Shown: positions 1 to 41,410 of the stretch, piece by piece
How positions within the stretch are numbered: the stretch's first letter is position 1
Layout: each line of letters begins with the position of its first letter
Assembly (NCBI GenBank): GCA_017519415.1
Contig: JAFWSI010000038.1
Span: forward strand, 1-41,410
DNA: 41,410 nucleotides
Source: Ruminococcus sp.
GTDB taxonomy: Bacteria; Bacillota; Clostridia; Oscillospirales; Ruminococcaceae
Direction of reading: 5' to 3'
Notes under the pieces: model-generated
The model's input: only the letters and a program-made list of their open reading frames with translations
What the model was told of the DNA's origin: nothing
Databases searched by the model: none
Translations under genes and position numbers: made by a program

Positions 1-569
<569 letters not shown>

Positions 570-591
570 TAGCTGAATATACATGAAATCA

Positions 592-620
592 AAGGGCGTT
601 CGAGGGAACGCCCTTTTTTT
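592..620 (+). terminator. Intrinsic terminator of gap
   Basis: A perfect 10-bp stem (592-601 with 606-615) with a 4-base loop runs into a seven-base T tract (614-620), starting 23 bases after the gap stop codon. Confidence 0.93.
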
Positions 621-628
621 ATTTCGGA

Positions 629-657
629 TTGACATTCTGACCGTCAGGATGTATAAT
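629..657 (+). promoter_or_regulatory. Consensus sigma-A promoter for mutS2
   Basis: A perfect -35 TTGACA (629-634) and a perfect -10 TATAAT (652-657) are separated by 17 bases. Transcription should start near 664, giving an untranslated leader of about 210 bases before mutS2. The stretch 664-863 holds no gene I can support. It becomes GC-rich between 808 and 843 and contains a perfect 12-base palindrome at 829-840. Confidence 0.85.
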
Positions 658-875
658 TATATTAAATTAAAAATCAGCTGTGCTGTATTCTGATCTGATG
701 GATCGGTGCATAGCAAGGGTGATTATTTGCAGTTCCTGTTATTTTATAATAAAAGCGCTGTAAGCGATGTACGGGGCAGCGATAATGATAAGAGCAAGCA
801 AGCTTACGAACGGCAGCGCGGCGGCGCACGGGCCGGCCCGGCTTGAAATTTGTTTTATGATAGAAAAGGGTATAT

Positions 876-3266
876 ATGGATAAATATTTGAAAACACTTG
901 AACTGGACAAGATACTTGAAATGCTGGCGGAGCTGACCTCCAATGAAGAGAGCCGCCGTATGGCGCTGGCGGTACGGCCCGATACAGACCTTGAAAGAGT
1001 ACGCTACGAATGTCTCAAGACTTCCCAGGCGTTTTCACTGTCGGTACAGTTCGGCACTCCGCCGTTCAGCAATTTCAAGGACATAAGCGCTGTGGCTGCA
1101 AGAGCAAAGCAGGGAGCGGTAATATCTCTCCGCGATCTTCTGGACATTGCGGCCATGCTGAAGCAGATAAAGGCTCTCTCGGACTGGTACGGCCACTGCG
1201 AGAATATAGAAACGGAGCTGAGCTATCTCTTTTCCCGCCTTCAGCCCAACGAATGGCTGCTTGAAAAGCTGGAACGCTCCATAATCTCCGAGAATGAGAT
1301 CTCAGATGCGGCAAGTCCCGAGCTGGCTGCCATACGCCGCAAGATTAACCGTGCGGGAATGCAGCTCCGTGAGACCCTTGACAAAATGATAAAGAACAAG
1401 ACCACTCAGCAGTACCTGCAGGAGGCAAACGTCACCATACGTGACGGACGCTTTGTTCTGCCCGTAAAATCGGAGTACCGCGGACAGGTGAGCGGTCTTA
1501 TACATGATACCTCGGCTACGGGTCAGACCATATTTATAGAGCCCATGGCGATAGTTGAGGCAAATAACGACATACGTCTCCTTGAAGCCAGGGAGCAGGA
1601 GGAGATAGAGCGCATAATCCGTCAGCTCTGCCGCGACTGCGGCGACTATGCGGATATACTTGCGGAGAACTACAAGGTCTGCACTGAGCTTAACCTGTAT
1701 TTTGCAAAGTCGAATTTAGCGGCAAAGCTTAACTGCTCACTGCCGGAGATAACTGACGACGGAATCATGCATCTGAAAAAAGCCCGTCACCCCCTTATTG
1801 ACAAGAACAAGGCTGTTCCAGTTGATATAAGCCTGGGCGAGGACTATCAGGCGCTGATAATAACAGGTCCTAACACGGGCGGTAAGACAGTATCCCTGAA
1901 AACAGCGGGACTCCTTGCGGCTATGACTATGTGCGGGCTCCTTATTCCCGTTGCCGACGGCAGTATAATCTCCGTTTACGATCATATCCTCGCAGATATA
2001 GGCGACAGCCAGAGCATAGAGCAGAATCTTTCCACCTTCTCGTCCCATACGAATAAGGTCATCGAGATACTGAAAACTGCCGATGAGCAGTCACTGGTGC
2101 TTCTTGACGAGCTTGGCTCGGGTACAGATCCTGTAGAGGGTGCGGCTCTTGCCATATCAATTATCCGCCGCCTTATGGAGAGCGGCGCAAAGGTAATGGT
2201 GACTACACATTATCAGGAGCTGAAGGTATTTGCCATCGACAGCGAGGGCGTGGAAAACGCCTCCTGTGAATTTGATATAGAGACTCTGAGGCCAACATAC
2301 AGACTGATAGTGGGCTCACCCGGAAAATCCAACGCCTTTGCCATATCCGAGAGTCTCGGTATGCCCTCTGATATAATCGCCGATGCGAAGAACCGCGTAA
2401 GCGAGGCCAATACCCGTCTTGAGGAGGTCATAGGCAAGCTGGAGGCGGCAAGGCTGGAGCTGGAAAGGCAGAAGGAAGAAACAGCGCGTCTGAAGGCGGA
2501 AACTGCCGAGCATGAAGCAGCTATCCGCAAGGAGCGCGAGGAGATAGAGGCGTCAAAGGCGGAGGAGCTTGAAAAGGCGAGACTCCGCGCCATGACCATA
2601 ATCGAGCAGACAAAGGCGGAGTCCAACGAGCTTCTTGACGAGCTTGACAGACTGCGCAAGGAAAAGGACAAAAAGGATTTCAGCGAAAATGTATCGGGTA
2701 TGAAATCCAGAGCAAAGCAGAGCTTCAACAAGATGTACGACACGGCAAATCCAGTGGACAAGAGGGATCCCAACGAGGGCTATGTCCTGCCGAGAAAGCT
2801 GCGCCGCGGAGATACGGTATATGTAGTGGATTTGCAGCGCAAGGGTATAATCTCGGGAGAGCCCGACGGAAGCGACTTCGTGTTCGTACAGATGGGCGTT
2901 ATGAAGACCAAGATGAACATCTCCCGTCTGCGCCTCGAGGAGACTGAAAAGGTGACGGTGGGCAACAAATCCGTGCGGCCTGACCGCAGAATGAACAAGG
3001 TGGGCGTAAAGGCCGAGCGCCGCGGCAAAATGGAACTGGATATACGCGGCTGCGCCTGCGACGACGGAGTTTACCAGCTCGATGCGTTTATAGATCAGGC
3101 GGTAATGTCCAATATATCCACCATAACCATAATCCACGGCAAGGGCACGGGACTGCTGAGACAGGCTGTGCATAAGCGGCTGAAATCGCATCCCTCGGTC
3201 AAGAACTTCAGACTCGGACTCTTCGGCGAGGGCGAGGACGGAGTGACAGTTGCCGAGCTTAAATAA
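876..3266 (+). CDS. mutS2: Endonuclease MutS2 (MutS family ATPase with Smr domain)
   Basis: A 796-residue protein, normal length for MutS2. It lacks the mismatch-recognition N-terminus of MutS1 and starts with the core/clamp region. The ABC-type ATPase follows: Walker A GPNTGGKT at residues 331-338 and Walker B LLDELGSGTDP near 408-418. Next comes a long charged coiled coil (about 515-630), then a KOW-like segment, and the C-terminal Smr nuclease domain (about 718-796) with LDIRG and HGKGTG motifs. Family members suppress homologous recombination, and in Bacillus MutS2 acts on collided ribosomes; which role dominates here cannot be seen. The start is set by AAAAGGG at 864-870. The gene lies between gap and a diguanylate cyclase gene and has its own consensus promoter. 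Confidence 0.95.
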   Translation: MDKYLKTLELDKILEMLAELTSNEESRRMALAVRPDTDLERVRYECLKTSQAFSLSVQFGTPPFSNFKDISAVAARAKQGAVISLRDLLDIAAMLKQIKALSDWYGHCENIETELSYLFSRLQPNEWLLEKLERSIISENEISDAASPELAAIRRKINRAGMQLRETLDKMIKNKTTQQYLQEANVTIRDGRFVLPVKSEYRGQVSGLIHDTSATGQTIFIEPMAIVEANNDIRLLEAREQEEIERIIRQLCRDCGDYADILAENYKVCTELNLYFAKSNLAAKLNCSLPEITDDGIMHLKKARHPLIDKNKAVPVDISLGEDYQALIITGPNTGGKTVSLKTAGLLAAMTMCGLLIPVADGSIISVYDHILADIGDSQSIEQNLSTFSSHTNKVIEILKTADEQSLVLLDELGSGTDPVEGAALAISIIRRLMESGAKVMVTTHYQELKVFAIDSEGVENASCEFDIETLRPTYRLIVGSPGKSNAFAISESLGMPSDIIADAKNRVSEANTRLEEVIGKLEAARLELERQKEETARLKAETAEHEAAIRKEREEIEASKAEELEKARLRAMTIIEQTKAESNELLDELDRLRKEKDKKDFSENVSGMKSRAKQSFNKMYDTANPVDKRDPNEGYVLPRKLRRGDTVYVVDLQRKGIISGEPDGSDFVFVQMGVMKTKMNISRLRLEETEKVTVGNKSVRPDRRMNKVGVKAERRGKMELDIRGCACDDGVYQLDAFIDQAVMSNISTITIIHGKGTGLLRQAVHKRLKSHPSVKNFRLGLFGEGEDGVTVAELK

Positions 3267-3293
3267 CAATAACGAAGAAAGGGGGCTTTCACT

Positions 3294-5222
3294 GTGAACA
3301 GACGAAGAAAAATAGCGGTAGTTGCCGCAGATATATTCAATGATTACATGAACCGTATACTGGTTGGCATATCAGAGCAGTGCAGGGCCCTTGAATATGA
3401 CGCATTCACCTTCCTGACGGTGTTCAATACCGACGGAGGAGGACCTATACAGTACGGTGAGGAGAACATCTTCACCCTTGTGGAAAAAGACGTGATAGAC
3501 GGCATAGTGCTGGTGGCGGGAAATGTTGCGGGGCAGAACCTTGTGAACAGGCTTTTCCCGATGCTTATGAGGTGCAATGTGCCCATGGTGTCGGTGGACT
3601 ATGACTTCGGCTTCTGCGAGAGCCTTTATGCCGACGATTCACATCTTATGGAGAAGATGACCGATCATTTCATAGAGGAGCACGGGTGCAGGCACATCGT
3701 CTGCCTTACGGGACCCGAGGGGAATACCCCCGCAATGACAAGACTTGAGGGCTACAAGCGCTCCATGGAAAAGCACGGTCTCGGTATAGGCAGAGGAGAT
3801 ATAATCTACGGCGACTTCTGGAAGGCTCCCGCCGAGAGGCTGGCAAAGGAGATCAGCAGCGGAGAAAGGGAAATGCCGGACGCAGTTGTATGCGCAAACG
3901 ATATAATGGCCAAGACTCTCTGCAATGCCCTGATAAGCGAGGGCATAAGAGTACCCGAGGACATACTTGTCTCGGGCTATGACGATTCCGACGACGCAAT
4001 GCTGAATATTCCCTCAATAACCACTATCTATCCCGAAAACGGACTTCTCGGTGCCAAGGCGGTATGCAGGCTCCATAAGCTGATAACGGGTGAGGAGGCG
4101 GAAACGGCTGATCTAAGCGACGGCAGGCTTATAAAGGCGCAGTCCTGCGGCTGCAATAAGGCGATCCAGTATGTGGCGGGAAAGCGCAGGGACCGCTATA
4201 ACAGGATAGAGCGCTTTGACCGCTATTACAGTCAGAGCGGTATGCTGGAGGGGCTTATGGTGGAGGAGAACCTTGACGGTCTTCTTCACAGCATAAACAG
4301 CTTCACCTATATAATCAACGGCCTTGAAGCCTATATGCTCTGTCTCTGCAAGAACTGGGACAACGTTGAGGAGCAGGGCGACGATTATGTCCGTAACGGC
4401 TATTCGGACATAATGGAAAAGAAAATGGCATGGGTGGGCGGACAGGCGGATTACGACAGCCGTGAGTTCCCGTCGGAGGATATACTTCCCGATTTTATAA
4501 GGGAGTACTGCGGCGATCCCGCGATGTATTTCTTTCTTCCCCTACATTTTATGGACCGCTGCTTCGGATATTCGGTATTCAGGTTCGACGATGTGAGAAG
4601 CGCCGTAAGCGGAATATTTGCAAGATGGAACAAGAATATCAGCGTAGCGCTGGAGTTCCTCCGAGTCCGCACAAAGCTGCTGAGCATAAACCAGCGCATA
4701 TACATGAGCTCGATCCGTGATACCCTCACTGGTATATACAACCGCAAGGGCTTCAGCAGGTTCTCGGAGATAATCTTCCGCAAGGCAAGGGCGGAGAGAA
4801 GAAGGCTGCTCATAATAGTTGCGGATCTTGACTGCCTCAAGCTCATAAACGACAACTTCGGACACATGGAGGGCGACAACGCCATAACCGTTGCTGCGAA
4901 CGCTCTCAATTCCTGCTGCGAGTTCAACGAGATCTGCGCCCGCACCGGCGGCGACGAGTATGCTCTCATCGGCTGCGGAGATTACGACGAAAAACTTATA
5001 GACGAGTATCTCGATTATATACACGAATATTTCAGAAGATACAATTCATCGTCGGGGAAGCCCTATGAGATAAGTCTCAGCCTCGGCTTCTGCTGCGAGA
5101 TACCGGATGAGGGCTCGGAGCTGGAAAGATATTACAATATCGCCGACGAGAGAATGTACGAGGATAAAAAGAAACGCAAGAAGAGGAGAGAGGATCAGGC
5201 TCAGTCCCGCGGCAGCGAATGA
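3294..5222 (+). CDS. Diguanylate cyclase with LacI-type sugar-binding sensor domain
   Basis: 642 residues with a GTG start 8 bases after a strong GGGGG ribosome site (3281-3285). Residues 1-285 resemble the periplasmic-binding-protein-like effector domain of LacI/GalR regulators, but there is no helix-turn-helix, signal peptide or membrane segment, so it is a cytoplasmic sensor. A middle region (about 300-455) has no family I can name. The C-terminal GGDEF domain (about 465-630) carries the active signature RTGGDEY with GGDEY at 552-556, so c-di-GMP synthesis from two GTP is expected. The upstream position of the RxxD inhibitory site is not conserved. It starts 27 bases after mutS2 and may be cotranscribed. 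The ligand is unknown; a sugar or nucleoside is inferred from the fold only. Confidence 0.88.
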   Translation: MNRRRKIAVVAADIFNDYMNRILVGISEQCRALEYDAFTFLTVFNTDGGGPIQYGEENIFTLVEKDVIDGIVLVAGNVAGQNLVNRLFPMLMRCNVPMVSVDYDFGFCESLYADDSHLMEKMTDHFIEEHGCRHIVCLTGPEGNTPAMTRLEGYKRSMEKHGLGIGRGDIIYGDFWKAPAERLAKEISSGEREMPDAVVCANDIMAKTLCNALISEGIRVPEDILVSGYDDSDDAMLNIPSITTIYPENGLLGAKAVCRLHKLITGEEAETADLSDGRLIKAQSCGCNKAIQYVAGKRRDRYNRIERFDRYYSQSGMLEGLMVEENLDGLLHSINSFTYIINGLEAYMLCLCKNWDNVEEQGDDYVRNGYSDIMEKKMAWVGGQADYDSREFPSEDILPDFIREYCGDPAMYFFLPLHFMDRCFGYSVFRFDDVRSAVSGIFARWNKNISVALEFLRVRTKLLSINQRIYMSSIRDTLTGIYNRKGFSRFSEIIFRKARAERRRLLIIVADLDCLKLINDNFGHMEGDNAITVAANALNSCCEFNEICARTGGDEYALIGCGDYDEKLIDEYLDYIHEYFRRYNSSSGKPYEISLSLGFCCEIPDEGSELERYYNIADERMYEDKKKRKKRREDQAQSRGSE

Positions 5223-5313
5223 GCAGATACGCTCCCGGGGCAATACTTTATATGTCAGACTATGCACCATGATACGCCATGTACGTTTTTCTTTGAAATG
5301 CTTTATATAAGTA

Positions 5314-5342
5314 TTGACAAAAAAACTGAAATATGATAAAAT
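5314..5342 (+). promoter_or_regulatory. Promoter of the structured RNA / polyamine operon
   Basis: A perfect -35 TTGACA (5314-5319), 17-base spacer and -10 TAAAAT (5337-5342). The predicted start near 5349 lies just before the first base of the long-range stem (5358), so promoter and RNA structure fit together. Between the cyclase stop (5222) and this promoter I see only a weak short hairpin. Confidence 0.8.
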
Positions 5343-5348
5343 AGATTA

Positions 5349-5813
5349 AATTGCAAAAGAAGCTTCGGTTTCAGAGCAAGACTATTGACCACTCCTTCCG
5401 GAGTCGAGGCCATACGGACAGCCGGGTCAAATGCCGACCGCCGGAAATCCGGCTGGCAACTTCTGTTGCCTTATTGATTCGACTGTACGTCGATAAGGGC
5501 ATCTCTAAAAGCCTATTTGGTCAAAGAAAAACCGGATAGGTGCAGAGGCAAGGAAAGACCTTGAAGGCGTGCTCTTGCACTCCAAAAGGTCTTGACACAG
5601 CATATGATGTGCATAGCTTGTTTTTCTGAATATGGGTTTTTAGAGATACCCTAAAGTTTTTATAAGTTCTCATCAGCTTGTGAAAGGTCAATAAGAGTAG
5701 TAAAAGGTAGACTTGCTTGTATAGACTCTGAAACCGTAAATGAAGTTTCTGCGTACTGCGATAGGTTATTTCATGCACACAATGGCTGATAAGGTCTTTT
5801 GTGTGCATTTTTT
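5349..5813 (+). ncRNA. Large structured RNA of unknown class ahead of speD
   Basis: A roughly 400-base RNA closed by long-range pairing. 5358-5366 pairs with 5742-5750 (9 bp, one G-U), 5367-5375 with 5727-5735 (9 bp perfect), 5376-5380 with 5712-5716 (5 bp) and 5384-5390 with 5686-5692 (7 bp perfect). These are nested and nearly continuous on the 5' side. Inside are compact hairpins: 5391-5404 (TTCC loop), 5440-5453 (AAAT loop), 5455-5470 (TTCT loop), 5480-5492, 5512-5540, and an 8-bp helix 5555-5562/5586-5593 enclosing 5569-5580. An intrinsic terminator follows. I checked by eye for RNase P RNA, tmRNA, SRP RNA and the common SAM, lysine, guanidine, cobalamin and c-di-GMP riboswitch cores and found no match. 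It is either a cis-regulator of speD or an independent RNA with its own promoter and terminator. Confidence 0.75.
5773..5813 (+). terminator. Terminator/attenuator between structured RNA and speD
   Basis: A perfect 10-bp stem (5773-5782 with 5799-5808) with a 16-base loop, followed by a run of T (5808-5813). It ends 19 bases before the speD start, so it would either end the noncoding RNA or act as a regulated attenuator of the polyamine operon. Confidence 0.82.
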
Positions 5814-5832
5814 GTTTAAAGGTGTGGTTTTT

Positions 5833-6603
5833 ATGGAGAATAAGCTTAAGCTTTACGGATTCAATAACCTTACGAAGTCTCTCAGCTTCAATATCTATGA
5901 TGTCTGTTATGCCAAGACGGCAAGGTCCCAGCAGGAGTACATCGCCTATGTTGACGAGCAGTACAACTCGGAGCGTATAACGGATATAATGACTCATGTA
6001 ACCGAGATGATAGGTGCGCAGGTGCTCAGCGTTTCAAGGCAGGATTACGATCCTCAGGGCGCTTCTGCCACCTTCCTTATCGCTGACGATACAATGATAC
6101 CTGCGGGGGGAAGCGAGACTGTTGCCCATCTCGACAAGAGCCATGTCACCGTGCATACCTATCCCGAATTCCACCCCGATACCAGCATAGCTACCTTCCG
6201 CGTGGACATCGACGTTGCCACCTGCGGAAAGATAACTCCGCTGACAGCTCTCGATTATCTTATCGGAAGCTTTGATTCGGATATAATCACAATGGATTAC
6301 AGAGTAAGAGGCTTTACCCGCAATCTTGACGGCGAAAAGCTTTTCATAGATCACGACATCACCTCGATACAGAATTATATCGACGCAAAGATACTGGATA
6401 AGTACGACGCGGTGGATATAAACGTATACCAGGCGAATATGTTCCATACGAAGATGCTCATAAAGGAACTCGATCTTCAGAATTATCTTTTCAACACAGA
6501 CGTTAACGAGCTCCCGCCGAGACGCAGGCTTGAGATAACCAACGCTCTCCAGCGGGAAATGATAGAAATTTTCAGCGGAAGGAACGTGTTCGGAAATGGC
6601 TGA
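5833..6603 (+). CDS. speD: S-adenosylmethionine decarboxylase proenzyme
   Basis: Makes decarboxylated SAM, the aminopropyl donor for spermidine synthase. It is a pyruvoyl enzyme that self-cleaves. The 256-residue product matches the E. coli-type (class 1) proenzyme of about 264 residues, not the short Bacillus type. The processing site [11 protein letters not shown] is intact, with the serine that becomes the pyruvoyl group at residue 103. The ATG at 5833 follows AAAGGTG at 5818-5824; an in-frame upstream extension to 5740 would run through the terminator hairpin and is rejected. First gene of the polyamine operon, it overlaps speA by 8 bases. Its expression probably depends on the terminator and structured RNA immediately upstream. 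Confidence 0.95.
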
Positions 6604-8047
6604 CCTTTCCCAGACAAATGCTCCCATATACGAAGCGCTGCGAAAATTCCGCCGCATGAGGGTTGTACCCTTTGACGTACCCGGACACAAGCGCGGCAGA
6701 GGAAATATGGAGCTCACAGAATTTCTCGGCGAGGACTGTATGAATGTGGACGTAAACTCCATGAAGCCCCTCGATAATCTCTGCCACCCCGTATCCGTCA
6801 TCAAGGACGCGGAGGAGCTGGCGGCAGAGGCTTTCGGAGCCGCAAACGCCTTCTTCATGGTGGGCGGCACGACCTCGGCGGTGCAGAGCATGATAATGTA
6901 CGCCTGCAAGGAGGGCGACAAGATAATCATGCCCCGCAATGTTCACAGGAGCGCGATAAACGCGATAATTATCACGGGCGCTGTGCCTGTTTACGTCAAT
7001 CCCGACGTAAACCATAAGCTGGGCATAGCTCTCGGTATGTCCGTGGCTCAGGTGGAGCAGGCAATACTCGACAACCCCGACGCCAAGGCTATAATGGTCA
7101 ACAATCCCACATACTACGGTATATGCTCCGACCTGAAAAGGATAACGGAGCTTGCTCATGCCCACGGTATGCTGGTGCTGGTGGACGAGGCTCACGGCAC
7201 ACATTTCTATTTCGGGGATAATTTCCCCATGACCGCCATGGCTGCGGGAGCAGACTGCGCCTCCGTAAGTATGCACAAGTCCGGAGGAAGCCTTACACAG
7301 AGCTCCTTCCTGCTTCTCGGAAAAAATGTCAACGCAGACTATATGCGTCAGGTCATAAATCTTACCCAGACCACCAGCGCTTCCTATCTGCTGCTGTCGA
7401 GCCTTGACATATCAAGGAAAAGACTTGCTCTCAGCGGACGTGAGATATTCGCGCAGACCGTTGAGATGGCGGAATACGCCCGTGCCGAGATAAACGAGAT
7501 AGGCGGCTATTACGCCTATTCACGGGAGCTTATAAACGGCGACAGCATATATGATTTCGACGTGTCCAAGCTGAGTATCTACACTCTGCCCATAGGACTT
7601 GCGGGTATCGAGGTCTACGACCTTCTCCGCGACGAGTACGATATACAGATAGAATTCGGCGATATAGGCAACGTTCTCGCATATATATCCGTAGGCGACA
7701 GAAAACGTGATATAGAACGACTCATAAGTGCTCTTGCGGAGATAAAGCGCCGTTTCGGAAAGAGCGGCGCGGATATGCTCACTCAGGAGTACATCAGTCC
7801 TGTGGTGGCGGAGACTCCGAGAAAGGCCTTCTACGCGGAAAAACTATCCCTCCCTCTGGAGGAGACTGCGGGAGAGGTATGCAGCGAGTTTGTAATGTGC
7901 TATCCTCCCGGCATTCCCATACTGGCTCCGGGAGAGCTGATAACTCCCGAGATAATAGAGTATATAAAGTACGCCAAGGAAAAGGGCTGCCAGATGACGG
8001 GTACAGAGGACATAAACATAGAAAGGCTCAACGTTCTTGACTTCTGA
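6596..8047 (+). CDS. speA: Arginine decarboxylase (Orn/Lys/Arg decarboxylase family, PLP)
   Basis: 483-residue fold-type I PLP decarboxylase of the shorter Gram-positive type, without the receiver-like N-terminal wing of the E. coli inducible enzymes. The PLP lysine is K228 in [13 protein letters not shown], and VDEAHGTH carries the cofactor aspartate. The C-terminal part holds the usual [13 protein letters not shown] motif. Substrate specificity within this family is hard to read from sequence. Arginine is favoured because an agmatinase gene lies in the same operon, giving arginine to agmatine to putrescine. Lysine or ornithine remains possible. It overlaps the end of speD by 8 bases, suggesting translational coupling. 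Confidence 0.9.
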
Positions 8048-8118
8048 GAAATATGACATCGGATCTGCACTTAAACACACTATGAAATTATTATTTGGTC
8101 AAGAAAGGATATAAACTT

Positions 8119-8610
8119 ATGAATATGAAAAAAATCGGGATAACCATGAGCATTCTTATGGGAGTAACACTCAGCTTCTTTCTCTCGCTTACAGGAAATC
8201 TTATGGCGGAGGGCGGCTTTAAGCTGCCTGCTTTTCTTGCAAGCTTTGTACTGAGCACAGTCATCAGTCTTATAATCGGTTTTCTGGTGCCCATGAGGAG
8301 GATAGAGAGCGGAGCGGCAAGGGCTATGGGCCTTGAGGAGCGCAGCCTTCCCGCAAGACTTGTTTCGGCTCTTATTTCCGATATTATCTATACACCTGTT
8401 ATAACACTGGCTATGGTGATACTTGCCCGCAGTATGGCAGTGAAGATGAGCGGCGGAAACGCGCAGCTCCCGCCCTTTGCGGCAATGTTTCTCGGCTCCC
8501 TCATCGTGAGCCTTATAGTTGCGTATGTGATAATATTTATCGCAACGCCCCTGTATCTCAGACTTGTACTTAAAAAGAACGGCGCAGGCGGACCGCCTGC
8601 CGATAAATAA
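8119..8610 (+). CDS. Small four-helix membrane protein (DUF2798-like)
   Basis: 163-residue hydrophobic protein with about four membrane segments (roughly residues 5-25, 35-55, 85-105 and 125-150), arranged as two similar hairpins that each end in a basic or proline-containing turn (FLVPMRR and ATPLYLRLVLKK). This resembles the DUF2798 family of small integral membrane proteins of unknown function; I assign that only tentatively. The ATG at 8119 follows AAAGGA at 8104-8109; a TTG at 8095 is a poorer choice. It lies between speA and speE in the polyamine operon, so a role in polyamine export or membrane homeostasis is possible but unproven. The stop codon lies inside a 14-bp inverted repeat. 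Confidence 0.75.
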   Translation: MNMKKIGITMSILMGVTLSFFLSLTGNLMAEGGFKLPAFLASFVLSTVISLIIGFLVPMRRIESGAARAMGLEERSLPARLVSALISDIIYTPVITLAMVILARSMAVKMSGGNAQLPPFAAMFLGSLIVSLIVAYVIIFIATPLYLRLVLKKNGAGGPPADK

Positions 8611-8635
8611 TAATTTGCGGAGCAAATTATTATTT
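8605..8635 (+). repeat. 14-bp AT-rich hairpin over the stop codon
   Basis: A perfect inverted repeat (8605-8618 with 8622-8635) with a 3-base loop overlaps the stop codon of the small membrane protein. There is no T tract after it, so it looks like an mRNA-stabilising or processing hairpin inside the operon rather than a terminator. Confidence 0.65.
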
Positions 8636-8679
8636 AAGCCGTTCGCCATTAGCTTTTAGGGGCACACAGAGCGTGCCAG

Positions 8680-8711
8680 TTTGCGGAACGCCGAGACGGC
8701 GTCCCTGCAAA
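8680..8711 (+). repeat. Palindromic intergenic repeat, copy 1
   Basis: An imperfect palindrome with core GGAACGCCGAG followed by CGGCGTCCCT, flanked by TTTGC and TGCAAA arms, lies in the 147-base gap before speE. The same core recurs at 35468-35492, also in an intergenic gap. It resembles small REP-like dispersed palindromes. Confidence 0.55.
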
Positions 8712-8757
8712 TGGCTCTTGGCTAAAGGCTGACGGCTGGATAGAACGGAGGTTTAGT

Positions 8758-9609
8758 ATGGAATTATGGTTCACGGAGAGACATACTCCGAACGTTAAGT
8801 TTTCAATAAAGGTAGATCATCAGCTTTACAGCGGCAACAGCGAGTTCCAGCGCATCGACGTTTTCGATTCCAAGGAGTTCGGCCGCTTCCTCACCCTTGA
8901 CGGATATATGATGCTCACGGAAAAGGACGAGTTCATATACCATGAGATGATAACCCATGTTCCTATGTCGGTGCACCCGAATCCGAAGAACATACTCGTC
9001 ATCGGCGCAGGGGACGGCGGAGTTGTCCGCGAGCTTACGCGGTATGCCTCCGTCGAGAGCATAGACCTTGTGGAGATAGACGAGCTCGTGGTTGAGGTCT
9101 GCAAGAAGTACCTTCCTACGACCGCCTGCCGGTTCGACGATCCGAGAGTCCATGTTTTTTACGAGGACGGTGTGAAGTTCATACGCCGCTGTACAGACCA
9201 GTACGACGTTATAATCGTGGATTCCACCGATCCTTTCGGACCGGGTGAAGGACTTTTCACCAAGGAATTCTACGGAAGCTGCTTCAAGGCGCTCCGCGAC
9301 GACGGTATCATGGTAAACCAGCATGAGAGCCCGTTTTACGACGAGGACGCAGCCGCAATGCAGCGCTCCCACAAGCGTATAGTGGAGAGTTTCCCCATAA
9401 GCAAGGTGTATCAGGCGCATATCCCGACCTATCCCTCGGGACACTGGCTCTTCGGCTTCGCTTCAAAGAAATATCACCCGACCAACGACTATAACGGCAC
9501 AAAATGGAGTATGCTGGGCATAAAGACGCGCTACTACAACCCAAGGCTCCATACGGGAGCATTTGCTCTCCCATGCTATGTAGAGGAGCTTCTCAGAGAT
9601 GTTGAATAA
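8758..9609 (+). CDS. speE: Spermidine synthase (polyamine aminopropyltransferase)
   Basis: 283 residues, normal length. It transfers the aminopropyl group of decarboxylated SAM to putrescine. Visible landmarks are the small N-terminal beta domain (1-60), the nucleotide-binding motif VIGAGDGGVVRE with GAGDGG at 83-88, the acidic strand DLVEIDE, and the catalytic aspartate region VDSTDPFGP (155-163). The C-terminal YPSGHW segment is also family-typical. The start codon follows ACGGAGG at 8744-8750. Its donor is supplied by SpeD at the head of the operon and its acceptor by SpeA plus SpeB. It overlaps speB by 11 bases. Confidence 0.95.
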   Translation: MELWFTERHTPNVKFSIKVDHQLYSGNSEFQRIDVFDSKEFGRFLTLDGYMMLTEKDEFIYHEMITHVPMSVHPNPKNILVIGAGDGGVVRELTRYASVESIDLVEIDELVVEVCKKYLPTTACRFDDPRVHVFYEDGVKFIRRCTDQYDVIIVDSTDPFGPGEGLFTKEFYGSCFKALRDDGIMVNQHESPFYDEDAAAMQRSHKRIVESFPISKVYQAHIPTYPSGHWLFGFASKKYHPTNDYNGTKWSMLGIKTRYYNPRLHTGAFALPCYVEELLRDVE

Positions 9610-10450
9610 GAATGTACAGACCTTTATCGCCTGCGACAGCGAGTATGAGGACGCAAGGATAGTCCTTTTCGGAGCAGGATTCGACGGTACCACAAGTTTC
9701 CGTCCGGGAACGAGATTTGCCCCCTCGGCTGTCCGCAATGAGAGCTTCGGCATCGAGACCTACAGTCCCTATCAGAACAAGGACATGACAGACTACAGCT
9801 ACTTCGACAGCGGAGACTTAGAGCTGCCTTTCGGCAATACAAAGCAGGCAGTCGCAGATATAGCAGTACGCTCAGAGGAGATACTTGCCGACGGCAAGCT
9901 GCCCTTTATGATAGGCGGCGAGCACCTTGTAACTCTGGGTTCTGTCAAGGCGGTCAATGACAAGTACGCCGACCTTTATATCGTTCACTTTGACGCACAC
10001 GCCGATCTCCGAGACGACTATCTCGGTCAGCAGATGTCCCATGCCTGTGTGCTGAGGCGCTGTCACGAGCTTGTGGGAGACGGGCATATCTTCCAGTTCG
10101 GTATCCGCAGCGGAGACAGGGAGGAATTCCTCTTTGCTGACAGGCATACGGAAATGCACAAATTCAGCTTCGACGGTCTTGAGGAGACCGTGGAAAAGCT
10201 CATGGGCAGGAACGTATACTTCACTCTTGATCTTGATGTTCTCGATCCGTCTGTTTTCCCGGGCACCGGAACGCCCGAAGCCGGAGGCGTCACCTTTGAC
10301 GAGCTGAGAAGGGCAGTGACTCTCGTTTGCAGCGAGCTCAATATTGTGGGCTGCGATGTGAACGAGCTCAGTCCCGTATACGATCAGAGCGGAGTTTCCA
10401 CAGCAGTCGCCTGCAAGATAATCAGGGAAATGCTGCTGGCGCTGTCATAA
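9599..10450 (+). CDS. speB: Agmatinase (ureohydrolase family)
   Basis: 283-residue manganese ureohydrolase that cleaves agmatine to putrescine and urea. The binuclear metal ligands are present: H109 in GGEH, the D132-x-H134-x-D136 cluster in FDAHADLRDD, and D211 and D213 in TLDLDVLDPS. The active-site segment near GTGTPEAGG is also conserved. Arginase or formimidoylglutamase activity is formally possible within the family, but the operon with arginine decarboxylase and spermidine synthase genes argues for agmatinase. The gene starts inside the 3' end of speE (11-base overlap), so translation is probably coupled. Confidence 0.93.
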   Translation: MLNKNVQTFIACDSEYEDARIVLFGAGFDGTTSFRPGTRFAPSAVRNESFGIETYSPYQNKDMTDYSYFDSGDLELPFGNTKQAVADIAVRSEEILADGKLPFMIGGEHLVTLGSVKAVNDKYADLYIVHFDAHADLRDDYLGQQMSHACVLRRCHELVGDGHIFQFGIRSGDREEFLFADRHTEMHKFSFDGLEETVEKLMGRNVYFTLDLDVLDPSVFPGTGTPEAGGVTFDELRRAVTLVCSELNIVGCDVNELSPVYDQSGVSTAVACKIIREMLLALS

Positions 10451-10463
10451 AGAGGCTGTTCAT

Positions 10464-11081
10464 ATGGAAAACAATAATAACGGAAAGGGAAAAACCGTGA
10501 ATGTGGCTTCTCTTATAGTGATACTGATCGTTCTTGGAGTTCTTATAGTATTCGGGGCCTTTGGCATGATGATCGCAGGCTCTGTCAAAAAAGAGATAGA
10601 AGGCGGTATCGATATTGATACCTCGGCATATGATACGAGCGTTACCGCTGTTATCACGGAAAACAGGAAGATAAGCGTATCTGTTGGAGAGGGTATGGAC
10701 GCAAATCCTGCGGATTCCTATACTCCCGTATATCGGTATGATTATAACGGCACTTCCTATACTGTCAGCGGCAGCGCTTCGTCGGGCACGCCGCGGTATG
10801 CCGTCGGAGAAAAGGTCAATGTCAGGATCTCCTCCGACGATCCTGAAAAGATGTACGATCCCGATTTCAATGCCAAAACTGTATATAACAGCTTTAAAAA
10901 AGACGTAAAAAGAATGCTGATCATACCCTCTGTTATTTCAGTTGTGATGATCATGACTGCGCTGGTGTGCGTTATATTATTTGTAAGGAAGCACGGCTCT
11001 GATACGGGCAGTACGTTCTACGGCAGCACGCAGTCCTCGGAGCAGGAGAATTACGATCCCAACGATGATTACAGAGGCTGA
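10464..11081 (+). CDS. DUF3592-like membrane protein
   Basis: 205 residues with one membrane helix near the N-terminus (about 14-40), a central extracytoplasmic beta-rich domain of about 110 residues, and a second helix near 150-175 followed by a charged tail. The central part, with VYRYDYNG and later GEKVNVRISSDDPEKMY, matches the pattern of DUF3592 proteins (tyrosine-rich strand, then a V-x-DPxxP-like end). Function unknown. It begins 13 bases after speB. A second, shorter and broken member of the same family lies at 11580-12053, which suggests local duplication. Confidence 0.75.
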   Translation: MENNNNGKGKTVNVASLIVILIVLGVLIVFGAFGMMIAGSVKKEIEGGIDIDTSAYDTSVTAVITENRKISVSVGEGMDANPADSYTPVYRYDYNGTSYTVSGSASSGTPRYAVGEKVNVRISSDDPEKMYDPDFNAKTVYNSFKKDVKRMLIIPSVISVVMIMTALVCVILFVRKHGSDTGSTFYGSTQSSEQENYDPNDDYRG

Positions 11082-11087
11082 TGATAT

Positions 11088-11549
11088 ATGGATATATTCA
11101 GAGCTGAAAATACAGCAGGACTTACTGATATACGCATGGAGTACCTGCGCGAGGACTTCCCCGAAATGCCTGATGAACAGGCTGAATATATCAGAGAAAG
11201 GCTCCCGCGCTATTATGAAGAGCATTTAAACCGCGACTTCTTCGCATATCTTGCAGAGGATAAGGGGAACATAGTGGGCTCGGCGTTCCTTGTTATTAAG
11301 GAAATGCCGCCCAATTCAAACTTCCCCGACGGCAGGATCGGAACAGTGCTTAATGTCTATGTCAAGCCCGGGTACAGGCGTCAGGGTATAGCAAAAGCTC
11401 TTATGGAGCTGCTTATCTCGGACGCAAAGGCTTTTAAGCTGGACTACATCGAGCTGAAAGCTTCTGATGACGGCTATCCGCTGTATAAAAAGCTGGGATT
11501 TAAGGTGGAAAACACCGGATTTACAAATATGAAGCTGAAAATAAGGTGA
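11088..11549 (+). CDS. GNAT-family N-acetyltransferase
   Basis: 153 residues with the full GNAT fold. The acetyl-CoA pyrophosphate-binding signature is VKPGYRRQGIAKAL (motif A, Q/RxxGxG/A pattern) and the C-terminal YPLYKKLGFK segment is motif B. The substrate is not deducible. Its place in a polyamine operon makes a spermidine/diamine acetyltransferase attractive, but the N-terminus does not show the SpeG or PaiA pattern clearly enough to say so. It starts 6 bases after the preceding gene, with AGAGG just upstream. Confidence 0.85.
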   Translation: MDIFRAENTAGLTDIRMEYLREDFPEMPDEQAEYIRERLPRYYEEHLNRDFFAYLAEDKGNIVGSAFLVIKEMPPNSNFPDGRIGTVLNVYVKPGYRRQGIAKALMELLISDAKAFKLDYIELKASDDGYPLYKKLGFKVENTGFTNMKLKIR

Positions 11550-11579
11550 CATCCTTATACTAAAAGGCGAGGAGAGTCT

Positions 11580-12053
11580 ATGGATTTAGAAAAAATACTT
11601 GAAACAGGTTTTGTTGTTATTATTGTTCTGGCATGATCTGTGGTTTTTTTCGGTACATTATATATATTGATAAAGTGTTCAAGTGTAGAAAATGAAAGAA
11701 GAGCAAGGTGTACCGAAAGAGTTTTGGCAGAAGTAATTTATTTTACCAATGTTGAGCATTATAACAGGGAAAAAGGCACTGTATATTCTGAGAAGGCACC
11801 TGTTTATGAGTACAGCTACAAGGGCGTTTTTTGCAGATGCACAGGCGGTTTTAGCAGCGCGTGGAGAAAGAAGAATCCTGTAGGAAGTCAGGCAGAGCTT
11901 TTTGTAGACCCTGAAGATCCAAAATCCTTTATCTGTCCTGAGGAAGAAAGAAACAGTAGCATTCAGGCAATAAAATGGATATGTATAATTGCCGGAGCGG
12001 TATTGCTGGTCATACTGGGAATATGCCTGACAGTAGCATATCTGAATGCCTGA
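11580..12053 (+). pseudogene. DUF3592-like protein interrupted by an in-frame TGA
   Basis: An ATG at 11580 with a good ribosome site (GGAGAG, 11570-11575) opens a frame that hits TGA at 11634-11636 after 18 codons. The same frame then continues without further stops to 12053. The TGA falls in the middle of a hydrophobic helix (FVVIIVLA, stop, SVVFFGTLYILI), where a tryptophan codon TGG would fit. Downstream sequence (VYEYSYKG, then DPEDPKSF and a C-terminal helix) matches the DUF3592 pattern of the gene at 10464. Most simply this is a nonsense mutation or sequencing error. A GTG at 11640 could start a 137-residue product, but it has no ribosome site. Confidence 0.7.
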
Positions 12054-12072
12054 GTTTTAGAAAATGCCGATG

Positions 12073-12100
12073 TTGTTCATATGATAAACATAAATATTAT
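12073..12100 (+). promoter_or_regulatory. Possible internal promoter before carboxyspermidine dehydrogenase
   Basis: TTGTTC (12073-12078), a 16-base spacer and TATTAT (12095-12100) form a moderate promoter match in an AT-rich gap. It could give the second half of the operon independent transcription. Weak evidence. Confidence 0.35.
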
Positions 12101-12122
12101 TTAAGATACGGAGGAATAAAAA

Positions 12123-13325
12123 ATGGGAAAATGTATGATAATCGGCTGCGGAGGAGTTGCTTCCGTAGCGATCCACAAGTGCTGTCAGAACAGCGAGGTA
12201 TTTGAGGGCATAATGATAGCCAGCCGTACCAAGTCAAAGTGCGACGCGCTGAAGGAGAAGCTCCAGCCTACAACAAAGACCGTTATCGAGACCGCACAGG
12301 TAAACGCCGACAACGTGGACGAGCTCGTTGCCCTTATCAACAGCTACAAGCCGGACGTAGTGCTCAACCTTGCGCTGCCTTATCAGGACCTCACTATCAT
12401 GGACGCCTGCCTCGCTACAAAGACTAATTACGTTGATACTGCAAACTATGAGCCCCTTGATACTGCAAAGTTCGAGTACAAGTGGCAGTGGGCTTACCGC
12501 GAGAGATTTGAGAAGGCAGGTATCACCGCCCTCCTCGGAAGCGGTTTTGACCCGGGCGTTACGGGAGTATTCTCCGCTTACGCTATGAAGCATGAGTTCG
12601 ACGAGATAAACTACATCGACATTCTCGACTGCAACGGCGGCGACCACGGTTATCCCTTTGCCACAAACTTCAATCCCGAGATAAATATCCGTGAGGTATC
12701 AGCAAAGGGCAGCTACATCGAGGACGGCAAGTGGGTAGAGACAGAGCCCATGGAGATAAAGAGAGTTTACAACTTCAAGGGAGTAGGCGAAAAGGATATG
12801 TATCTTCTTCACCACGAGGAGCTTGAGTCCCTTGCTCTCAATATCAAGGGCATCAAGCGTATCCGCTTCTTCATGACCTTCGGCCAGAGCTACCTGACAC
12901 ACTTAAAGTGCCTTGAAAATGTGGGCATGACCTCTATCGAGCCTATTATGTACGAGGGAAAGGAGATAGTACCTCTCCAGTTCCTCAAGGCAGTTCTTCC
13001 CGATCCTGCTTCGCTTGGTCCGAGAACAGTGGGCAAGACCAATATCGGCTGTATCTTCCGCGGAAAGAAGGACGGCAAGGACAAGAACTACTACCTTTAC
13101 AATATATGCGATCATCAGGAGTGCTACAGGGAGGTCGGCTCGCAGGCCATCTCCTATACCACGGGCGTGCCTGCTATGATTGGCGCCATGATGATAATGA
13201 CGGGCACATGGAAGAAGGCAGGAGTATACAATATCGAGGAATTCGATCCCGATCCCTTCATGGAGGCTCTCAACAAGTGGGGACTCCCATGGGAGGAGGA
13301 CTTCGATCCGGTGCTCGTAGACTGA
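12123..13325 (+). CDS. Carboxynorspermidine/carboxyspermidine dehydrogenase (saccharopine dehydrogenase family)
   Basis: 400 residues. N-terminal Rossmann motif IIGCGGVAS (residues 7-15) followed by the ASRTKSKC segment typical of NADPH binding in this family. The enzyme condenses aspartate semialdehyde with a diamine (putrescine or diaminopropane) and reduces the imine to a carboxylated triamine. It is assigned to polyamine metabolism rather than lysine metabolism because its partner decarboxylase nspC lies in the same operon and putrescine-forming genes lie upstream. The length and the DPGVTGVFSAYA segment fit the Lys1-like branch. A strong GGAGG at 12111-12115 sets the start. Confidence 0.9.
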   Translation: MGKCMIIGCGGVASVAIHKCCQNSEVFEGIMIASRTKSKCDALKEKLQPTTKTVIETAQVNADNVDELVALINSYKPDVVLNLALPYQDLTIMDACLATKTNYVDTANYEPLDTAKFEYKWQWAYRERFEKAGITALLGSGFDPGVTGVFSAYAMKHEFDEINYIDILDCNGGDHGYPFATNFNPEINIREVSAKGSYIEDGKWVETEPMEIKRVYNFKGVGEKDMYLLHHEELESLALNIKGIKRIRFFMTFGQSYLTHLKCLENVGMTSIEPIMYEGKEIVPLQFLKAVLPDPASLGPRTVGKTNIGCIFRGKKDGKDKNYYLYNICDHQECYREVGSQAISYTTGVPAMIGAMMIMTGTWKKAGVYNIEEFDPDPFMEALNKWGLPWEEDFDPVLVD

Positions 13326-13326
13326 T

Positions 13327-13815
13327 TTGAATATAAAAAAGCTTGTAATCTATGCGCTCTTTGCAGCCTATGCCGTGCTTGCACTGAATCTGCTGTTCTT
13401 TATGCGGGACAGTATGTGGAGGTTTTACACATATAAGGAATACTTCCCCCGGAACACGAATTTTGTGCCTTTCCGCACGGTCATAGAGTTCGCAGGCTAT
13501 ATCCGCAGTCATGACAAGGTGTACGGAGATATGTCCGCAGACAATCTTCTCGGAAATCTCGCTGTATTCATGCCCGCAGGGATAATTTTCCCTGCTGTAT
13601 GGAAAAGGCAGCGGAGCTCCCGTGTATTTCTGCTCACTGTTTCGGCCGTCATAATCGGCGTGGAGCTTATACAGCTCCTGACTATGTGCGGCAGCTGCGA
13701 TATAGATGATTATATACTGAATATATCCGGCGCATTGCTCGGCTTTGCACTTTCAGGGCTGAAACCGGTACAACGGCTGACGTATACGGACGTCGGTCAT
13801 GAAAAAGGAGAATAA
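13327..13815 (+). CDS. VanZ-like membrane protein
   Basis: 162 residues with about four membrane helices. The segment DNLLGNLAVFMPAGIIFP followed by a helix ending in VELIQLL and then CDIDDYILNISGALLGF is the typical VanZ-domain pattern (N-x-x-x-F-x-P-x-G, then E-x-x-Q, then D-x-D-D-x-x-x-N). The biochemical role of the family is unclear; the founding member is linked to teicoplanin resistance. The start is a TTG directly after the dehydrogenase stop, since no in-frame ATG precedes the first helix; a later ATG would delete it. Its place in the polyamine operon is unexplained. Confidence 0.8.
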   Translation: MNIKKLVIYALFAAYAVLALNLLFFMRDSMWRFYTYKEYFPRNTNFVPFRTVIEFAGYIRSHDKVYGDMSADNLLGNLAVFMPAGIIFPAVWKRQRSSRVFLLTVSAVIIGVELIQLLTMCGSCDIDDYILNISGALLGFALSGLKPVQRLTYTDVGHEKGE

Positions 13816-13816
13816 T

Positions 13817-14521
13817 ATGAAAAGAACGATAACCACAGGCAGGCTTGCCGCGGTCATTGCGGCAGCTTCCATGCTCATGCTCACAGGCTGCGGAAAGGAA
13901 CTTCATCTTTCTGACGTGGGAACAAGAGCCACGACCTCGCCTTCTGCCGAAAACAATGACACCGGCAAGGACGACGAGATAAAGTCCTCCGACGGAAGGA
14001 GCTTTATAATTACCCTTCATCCCGATACTGCGCCCATAACCTGCGAGAACTTTGAAAAGCTGGTCAATGAAGGCTTTTATGACGGACTTACCTTCCACCG
14101 CGTCGTTGATAACTTCATGGCGCAGGGCGGCGATCCCGAAGGAACGGGCTCCGGCGGAAGCACAAGCAAGATAAAGGGAGAATTTTCCTCCAACGGTGTG
14201 GAAAACAATCTTTCCCACAAGCGCGGAGTAGTTTCCATGGCAAGGAGCAAGGCTCCCGACAGCGCTACCAGCCAGTTTTTCATCTGCTATACTGACTGTT
14301 CCGCTTCTCTTGACGGAAGCTATGCGGCTTTCGGAGAGGTCACAGAGGGTATGGACGTGGTTGACAGCTTCACCGAGGTGCCGCGTTCAGCGAACAGTTT
14401 CGGAGAGAATGCCGTACCCGACACGCCCATAATCATGGAAAAGGTGCAGATGATAGATCCCGACGAAGACGGTGAACCGAGAGTAAAGGTCACCATGAAC
14501 GATTTTCTGGAGAAGCAATGA
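13817..14521 (+). CDS. Cyclophilin-type peptidyl-prolyl isomerase lipoprotein
   Basis: 234 residues. An N-terminal lipoprotein signal ends in the lipobox MLTGC, so the mature protein should be lipid-anchored outside the membrane. After a low-complexity linker (about 35-55) comes a cyclophilin domain with the key motifs FHRVV, AQGGDPEGTG, SMARS and SQFFI. Folding of secreted proteins is the expected role. AAAGGAG at 13804-13810 supports the ATG at 13817 over one at 13799 that lies inside the previous gene. The gene overlaps nspC by four bases (ATGA), so the two are translationally coupled although their functions look unrelated. Confidence 0.88.
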   Translation: MKRTITTGRLAAVIAAASMLMLTGCGKELHLSDVGTRATTSPSAENNDTGKDDEIKSSDGRSFIITLHPDTAPITCENFEKLVNEGFYDGLTFHRVVDNFMAQGGDPEGTGSGGSTSKIKGEFSSNGVENNLSHKRGVVSMARSKAPDSATSQFFICYTDCSASLDGSYAAFGEVTEGMDVVDSFTEVPRSANSFGENAVPDTPIIMEKVQMIDPDEDGEPRVKVTMNDFLEKQ

Positions 14522-15648
14522 TATTTGATACAAAAAAGCTGCCGACTCCCTGCTATGTAGTGGACGAGTCGGCGCTTATACATAATCTGGAGATACTGCG
14601 CGGCGTTTCACAGCGTACAGGCGCAAAGATACTCCTTGCTCAGAAGGCTTTCTCATGCTATCATCTTTATCCCCTTATCGGTGAGTACCTTGCGGGCACC
14701 GCGTGCAGCGGCCTTTTCGAGGCAAGACTGGGCTATGAGGAAATGGGAAAGGAAAATCACGTCTTTTCAGCGGCCTACCGCGAAAGCGAAATTGACGGGA
14801 TAATATCCTGCTGCGGACATATCATATTCAATTCCTTTGCGCAGCTGGACAGATACCGCGACCGCGTGCTTGCGGCAGGCAAAAAGATAGGACTGCGCAT
14901 AAATCCCGAGTGCTCCACTCAGGAGGGACATGAGATATACGACCCCTGCTCGCCTAAGTCGAGACTGGGGATCACGCGGAAAAACTTCCGCGGTGACGAT
15001 CTCCGCGGCGTTACGGGACTTCACTTCCATACACTCTGCGAGCAGAATTCCGACGATCTGGAGACTACTCTGGACGCAATTGAGGAAAAGTTCGGGGATA
15101 TACTGCCCGGAATGGAATGGATAAACTTCGGCGGCGGTCATCATATCACCCGTGAGGACTACGACATACCGCGCCTTGAAAGATGCATACGCCGTATGCA
15201 GGAAAAGTACGGGCTGGAGGTCTTCCTCGAACCGGGAGAGGCGATAGCCTTGAATGCAGGCTGGCTGGTGACGGAGGTCCTCGATCTTACGGAGAACGAT
15301 ATGCCTATCGCTATCCTTGACACCTCGGCTGCCTGTCATATGCCGGACGTGCTGGAAATGCCCTACCGTCCGCCCCTTATGGGCTCGGGAGAAAACGGCG
15401 AAAAGAAGTACAGCTATCGTCTCGGTTCCCAGACCTGTCTTGCGGGCGACGTTATAGGGGAGTACTCTTTCGATGAGCCGCTTCACATCGGTGACAGGCT
15501 GGTTTTCGATGATATGGCGATATACTCAATGGTAAAGAACAATACCTTTAACGGTATGCCCCTGCCTGCCATACTGCTGCTGAAAAAGGACGGCAGCTTC
15601 GAGACTCTGCGCAGCTTCGGCTATGAGGACTTCAAGGGGAGACTGTAA
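14518..15648 (+). CDS. nspC: Carboxynorspermidine/carboxyspermidine decarboxylase
   Basis: 376-residue PLP enzyme of the alanine racemase/group IV decarboxylase fold. It removes the carboxyl group from carboxy(nor)spermidine, completing the aspartate-semialdehyde route to (nor)spermidine. The PLP lysine is K43 in LLAQKAFS, the phosphate-binding glycines are in INFGGGHHI, and the C-terminal active-site cysteine region is DTSAACHMPDVLEMP. The family is distinguished from diaminopimelate decarboxylase by its short length and the YVVDE N-terminus. Its partner dehydrogenase is encoded at 12123. It overlaps the cyclophilin gene by 4 bases and the next gene by 1. Confidence 0.93.
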   Translation: MIFDTKKLPTPCYVVDESALIHNLEILRGVSQRTGAKILLAQKAFSCYHLYPLIGEYLAGTACSGLFEARLGYEEMGKENHVFSAAYRESEIDGIISCCGHIIFNSFAQLDRYRDRVLAAGKKIGLRINPECSTQEGHEIYDPCSPKSRLGITRKNFRGDDLRGVTGLHFHTLCEQNSDDLETTLDAIEEKFGDILPGMEWINFGGGHHITREDYDIPRLERCIRRMQEKYGLEVFLEPGEAIALNAGWLVTEVLDLTENDMPIAILDTSAACHMPDVLEMPYRPPLMGSGENGEKKYSYRLGSQTCLAGDVIGEYSFDEPLHIGDRLVFDDMAIYSMVKNNTFNGMPLPAILLLKKDGSFETLRSFGYEDFKGRL

Positions 15649-16217
15649 TGACAAATATTTACTTTGTACGCCATGCACAGCCCGATCACAGCTGCACCGA
15701 CGCAGCGCTTCGTCCTCTGACGGAAGAGGGCGTGAGAGATACCCTCAGGGTAGTTGAGGCAATGAGGGATATACACCTTGACTATGCAGTATCCAGTCCC
15801 TATAAGCGCAGCTATGATACTATCAAGGGAGCTGCTGACGACCACGGGCTGAAAATAGAGCTTGATGACCGCCTGCATGAGCGTATAAGCGGTATTAACG
15901 GCAACAATATGGATATGTTCCGCAGGCGCTGGGCTGACTTCAGCTTCTGCGAGGAGGGCGGCGAGAGCCTCGGCTCGGTGACAGAGCGCAATATCGCCGC
16001 TGTGAACGATATACTTGACTCTCACAGGGACGAGAGCGTTCTGGTGGGAACTCACGGAACTGCCCTCAGTACCATACTTCATTACTATGATAACAGCTTC
16101 GGAGTTGAGGGCTTCCTGCGCATTATAGACTATATGCCTTATATCGTAAGGCTGAGCTTTGAAGGCAGGGAGCTCATCGAAAAGGAAGAGCTCCTCATAG
16201 TTGAAAAGAAATTCTGA
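15648..16217 (+). CDS. Histidine phosphatase (phosphoglycerate mutase-like)
   Basis: 189 residues. The N-terminal catalytic motif is VRHAQPDHS (RHG-type with alanine in place of glycine), and the second histidine is in VGTHGTALS. The member is short, as in broad-specificity bacterial phosphatases, and the substrate cannot be predicted. Last gene of the polyamine operon: its ATG overlaps the nspC stop by one base and a strong terminator starts at its stop codon. Confidence 0.88.
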   Translation: MTNIYFVRHAQPDHSCTDAALRPLTEEGVRDTLRVVEAMRDIHLDYAVSSPYKRSYDTIKGAADDHGLKIELDDRLHERISGINGNNMDMFRRRWADFSFCEEGGESLGSVTERNIAAVNDILDSHRDESVLVGTHGTALSTILHYYDNSFGVEGFLRIIDYMPYIVRLSFEGRELIEKEELLIVEKKF

Positions 16218-16244
16218 AAGGCTCCGCCAATGCGGAGCCTTTTT
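16217..16244 (+). terminator. Terminator of the polyamine operon
   Basis: An 11-bp stem (16217-16227 with 16232-16242) with a CAAT loop and a T run to 16244. It begins at the last base of the phosphatase stop codon. Confidence 0.92.
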
Positions 16245-16268
16245 CTGTCAGCCATGTTTTTGCGGGAA

Positions 16269-16297
16269 TTGACTTATCCTCCTGCCTGTGCTATACT
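16269..16297 (+). promoter_or_regulatory. Promoter of the COG0523 GTPase gene
   Basis: TTGACT (16269-16274), a 17-base spacer and TATACT (16292-16297). The expected start near 16304 coincides with the ribosome site AAGGAG (16305-16310), giving a leader of only about 16 bases. Confidence 0.72.
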
Positions 16298-16319
16298 TAT
16301 TCCGAAGGAGTTGCAGATC

Positions 16320-17288
16320 ATGACAAAGATAGACCTTATTACCGGCATACTTGGCTCGGGAAAGACCACGTTTCTTCTGAGATATGCCCGCCATTTCATA
16401 GAAAAGGGCGAGAATATAGCCATACTCGAAAACGATTTCGGCGCTGTGAATATAGATATGCTCATGCTTCAGGAGCTGAAAGGCGAGCACTGCCGGCTTG
16501 AGATGATAGCGGGCGGCTGCGACGCGGACTGCCACAGGCGTCGCTTCAAAACCCAGCTCATATCTCTCGGTATGCAGCATCTTGACCGTGTTATCGTTGA
16601 GCCCTCGGGGATATTCGATATGGACGAGTTCTTTGACATTCTCCACGATTATCCCCTTGACAGGTGGTTTGAAATAGGCAGCGTTCTTACGATCGCTGAC
16701 GGCGAAATGGAGGAGCAGCTGCCGCCGCAGATGGAGTATCTTCTCGGCTCGGAGTCTGCCTGCTGCGGAAAGCTGATAATAAGCAAGCTTCGCGGTGAAG
16801 ACGGCGGAAGCGCCGCCGAAAGGATACTTGCCCATGTAAACAGAGCCCTTGAGGGCATACGCTGCGACCGCAGACTTTCGCTCCGGGATGTCTGCGCAAA
16901 GGACTGGGAGAGCTTCACTGAGGGTGATCTTGAGATTTTTGCCGGTGCAGGCTACCGAGGTTCAAGCTACGTGAAGAAGTTCAGCCCCGGGGATATAGAG
17001 AGCTCGGTGCATTATTTCATGCATATCCGTATACCGCAGGAGAGCATTGCAGGGCTTATCCGTGATATTATGAGCGACGGGAGCTGCGGCAGGATATTCC
17101 GCATAAAGGGAGCTTTGCCTCTGGAAAAGGGCTGGCTGAAAATCAACGCCACCCATGAAAAAACAGAGACTGCCCCTGTTGAGGAGGGACAGTCCGTTCT
17201 TATAGTTATAGGCGACGGTTTATCGCGTGAGAGGATAGACAGCTACCTGAAGCCCCTGAATACCGATCCCGGATATGTTTCAATATAA
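16320..17288 (+). CDS. COG0523/CobW-family P-loop GTPase
   Basis: 322 residues. Walker A GILGSGKTT at residues 9-17; the ENDFGAVNID segment is the conserved EN-x-x-G region of the family, and VIVEPSGIFD is the Walker B/G3 region. COG0523 proteins are metallochaperone-type GTPases for zinc, cobalt and other metals. Two marks are atypical: the metal-binding CxCC motif is replaced by C67-x3-C71 (GGCDADC), and the NKxD base-specificity motif reads ISKLRGED. The C-terminal CobW domain is divergent. AAGGAG at 16305-16310 fixes the start at 16320 rather than a GTG at 16230 inside the preceding terminator. Monocistronic, so context gives no metal. Confidence 0.85.
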   Translation: MTKIDLITGILGSGKTTFLLRYARHFIEKGENIAILENDFGAVNIDMLMLQELKGEHCRLEMIAGGCDADCHRRRFKTQLISLGMQHLDRVIVEPSGIFDMDEFFDILHDYPLDRWFEIGSVLTIADGEMEEQLPPQMEYLLGSESACCGKLIISKLRGEDGGSAAERILAHVNRALEGIRCDRRLSLRDVCAKDWESFTEGDLEIFAGAGYRGSSYVKKFSPGDIESSVHYFMHIRIPQESIAGLIRDIMSDGSCGRIFRIKGALPLEKGWLKINATHEKTETAPVEEGQSVLIVIGDGLSRERIDSYLKPLNTDPGYVSI

Positions 17289-17313
17289 AAAACGACCCGT
17301 AAGGGTCGTTTTT
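17288..17313. terminator. Bidirectional terminator
   Basis: An 11-bp stem of A5-CGACCC and its complement with a GTAA loop serves both the GTPase gene (+) and the purine permease gene (-), which converge here. Confidence 0.9.
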
Positions 17314-17317
17314 GTAT

Positions 17318-18679
17318 TTAAAGGAAGATATATTTAAGTACGAACAGGACTGAAAGTATATACATTATTGGATTTATCTCCCTGCGCTTGCCGCAGGCAA
17401 GATTTATCACCACATAGGAAATGACTCCTATTGCGATACCCTCTGAGATGCTGTAGAACAGAGGCATTGCTATCACGCAGAGATAAGCAGGGATAGCAGT
17501 GTGGAAGTTCTTGTCATCCACCTTTATTTCGGATACCGTGCTGAACATGAGGAAGCCCACCAGTATCAGGGCAGGAGCCGTTGCAAATGCGGGTATGGAT
17601 ATGAATATAGGCGCAAGGAACATGGACAGCAGGAACAGCACCGCTGCGGTGAGAGCTGTAAGGCCTGTTTTTCCGCCTGCCGCCGCACCTGCCGAGGACT
17701 CCACAAAGGTCGTTGTGGTAGAGGTGCCGAGAACGGCACCTGATGTGGTGGCGATAGCGTCCGCCATAAGAGCGGGCTTTATTCCAGGGAGCTTTCCGTC
17801 CTTGTCGAGAAGTCCCGCCTTGGTGCTGACGCCTATGAGGGTGCCGAGAGTATCGAAGAGATCGACGAAGAGGAAGGAGAATATGACTACAATGAAGTTG
17901 AAAACTCCCACGGCGTCAAAGTCCACCTTGAAGCACTGTCCGAAGGTCTCGCCCAGATTTGAGAAATCCGTCATATGGAAGGAGGGTATGAGAGTATACA
18001 TTTCCGCTTCCGGATCGGGAACGTAGATCCCCGTAAGCTCGCAGATTATACCGAGTATCCATGTGGCGAATATACCTATGAGGATAGAACCCTTTACCTT
18101 TTTTATATAGAGCACCGCCATGAGGAGCAGTCCGATCAGCGCAAGGAGAGCGCATATTCCGGAGGTACTGAAGTTCTCGCGGAAGTTGACAAGGGTGACG
18201 AGGGTTGCCGAATCAACGGAAAGCCCTGCGTTCTGGAGTCCGATAAAGGCTATGAAAAGACCGATGCCGACGGACACCGCACGCTTGAGTGGCAGAGGTA
18301 TGGAATCAAATATGGCTTCTCTCACTCTTGTGAGTGACAGGATAATGAATATTATACCCTCGATGAATACCGCAAGGAGGGCTACCTGCCAGGGATAGCC
18401 GAGGTTGCCGCATACGGTGTAAGCCATATAGGCGTTGAGACCCATTCCTGCCGAAAGGGCAAAGGGAAGATTTGCCATGAAGGCCATGCAGGCGGTTCCT
18501 ATAAAGGAGGCAAGGCAGGTGGCAAGGAGCACCGCAGTGCTGTCCATGCCTGTCGTTGAGAGTATGCTTGGGTTTACCGCAAGAATGTATGCCATTGTCA
18601 TAAATGTGGTAAGTCCTGCTGCGATCTCGGTCTTTACGTTAGTATTGTGCTGTTTGAGCTTGAACATTTTCTCGAGCAT
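17318..18679 (-). CDS. NCS2 family purine permease (AzgA/PbuG-like)
   Basis: 453-residue polytopic membrane protein with 12-14 hydrophobic segments. It imports hypoxanthine, guanine or adenine with protons. The N-terminal EIAAGLTTFMTMAYILAVNP signature is diagnostic of the AzgA/PbuG branch, and GTSTTTTFVESSAG is the conserved substrate-site region. The start at 18679 (MLEKMFKL) follows GAGGTG with 6-base spacing; an in-frame TTG at 18700 overlaps hpt and is less likely. It lies 10 bases downstream of hpt, forming a two-gene purine uptake and salvage operon. Confidence 0.93.
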   Translation of the reverse strand: MLEKMFKLKQHNTNVKTEIAAGLTTFMTMAYILAVNPSILSTTGMDSTAVLLATCLASFIGTACMAFMANLPFALSAGMGLNAYMAYTVCGNLGYPWQVALLAVFIEGIIFIILSLTRVREAIFDSIPLPLKRAVSVGIGLFIAFIGLQNAGLSVDSATLVTLVNFRENFSTSGICALLALIGLLLMAVLYIKKVKGSILIGIFATWILGIICELTGIYVPDPEAEMYTLIPSFHMTDFSNLGETFGQCFKVDFDAVGVFNFIVVIFSFLFVDLFDTLGTLIGVSTKAGLLDKDGKLPGIKPALMADAIATTSGAVLGTSTTTTFVESSAGAAAGGKTGLTALTAAVLFLLSMFLAPIFISIPAFATAPALILVGFLMFSTVSEIKVDDKNFHTAIPAYLCVIAMPLFYSISEGIAIGVISYVVINLACGKRREINPIMYILSVLFVLKYIFL

Positions 18680-18689
18680 TGTTAACACC

Positions 18690-19238
18690 TCATTCTTCAA
18701 ATTCTGCTATATACGGCAGGTTTCTGTAAAACTCGCCGTAATCCAGTCCGTAGCCGATAACAAAGTAGTCGGGTATAGTGAAGAGGGAATAGTCTGCCTT
18801 GAGCTCCACCACGCGGCGGTCGGGCTTGTCCAGCAAGGTTATCACTCTAATGGAAAGGGGCTCTCTCACCTTCAGCAGCTTGATTATCTCGTTGAGGGTC
18901 CTGCCGGTGTCGATTATATCCTCGATTATTATCACATGATACCTGCTTATATCATGCTTGAGGTCCATGGTTATCTCTACGTGTCCCGAGGACTCTGTGC
19001 CCTCAAAATAGCTTTTTGCAGCCATGAATGCGATCTCGCAGGGTACCGTTACCTCGCGGCAGAGGTCTGCCATGAAGATAAATGAGCCTTTGAGTATGCT
19101 GACAAGGAGTATCGGCGAGCCGTCATATACAGAGTTTATCATTTCGCCGGCTTTTCTGATCTCTTTGCGGATCTCCTCCTCGGGAATAATGACGCGTTTG
19201 ATCTTCTTTTCCCATTCTTCTTTGCTGTTGAATTCCAT
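18690..19238 (-). CDS. hpt: Hypoxanthine phosphoribosyltransferase
   Basis: 182 residues, normal length. It converts hypoxanthine or guanine plus PRPP to IMP or GMP. The PRPP-binding motif is VIIIEDIIDTGRTL, and the ILLVSILKGSFIFMADL segment carries the flexible-loop lysine-glycine pair. The C-terminal DYFVIGYGLDYGEFYRNLPYI is typical of bacterial Hpt. The ATG at 19238 follows GGAGG; the frame is open far upstream, but that part is AT-rich noncoding sequence. First gene of an operon with the purine permease. Confidence 0.95.
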   Translation of the reverse strand: MEFNSKEEWEKKIKRVIIPEEEIRKEIRKAGEMINSVYDGSPILLVSILKGSFIFMADLCREVTVPCEIAFMAAKSYFEGTESSGHVEITMDLKHDISRYHVIIIEDIIDTGRTLNEIIKLLKVREPLSIRVITLLDKPDRRVVELKADYSLFTIPDYFVIGYGLDYGEFYRNLPYIAEFEE

Positions 19239-19329
19239 ATAAAAACCTCCGCTCCCTTTGTAATTGAAATTGATGATGTAATATAATAAAGAAACCGTGC
19301 TCTCCGGACTGAGTCCGGGATATATATTA

Positions 19330-19357
19330 ATTATATCATTCTGAGAGGTATTGTCAA
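19330..19357 (-). promoter_or_regulatory. Promoter of hpt-permease operon
   Basis: On the minus strand, TTGACA (19357-19352) and TATAAT (19335-19330) are separated by 16 bases. The leader of about 85 bases contains a small hairpin (19304-19318) but no purine-riboswitch core that I recognise. The neighbouring stretch 19358-19509 shows nothing else. Confidence 0.8.
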
Positions 19358-19509
19358 TAAAAACCACCGGATTTGCGGGGATTATTTTTTTGAAGCGAAG
19401 ATAGCAGGATAAATAAAGATGTTTTAAGCTGCTATTCTGCAATATGGACAATAAGAGGGAATGTCCGTTGTGCATATAAACAAAAAATTTCCGCCATACG
19501 CTGTGCGTA

Positions 19510-19554
19510 TTTACATAATTAAACAGATGTGCTATAATAAATGGTGTATAGGTG
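19510..19554 (+). promoter_or_regulatory. Promoter and shared start element of the pectinase gene
   Basis: TTTACA (19510-19515), a 17-base spacer and TATAAT (19533-19538), followed after 4 bases by the 12-mer GGTGTATAGGTG (19543-19554). The same 12-mer sits 3 bases after the -10 box of the GH9 gene at 35627. The leader (19545-19638) is foldable, with a 6-bp hairpin at 19561-19578 and pairing of 19582-19586 with 19622-19626. Confidence 0.75.
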
Positions 19555-19653
19555 TATATTATGCAGATAGGCCTGCATATGAGCACCCCAAGGGAAAACG
19601 GGCGGCTGCGCTTTAGGCGGTGTGCTGCCGCGGAATGAAAAGGAGTAATTGAA

Positions 19654-22600
19654 ATGGTTAGCAGAAAAAAAGACCTCGCCATCAGGCTCTTGTCGCTGAC
19701 TGCCGCACTTCTGGTGTTTATGGCGGCTTTCTCGGCAATGCCCTCTCTCAGAAGCCATGCAGCAGGTACCGATCTGTATGTTGGCTACTCGGGAAGAAGC
19801 AACAACTTCTCCACAGTTCAGGCGGCTGTGGACAGGGCGGCAAGTCTCAGTCCCTCATCGGAGCAGAACCGCGTGACGATACATATAGCTCCCGGCACCT
19901 ACCGTCAGCAGGTAATAGTGCAGACACCGTATATAACCTTTGTTAACGACGAGCCCGACAAGGGCGACGCTGTGCTCACCTGGTACTACGGTATAGGCTA
20001 CAAGTATTACAGTGCCAACTCAAAGGGCTATTACGACGCAAATCTTGCGGCTTCAAAGAGCGGCAAGAACGTGGCCAATTACCGCTGGGGCGCAACTGTG
20101 CAGCTCTGGCCGAAGGCTACGAACTTCAAGGCAAAGAATATCGTTTTCGAGAATTCCTTCAACCGTTACATAACTCAGGAGGAGCTCAGCGACGGAGTGG
20201 AGCTCACAGGCGACACCTCCGTAACAAAGATAACTCAGGTCAGAAACAACTGGACAGACGCCAGGTCAAAGGCGGCGACGGAGCGTGCGGCAGCTCTCTC
20301 CGTTGATACGGGCTATGCGGAGTTCCTGAACTGCAAGTTCCTGTCAAGTCAGGACACCCTTTATACGGGCGGCTCTCCACAGTACTACAGGAACTGTCTC
20401 ATAGAGGGACAGACGGACTATATCTTCGGCGGCAGCAATGCTGTGTTCGACAGCTGCGAGCTCCGCTGGAAGGGCTACAGCAGCGGCTCGGTAGGCGGAT
20501 ATATCACTGCCGCAAGAGAGCAGGGAAGTCCTTACACCGGCTATCTCTTCAAGGACTGCAAGGTTACCGCAAATCCCGAGCTCACGGTAAATGCGGGCTA
20601 TCTTGGCAGACCATGGGGACAGACGGCAAAGGTGCTCTTCGTGAACACGACTCTCCAGAACGGAAATATGATAACCGCAGCAGGCTGGACCTCCATGAGC
20701 GGTGTGGAGCCTGAGAGCGTTGACGGCTTCAAGGAGAACGGCACAAAGCTTTCAAACGGCCAGCGTGTCGATCTTTCACAGCGCAGGGGACATACCGTCT
20801 CCGACAGTGACGCTGCGAATATCAACATCTCAAGCTATATGAACAACTGGACTCCCTCCTTCCTCAGCGGCGATAGCGGCAGCAGCGGCCAGAGCTCATC
20901 GGGCATCGAGGGCGCCATAACAAGGTGCGGCGGCTGGTATGAGGAGGCCTACGTTGAATTCGACAGCTCAAAGCTGGGAAACAATGTCAAGGCAAGCTAT
21001 GCTCCTGCGGGGACTTCGGATTATACAGCTGTTGACTCTCAGCTCATACGCGGCACAAGAGTGGACATACCCGGCCTCAAGGGAAATACAAGCTATAATA
21101 TCACCTTACAGGGTTCAAACGGCTCCGCAGGCTGTACGGTAAAGACCATGGCCTTTGACCGCAGCGGCTATGCCCACTGGAACGCCGCAGAGGCTGTCGG
21201 CGCTTACAATAACGACGGTACCCTGAAATCAGGGATCACCGTGATCTATGTGGACAACTACAATAAGGGTACGGTCACATGGGGCGGCAAGACAGGCCTG
21301 TACAATATCTTCAATGCAGGTCCCAGCAACGTCTGCTTCAGACTTATCGGTACTATCGATGTTCCATATGGCGCTAAGCCCAACAACGGCCAGCAGAACG
21401 ACGGCTCCAATATGCTCTACATGAACGGCGGCAATAATATAACCGTTGAGGGCATAGGCTATGACTGCAACCTCAACAAGTGGGGCTTTGATATGAAGCA
21501 TTCCACAAGCTGCGAGGTAAGGAACCTCTGGCTGGGACAGTACCCCGATGACGGCATATCGATGTCGGGCGGAAGCTCCTCAAAGTCCTACCACATATGG
21601 GTGCATAACAATACAATTGAAAAGGGCTATAACGCCTATGCGGGCAACGGCATAGTTGACGACGACAAGGCGGACGGCGACGGCTCACTGGATATAAAGT
21701 GGGCTGAGAACGTAACAGTCTCCTACAACGTATTCAAGGACTCCCACAAGACCTCGCTGGTGGGCGGCGGTACGAGCCATATGCAGGACTGGATAACCTA
21801 CCATCACAACTGGTTCAACAATACCGAGTCGCGTAATCCCCGTGCAAGGAACGCCCACGTCCACAGCTACAATAACTATTTTTACAACAACAAGCAGTAC
21901 GGTATCGGAGCTTCCTACAATTCAAAGGTGTTCTCCGAGAACAACTACTACGAAAACACAAAGCTTCCTCTTGATGCTGTAAATATGGGCAGCGACGCAT
22001 ACTCCGGAACTATCAAGTCCTATGGAGACAGGTTCGTGAGCTGCGATATGGGCAGCGGACTTGCCTATCAGATAGTGAACTCCAGAACAGCCAGGGCCTA
22101 TATCAACAACCTTGTCGGCGGCGGCGACGGCTATGACAACTTCGACACCGATTCCTCGAAGATATACAGCAATTACAGTGTGCAGTCCGCAGACGCTGCA
22201 AAGGCAGAGGTAATGGCCTATGCGGGACGTATGCAGAACAAGGATTATAATTCGGGCTCCGCTTCGGACCCCGGAGAGATACCCGTTATCGACGAGTATC
22301 TGAAAAGCCGCCTTATAAGCCGTCTTGACATCAAGGACGCAAGCTACGGCGCTCAGTGGTCTATCGCCGAGAGCTACAATACCGGTGACAAGGCCTTCGG
22401 AGACCGCGAGCACGTTATCTGGTCGGTGCCTTCAAATATCCTTGGCGGAGAGCATATCCTCACAGCCTGCAACTCAAAGAATACCGACTCCGATCTTGCA
22501 GTCCTCACGGCTGCCGCGGATATAACGGTATACGTTGCACTGGACCGCAGAGTTACCACACCTCCCTCATGGCTGGGCGGCTTTACACATCTGAGAGAGA

Positions 22601-23043
22601 TCGTTGAGATCAACGACAGCGAGGAGATCAGACCCTTTGAGGTCTATGCAAAGGAGCTTTCGGCGGGACAGTCCCTTACTCTCGGAACAAACGGCATGAG
22701 CGGAGCCTGCATGAACTATACTGTATTCGTCAATGAAAAGGAAGCCGAAACCACCACTACCACAACTACAACTACAACAACAACTGTCACCACTACAAAT
22801 GTCACACCGTCGCTTCCGGGCGACGCGAACTGCGACAATACAGTAGATATGGGTGACGCTGTGCTTATCATGCAGTCCATATCCAATCCGAACAAGTACG
22901 GCCTCAACGGCTACGACCAGCATCATATAACAGAGCAGGGAAGGATAAACGGCGATGTTGAAGGTAATAACGGCATATCCAACAAGGACGCCATGACAAT
23001 CCAGCAGTATCTCCTCGGCGCTATCAGTTTTCTTCCTGTATAA
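19654..23043 (+). CDS. Secreted pectin methylesterase-pectate lyase with dockerin
   Basis: 1129 residues. Signal peptide (about 1-37, ending SHAAG). A CE8 pectinesterase domain (about 38-395) shows the family motifs SSQDTLY, TDYIFGG and LGRPWG. After a serine/glycine linker comes an FN3-like segment (about 420-505), then a PL1 pectate lyase domain (about 510-860) with NITVEGIG, DDGISM and the catalytic/calcium region HHNWFNNTESRNPRAR. A further beta-rich module (about 890-1030) precedes a threonine-only linker and a dockerin (about 1056-1129) with two calcium-binding repeats. The esterase would strip methyl groups and so create substrate for the lyase in the same chain, attached to a cellulosome scaffold. 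AAAGGAG at 19639-19645 sets the start. Confidence 0.93.
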   Translation: MVSRKKDLAIRLLSLTAALLVFMAAFSAMPSLRSHAAGTDLYVGYSGRSNNFSTVQAAVDRAASLSPSSEQNRVTIHIAPGTYRQQVIVQTPYITFVNDEPDKGDAVLTWYYGIGYKYYSANSKGYYDANLAASKSGKNVANYRWGATVQLWPKATNFKAKNIVFENSFNRYITQEELSDGVELTGDTSVTKITQVRNNWTDARSKAATERAAALSVDTGYAEFLNCKFLSSQDTLYTGGSPQYYRNCLIEGQTDYIFGGSNAVFDSCELRWKGYSSGSVGGYITAAREQGSPYTGYLFKDCKVTANPELTVNAGYLGRPWGQTAKVLFVNTTLQNGNMITAAGWTSMSGVEPESVDGFKENGTKLSNGQRVDLSQRRGHTVSDSDAANINISSYMNNWTPSFLSGDSGSSGQSSSGIEGAITRCGGWYEEAYVEFDSSKLGNNVKASYAPAGTSDYTAVDSQLIRGTRVDIPGLKGNTSYNITLQGSNGSAGCTVKTMAFDRSGYAHWNAAEAVGAYNNDGTLKSGITVIYVDNYNKGTVTWGGKTGLYNIFNAGPSNVCFRLIGTIDVPYGAKPNNGQQNDGSNMLYMNGGNNITVEGIGYDCNLNKWGFDMKHSTSCEVRNLWLGQYPDDGISMSGGSSSKSYHIWVHNNTIEKGYNAYAGNGIVDDDKADGDGSLDIKWAENVTVSYNVFKDSHKTSLVGGGTSHMQDWITYHHNWFNNTESRNPRARNAHVHSYNNYFYNNKQYGIGASYNSKVFSENNYYENTKLPLDAVNMGSDAYSGTIKSYGDRFVSCDMGSGLAYQIVNSRTARAYINNLVGGGDGYDNFDTDSSKIYSNYSVQSADAAKAEVMAYAGRMQNKDYNSGSASDPGEIPVIDEYLKSRLISRLDIKDASYGAQWSIAESYNTGDKAFGDREHVIWSVPSNILGGEHILTACNSKNTDSDLAVLTAAADITVYVALDRRVTTPPSWLGGFTHLREIVEINDSEEIRPFEVYAKELSAGQSLTLGTNGMSGACMNYTVFVNEKEAETTTTTTTTTTTTVTTTNVTPSLPGDANCDNTVDMGDAVLIMQSISNPNKYGLNGYDQHHITEQGRINGDVEGNNGISNKDAMTIQQYLLGAISFLPV

Positions 23044-23050
23044 CAAGAGA

Positions 23051-23081
23051 GCCGCTCCGATCTGATCGGGGCGGCTTTTTT
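23051..23081 (+). terminator. Terminator of the pectinase gene
   Basis: An 11-bp stem with one G-T pair (23051-23061 with 23065-23075), a CTG loop and six T. Confidence 0.92.
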
Positions 23082-23089
23082 GCATGAAA

Positions 23090-23115
23090 AAAGGCTGTAC
23101 AGATGTACAGCCTTT
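23090..23115 (-). terminator. Terminator of ispH-rpsA
   Basis: A perfect 11-bp stem (23090-23100 with 23105-23115) with a 4-base loop, followed on the minus strand by a T run. It lies 12 bases beyond the ispH-rpsA stop codon. Confidence 0.9.
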
Positions 23116-23127
23116 AAAAATATCTGA

Positions 23128-25203
23128 TTATTCAGCGTCCTCAGCAGCGGGAGCCTCCTCTGCGGGAGCCTCTTCAGCTTCCTCAGCAACAGCCTCAGCT
23201 TCAACTTCTTCAGCCTCTGCCTCCTCAGCCTCCTCAGCCTCAGCCTCTTCAGCCTCTGCTTCGTCATCGCCATTGTCAAGGAGAGCACGCATAGAAATGC
23301 TGATTCTCTTTGACTCCGGATCTATGTCAATGATCTTAACATCGACCTCGTCGCCTACGGAAAGAACGTCCTTGACATTCTCGACCTTCTGATCTGCAAT
23401 CTGAGAGATGTGGATAAGACCGTCAACGCCGTCGATGATCTGAGCAAATGCGCCGAAGCTTGTGATAGAAACGATAGTAGCCTTAACTACGTCGCCTACC
23501 TGATACTTGGACTTGAAGATCTCCCACGGATTGTCCTCAGCCTTCTTGAAGCCGAGTGAAATCCTGTTTGCTTCCTTGTCGAGATCCTTGATGTATACCT
23601 CAAGAGTATCGCCTACATTAACGACCTCGCTGGGGTGCTTGATCCTCTTCCATGAGAGCTCTGAGATATGTACCATGCCGTCGATGCCGCCGAGATCAAC
23701 GAAAGCACCGAAGCTTGTGAGTGACTTGACTTTGCCGACGTAGGTCTTGCCTACCTCTGCTGTTTCCCAGAATCTTGACTTTGCCTCTTCCTTCTTGGCG
23801 TTCTGGACAGCCTTGATCGAGCCGACAGCTCTCTTTCTTCCGCCCTCGGAAACCTCGATAACGATGAACTCTACCTTCTTCTTGAGAAGCTGATCCAGCT
23901 CAGCGCCTCTGGGGAGACCTGTGAGAGAAGCGGGGATAAATACTCTTACGCCCATAACAGTGAGAGTAACGCCCTTGTTGACAACGCTCTGAACGACGCC
24001 CTCAAGAACAGTGCCTTCCTGCTGAGCCTTTACGATCTTCTCGTAGCCTGCCTGCTCGTCTACCTTTCTCTTGGAGAGAGCGGCTGTACCCTCGGCGTCA
24101 TTGACCTTGATAACGATAAGGTCGATCTCGTCGCCGACGCTGACGATGTCAGAGGGCTTCTTGGAAGGGTCGTCTGTAAGGTCGTCAAGAGCAACATAGC
24201 CGGTATGCTTTGTGCCAAGGTCAACGATTGCCTCTGTATTGTTCACGGCGATAACAATGCCTTTAACTTTCTCTCCTGTATGTATTTTTTTGAATGATTC
24301 GTCGATAGCCTGAGCGAAATCGATCTCCTCATCCTGATTAGCTGCAAGAATTTCATTTTCTGCCATTTTGGTTTGTACCTCCTTGATTATATAGGCGGGG
24401 GTTGATGCGCCGGCAGTAATGCCGATTTTGTCTGCGTGCGGCAGATCCAAAGTCCGAAGCTCGTCCGAATTTTCGATATGATACGTTTTACAGTAGCGGC
24501 TGCACACTTCATATAGCTTCACCGTATTCGAGCTATGTCTGCCGCCTACCACGAGCATAATATCCGAGTCCTTAGCAAGCTCGGCAGCGTCTGACTGACG
24601 TGCGTCGGTAGCATTGCATATTGTATCATATATGACAATATCGGGATCGTCCTTCGGGATCACATGTAAACACTCACCCCATACTACTATATTATACGTC
24701 GTTTGCGCCACAATTGCAAGCTTTTTTTGCAAATTTTTATAATTTTTTTCAAAAAAGGCTTTTAGCTCAAAGTTGTCCTTAAAAACAAGGCAATTTTCGT
24801 CACAATGACCAACTATGCCCTGGACCTCGGGATGATTTGAGTCACCTGCAATAAGAATGAAATAACCTTCTGCGGTCTTTTCCGCCACTATTTTATGTAT
24901 GCGCGACACAAAGGGACAGGTGGCGTCGAGCATTCTGTTGCCCTTGGCTTCTATCTGCTCGTATATCTTTCTGCCTACGCCGTGGGAACGTATGACAACG
25001 GTCTCGTCGGGCTTGAGCTCGTCCACCGAGTCGATTATCCTTGCGCCCTTTGCCTTCATATCGTTGACAACGTCCTGATTGTGTATGATAGGACCGAGAG
25101 TTGCAACGTTTGTGTTTTTTTCAAGCTCGCCGTAGACCATTTTCACGGCTCTGTCCACTCCGAAGCAGAAGCCGGCGGATTTTGCGACGGTGACCTTACT
25201 CAT
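23128..25203 (-). CDS. ispH: Fusion of IspH (HMBPP reductase) and ribosomal protein S1
   Basis: 691 residues. The N-terminal 280 residues are 4-hydroxy-3-methylbut-2-enyl diphosphate reductase, the last enzyme of the MEP isoprenoid pathway. The three iron-sulfur cysteines are C13 (GFCFGV), C96 (DATCPFV) and C196 (DTICNAT), and catalytic HNQDV and SHGVG motifs are present. The remaining 400 residues hold four S1 RNA-binding repeats (near 313-380, 395-465, 485-555 and 570-640) with typical GxxVxGxV and FGAFVDL patterns, ending in an acidic Glu/Ala tail. This fusion is known from clostridia. It is last in a cmk-plsC-ispH/rpsA run, overlapping plsC by 8 bases. Confidence 0.95.
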   Translation of the reverse strand: MSKVTVAKSAGFCFGVDRAVKMVYGELEKNTNVATLGPIIHNQDVVNDMKAKGARIIDSVDELKPDETVVIRSHGVGRKIYEQIEAKGNRMLDATCPFVSRIHKIVAEKTAEGYFILIAGDSNHPEVQGIVGHCDENCLVFKDNFELKAFFEKNYKNLQKKLAIVAQTTYNIVVWGECLHVIPKDDPDIVIYDTICNATDARQSDAAELAKDSDIMLVVGGRHSSNTVKLYEVCSRYCKTYHIENSDELRTLDLPHADKIGITAGASTPAYIIKEVQTKMAENEILAANQDEEIDFAQAIDESFKKIHTGEKVKGIVIAVNNTEAIVDLGTKHTGYVALDDLTDDPSKKPSDIVSVGDEIDLIVIKVNDAEGTAALSKRKVDEQAGYEKIVKAQQEGTVLEGVVQSVVNKGVTLTVMGVRVFIPASLTGLPRGAELDQLLKKKVEFIVIEVSEGGRKRAVGSIKAVQNAKKEEAKSRFWETAEVGKTYVGKVKSLTSFGAFVDLGGIDGMVHISELSWKRIKHPSEVVNVGDTLEVYIKDLDKEANRISLGFKKAEDNPWEIFKSKYQVGDVVKATIVSITSFGAFAQIIDGVDGLIHISQIADQKVENVKDVLSVGDEVDVKIIDIDPESKRISISMRALLDNGDDEAEAEEAEAEEAEEAEAEEVEAEAVAEEAEEAPAEEAPAAEDAE

Positions 25204-25834
25204 CGGCCTTTACCTCCTTTTCCTCTGCGGGAGCGCTTTCCGGCTCGCCCTCCACCAGAAGCTTTATCTCCGCCATGTAGCGGTTCTTGAGCTTTACAAG
25301 CTGACGGGGATTGGGAGAATCGCATATCTCGCAGTATTCGGCGGGGTCTATGGGGCTGCCGAATTTAAGGGTGAGGGGAGTGCGGAACTTCAGCTTTTCC
25401 CCGTAAACTATACCTGCGGGCACTATCTGTTTTCCCGAGCGGGCGGCTATGAGAGCCGCTCCCGTATGGCCTCTGCCCACCTTGCCGTCCTTCGAGCGTG
25501 TACCCTCGGGGAATATCATAAGGCTCCTGCCGCTGCCGAGCCTTTCAACGGCTGTATCTATAACAGCGGTATCGCCATTTCCGCGGGCGACGGGGAAGGC
25601 TCCGAGGGAGCTTATTAGCCATGCGAAAAGCCTGTTGCGGAAGAGCTCCTCCTTTGCCATGAAGGCAAACCTGCCGCGGGCGAAGGAGCCGAGAAATGGC
25701 GGATCCGCGTTGCTTCTGTGATTGCAGGCATATATGACGGTTCCGTCCTCGGGGATATTCTCCCTGCCCTCGATGCGGAGCCTGTACATTATGCGGAAGT
25801 ACACCCGCACAAGAAATTTAACTATGTAATACAT
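25196..25834 (-). CDS. plsC: 1-acyl-sn-glycerol-3-phosphate acyltransferase
   Basis: 212 residues. It adds the second acyl chain to make phosphatidic acid at the membrane. The catalytic HX4D motif is NHRSNADPP and the substrate-binding motif is FPEGTRS. A single N-terminal hydrophobic segment suggests membrane association. It starts 11 bases after cmk and overlaps ispH-rpsA by 8 bases, so the three genes form a tight operon. Confidence 0.94.
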   Translation of the reverse strand: MYYIVKFLVRVYFRIMYRLRIEGRENIPEDGTVIYACNHRSNADPPFLGSFARGRFAFMAKEELFRNRLFAWLISSLGAFPVARGNGDTAVIDTAVERLGSGRSLMIFPEGTRSKDGKVGRGHTGAALIAARSGKQIVPAGIVYGEKLKFRTPLTLKFGSPIDPAEYCEICDSPNPRQLVKLKNRYMAEIKLLVEGEPESAPAEEKEVKADE

Positions 25835-25845
25835 AATGTCTCACC

Positions 25846-26508
25846 TCAGCTTGTTTTTTCGGTGATGATCTTCACGATAGCCGCTGCGGATTCCTCCAAG
25901 TTCAGCTTTGTTGTATCCACAAGAACTGCGTCCTCTGCCTGTTTCAGGGGAGCGGTCTTGCGGTGGGTATCCTGGTAGTCGCGTTTGATTATATCGTCCA
26001 GGACCTCCTGATATGTGGGGCAGCCGGGCTTTTCCATGAGCTCCCTGTATCGGCGGTTGGCGCGTTCCTCTGCGGAGGCTGTGAGGAATATCTTCACGTC
26101 CGCATCTGGGAGGACTACGGTGCCGATGTCTCTGCCGTCCATGATGACATTGTTCTCGCGGGCTATCTTCTGCTGAGTTTCGAAGAGGTAGGCTCTTACA
26201 GCGGGGATAGCCGAGGTGCGGGAGGCAGCCATTGAGATCTCGGGAGTCCTTATCATATCGGAAACGTCCCTGTCCCCGAGGAAAACTCTCTGAGCGCCGT
26301 CGATGAATCTCAGCGATACGTCAGCCCTTTCGATATTAGCCTCGATGTCCTCGTCGGCAATGCCGTTCTCTGTAAGGAAAAGGGCAATGGTGCGGTAGAG
26401 AGCGCCTGTGTCCACATATATGTATCCGAGCTCCTTTGACACCATTTTTGCGATAGTGCTTTTTCCTGCGCCCGCAGGACCGTCGATTGCGATGTTGATG
26501 GTTTTCAT
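25846..26508 (-). CDS. cmk: Cytidylate kinase
   Basis: 220 residues. It phosphorylates CMP and dCMP with ATP. The P-loop GPAGAGKS is at residues 10-17, and the CMP-binding region DTGALYR and MDGRDIGTVVLPDA are intact. The ATG at 26508 has AAAGGAG with 8-base spacing; upstream in-frame ATGs extend into unconserved sequence. Heads the cmk-plsC-ispH/rpsA run. Confidence 0.96.
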   Translation of the reverse strand: MKTINIAIDGPAGAGKSTIAKMVSKELGYIYVDTGALYRTIALFLTENGIADEDIEANIERADVSLRFIDGAQRVFLGDRDVSDMIRTPEISMAASRTSAIPAVRAYLFETQQKIARENNVIMDGRDIGTVVLPDADVKIFLTASAEERANRRYRELMEKPGCPTYQEVLDDIIKRDYQDTHRKTAPLKQAEDAVLVDTTKLNLEESAAAIVKIITEKTS

Positions 26509-26546
26509 GTTAATGACTCCTTTATTCATGGGCTTATGCCCGTTTA

Positions 26547-27068
26547 TTACTTTTTGAGATGCTGTGAGAAGGATATGGCAATATCCGTGAGTATCGCCGC
26601 AGATAGGAATATTCCCGTTCCGAAGCATACTCCCTCGGGAAGCTTCCTGCTGAGTTTCTCCGACAGAGGGTGGAGCATATAGAAATATCCCACGGCCATA
26701 ATGCCGAAGATCGTGCTGGAGATAAGGCTCGACCTGTCAAGTATGGAGAAGTACCAGCCCTCATAGGTCCAGAACTGCTCGTGAAATACGGCTTCCAGCA
26801 GATATGAGGCTCCAAGCTCGAATACTGTGGTAACAACGGCTGCGAAGAGGAAAATGAACAGTGGGTTCCTTTTCCTGCGCAGCAGAGCGAGGAGAATGAA
26901 GGCTCCCACGGAATATATGGGTATCACCGGAAGATGCAGCATACCGCGGTTCTCGAAGCGGCGGAACATTATCCATACAGTCGCCACCTCATATATCCAG
27001 CCCGCAAAGCCTGCGGCTGTGAATTCAAATACATAGCGGAAGAATATCCGCGAAAGATCTTTTTTCAT
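26547..27068 (-). CDS. CmpB-like membrane protein (putative ABC transporter permease family)
   Basis: 173 residues with about five membrane helices. The pattern FAGWIYE, then NRGMLHLPVIPIYSVGAF, is characteristic of the Pfam family named ABC_trans_CmpB, which is widespread in Firmicutes and has no firm function; the ABC-transporter label is historical. No ATP-binding partner is nearby. Its ATG overlaps the stop of a possible 17-codon ORF upstream (ATGA). It lies 38 bases before cmk. Confidence 0.82.
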   Translation of the reverse strand: MKKDLSRIFFRYVFEFTAAGFAGWIYEVATVWIMFRRFENRGMLHLPVIPIYSVGAFILLALLRRKRNPLFIFLFAAVVTTVFELGASYLLEAVFHEQFWTYEGWYFSILDRSSLISSTIFGIMAVGYFYMLHPLSEKLSRKLPEGVCFGTGIFLSAAILTDIAISFSQHLKK

Positions 27069-27118
27069 GGCTTCTGCTCCTGCATTATCTCAGCCGCTGT
27101 TATCGGCAGTTTTTTCAT
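27065..27118 (-). CDS. Possible 17-codon leader ORF coupled to the CmpB-like gene
   Basis: The ATG at 27118 is preceded by a strong AAAGGAG with about 7-base spacing. The frame encodes MKKLPITAAEIMQEQKP and stops in an ATGA overlap with the next gene. The ribosome site is better than anything else near the CmpB-like start. It may be a translational coupling device, a short peptide gene or the remnant of a longer gene. I do not recognise the peptide. Confidence 0.45.
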   Translation of the reverse strand: MKKLPITAAEIMQEQKP

Positions 27119-27160
27119 AATAACTCTCCTTTGCGCTTCCAAAACAGAGCCTGAACGGTC

Positions 27161-27520
27161 TTACTTTACCTTTGCACCCAGCGGCATGAGCGCCAGCTGT
27201 GCCAGCTTGAACATCTGAAGGCCGAAGGGTATGCCGATAATCGTTGCACACAGAATTATTCCAAAGGCGGCAAATTCAAGGGCGAGCTCTATGCCTCCGA
27301 AGAAGAGCCACAGTATGTTCAGCAGCAGTCTTACGGGGCCGCCTCCGAATTCCACCTCCTTGCCGAAGGGGCAGAAGGAAAGCTTTGCGAACTTGAAGCA
27401 CTGGACTCCCACAGGTATGCCGACTATGGTGATACACCACAGCAGACCTATGACGAACCAGCTGAGCCCTGCCAGGAAACCGCCGAATATGAACCATAAT
27501 ACATTGCCTATGCATCCCAT
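27161..27520 (-). CDS. yccF: YccF family inner-membrane protein
   Basis: 119 residues made of two tandem copies of the YccF (DUF307) domain. Each copy has a hydrophobic helix, an IGIP-type turn (TIVGIPVGVQCFK and TIIGIPFGLQMFK) and a following segment ending in LxPFG/LMPLG. The function is unknown. The start at 27520 has GAAGGG upstream; an in-frame ATG 24 bases earlier lacks one. Confidence 0.88.
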   Translation of the reverse strand: MGCIGNVLWFIFGGFLAGLSWFVIGLLWCITIVGIPVGVQCFKFAKLSFCPFGKEVEFGGGPVRLLLNILWLFFGGIELALEFAAFGIILCATIIGIPFGLQMFKLAQLALMPLGAKVK

Positions 27521-27555
27521 ATTTATCCCTTCCTCCTTAGCCATTAGCTTTTGAT

Positions 27556-28773
27556 TTACATATTCAGTGCGGCTGTATATGCCGTTGAGAATGCTATCTG
27601 CAGGTTGAAGCCCCCCGTGTATGCGTCCACGTCTATGACCTCTCCCGCGAAGTAGAGGCCGCTGACTATCTTTGACTCCATGGTCCCGGGGTCTATCTCC
27701 TTTGTGGAAATACCGCCGCTGGTGATTATGGCCTCATCTATGGGGCGGAAGCCGGAGATACGAACGGGGAAGGCCTTTATGAGCTCCCCGAATTTACGCC
27801 GCTCTTCCTTGGTTATGCCGTTTATCTTCCGCTCGGGAGCTATACCCGACAGCTTTACCGCAACGGGTATGAGCTTTGCGGGGAGGAGCTTCCTTATGCC
27901 GTTCTGAAAGTCGCGGTTGAGATTTTCCGAGAAGTCCCGCTGTATCCTTGCGTCCAGCTGTTCATGGGACAGAGCGGGCTTGAGGTCGATAAGCAGCCTG
28001 TATCTGTCCGGCTGCATATCGCGGATATGGGAGCTTGCACTGAGCACGAGAGGCCCCGAAACTCCGAAGTGAGTGAACAGCATTTCGCCGAGCTCGCTGT
28101 ATATGCACTTGTTCCCGTCCATAAGGTTCAGCGTCACGTTGCGCAGTGAAAGACCCATCATCTCCGCGCAGTATTTATCGGGAGAGGTGAGGGGAACAAG
28201 GCTGGGTTTCAGCTCGGTCACGGTATGTCCGAGAGCCCTGGCAAGAGTGTAGCCGTCGCCTGTGGAGCCCGTGGCGGGATAGGATCTTCCGCCGCAGGCG
28301 ATGAGCACCGACTGCGAGCAGTATTCCGTGCCCCCTGCGGAAACTCCGCAGACAGCGCCGTTTTCGGTGAGTATCCTTGTTACTCTCCTGTTTATCACTT
28401 CAACGCCCAGGGCTTTCATTTCCCGCCCGAGAGCGTCGGCAATGTCGTCGGCCTTGTCGCTGACGGGAAAGACTCTGTTCCCGCGTTCGGTCTTGAGGGG
28501 CACGCCGAGCTCCTCAAAGAAGCGCATGGTGCATTCCGCGTCGAAGCCCGCAAAGGAGCTGTACATGAACCGTGGGTTTACAGGAATATTCCTCATATGC
28601 TCTTCAGCGGGGCTGTTGTTTGTGACGTTGCAGCGTCCCTTGCCCGTGATACGGAGCTTTCTGCCCAGCCGTTCATTCTTCTCAAAGAGCAGCACTGACT
28701 TTCCGTACCGTGCCGCATGGACGGCGGCAAAGCAGCCCGCTGCGCCTCCGCCAATTATAATAGTATCGGTCAT
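27556..28773 (-). CDS. FAD-dependent oxidoreductase, BaiN/YhiN (HI0933) family
   Basis: 405 residues. N-terminal FAD-binding motif IIGGGAAGCFAA, followed by the family-specific ERLGRKLRITGKGRCNVTN segment. A second signature, ITSGGISTKEIDPGTMESK, and the C-terminal GEVIDVDAYTGGFNLQIAF are typical of the HI0933-like group, some of whose members act in bile-acid 7-dehydroxylation; others are uncharacterised. The substrate cannot be inferred. It starts 12 bases after the DUF3006 gene. Confidence 0.9.
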   Translation of the reverse strand: MTDTIIIGGGAAGCFAAVHAARYGKSVLLFEKNERLGRKLRITGKGRCNVTNNSPAEEHMRNIPVNPRFMYSSFAGFDAECTMRFFEELGVPLKTERGNRVFPVSDKADDIADALGREMKALGVEVINRRVTRILTENGAVCGVSAGGTEYCSQSVLIACGGRSYPATGSTGDGYTLARALGHTVTELKPSLVPLTSPDKYCAEMMGLSLRNVTLNLMDGNKCIYSELGEMLFTHFGVSGPLVLSASSHIRDMQPDRYRLLIDLKPALSHEQLDARIQRDFSENLNRDFQNGIRKLLPAKLIPVAVKLSGIAPERKINGITKEERRKFGELIKAFPVRISGFRPIDEAIITSGGISTKEIDPGTMESKIVSGLYFAGEVIDVDAYTGGFNLQIAFSTAYTAALNM

Positions 28774-28785
28774 AGTCCTCCCTGT

Positions 28786-28995
28786 TTATTTTCCGAGGAG
28801 CCGTCCGAGCTTTCTGCGGGCCTGTCGTCTGCGCAGTACGGCGGCTCTTTTGTTTAATGTGTATTTCCCGTCACGCAGTTCCAGCACGTCACCCTCTGCG
28901 GCTTCCGCCGGGAGCTCGCTGCGGGGTATGACCGAAGTGCCGTCTTCGTTCTCAATAACGGCATAGCTGCCCTCAAATCTGTCGATAACAGTCAT
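28786..28995 (-). CDS. DUF3006 family small protein
   Basis: 69 residues. An N-terminal beta-rich half (VIDRFEGSYAVIENEDG, then IPRSELP and GDVLEL) matches DUF3006, and a basic C-terminal tail is rich in arginine and lysine. Genes of this family commonly sit beside ComEC-like metallo-beta-lactamase genes, as here: the ATG overlaps the upstream stop codon by one base (TGATG). Confidence 0.85.
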   Translation of the reverse strand: MTVIDRFEGSYAVIENEDGTSVIPRSELPAEAAEGDVLELRDGKYTLNKRAAVLRRRQARRKLGRLLGK

Positions 28996-30002
28996 CAGGA
29001 GCTCCTTTCCGTCCGCAGGGAAACTCTTTTCCCGTCGGACTCGGCGATAACGGTGCCGTTCACGTCGGTGCGGTATATTTTATCGGTGTATTCTTCCAGC
29101 CTTTTTATGGTGCTGTCGGCAGGGTGTCCGTAGGGATTGTCCCTGCCGCATGATATGACTGCGGCGGCAGGGCGGATGATGTCCAGCAGCTCCCGTGAAG
29201 AGGAATAATTGCTGCCGTGATGTCCGGCCTTGTAAAGGCTCACCTTTGAGAGCCCGCCTCTCTGTATCATAGCGGCCTCGGACTCGAATTCCGCGTCACC
29301 CGTCAGCAGGAAACTGTTCCCGCCGTGAGTCAGCAAGAAGGCTATGGAGTAATTATTGAGGTATTCATTGTAGCTCCCGTCGGGAGCAAGTATCTCGATA
29401 CGAGCGTCTCCCAGCATGAACGTCCTTCCCGCTGCGGCTTCGGTGACCTTTGTGCCGCTGCCGTCGCAGCTGTCGAGGAATCTGTCGAAAAACAGGGCTG
29501 TGGGCAGCTGCTCGTCGGGAATATGGGGTATCATTACCTCCCCAACGTCGAAGGTATCTATTATCCTGTACATCCCGCCCATATGGTCGGAGTGGGGATG
29601 AGTGGCTATGACGTAATCCAGCCGACCCACGCCGAGGCTGCGCAGATAGCCTGTGACCTTCGGTGAGACCTCGTTCTCGCCGCAGTCCACCAGCATTGTC
29701 ATGCCGTTGGCAGCTATAAATGTGCAGTCTCCCTGCCCCACGTCTATGAAGTGCATTACAAGCTTATCCTCTGTCGGGAAGGTATGCCTGGGCTTGCGGA
29801 AGAACCACCAGCCTGCAAAGAGGAGTACCGCTGCGATCAGCAGCAGCCCGAGATCTTTCAGTGCTTTCTTTTTCCGTTCTGCCCGTTCTTTTTTCCTTTT
29901 TTCGGCGAGCTCTGTGAGAAGCTCTCTCTGCCGCGCATTGAGCCCGTATTTTTCTCCTGCGGCCTTGACGAAGCTCTCTGTGTCCTTGAAGTATTTTGCC
30001 AC
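28995..30002 (-). CDS. ComEC/Rec2-like MBL-fold hydrolase, membrane anchored
   Basis: 335 residues. A charged Lys/Arg-rich N-terminus (1-48), one membrane helix (about 49-67), then a metallo-beta-lactamase domain. Metal-site motifs are THPHSDHMGG, LTGDAE and AGHHGSN, and the entry strand is HFIDVGQGDCTFI. This is the soluble MBL part of ComEC without the channel domain, so extracellular nuclease or phosphodiesterase activity is possible but not shown. It uses a GTG start and overlaps the upstream ygiQ gene by 145 bases; no ATG exists in the frame before residue 80 or so, so the overlap appears real. Confidence 0.87.
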   Translation of the reverse strand: MAKYFKDTESFVKAAGEKYGLNARQRELLTELAEKRKKERAERKKKALKDLGLLLIAAVLLFAGWWFFRKPRHTFPTEDKLVMHFIDVGQGDCTFIAANGMTMLVDCGENEVSPKVTGYLRSLGVGRLDYVIATHPHSDHMGGMYRIIDTFDVGEVMIPHIPDEQLPTALFFDRFLDSCDGSGTKVTEAAAGRTFMLGDARIEILAPDGSYNEYLNNYSIAFLLTHGGNSFLLTGDAEFESEAAMIQRGGLSKVSLYKAGHHGSNYSSSRELLDIIRPAAAVISCGRDNPYGHPADSTIKRLEEYTDKIYRTDVNGTVIAESDGKRVSLRTERSS

Positions 30003-31837
30003 GACCTGTCACCGCCTTTTCGGGAAGAATTGCCCTGTCCGCGATTATCGTCAGCCACAAGGCATTTCGGCGACGTTCCTATAAGGTCGCGCCGCCCCGC
30101 TGTTTTCAGAGCCTCAAGCACTATCTCCCTGTTCTTGGGGAGAAAGTATTGCAGCAGAGCACGCTGCATTGCCTTTTCTTTCGGGGTCTTGGGTACATAT
30201 ACCTTTTCCATGGTATACGGATCGAGCTCCGTATAGAACATGGCTGTTGAAATCGTCCCGGGAGTGGGGTAGAAGTCCTGCACCTGCTCGGGGCGGATCC
30301 TGTTTTCCTTCAGGAATAGGGCAAGATCTATGGCCTCGCTGAGGGTGCTTCCGGGGTGTGAGGACATAAGGTAGGGAACGAGATACTGCTCCTTGCCCAT
30401 GCCCTTGGTTATTTCGTAGAAGCGCTTCTGGAAACGCTTGTAGGCTTCGATATGGGGTTTTCCCATTTTGTCCAGCACCACCGCCGAGCAGTGCTCGGGA
30501 GCCACCTTCAGCTGACCGCTTATGTGATGCATTATGAGCTCCTTCATGAACTCGTCGTCCTTGTCCTCGATAAGGTAGTCATAGCGTATACCCGAGCGTA
30601 TGAACACCTTCTTCACGCCCTTGACCTTCCGTATCCTGCGCAGCATGGCAAGATATTCGGTGTGGTCAACTTTAAGTGCGGGGCAAGGAGTGGGAGCAAG
30701 GCATTTTTTGCCCATGCACAGTCCCTTGGTGAGCTGCTTGTCGCAGGAGGGACGGCGGAAATCCGCCGTAGGACCGCCTACGTCGTGGATATAGCCCTTG
30801 AAATCGGGCATTTTCGTTATTCGCTCTGCCTCGGCAAGCACCGATTCCACGCTTCTGACGGTTATACGCCTGCCTTGATGCAGGGCTATGGAACAGAAAT
30901 TGCAGTAGCCGAAGCAGCCGCGGTTATGTGTGATAGAAAAGCGGACCTCCTCGATGCCGGGGACTCCGCCCAGCGCTTCATAGGACGGGTGTATCGCCCT
31001 TGTGTAGGGCAGGGAGTAAATGTGATCCAGCTCTTCCGTGGTAAGGCTGTATGCGGGCGGATTCTGTACCAGCATCATCTTGCCGTGCCGCTGTATTATT
31101 ATCTTTCCGTAGACCTCGTCCTGCCAGTCGTACTGTATCTTTACGGCCTTTGCGTATTCCGGCTTGCTGTCGCGCACCTGCTCGAAGGAGGGGCACTGAG
31201 CCGCACCGATAGGAGTATTCACAGGCTCCGTGAGGTAGCAGGTGCCGCGTATATCGTGAATATCGTGTATATCCTCGCCCCTGGCAAGACGGGTGCACAG
31301 CTCCTGTATCTGGTGTTCGCCCATACCGTACATGAGAAGGTCTGCGCCGCTGTCGACAAGGACTGAGGGGCGGACTGCGTCGTCCCAGTAGTCGTAATGT
31401 GCAAAGCGCCGCAGAGAGGCTTCAAGACCGCCGATAACTATTGGAACGTCCCCGAAGTATTCGCGGAGCTTCTGACAGTAGACGATAACGGCGCGGTCGG
31501 GGCGCTTGCCTGCAACTCCTCCCGCTGTGTATGCGTCGTCGGAGCGCTTGCGCTTGGCGGCGGTGTAGTGCGCCACCATGGAGTCGATATTGCCTGCGGT
31601 AACTAAAAAAGCGTACTTCGGAGCGCCGAAGCGCCGGAAGTCCTTGTCGGTGTGCCAGTCGGGCTGGGAGATGATACCAACTGTAAAGCCGAGGCTCTCT
31701 ATAAGTCTTGTGACTATAGCCGCGCCGAAGCTGGGGTGATCGACGTAGGCATCGCCGGTTATGTAGATATAGTCGAACTGATCTATACCCAGCTCGTCCA
31801 TTTCTTTTCTTGTGGTAGGCAGAAAGCCCTCGTACAC
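29858..31837 (-). CDS. ygiQ: YgiQ family radical SAM protein
   Basis: 659 residues. An N-terminal cobalamin-binding-like domain (DYIYITGDAYVDHPSFG) comes first. The radical SAM cluster motif C-x3-C-x2-C is in RGCFGYCNFCS near residue 308. The C-terminal SHPGSTLSEAIDLALFLKE and DFYPTPGTIST segments are family signatures. The chemical role is unknown. A GTG at 31837 is chosen because AGGAGGTGAT (31841-31850), a full match to the 16S anti-Shine-Dalgarno, precedes it. The last 50 residues are low-complexity and basic and are encoded in the overlap with the MBL gene. Confidence 0.92.
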   Translation of the reverse strand: MYEGFLPTTRKEMDELGIDQFDYIYITGDAYVDHPSFGAAIVTRLIESLGFTVGIISQPDWHTDKDFRRFGAPKYAFLVTAGNIDSMVAHYTAAKRKRSDDAYTAGGVAGKRPDRAVIVYCQKLREYFGDVPIVIGGLEASLRRFAHYDYWDDAVRPSVLVDSGADLLMYGMGEHQIQELCTRLARGEDIHDIHDIRGTCYLTEPVNTPIGAAQCPSFEQVRDSKPEYAKAVKIQYDWQDEVYGKIIIQRHGKMMLVQNPPAYSLTTEELDHIYSLPYTRAIHPSYEALGGVPGIEEVRFSITHNRGCFGYCNFCSIALHQGRRITVRSVESVLAEAERITKMPDFKGYIHDVGGPTADFRRPSCDKQLTKGLCMGKKCLAPTPCPALKVDHTEYLAMLRRIRKVKGVKKVFIRSGIRYDYLIEDKDDEFMKELIMHHISGQLKVAPEHCSAVVLDKMGKPHIEAYKRFQKRFYEITKGMGKEQYLVPYLMSSHPGSTLSEAIDLALFLKENRIRPEQVQDFYPTPGTISTAMFYTELDPYTMEKVYVPKTPKEKAMQRALLQYFLPKNREIVLEALKTAGRRDLIGTSPKCLVADDNRGQGNSSRKGGDRSWQNTSRTQRASSRPQEKNTGSMRGRESFSQSSPKKGKKNGQNGKRKH

Positions 31838-31883
31838 AGTATCACCTCCTGTAACCCAAAATTCAGCTTCGCTGAATGCTGAT

Positions 31884-34469
31884 TCACTCATCCATGCTAC
31901 GCAGCCGCCACTCGTCGTACTGCATTTTCGACATGAGCACCTTCCGGGGCTTTGCGCCCTCGCTCTGACCGATAACGCCGCGCTCCTCAAGCTCGTCCAT
32001 TATCCTTGCCGCCCTTGCGTAGCCAAGCTTCAGCTTCCTTTGCAGCATCGACGTGGAGAGCTGACCTGCCTCCACGGCTACCTTGATGGCAGCCTCCACT
32101 ATATCCTCGTCGCTGCCTCCGCCTGCGGAAGCTCCGCTGTCAGAGCTGCCGGAGCCGCCCTGCGACTGGGGAGTATAGCCCTCCACAGCTCCCGTTATGT
32201 TCGGGTCGTAGGATACCTGAGCCTGATCCTTTATGTAGCGGACAGTCTCCGCAATATCTTCGTTTGACGAGAAGCAGCCCTGTACACGGACTGGCTTTCC
32301 CGCACCGATAGGCATATAAAGCATATCGCCGTTTCCGAGGAGCTTGTCCGCGCCTGCCATATCTATAATGGTTCGTGAGTCCACCTGAGACTTTACCGAA
32401 AGAGCGATACGGCTGGGTATATTGGCCTTGATGAGGCCTGTGATAACGTCCGTGGTAGGACGCTGTGTAGCTACAACGAGGTGCATTCCCGCGGCACGTC
32501 CCATCTGAGCCAGACGGCAGATGAAGTCCTCCACCTCTTTGCCGGCCACCAGCATCATATCGGCAAGCTCGTCGATGAATATGACTACCTGAGGCATTTT
32601 GTCGAGATCCCCGTCCACCTCTGCAAGCTCGTTATAGGAGCGGAGGTCGTTGGCGCCTGCCTCTGCGAAAATGTTGTATCTGCGCATCATCTCGTTGACC
32701 GCCCAGCAGAGAGCGCCTGCCGCGCGCTTGCAGTCGGTCACGATAGGTATGAGCAGGTGGGGGATATTCTCGAATATCTTGAATTCGACTATCTTCGGAT
32801 CTATGAGAATGAGCTTTACCTCGTCGGGTGTGGCGTTGTAGAGTATGCTCATGATTATGGAGCGGGTGCAGACGGATTTACCAGAGCCTGTGGTACCTGC
32901 GATAATGACATGGGGCATTTTGGAGATGTCGCCGAGTATGATATTTCCCGTGATGTCCTTGCCTACCGCAAAGGTAAGCTTGCTGGGCGATTCCCTGAAC
33001 TCGGGGGAGGCGATAATCTCGCGGAGAGTTACCGTATCCTTGGTGGAGTTCGGTATTTCGATGCCCACAGCCGCCTTGCCGGGCACGGGAGCCTCTATGC
33101 GGACGCCCTGAGCCGCAAGGCTGAGAGCTATATCGTCCTCGAGGCCCTTTATCTTGGAGACCTTTATTCCGGGGCCGGGCTGTATCTCGTAACGGGTTAT
33201 GGAGGGGCCGCGGAATATGTCCTTGATCCTTACCTCAACGCCGAAGCTTGAGAGAGTATTCTTTATGACTTCAGCCTTTTCGCGCATTTCCTCAACGGCC
33301 TCTGCACGGTTGGAGCGCACCTCGGGGCGGGTGAGTATGTCTATGGGCGGGAGTATGTACACTGGCTTTTCCTCCTCGGGCTCCTCCTCGACATATTCCT
33401 CCTCGGGAGTGTCGGGCTTGCCGTCGGCAGCCTTATTTATGAGCTGTTCGAGTCCCTCGTCGGCAGCTGTCTCCTCCTCGTCGGGAACAGGCTCCGCAGT
33501 CTCTTCCTTCACGGGAGCCTTCTTCGCGGCGGCCTTGCTGACCTTTGTTTCGGGAGCGGGCTCTGCGGATATGTCGATAGGCTCCTCTTCGGCAGCTCCG
33601 CTGTCGTGGACTATGAGATGATCCGTAGGCAGGGGGATGTCTATGGAGTTCCCTCCCGAAAGAGCCTCGAGAGCCTTTTTGTTCTGCTCTGCCTTTTCGG
33701 AGGGCTTCCGTGAGGACTTTCTGGGATTGGTCATGCTTATGGCTTCAAGGTCTGCGTCAAAGTCCTTTTTTGCCTTGTCGTCGTCAAGGTCGTCGTCGCC
33801 GAAGGCGTCGGTGAATTCTCCGCCCACCAGCATATTCTGTATGCCGTTGACCACGTTGCCGATGAATACGAAGGGAGTTGACAGTAGCTTCAGGAAGTCA
33901 ATGAGTCCCCGCCCCGAAAGGAGCATACCGAACACGAAGAACAGTATGAGGGTGATTATCCTTGCGCCTATCTTTCCGAAGAACTTGAGGAGCGGCCCTG
34001 CGAAAACGAGACAGGCAACTCCGCCGCTCTTCAGCTTTGCGCCGTCCTCGTAGAGGAACCTGAGCTTTCCGGACATGGTGCTGCCGGGTATCTTTCCCAC
34101 CACGAATATCTGGAACGCTGCGCAGGCAAGGAATATCATGGCTATGCACCAGAAGGTCCTGCCGCTGAGGTCCTTTTTGGTCTGCTCGGTGCCAAGCTTT
34201 ACGGCGGTGTATATGAGTATAACGGGTATAATGAAGGCAGCTATGCCGAATATTCCCAGCAAAAGGTTATGTATCGCCAGCCAGCCCTTTGTGCCCTTTA
34301 TGAGCACCATGAGGGCGACAAGCACCCCCAGTGCGAAGAGTATTATCGACCACAGCTGATTGCTCTCGTTCTGAGGAGCGCTCTTGGAGCTGCTCCTTAC
34401 AGGCTCCCTGCGGGGAGCTTCGGGCTTCTTTGACTTTGTGCCCGTGTTCTTTTTCTTTGTCTCTGCCAT
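31884..34469 (-). CDS. ftsK: DNA translocase FtsK/SpoIIIE
   Basis: 861 residues. Four N-terminal membrane helices (about 45-200), a long acidic Pro/Glu/Ala linker (about 225-410), then the FtsK motor with Walker A IIAGTTGSGKS near 528 and Walker B VVIFIDELADMM. The C-terminal winged-helix gamma domain (last 65 residues, EDIVEAAIKVAVEAG to the end) reads KOPS/SRS-type polarity sequences. It pumps DNA through the closing septum during division or sporulation. GGAGGAAG before 34469 sets the start. It lies 62 bases downstream of tepA, the same neighbourhood as spoIIIE in Bacillus. Confidence 0.95.
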   Translation of the reverse strand: MAETKKKNTGTKSKKPEAPRREPVRSSSKSAPQNESNQLWSIILFALGVLVALMVLIKGTKGWLAIHNLLLGIFGIAAFIIPVILIYTAVKLGTEQTKKDLSGRTFWCIAMIFLACAAFQIFVVGKIPGSTMSGKLRFLYEDGAKLKSGGVACLVFAGPLLKFFGKIGARIITLILFFVFGMLLSGRGLIDFLKLLSTPFVFIGNVVNGIQNMLVGGEFTDAFGDDDLDDDKAKKDFDADLEAISMTNPRKSSRKPSEKAEQNKKALEALSGGNSIDIPLPTDHLIVHDSGAAEEEPIDISAEPAPETKVSKAAAKKAPVKEETAEPVPDEEETAADEGLEQLINKAADGKPDTPEEEYVEEEPEEEKPVYILPPIDILTRPEVRSNRAEAVEEMREKAEVIKNTLSSFGVEVRIKDIFRGPSITRYEIQPGPGIKVSKIKGLEDDIALSLAAQGVRIEAPVPGKAAVGIEIPNSTKDTVTLREIIASPEFRESPSKLTFAVGKDITGNIILGDISKMPHVIIAGTTGSGKSVCTRSIIMSILYNATPDEVKLILIDPKIVEFKIFENIPHLLIPIVTDCKRAAGALCWAVNEMMRRYNIFAEAGANDLRSYNELAEVDGDLDKMPQVVIFIDELADMMLVAGKEVEDFICRLAQMGRAAGMHLVVATQRPTTDVITGLIKANIPSRIALSVKSQVDSRTIIDMAGADKLLGNGDMLYMPIGAGKPVRVQGCFSSNEDIAETVRYIKDQAQVSYDPNITGAVEGYTPQSQGGSGSSDSGASAGGGSDEDIVEAAIKVAVEAGQLSTSMLQRKLKLGYARAARIMDELEERGVIGQSEGAKPRKVLMSKMQYDEWRLRSMDE

Positions 34470-34530
34470 ATCTTCCTCCGTTTGTTCTTTCACATTATGT
34501 ATCTGTACCGTGGGAGCGGTACAGCTGCGG

Positions 34531-35241
34531 TCAGTCCGCATATCTTTTTTCCGAATTTTCTATCATGCCGTAAAGGCAGTCCATAGCGTCACCGAGACTT
34601 CCGAGGCTGTCGATAAGGCCGATCTCCACGGCCTTTGCGCCCTCCACAACGCTTCCCACGTCGAGAACGAGCTCCTCCGTGTTCATCAGCAGTGTGCGGA
34701 AGCATTCCTCTGTGATACTGCTGTTTTTCGTGACGAAGCTCACTATCCTGTCCTGCATCCTGTCGAAGTAGGAGAGGGTCTGAGGGACTCCAAGAACCGT
34801 TCCGTTCATGCGGACAGGGTGTACGGTCATGGAGGCCGTCGGCACTATGAAGGAGCGCTTTGCGCTCACCGCGAGGGGAACGCCTATGGAATGTCCGCCG
34901 CCTACCACAAGGGATACCGTGGGAGTTTTCATGCCTGCGATGAGCTCTGCGAGGGCAAGTCCCGCCTCCACGTCGCCGCCGACGGTGTTGAGTATTATGA
35001 GCAGTCCCTCCACGCTCCTGTCCTGCTCGATAGCCACGAGAGCGGGGATTATATGCTCGTATTTGGTGGTCTTGTTCTGCTCGGCGAGTACGTAATGCCC
35101 CTCTATCTGTCCTATCACGTTAAGACAGTGTATAAGGTGCTTTGCGTTTTTGGTCACAGCCTTTCCGCTTTCGCGTATGAGCTCCGCTTCCTCGAGCAGC
35201 TCTCCGGCGTTACTGCCGTCCTTTTTGCTTTCATCTTTCAT
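34531..35241 (-). CDS. tepA: ClpP-like protease TepA
   Basis: 236 residues with a ClpP/crotonase-like serine protease fold. The nucleophile is the serine in GGGHSIGVPLA (near residue 116), with a histidine in SMTVHPVR and the NTVGGDVEAG strand typical of the TepA branch. Bacillus TepA (YmfB), linked to protein secretion and spore protein degradation, is likewise encoded next to spoIIIE. The start at 35241 is preceded by GGGAGGCG; an in-frame ATG at 35289 lies at or before the predicted transcription start and is rejected. Confidence 0.88.
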   Translation of the reverse strand: MKDESKKDGSNAGELLEEAELIRESGKAVTKNAKHLIHCLNVIGQIEGHYVLAEQNKTTKYEHIIPALVAIEQDRSVEGLLIILNTVGGDVEAGLALAELIAGMKTPTVSLVVGGGHSIGVPLAVSAKRSFIVPTASMTVHPVRMNGTVLGVPQTLSYFDRMQDRIVSFVTKNSSITEECFRTLLMNTEELVLDVGSVVEGAKAVEIGLIDSLGSLGDAMDCLYGMIENSEKRYAD

Positions 35242-35294
35242 GGATACGCCTCCCGCAATATTCTGTGCATTCTGCGGGAGCATATACATTATTT

Positions 35295-35323
35295 ATTATA
35301 TACCTTTGCTGACTGAAAGTCAA
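35295..35323 (-). promoter_or_regulatory. Promoter of tepA-ftsK
   Basis: On the minus strand, TTGACT (35323-35318), a 17-base spacer and TATAAT (35300-35295). Transcription should begin near 35288, which excludes the 35289 ATG as the tepA start. Confidence 0.8.
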
Positions 35324-35326
35324 TAC

Positions 35327-35353
35327 TTCCCTGCGGCACTTTGCCGCAGGGAA
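35327..35353. repeat. 12-bp GC-rich hairpin between divergent promoters
   Basis: A perfect inverted repeat (35327-35338 with 35342-35353) with a 3-base loop and no T tract lies directly upstream of the tepA promoter, between two divergent genes. It could be an operator or a dispersed repeat arm. The following stretch to 35510 holds further GC-rich short inverted repeats but no gene. Confidence 0.6.
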
Positions 35354-35467
35354 ATTGAGAACGGAGAATGCAGGGGCGCCGGGGACTCCCGGCGGAGACG
35401 CGCCCCCTTGTCCTGCGGACATCTCCCTACACTGTGGAGAGCCACCGTCCCCTGCAAGCTAACGGCT

Positions 35468-35492
35468 CGGAACGCCGAGGGCGGCGTTCCCT
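35468..35492. repeat. Palindromic intergenic repeat, copy 2
   Basis: Core GGAACGCCGAG followed by GGCGGCGTTCCCT, the second copy of the element at 8680-8711. Both copies are intergenic and GC-rich compared with their AT-rich surroundings. Confidence 0.55.
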
Positions 35493-35526
35493 ACACAGCT
35501 TGTTTGTGAAATTTGTTGATTTTGGC

Positions 35527-35570
35527 TTGACAAATCAGAGGTTTTATTGTATATTTAAGGTGTATAGGTG
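35527..35570 (+). promoter_or_regulatory. Promoter and shared start element of the GH9-CBM3c gene
   Basis: TTGACA (35527-35532), a 17-base spacer and TATATT (35550-35555), followed after 3 bases by GGTGTATAGGTG (35559-35570), identical to the element at the pectinase promoter. The leader to 35626 is short, A-rich and otherwise plain. Confidence 0.78.
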
Positions 35571-35626
35571 CGGAATTATCCCGCATCCGAAAAAAACAAA
35601 AAAATAATACGAGAGGGGTATTAGAC

Positions 35627-38098
35627 ATGATCTTAAAGAAGGTTACGGCGGCAGTTTCTGCTCTTGCCCTGTCACTTGGTGCGCTTTCATATGCACCAGA
35701 TGCAGGAGTTCAGGACAATGTTGCCACAGCAAACGCTGCTTCAAGCTATAACTATGCTGAAGCGCTCCAGAAGTCCATGTTCTTCTATGAGGTTCAGCAG
35801 GCAGGAAAGCTGCCCGACTGGAACTATGTAACATGGAGAGCAGACTCTATGGTGGACGAGAACGGCAACGAGACAGACGTCTGCACGGGCGGCTGGTTCG
35901 ATGCGGGCGACCATTTCAAATTCACCCTTACGAATGCTTATTCCGCTTCGATACTCGCATGGGGCTATCTTGAATACAAGGAGGCTGTCGAGAAGGCAGG
36001 CCTCGGAGAGGTATACCGCAACAATGTACAGTGGGGCCTTGACTACCTCATGCAGTGCGACAGAGGAAACAAGATAATCGGAACCATCGGCGACTTCAAG
36101 GGCGGTTCCACAGACCATAACATCTGGTGCAGCGCAGAGGTATACCTCCGCAAGCATCATCTCAACAACGGCGACTGGAAGCGTCCCTACGACGAGATAG
36201 CCGATTCTACCACGATAGCTCTCTCCGCAGCAGCACTTGCAGAGGGCTACCTCATGTTCAAGGATACTCAGCCCGACAAGGCAAAGTCTTATCTCGAGCA
36301 GGCAAAGACCTACTTCAAGACCGCAGATAAGATCAGGAGCAACGAGAACGGAGCTATGGGCTCGATGTACAAGCCTTCCTCATGGGTGGACGACTGTATG
36401 TACGCAGCTATCTGGCTCTACAGAGCTACAGGCGACGAGAGCTATATGTCAAAGGTAAAGAGCGACTATATCCCTCAGTTCCCGCTTGAGGAGCAGTCCA
36501 CTGCCCGCAAGTACACATGGGGACTCTGCTGGGACGATACCTCCCAGGCAGCTGCTCTCCTCTATGCTCAGGAAACAGGAGATCAGGAGTGGATCGACCA
36601 TGTATCACACCACCTGGATTACTGGATAGACGGCTACGGCGGAAAGAAGATACAGTATACCCCCGACGGCATGGCATGGCTGTTCAGCTGGGGCTCCGCA
36701 CGTCACGTCAGCGCTACCGCATGGCTGGCTCAGCTGGCAAGCGATACAATATTCAAGGACAACAGCTCGCTTCAGGATAAGTACAACAAATGGGCTAAGG
36801 GACAGATGGATTACATTTTCGGCGACAACGGCCTCAAGATGAGCTATGTTCTCGGCATGGGCGATAATCAGCCCTCAGCCTTCCACCACAGAACGGCTTC
36901 CGGTATACATGACGATCACTGGAACGACCTGGGCACGAAGGGCAGCAGCGAGGGTTGGCAGACAGAGTATGCCCATACCCTTTACGGCGCTCTCGTAGGC
37001 GGTCCCGATCAGTCCGGAAACTATAAGAACAGCGTTGCTCAGTACGAATACTCCGAGGTAGCTATAGACTACAACGCAGGCTATACAGCTTCGCTCTGCG
37101 CAATGGTCAACGATTACGGCGGAAATACGGATCCTTCCTTCCCGCCTACGGAGACTCCTACATGGGCAGAGTGGGAGGTAGCGGCTGTCCTCAACGGCAG
37201 CGGCAACAGCTACACCGAGATCAAGGCGTGGGCTATGAACCACACGGCATGGCCTGCAAGAGTTGCCAAGGATATAGAGTACCGCTATTACTTCGATATA
37301 TCAGAGGTTCTCAGTTCCGGACTTACCGCAGAGGACGTTGTGGTAGAGGGCAAGTCGCAGCAGTACGGCGCAGGCGAGCAGGGTCACGCAACTGTTTCGG
37401 GTCCCTACAAGTATGAAGGAGATGCATCGGGCAATACCTACTATGCCCTCATCAAGTTCGATGACGGCAGAGCTATCCAGCCTACAGGCCAGAGCGAGCA
37501 CCGCGACGAGGTACAGTTCAGAGTATCTATACCCGACGGCAAGGGCGGTACATGGGATCCCTCCAACGACTGGTCCTACAAGGGCGGCATTTCCAAGGAC
37601 GGCGACCTGAAGAAGGCGAGCTCGCTCAACAAGAACATAACAATGTATGTTGACGGCAAGCTGGTATGGGGTACAGAGCCCGACGGCACAGAGCCCGAGC
37701 CCTACACCGTTCCCGGCAAAGAAGGAAGCAGTACAACAACGACCACGACAACTACTTCGACCACAACAACTACAACTACAACAACCACTACTACATTCAC
37801 CACAAGTGAAACTTCAACGACTTCAACGAGTACTACCACCGCTCCCGTGATCACTGTTACAAAGTGGGGCGACGTAAACTGTGACGGCGGAGTCGATATG
37901 GCTGACGCAGTCCTTATCATGCAGGCTATATCCAACCCCAACAAGTACGGCGACAACGGTACGGACGAGCATCACATCACGCCTCAGGGCAGGATAAACG
38001 GCGATGTCAAGGCTAACGGCTCGGGAATCACATCGGCCGACGCCCAGACTATACAGAGGTACCTCCTGGGCGCGATCACTACTCTTCCGGAGGCTTGA
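35627..38098 (+). CDS. GH9 endoglucanase with CBM3c and dockerin
   Basis: 823 residues. Signal peptide (about 1-38). The GH9 catalytic domain (about 40-490) has the catalytic aspartates in WFDAGDHFKF (D92, D95) and the acid glutamate in YSEVAIDYNAGYTA. A family 3c carbohydrate-binding module follows (about 510-665), recognisable by WAEWEVAAVLN, the NHTAWPAR segment and HRDEVQFRVSIP. This GH9-CBM3c order is typical of processive endoglucanases, in which the CBM feeds the cellulose chain to the catalytic site. A threonine/serine linker (about 702-745) leads to a dockerin (about 747-823). GAGGGG-type ribosome site upstream of 35627. Confidence 0.95.
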   Translation: MILKKVTAAVSALALSLGALSYAPDAGVQDNVATANAASSYNYAEALQKSMFFYEVQQAGKLPDWNYVTWRADSMVDENGNETDVCTGGWFDAGDHFKFTLTNAYSASILAWGYLEYKEAVEKAGLGEVYRNNVQWGLDYLMQCDRGNKIIGTIGDFKGGSTDHNIWCSAEVYLRKHHLNNGDWKRPYDEIADSTTIALSAAALAEGYLMFKDTQPDKAKSYLEQAKTYFKTADKIRSNENGAMGSMYKPSSWVDDCMYAAIWLYRATGDESYMSKVKSDYIPQFPLEEQSTARKYTWGLCWDDTSQAAALLYAQETGDQEWIDHVSHHLDYWIDGYGGKKIQYTPDGMAWLFSWGSARHVSATAWLAQLASDTIFKDNSSLQDKYNKWAKGQMDYIFGDNGLKMSYVLGMGDNQPSAFHHRTASGIHDDHWNDLGTKGSSEGWQTEYAHTLYGALVGGPDQSGNYKNSVAQYEYSEVAIDYNAGYTASLCAMVNDYGGNTDPSFPPTETPTWAEWEVAAVLNGSGNSYTEIKAWAMNHTAWPARVAKDIEYRYYFDISEVLSSGLTAEDVVVEGKSQQYGAGEQGHATVSGPYKYEGDASGNTYYALIKFDDGRAIQPTGQSEHRDEVQFRVSIPDGKGGTWDPSNDWSYKGGISKDGDLKKASSLNKNITMYVDGKLVWGTEPDGTEPEPYTVPGKEGSSTTTTTTTTSTTTTTTTTTTTTFTTSETSTTSTSTTTAPVITVTKWGDVNCDGGVDMADAVLIMQAISNPNKYGDNGTDEHHITPQGRINGDVKANGSGITSADAQTIQRYLLGAITTLPEA

Positions 38099-38172
38099 TT
38101 GAGCTCTTTAAAATGGTAAAATAAACGTCAAAAACTAATTTCAGTAAATCTGATAATCAATTAATATTTTAG

Positions 38173-38207
38173 AAATAAGAGGAAATGCGTTTCCTCTTAT
38201 TTTTTTT
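38173..38207 (+). terminator. Terminator of the GH9-CBM3c gene
   Basis: A 13-bp stem (38173-38185 with 38190-38202) with a TGCG loop and a T run to 38207. The AT-rich bases between the stop codon and this stem show nothing else. Confidence 0.93.
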
Positions 38208-38277
38208 ACCTTTTTGTGGATTGTATACAAAATCTTGAGAAGCTCATTAGGAAAATACACGAATTTCAAGAAAACTA

Positions 38278-38306
38278 TTTACTTTTTTTTTTCGATATAA
38301 TATAAT
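38278..38306 (+). promoter_or_regulatory. Promoter of the CBM4-GH9 gene
   Basis: TTTACT (38278-38283), a 17-base spacer made largely of T, and TATAAT (38301-38306); a second TATAAT overlaps at 38296. The leader of about 130 bases can form alternative hairpins (see findings). The 12-base element of the other two dockerin genes is absent. Confidence 0.68.
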
Positions 38307-38441
38307 ATGATTGATGAACTGGGGACGGTGCAGAAATCCGTTCGGATGCCCCGAACATCGCGACAAATCAACGGTATAACCGCAGTGTTTGCACTGGCAT
38401 TGCGTTATAAAAATAATAATATTTCAGGGAGGGTATTCAAC

Positions 38442-41410
38442 ATGCATAAGAAAATTGCAAAAGCCGTTACAGGCAGCCTGATGGCAGCTTCAATGGTTGC
38501 ATCAAGCGTGGCAGCGTTCGTTCCTATGAGCGCATCAGCAGGTACCTGTCTCGGACAGAGCGACTTCGACGACGGAATCGGTCTGCCTTGGCATATCTGC
38601 GTAACAAACCCCGCAGAACAGAAATTTACTATTTCAGGTGGTACATATAACTGTACTATCGTTAACCCCGGCGGAAGCGGTATCGATGAGAACGGTAGCC
38701 CGATCTCAGGTGCTGAGCAGCGCGGCGGTGACTCCAGATGGGACTGTCAGTTCAGACACAGAAGTCTCCACATCCAGTCTGGTCATACATATAAGATCCA
38801 CTGGGAAGTAGACGCTTCCGAGGCTGGTGAGCTCCATACACATATCCACGACCTCAGCGGTGAGGGCGAAGGCGTATGGCAGAACAACAAGGCTCAGTGG
38901 TCACAGGGCTGGGACAACGTTAAGATCTCAGCAGGTAAGAACTCCTTCGACAGTGAGTTCACAGCCTCCAAGACCTTTGAGGTTGCTGAGTGGGCATTCC
39001 ATTACGGTGGAGCAGGCCCATACCAGAAATATGACTGTTTCCCCGAGGGAACAACCCTTAAGTTCGATAACATGGAGCTTGAGTGTACTTCCTGCGGCGA
39101 TTCATATGTAAGCGAGAGCAAGACTCCTTGTCTGTGGGATCCCACAAACGAGCTCGGCGTTATCACTCCTCGTAGTGACGTAAGAATCAACCAGGTTGGT
39201 TACTTCGCAGGCGCTGACAAGAAGGCTACTTACGCTACAAGAAGCAGCAAGTCTGCTGTTGATTTCGTAGTTAAAGACAAGAGCGGCAAGACCGTATATG
39301 AGGGCAAGGGTAAGGTTATCGGTGAAGATCCCGATGCAGGCGATTACTGCCAGATCCTCGACTTCACGGACTGCACAGCTACAGGTACAGGCTTCACCAT
39401 CGAGGTTGACGATAAGTCCAATACTTATCACAACAAGAAGACCGGCGAAGACTACGATATGTGGAAGAGCCATGAGTTCGCTATCGGCGACGATGTTTAC
39501 AAGGGCATCATCAAGGACGCTATGAACTACTTCTACCAGAACCGTTCAGGTATGGACATCGAGGAGAAGTACATCACTTCATATAACGAGAACGATCCCG
39601 GCGGAAAGTCCAAGCTTGCTCATAAGGGCGGTCACGCTCCTTCGGATAATGCTTGGGTACAGTCCGAGTGGAAGAGATCCTACGGCCAGGAATTCGACGG
39701 CGACGAGAAGTATAAGGTTGACTGCGTAGGCGGTTGGTACGATGCAGGTGACCACGGTAAGTACGTTGTTAACGGCGGTATCTCTGTATGGACTCTCCAG
39801 AATATGTATGAGAGATCAGTTGCCAAGGGTACTGACAGCAAGTGGAATGACGACAAGACAATGTCTATTCCTCAGAGCTACAGCGTTGGTAACATCTCCT
39901 TCAGCGGTTCGGGTTCTCCTGACGTTCTTGATGAAGCAAGAGTTGAGCTCGAATGGATGTTCAACATGATCGTTTCCTCCAGTGATCCTTACTGGGGTTC
40001 AAAGTGCGAAGGCCTCGTTTACCACAAGATGCACGACCATAAGTGGACAGGTCTTGCTACAAAGCCTTACGATTATCAGGATGATTGGGGCACAACACGT
40101 ATTGTTAAGCCTCCTACGTATGCAGCTACATTCAATATGATCGCTTGTGCTGCACAGGCTTCACGTCTCTGGAAGGATTTCGATTCTTCATTCTCAGACA
40201 AGTGCCTGAAGAACGCTAAGTCTTCATGGGAAGCTATGATGGCTAAGAAGTCCAGCTGGTATGGCAAAGATCACGGCGCTGATGCTTGGAAGACAGATCC
40301 TCAGTACGCTCCTCTCGATCAGGCTATCGGCGGCGGCGGCTACGGTGATACATACGTAGACGACGATGCTTACTGGGCAGCTTGTGAGCTTTATGCTACA
40401 ACAGGCGACAGCGAGTACTATGACTTCCTCAAGGGCTATAAGAACATACACGACGGTGACGGCCACGATAAGGCATTCGACATCACAACCAGCCTCGGCG
40501 GCGGTGAGAACAACGGCTCATTCAGCTCATTCAACTGGGGCTGTACAGCTGGTCTCGGTACTCTGACCCTCCTCCTCAGCGATAAGACATCTGCTGAAGA
40601 CAAGGCTACTATCGAGAAGAACATCAAGGCTTGTGCTGATACATATATCGATTTCGAGAACAACAGCACGAACGGTATGGGTATTCCTTACAAGGGAACC
40701 GAGTTCGAGGACGCTATCAACTGTCCCGGCGAGAAGATCAAGGGTTATGAGTGGGGTTCAAACTCCTTCGTAATCAACAACGCTATCGTTATGGCTTATG
40801 CTTACGATATTTCTCAGGATAACAAGTACTTCAACGGTGCTGTTTCGGCTCTCGACTACATCTTCGGACGTAACGGCCTCGGCTTCTCCTTCGTAACAGG
40901 CTACGGTACATACCACTCGAACAATCCTCACCACAGATACTGGTCTTACGAGCTTGACCACGAATTCCCGATGGCTCCTGACGGAGTTATGTCAGGTGGT
41001 TGCGGCGCAGGCCTCCAGGATCCTTATGTTGGCGGTCTCGGATATGCAAGAGGAAAGACAGCTTCACAGAAGTGCTTCGTTGACTCTATCGAGGCTTGGT
41101 CTGTTAACGAGGTTACCATCAACTGGAATGCTCCGTTCGCATGGGCTATGGCATTCTTCGATGATGAGGGTGCTGATGTTGGTAATGTAACACAGACAAC
41201 TACAACTACAACGACCGCTCCTACACCCACAACAACTACAACAACCGTTAAGGATGTTACAGCTACAAAGTGGGGCGACGCTAACTGCGACGGCGGCGTA
41301 GATATGGCTGATGCTGTACTTATCATGCAGTCCATCTCCAACCCCAACAAGTATGGTCTCAGCGGTTCTGATTCACATCACATCACTGAGCAGGGCAAGG
41401 CTAATGCAGA
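38442..41410 (+). CDS. CBM4-Ig-GH9 cellulase with dockerin (3' end beyond window)
   Basis: At least 989 residues, open at the window end. Signal peptide (about 1-32, ending MSASAG). A family 4/9-type carbohydrate-binding module (about 33-215) is followed by an Ig-like CelD_N domain (about 246-345, starting DVRINQVGY) and a GH9 catalytic domain (about 355-910). Catalytic aspartates are in GGWYDAGDHGKY and the acid glutamate is in SVNEVTINWN. A short threonine linker precedes a dockerin (from about 943), of which the first calcium repeat and part of the spacer are present. CBM4-Ig-GH9 is the architecture of CbhA/CelK-type exo-acting cellulases. The ribosome site is AGGGAGGG at 38427-38434. The codons are those of a strongly expressed gene. 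Confidence 0.95.
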   Translation, partial: MHKKIAKAVTGSLMAASMVASSVAAFVPMSASAGTCLGQSDFDDGIGLPWHICVTNPAEQKFTISGGTYNCTIVNPGGSGIDENGSPISGAEQRGGDSRWDCQFRHRSLHIQSGHTYKIHWEVDASEAGELHTHIHDLSGEGEGVWQNNKAQWSQGWDNVKISAGKNSFDSEFTASKTFEVAEWAFHYGGAGPYQKYDCFPEGTTLKFDNMELECTSCGDSYVSESKTPCLWDPTNELGVITPRSDVRINQVGYFAGADKKATYATRSSKSAVDFVVKDKSGKTVYEGKGKVIGEDPDAGDYCQILDFTDCTATGTGFTIEVDDKSNTYHNKKTGEDYDMWKSHEFAIGDDVYKGIIKDAMNYFYQNRSGMDIEEKYITSYNENDPGGKSKLAHKGGHAPSDNAWVQSEWKRSYGQEFDGDEKYKVDCVGGWYDAGDHGKYVVNGGISVWTLQNMYERSVAKGTDSKWNDDKTMSIPQSYSVGNISFSGSGSPDVLDEARVELEWMFNMIVSSSDPYWGSKCEGLVYHKMHDHKWTGLATKPYDYQDDWGTTRIVKPPTYAATFNMIACAAQASRLWKDFDSSFSDKCLKNAKSSWEAMMAKKSSWYGKDHGADAWKTDPQYAPLDQAIGGGGYGDTYVDDDAYWAACELYATTGDSEYYDFLKGYKNIHDGDGHDKAFDITTSLGGGENNGSFSSFNWGCTAGLGTLTLLLSDKTSAEDKATIEKNIKACADTYIDFENNSTNGMGIPYKGTEFEDAINCPGEKIKGYEWGSNSFVINNAIVMAYAYDISQDNKYFNGAVSALDYIFGRNGLGFSFVTGYGTYHSNNPHHRYWSYELDHEFPMAPDGVMSGGCGAGLQDPYVGGLGYARGKTASQKCFVDSIEAWSVNEVTINWNAPFAWAMAFFDDEGADVGNVTQTTTTTTTAPTPTTTTTTVKDVTATKWGDANCDGGVDMADAVLIMQSISNPNKYGLSGSDSHHITEQGKANA

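Follow-up and report, generated by a model that had tools for sequence, protein, structure and literature searches.

The polyamine operon of a Ruminococcus sp. genome (assembly GCA_017519415.1, contig JAFWSI010000038.1) is preceded by a long, highly structured RNA, which raises the question of what this RNA is and whether it governs the genes that follow. The stretch of DNA that was analysed, hereafter the window, comprises 41,410 nucleotides. An original prediction, made from the letters alone, had described an RNA of approximately 400 nt that matched none of the common large RNAs or riboswitch cores, and had suggested either an orphan riboswitch sensing SAM, decarboxylated SAM, spermidine or agmatine, or a stand-alone ornate noncoding RNA. 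According to the analysis reported here, Rfam already contains a fragment of this RNA; judging from sequence comparisons, it is best read as a widespread leader of polyamine genes, very probably a riboswitch that responds to spermidine or a closely related polyamine, and in this genome it is interrupted by a MITE.

The leader in front of the polyamine operon

The 610-base gap between the gene for a GGDEF protein and speD contains a promoter, the leader RNA and a terminator, followed by the speD ATG at 5833 (Table 1). By chance alone, 1.5 promoter-like sites would be expected per region; the site is also visible at the equivalent place in a 30-locus alignment. Folding of 5340-5820 reaches a minimum free energy (MFE) of -170.4 kcal/mol (z -7.0), a value as low being attained by 0/100 shuffled sequences. 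The predicted arrangement of promoter, structured RNA and terminator is borne out. It is of note that a simple terminator scan overlooked the real terminator and returned two internal hairpins instead. The carboxynorspermidine synthase-like gene at 12123-13325 lies downstream of the speD/speE operon, and its score below the model cut-off means that its substrate may differ. Just upstream of the gap, positions 3294-5222 encode LacI-type periplasmic-binding-like domains fused to GGDEF.

Table 1. Coordinates of the leader RNA, its regulatory signals and the neighbouring polyamine genes in the window
Feature	Position	Strand	Details
Promoter	5314-5342	+	-35 TTGACA 5314-5319, 17-nt spacer, -10 TAAAAT 5337-5342; 11/12 consensus matches
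Leader RNA element including MITE	5359-5735	+	R1 match 5366-5732
P1 outer, 5' strands	5359-5376	+	GAAGCUUC 5359-5366 with GAAGUUUC 5742-5749; sequence, MFE, permutation test
P1 outer, second part	5367-5376	+	GGUUUCAGAG pairs with CUCUGAAACC 5726-5735
P1 inner, 5' strand AGCAAG	5375-5380	+	pseudoknot; partner strand CUUGCU 5712-5717 in the PI loop
Helix PA	5385-5430	+	UUGACC 5385-5390 / GGUCAA 5425-5430
Rfam RF02440 SpF59_sRNA (ldcC RNA) match	5386-5437	+	70.3 bits, E 8e-11, gathering 37.2
Hairpin PB, within PA	5391-5395 / 5400-5404	+	
Core hairpin	5408-5410 / 5421-5423	+	GGC / GCC; encloses conserved ACGGACA 5414-5420
PC region hairpins	5440-5453, 5455-5470	+	GCCGG/CCGGC, GGCAAC/GUUGCC; MFE, alignment
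PD, 5' strand UUAUUGA	5471-5477	+	pairs with UCAAUAA 5688-5694; 96.4% of cells paired, hardly variable
Hairpin PE	5479-5493	+	UCGAC/GUCGA; two-sided changes in 5/5 pairs
Target-site duplication TAA	5494-5496 (left), 5652-5654 (right)	.	empty site in L159
MITE, 155 bp	5497-5651	.	GGGCATCTCTAAAA / TTTTTAGAGATACCC as terminal inverted repeats with a single mismatch
Helix PH	5658-5685	+	UUUUAUAAGU 5658-5667 with GCUUGUGAAA 5676-5685
Hairpin PI	5694-5729	+	AGAGU 5694-5698 / ACUCU 5725-5729; 97.0% paired, zero two-sided change
Intrinsic terminator	5773-5813	+	AUGCACACAA / UUGUGUGCAU and U run; 10 bp; 19 bases 5' of speD ATG
speD, adenosylmethionine decarboxylase	5833-6603	+	TIGR03331
speA/ldcC-type Orn/Lys/Arg decarboxylase	6596-8047	+	PF01276
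speE, polyamine aminopropyltransferase	8758-9609	+	NCBIfam
speB, agmatinase	9599-10450	+	NCBIfam
Carboxynorspermidine synthase/dehydrogenase-like gene	12123-13325	+	NF043000, 407 bits vs cut-off 800

A mobile element within the leader

The stretch 5497-5651, situated between PE and PH, is a MITE, as revealed by its inverted repeats, target duplication, empty site and dispersed copies. The clean empty site is found in a near relative, Ruminococcus sp. RUI288 (L159), whose decarboxylase is 95.9% identical. Matches to the 155-bp element occur in 19/60 genomes of the same genus including the window's own (18/59 others), many of them spanning exactly positions 1-155; three genomes have at least 14 matches each, a few display partial matches only, and the window's own genome, which is 75% complete, contains one match. 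Both the MITE alone (z -6.7) and the uninterrupted leader of L159 (z -6.1) fold, and the landing of the element probably leaves the core of the leader pairable. The predicted size of about 400 nt and part of the nested pairing are consequences of this insertion: the conserved element is approximately 210 nt long and lies mostly outside Rfam's model, whereas the remainder of the long-range pairing is real and is kept in homologues (see below). The UGUGCAU of the MITE (5608-5614) is also complementary to AUGCACA of the terminator (5773-5779), so that the insertion could act as an antiterminator, a complementarity that may be due to chance.

Rfam match and spread of homologues

When the whole window was scanned with cmscan against Rfam 15, RF02440 was the sole match above gathering, and since it covers 52 nt of the leader, the earlier statement that the RNA resembles no known family had to be dropped. 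T-box and other Rfam leader RNAs yielded no match at gathering in the whole window, and a scan of 5200-5950 at a lax threshold gave three other matches, all far under their cut-offs. No RNA of the SAM family was detected in 5200-5950 (E up to 5) or, at gathering, in ten homologue loci; nine of these ten are matched by RF02440, the exception being a copy from Lactococcus. The RF02440 model is 54 nt long, pairs just the PA and PB regions and is filed as 'Gene; sRNA'; the core hairpin, PC through PI, P1 and the terminator are absent from it, and the entry as displayed gives no function. It is found in 38/148 genomes of the family and in 18/398 genomes of the phylum, the window's genome being counted in both.

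A 19-base core pattern scanned over named genomes identified at least 118 stretches, four of which (L068, L093, L102, L117) were discarded as chance matches within coding sequence. Hosts among the matches listed are Paenibacillus, Bacillus, Neobacillus, Kurthia, Lactococcus, Acidaminococcus, Phascolarctobacterium, Blautia, Gemmiger and Faecalibacterium, as well as one MAG labelled Spirochaetes. Conservation extends well beyond the Rfam piece: a second conserved block, GUCAAUAAGAGUAGUAAAAG ... GCUAUAUAGACUCUG, mostly starts 110 to 150 nt downstream, being absent or unrecognisable in some copies. A covariance model of 221 positions, R1, built without the pseudoknot, matches the window with 107.7 bits (E 9e-29). 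Class-wide searches with the structure model matched 36/348 genomes in one class and 47/341 in the other, and a family-level model search matched 44/148 genomes; a complete genome of the same genus (G019) had no match in the latter search, indicating that the distribution of the RNA is patchy.

A conserved fold

The fold was examined in an alignment of 46 homologues (A1), of which the window itself is not a member. From 165 loci, the 133 that carried both conserved blocks and a usable 5' flank were reduced to 96, 78 and 47 by de-duplication and length limits, and one further locus (L121), whose anchor looked misplaced, was then dropped; a first MAFFT run had been blurred by the flanks. The structure drawn by hand on A1 comprises ten helices and 61 pairs, and nine of the helices contain covarying pairs. 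Paired cells amount to 86.9%, as compared to 81.7% in shuffles, and the covariation score is 0.196 versus 0.112 +/- 0.004 in shuffled alignments (0/500 as high) and 0.041-0.076 with slid partners, in a test where the structure was drawn from the same sequences and the shuffles ignore relatedness. Two-sided changes affect 28/61 pairs, which is no higher than the 21-30 of slid versions. Covariation among homologues, put forward with the original prediction as a check, is present by its score. PB and PE are the strongest helices; PC and PG covary, yet are paired in just 63-66% of cells, and PD and PI are nearly invariant.

The long-range helix P1 was assessed separately in 100 copies (96 de-duplicated loci, the window and three long copies). 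Pairing between each 5' flank and its own 3' flank reached -28.5 kcal/mol, against -21.8 +/- 0.39 for permuted partners (0/2000 permutations); the own partner was the best of all for just 11/100 copies, with a median rank of 9.5. PI is incompatible with the outer P1 pairing of 5367-5376 with 5726-5735, and its loop carries the 3' strand of inner P1, the 5' strand of which comes ahead of GACC.

The core, GGCCAUACGGACAGCC, is near-invariant, and was given a hairpin on the grounds that GGC...GCC is replaced in divergent copies by GCC...GGC (L235, L237, L238) or by AGC...GCU (L047, L195, L261), variants gathered with a loose filter that lists many chance sites too. RNAalifold alone proposed 25 pairs, without PD, PH and P1, and drew the core as CGG/CCG; the GGC/GCC pairing was preferred because L235, L237 and L238 are unable to form CGG/CCG. 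By eye, L083, L145 and L153 carry long extra hairpins at PE or at PF/PG, suggesting that the periphery tolerates large additions. In addition, a potA-linked copy (L272, minus strand, about 2494-2953) has no PA/PB/core module and contains a different inverted-repeat insertion of about 275 bp near PG, which may be another mobile element that has entered this RNA.

Genes downstream of the leader

The regions following the core in the 165 loci were searched by tblastn with six references: speD, the ldcC-type gene, speE, speB and the carboxynorspermidine synthase/dehydrogenase-like (CANSDH-like) gene of the window, and a potA. The first match was ldcC-type in 58 loci, speD in 42, potA in 27 and CANSDH-like in 24, while 14 had none; the latter comprise seven with less than 250 nt after the core, the four chance matches and three that were assigned by eye (L087 and L134 to speD, L161 to a CANSDH-like gene). 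A polyamine gene is thus located downstream in 154/154 assessable loci (151 distinct), that is, the 165 minus the four chance matches and the seven short ones; a search with six references leaves room for other intervening genes, and in L116 a single short ORF comes ahead of potA. As tblastn misses divergent speD, the first polyamine gene was also assigned by protein motif, giving speD 64, ldcC-type 38, potA 27 and CANSDH-like 24, together with L096, which is CANSDH-like by tblastn only; 151/154 motifs are situated within 700 nt.

A less biased test is provided by the class-wide structure-model searches, in which a polyamine gene is found downstream in 83/83 matched genomes, including the window's own and a few that overlap the 165 loci. 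This cis position makes a free-standing sRNA gene, the type under which RF02440 is filed, less likely. Taken together, covariation and gene association strongly support the view that polyamine genes are preceded by a structured RNA. The genes involved are diverse: a Neobacillus copy (L073) precedes a carboxynorspermidine synthase-like gene and nspC, and another (L140) precedes potA with potB- and potD-like genes. The carboxynorspermidine synthase-like proteins score 407-418 bits, under the model cut-off of 800, a score that does not settle their substrate.

At the family level, where the gene check covered the matches other than L193, L195 and L196, two weak matches from different genera (L270:488-693 in G101 and L271:519-721 in G075) lie ahead of a gene that encodes a secreted C39-like cysteine peptidase, and of no polyamine gene. 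Both keep the GGCCA-ACGGACAGCC core, GCCGAAUUAG and ACUUGU; they look like true but divergent relatives, possibly a branch with another target.

Terminator and proposed antiterminator pairing

A hairpin followed by a U run was detected after the RNA in 96/100 copies, the set being that of the P1 test, by a scan that had no shuffled control and of whose hits at least one (L147) lies within coding sequence. The copies without one were L135, L141, L162 and L072, the last of which ends too soon; by eye, an obvious terminator is absent from L098, L112, L125 and L090. A second control mode would therefore be needed for some copies. In this respect, L098:3399-3600, from the MAG labelled Spirochaetes, has no U-rich terminator and displays, by eye, AAUCCCCCCG / CGGAGGGAUU over a likely ribosome-binding site, an arrangement that suggests translational control.

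ACUUGUG, within the 3' strand of PH, could be aligned in 95 of the 96 copies with a terminator, and in 44/95 the 5' arm of the terminator can form at least five Watson-Crick pairs with it, as compared to a mean of 4.7 and a maximum of 14 for letter-shuffled arms (200 rounds), although related terminators are not independent samples. Along the core, arm complementarity peaks at ACUUGUG (0.46-0.51, versus a median over offsets of 0.03). Grouped by the gene named by tblastn, the pairing is found in 6/8 CANSDH, 16/30 speD, 21/43 ldcC, 1/13 potA and 0/1 unassigned copies, so that the excess is absent in those linked to potA. The window itself offers five pairs only, between CACAA (5778-5782) of the terminator 5' arm and UUGUG (5678-5682) of PH. 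These observations lead us to infer that PH and an antiterminator compete.

Proposed function and alternative explanations

One feature expected of a riboswitch is present here: functionally linked genes share a 5' leader whose fold is conserved and covaries. The leader is likely to act in cis by sensing a polyamine, spermidine in the first place, and to switch the polyamine operon off via transcription termination. The conserved fold, the near-exclusive cis link to genes of polyamine synthesis and import, the terminator and the excess of arms complementary to ACUUGUG are all directly observed. Direct ligand binding, the identity of the ligand and the direction of the switch are what we infer. 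The sensing domain would consist of PA, PB, the ACGGACA core hairpin, PC, the PD-PE-PH region and the P1/PI pseudoknot. Ligand would hold this domain folded and keep ACUUGUG locked in PH, allowing the terminator to form and leaving speD untranscribed; when ligand is scarce, ACUUGUG would pair with the 5' arm of the terminator, and transcription would proceed.

What the decarboxylated-SAM route, the carboxyspermidine route and Pot import share is spermidine; SAM, decarboxylated SAM and agmatine do not figure in all three. Spermidine is favoured as ligand for this reason, since the RNA precedes genes of all three, including the operon of a CANSDH-like gene with nspC, a route without decarboxylated SAM, and the pot genes. 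From the list of candidate ligands originally proposed, spermidine, or another polyamine, is accordingly retained, while the other three are less parsimonious. On balance, though with less assurance than for the leader in the window, the homologues would constitute a widespread class of polyamine riboswitches, not described as such in the literature covered, that is approximately 210 nt in size and has ACGGACA as its core and a pseudoknot between P1 and PI. It would occur in Clostridia, Bacilli and possibly Spirochaetes and serve polyamine import as well as spermidine synthesis by two unrelated routes; the branch of L270 and L271 may differ in ligand or target.

Other explanations have to be weighed against a ligand-binding switch. 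The leader could act in cis but be read by a polyamine-responsive protein or another macromolecule, a reading that the cis association and the terminator fit equally well and for which large protein-bound leaders offer precedent. It is unlikely, as a dedicated binder would be needed from Oscillospirales to Paenibacillus and Lactococcus, and as a pseudoknot, together with numerous invariant nucleotides scattered along the RNA, is more aptamer-like. It is improbable, too, that the element is a stand-alone or trans-acting sRNA that merely sits ahead of the operon and stops at the terminator. Such an RNA would account for the element having its own promoter and terminator, for the listing of the pneumococcal F59 as an sRNA and for the lung fitness of 0.05 given by Tn-seq for srn235/SN20 in the available part of PMC3395615. 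A trans-acting RNA, however, need not stay upstream of polyamine genes, as this one does in every one of the 83 class-wide matched genomes, and the effect seen by Tn-seq might reflect polarity on SP0916, the listed downstream neighbour. The same near-constant cis association speaks against the ornate noncoding RNA of the original prediction.

An attenuator operated by a leader peptide (upstream ORF), like speFL, is evoked by a GTG that opens a short frame across GUGAAACGGUCAAUAAGAGUAGUAAAAG in most rows of A1. The spacing from CAAUAAG to GCUAUAUAG nevertheless varies from 23 to 29, not in threes (27 in 60/132; 23, 25, 26, 28 or 29 in the rest), and that from CUUGUG to CAAUAAG departs from its usual length in 15/132, mostly by one base. 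Such frame-breaking spacing between conserved blocks speaks against a conserved short reading frame of the speFL type; in addition, GUA replaces the start in L013, L028, L072 and L115, and no Shine-Dalgarno sequence is seen by eye before it, making a leader peptide highly improbable. That the fold arose by chance, or is simply the hairpin of the inserted MITE, could be argued from the stability of the MITE alone, but is hardly credible given the stability of the uninterrupted L159 leader and a covariation score above that of every shuffle.

Significance and relation to known RNAs

Should the leader prove to bind a polyamine, gut Firmicutes and Paenibacillus would have in it a major regulator of how polyamines are made and taken up, and the pneumococcal F59/srn235 locus would have to be reinterpreted as a switch acting in cis on speA. 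With the copy bearing the MITE, nature has in effect carried out an insertion experiment on a large RNA. MITEs being non-autonomous transposons, 5497-5651 is ordinary in kind, and notable just for having landed inside a leader RNA.

SpF59_sRNA (RF02440) is the same RNA as the leader of the window, as far as the 52 matched nucleotides extend. No paper on SpF59, ldcC RNA or RF02440 was found in the literature covered, which included no preprints and few subscription journals, so that a description may exist elsewhere; the main text of Narunsky 2024 (PMC11109978) contains no mention of ldcC, polyamine, speD, lysine decarboxylase or spermidine. The name 'ldcC RNA' in Rfam suggests that someone noticed the gene. 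In the pneumococcus, F59 has been placed at 869510-869591, between SP0915 and SP0916 (PMC3395615, available part), the latter being the arginine decarboxylase gene speA (PMC7990898, available part), and the available part of a review (PMC4387999) includes F59 as a lung entry in its table. A 2025 list gives srn235/F59/Spd_sr49 at 869478-869804, a span of 327 nt, as a putative sRNA found by sequencing (available parts of PMC12323649 and PMC3395615). This RNA (F59, srn235, SN20 or Spd_sr49) is a probable homologue, equated with SpF59 by name and gene position, not by DNA comparison; in the available parts of PMC3395615 and PMC12323649 it is listed as a putative sRNA, and a cis-acting polyamine switch is not proposed.

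The closest functional parallel is the SAM-I-variant spermidine riboswitch, reported in 2023 with 13 examples and associated with speE, speB, speD and ldcC, which acts as a spermidine off-switch via transcription termination; according to the available part of that report, earlier evidence for natural polyamine riboswitches was unconvincing (PMC10853860). That RNA derives from the SAM-I aptamer, whereas the leader described here has, in the scans of 5200-5950 and of ten homologue loci, no match to the SAM family; it is a different RNA and, with occurrences in 36/348 and 47/341 sampled genomes of two classes, one that is far commoner than the 13 examples in the available part of the report on the SAM-I-variant class.
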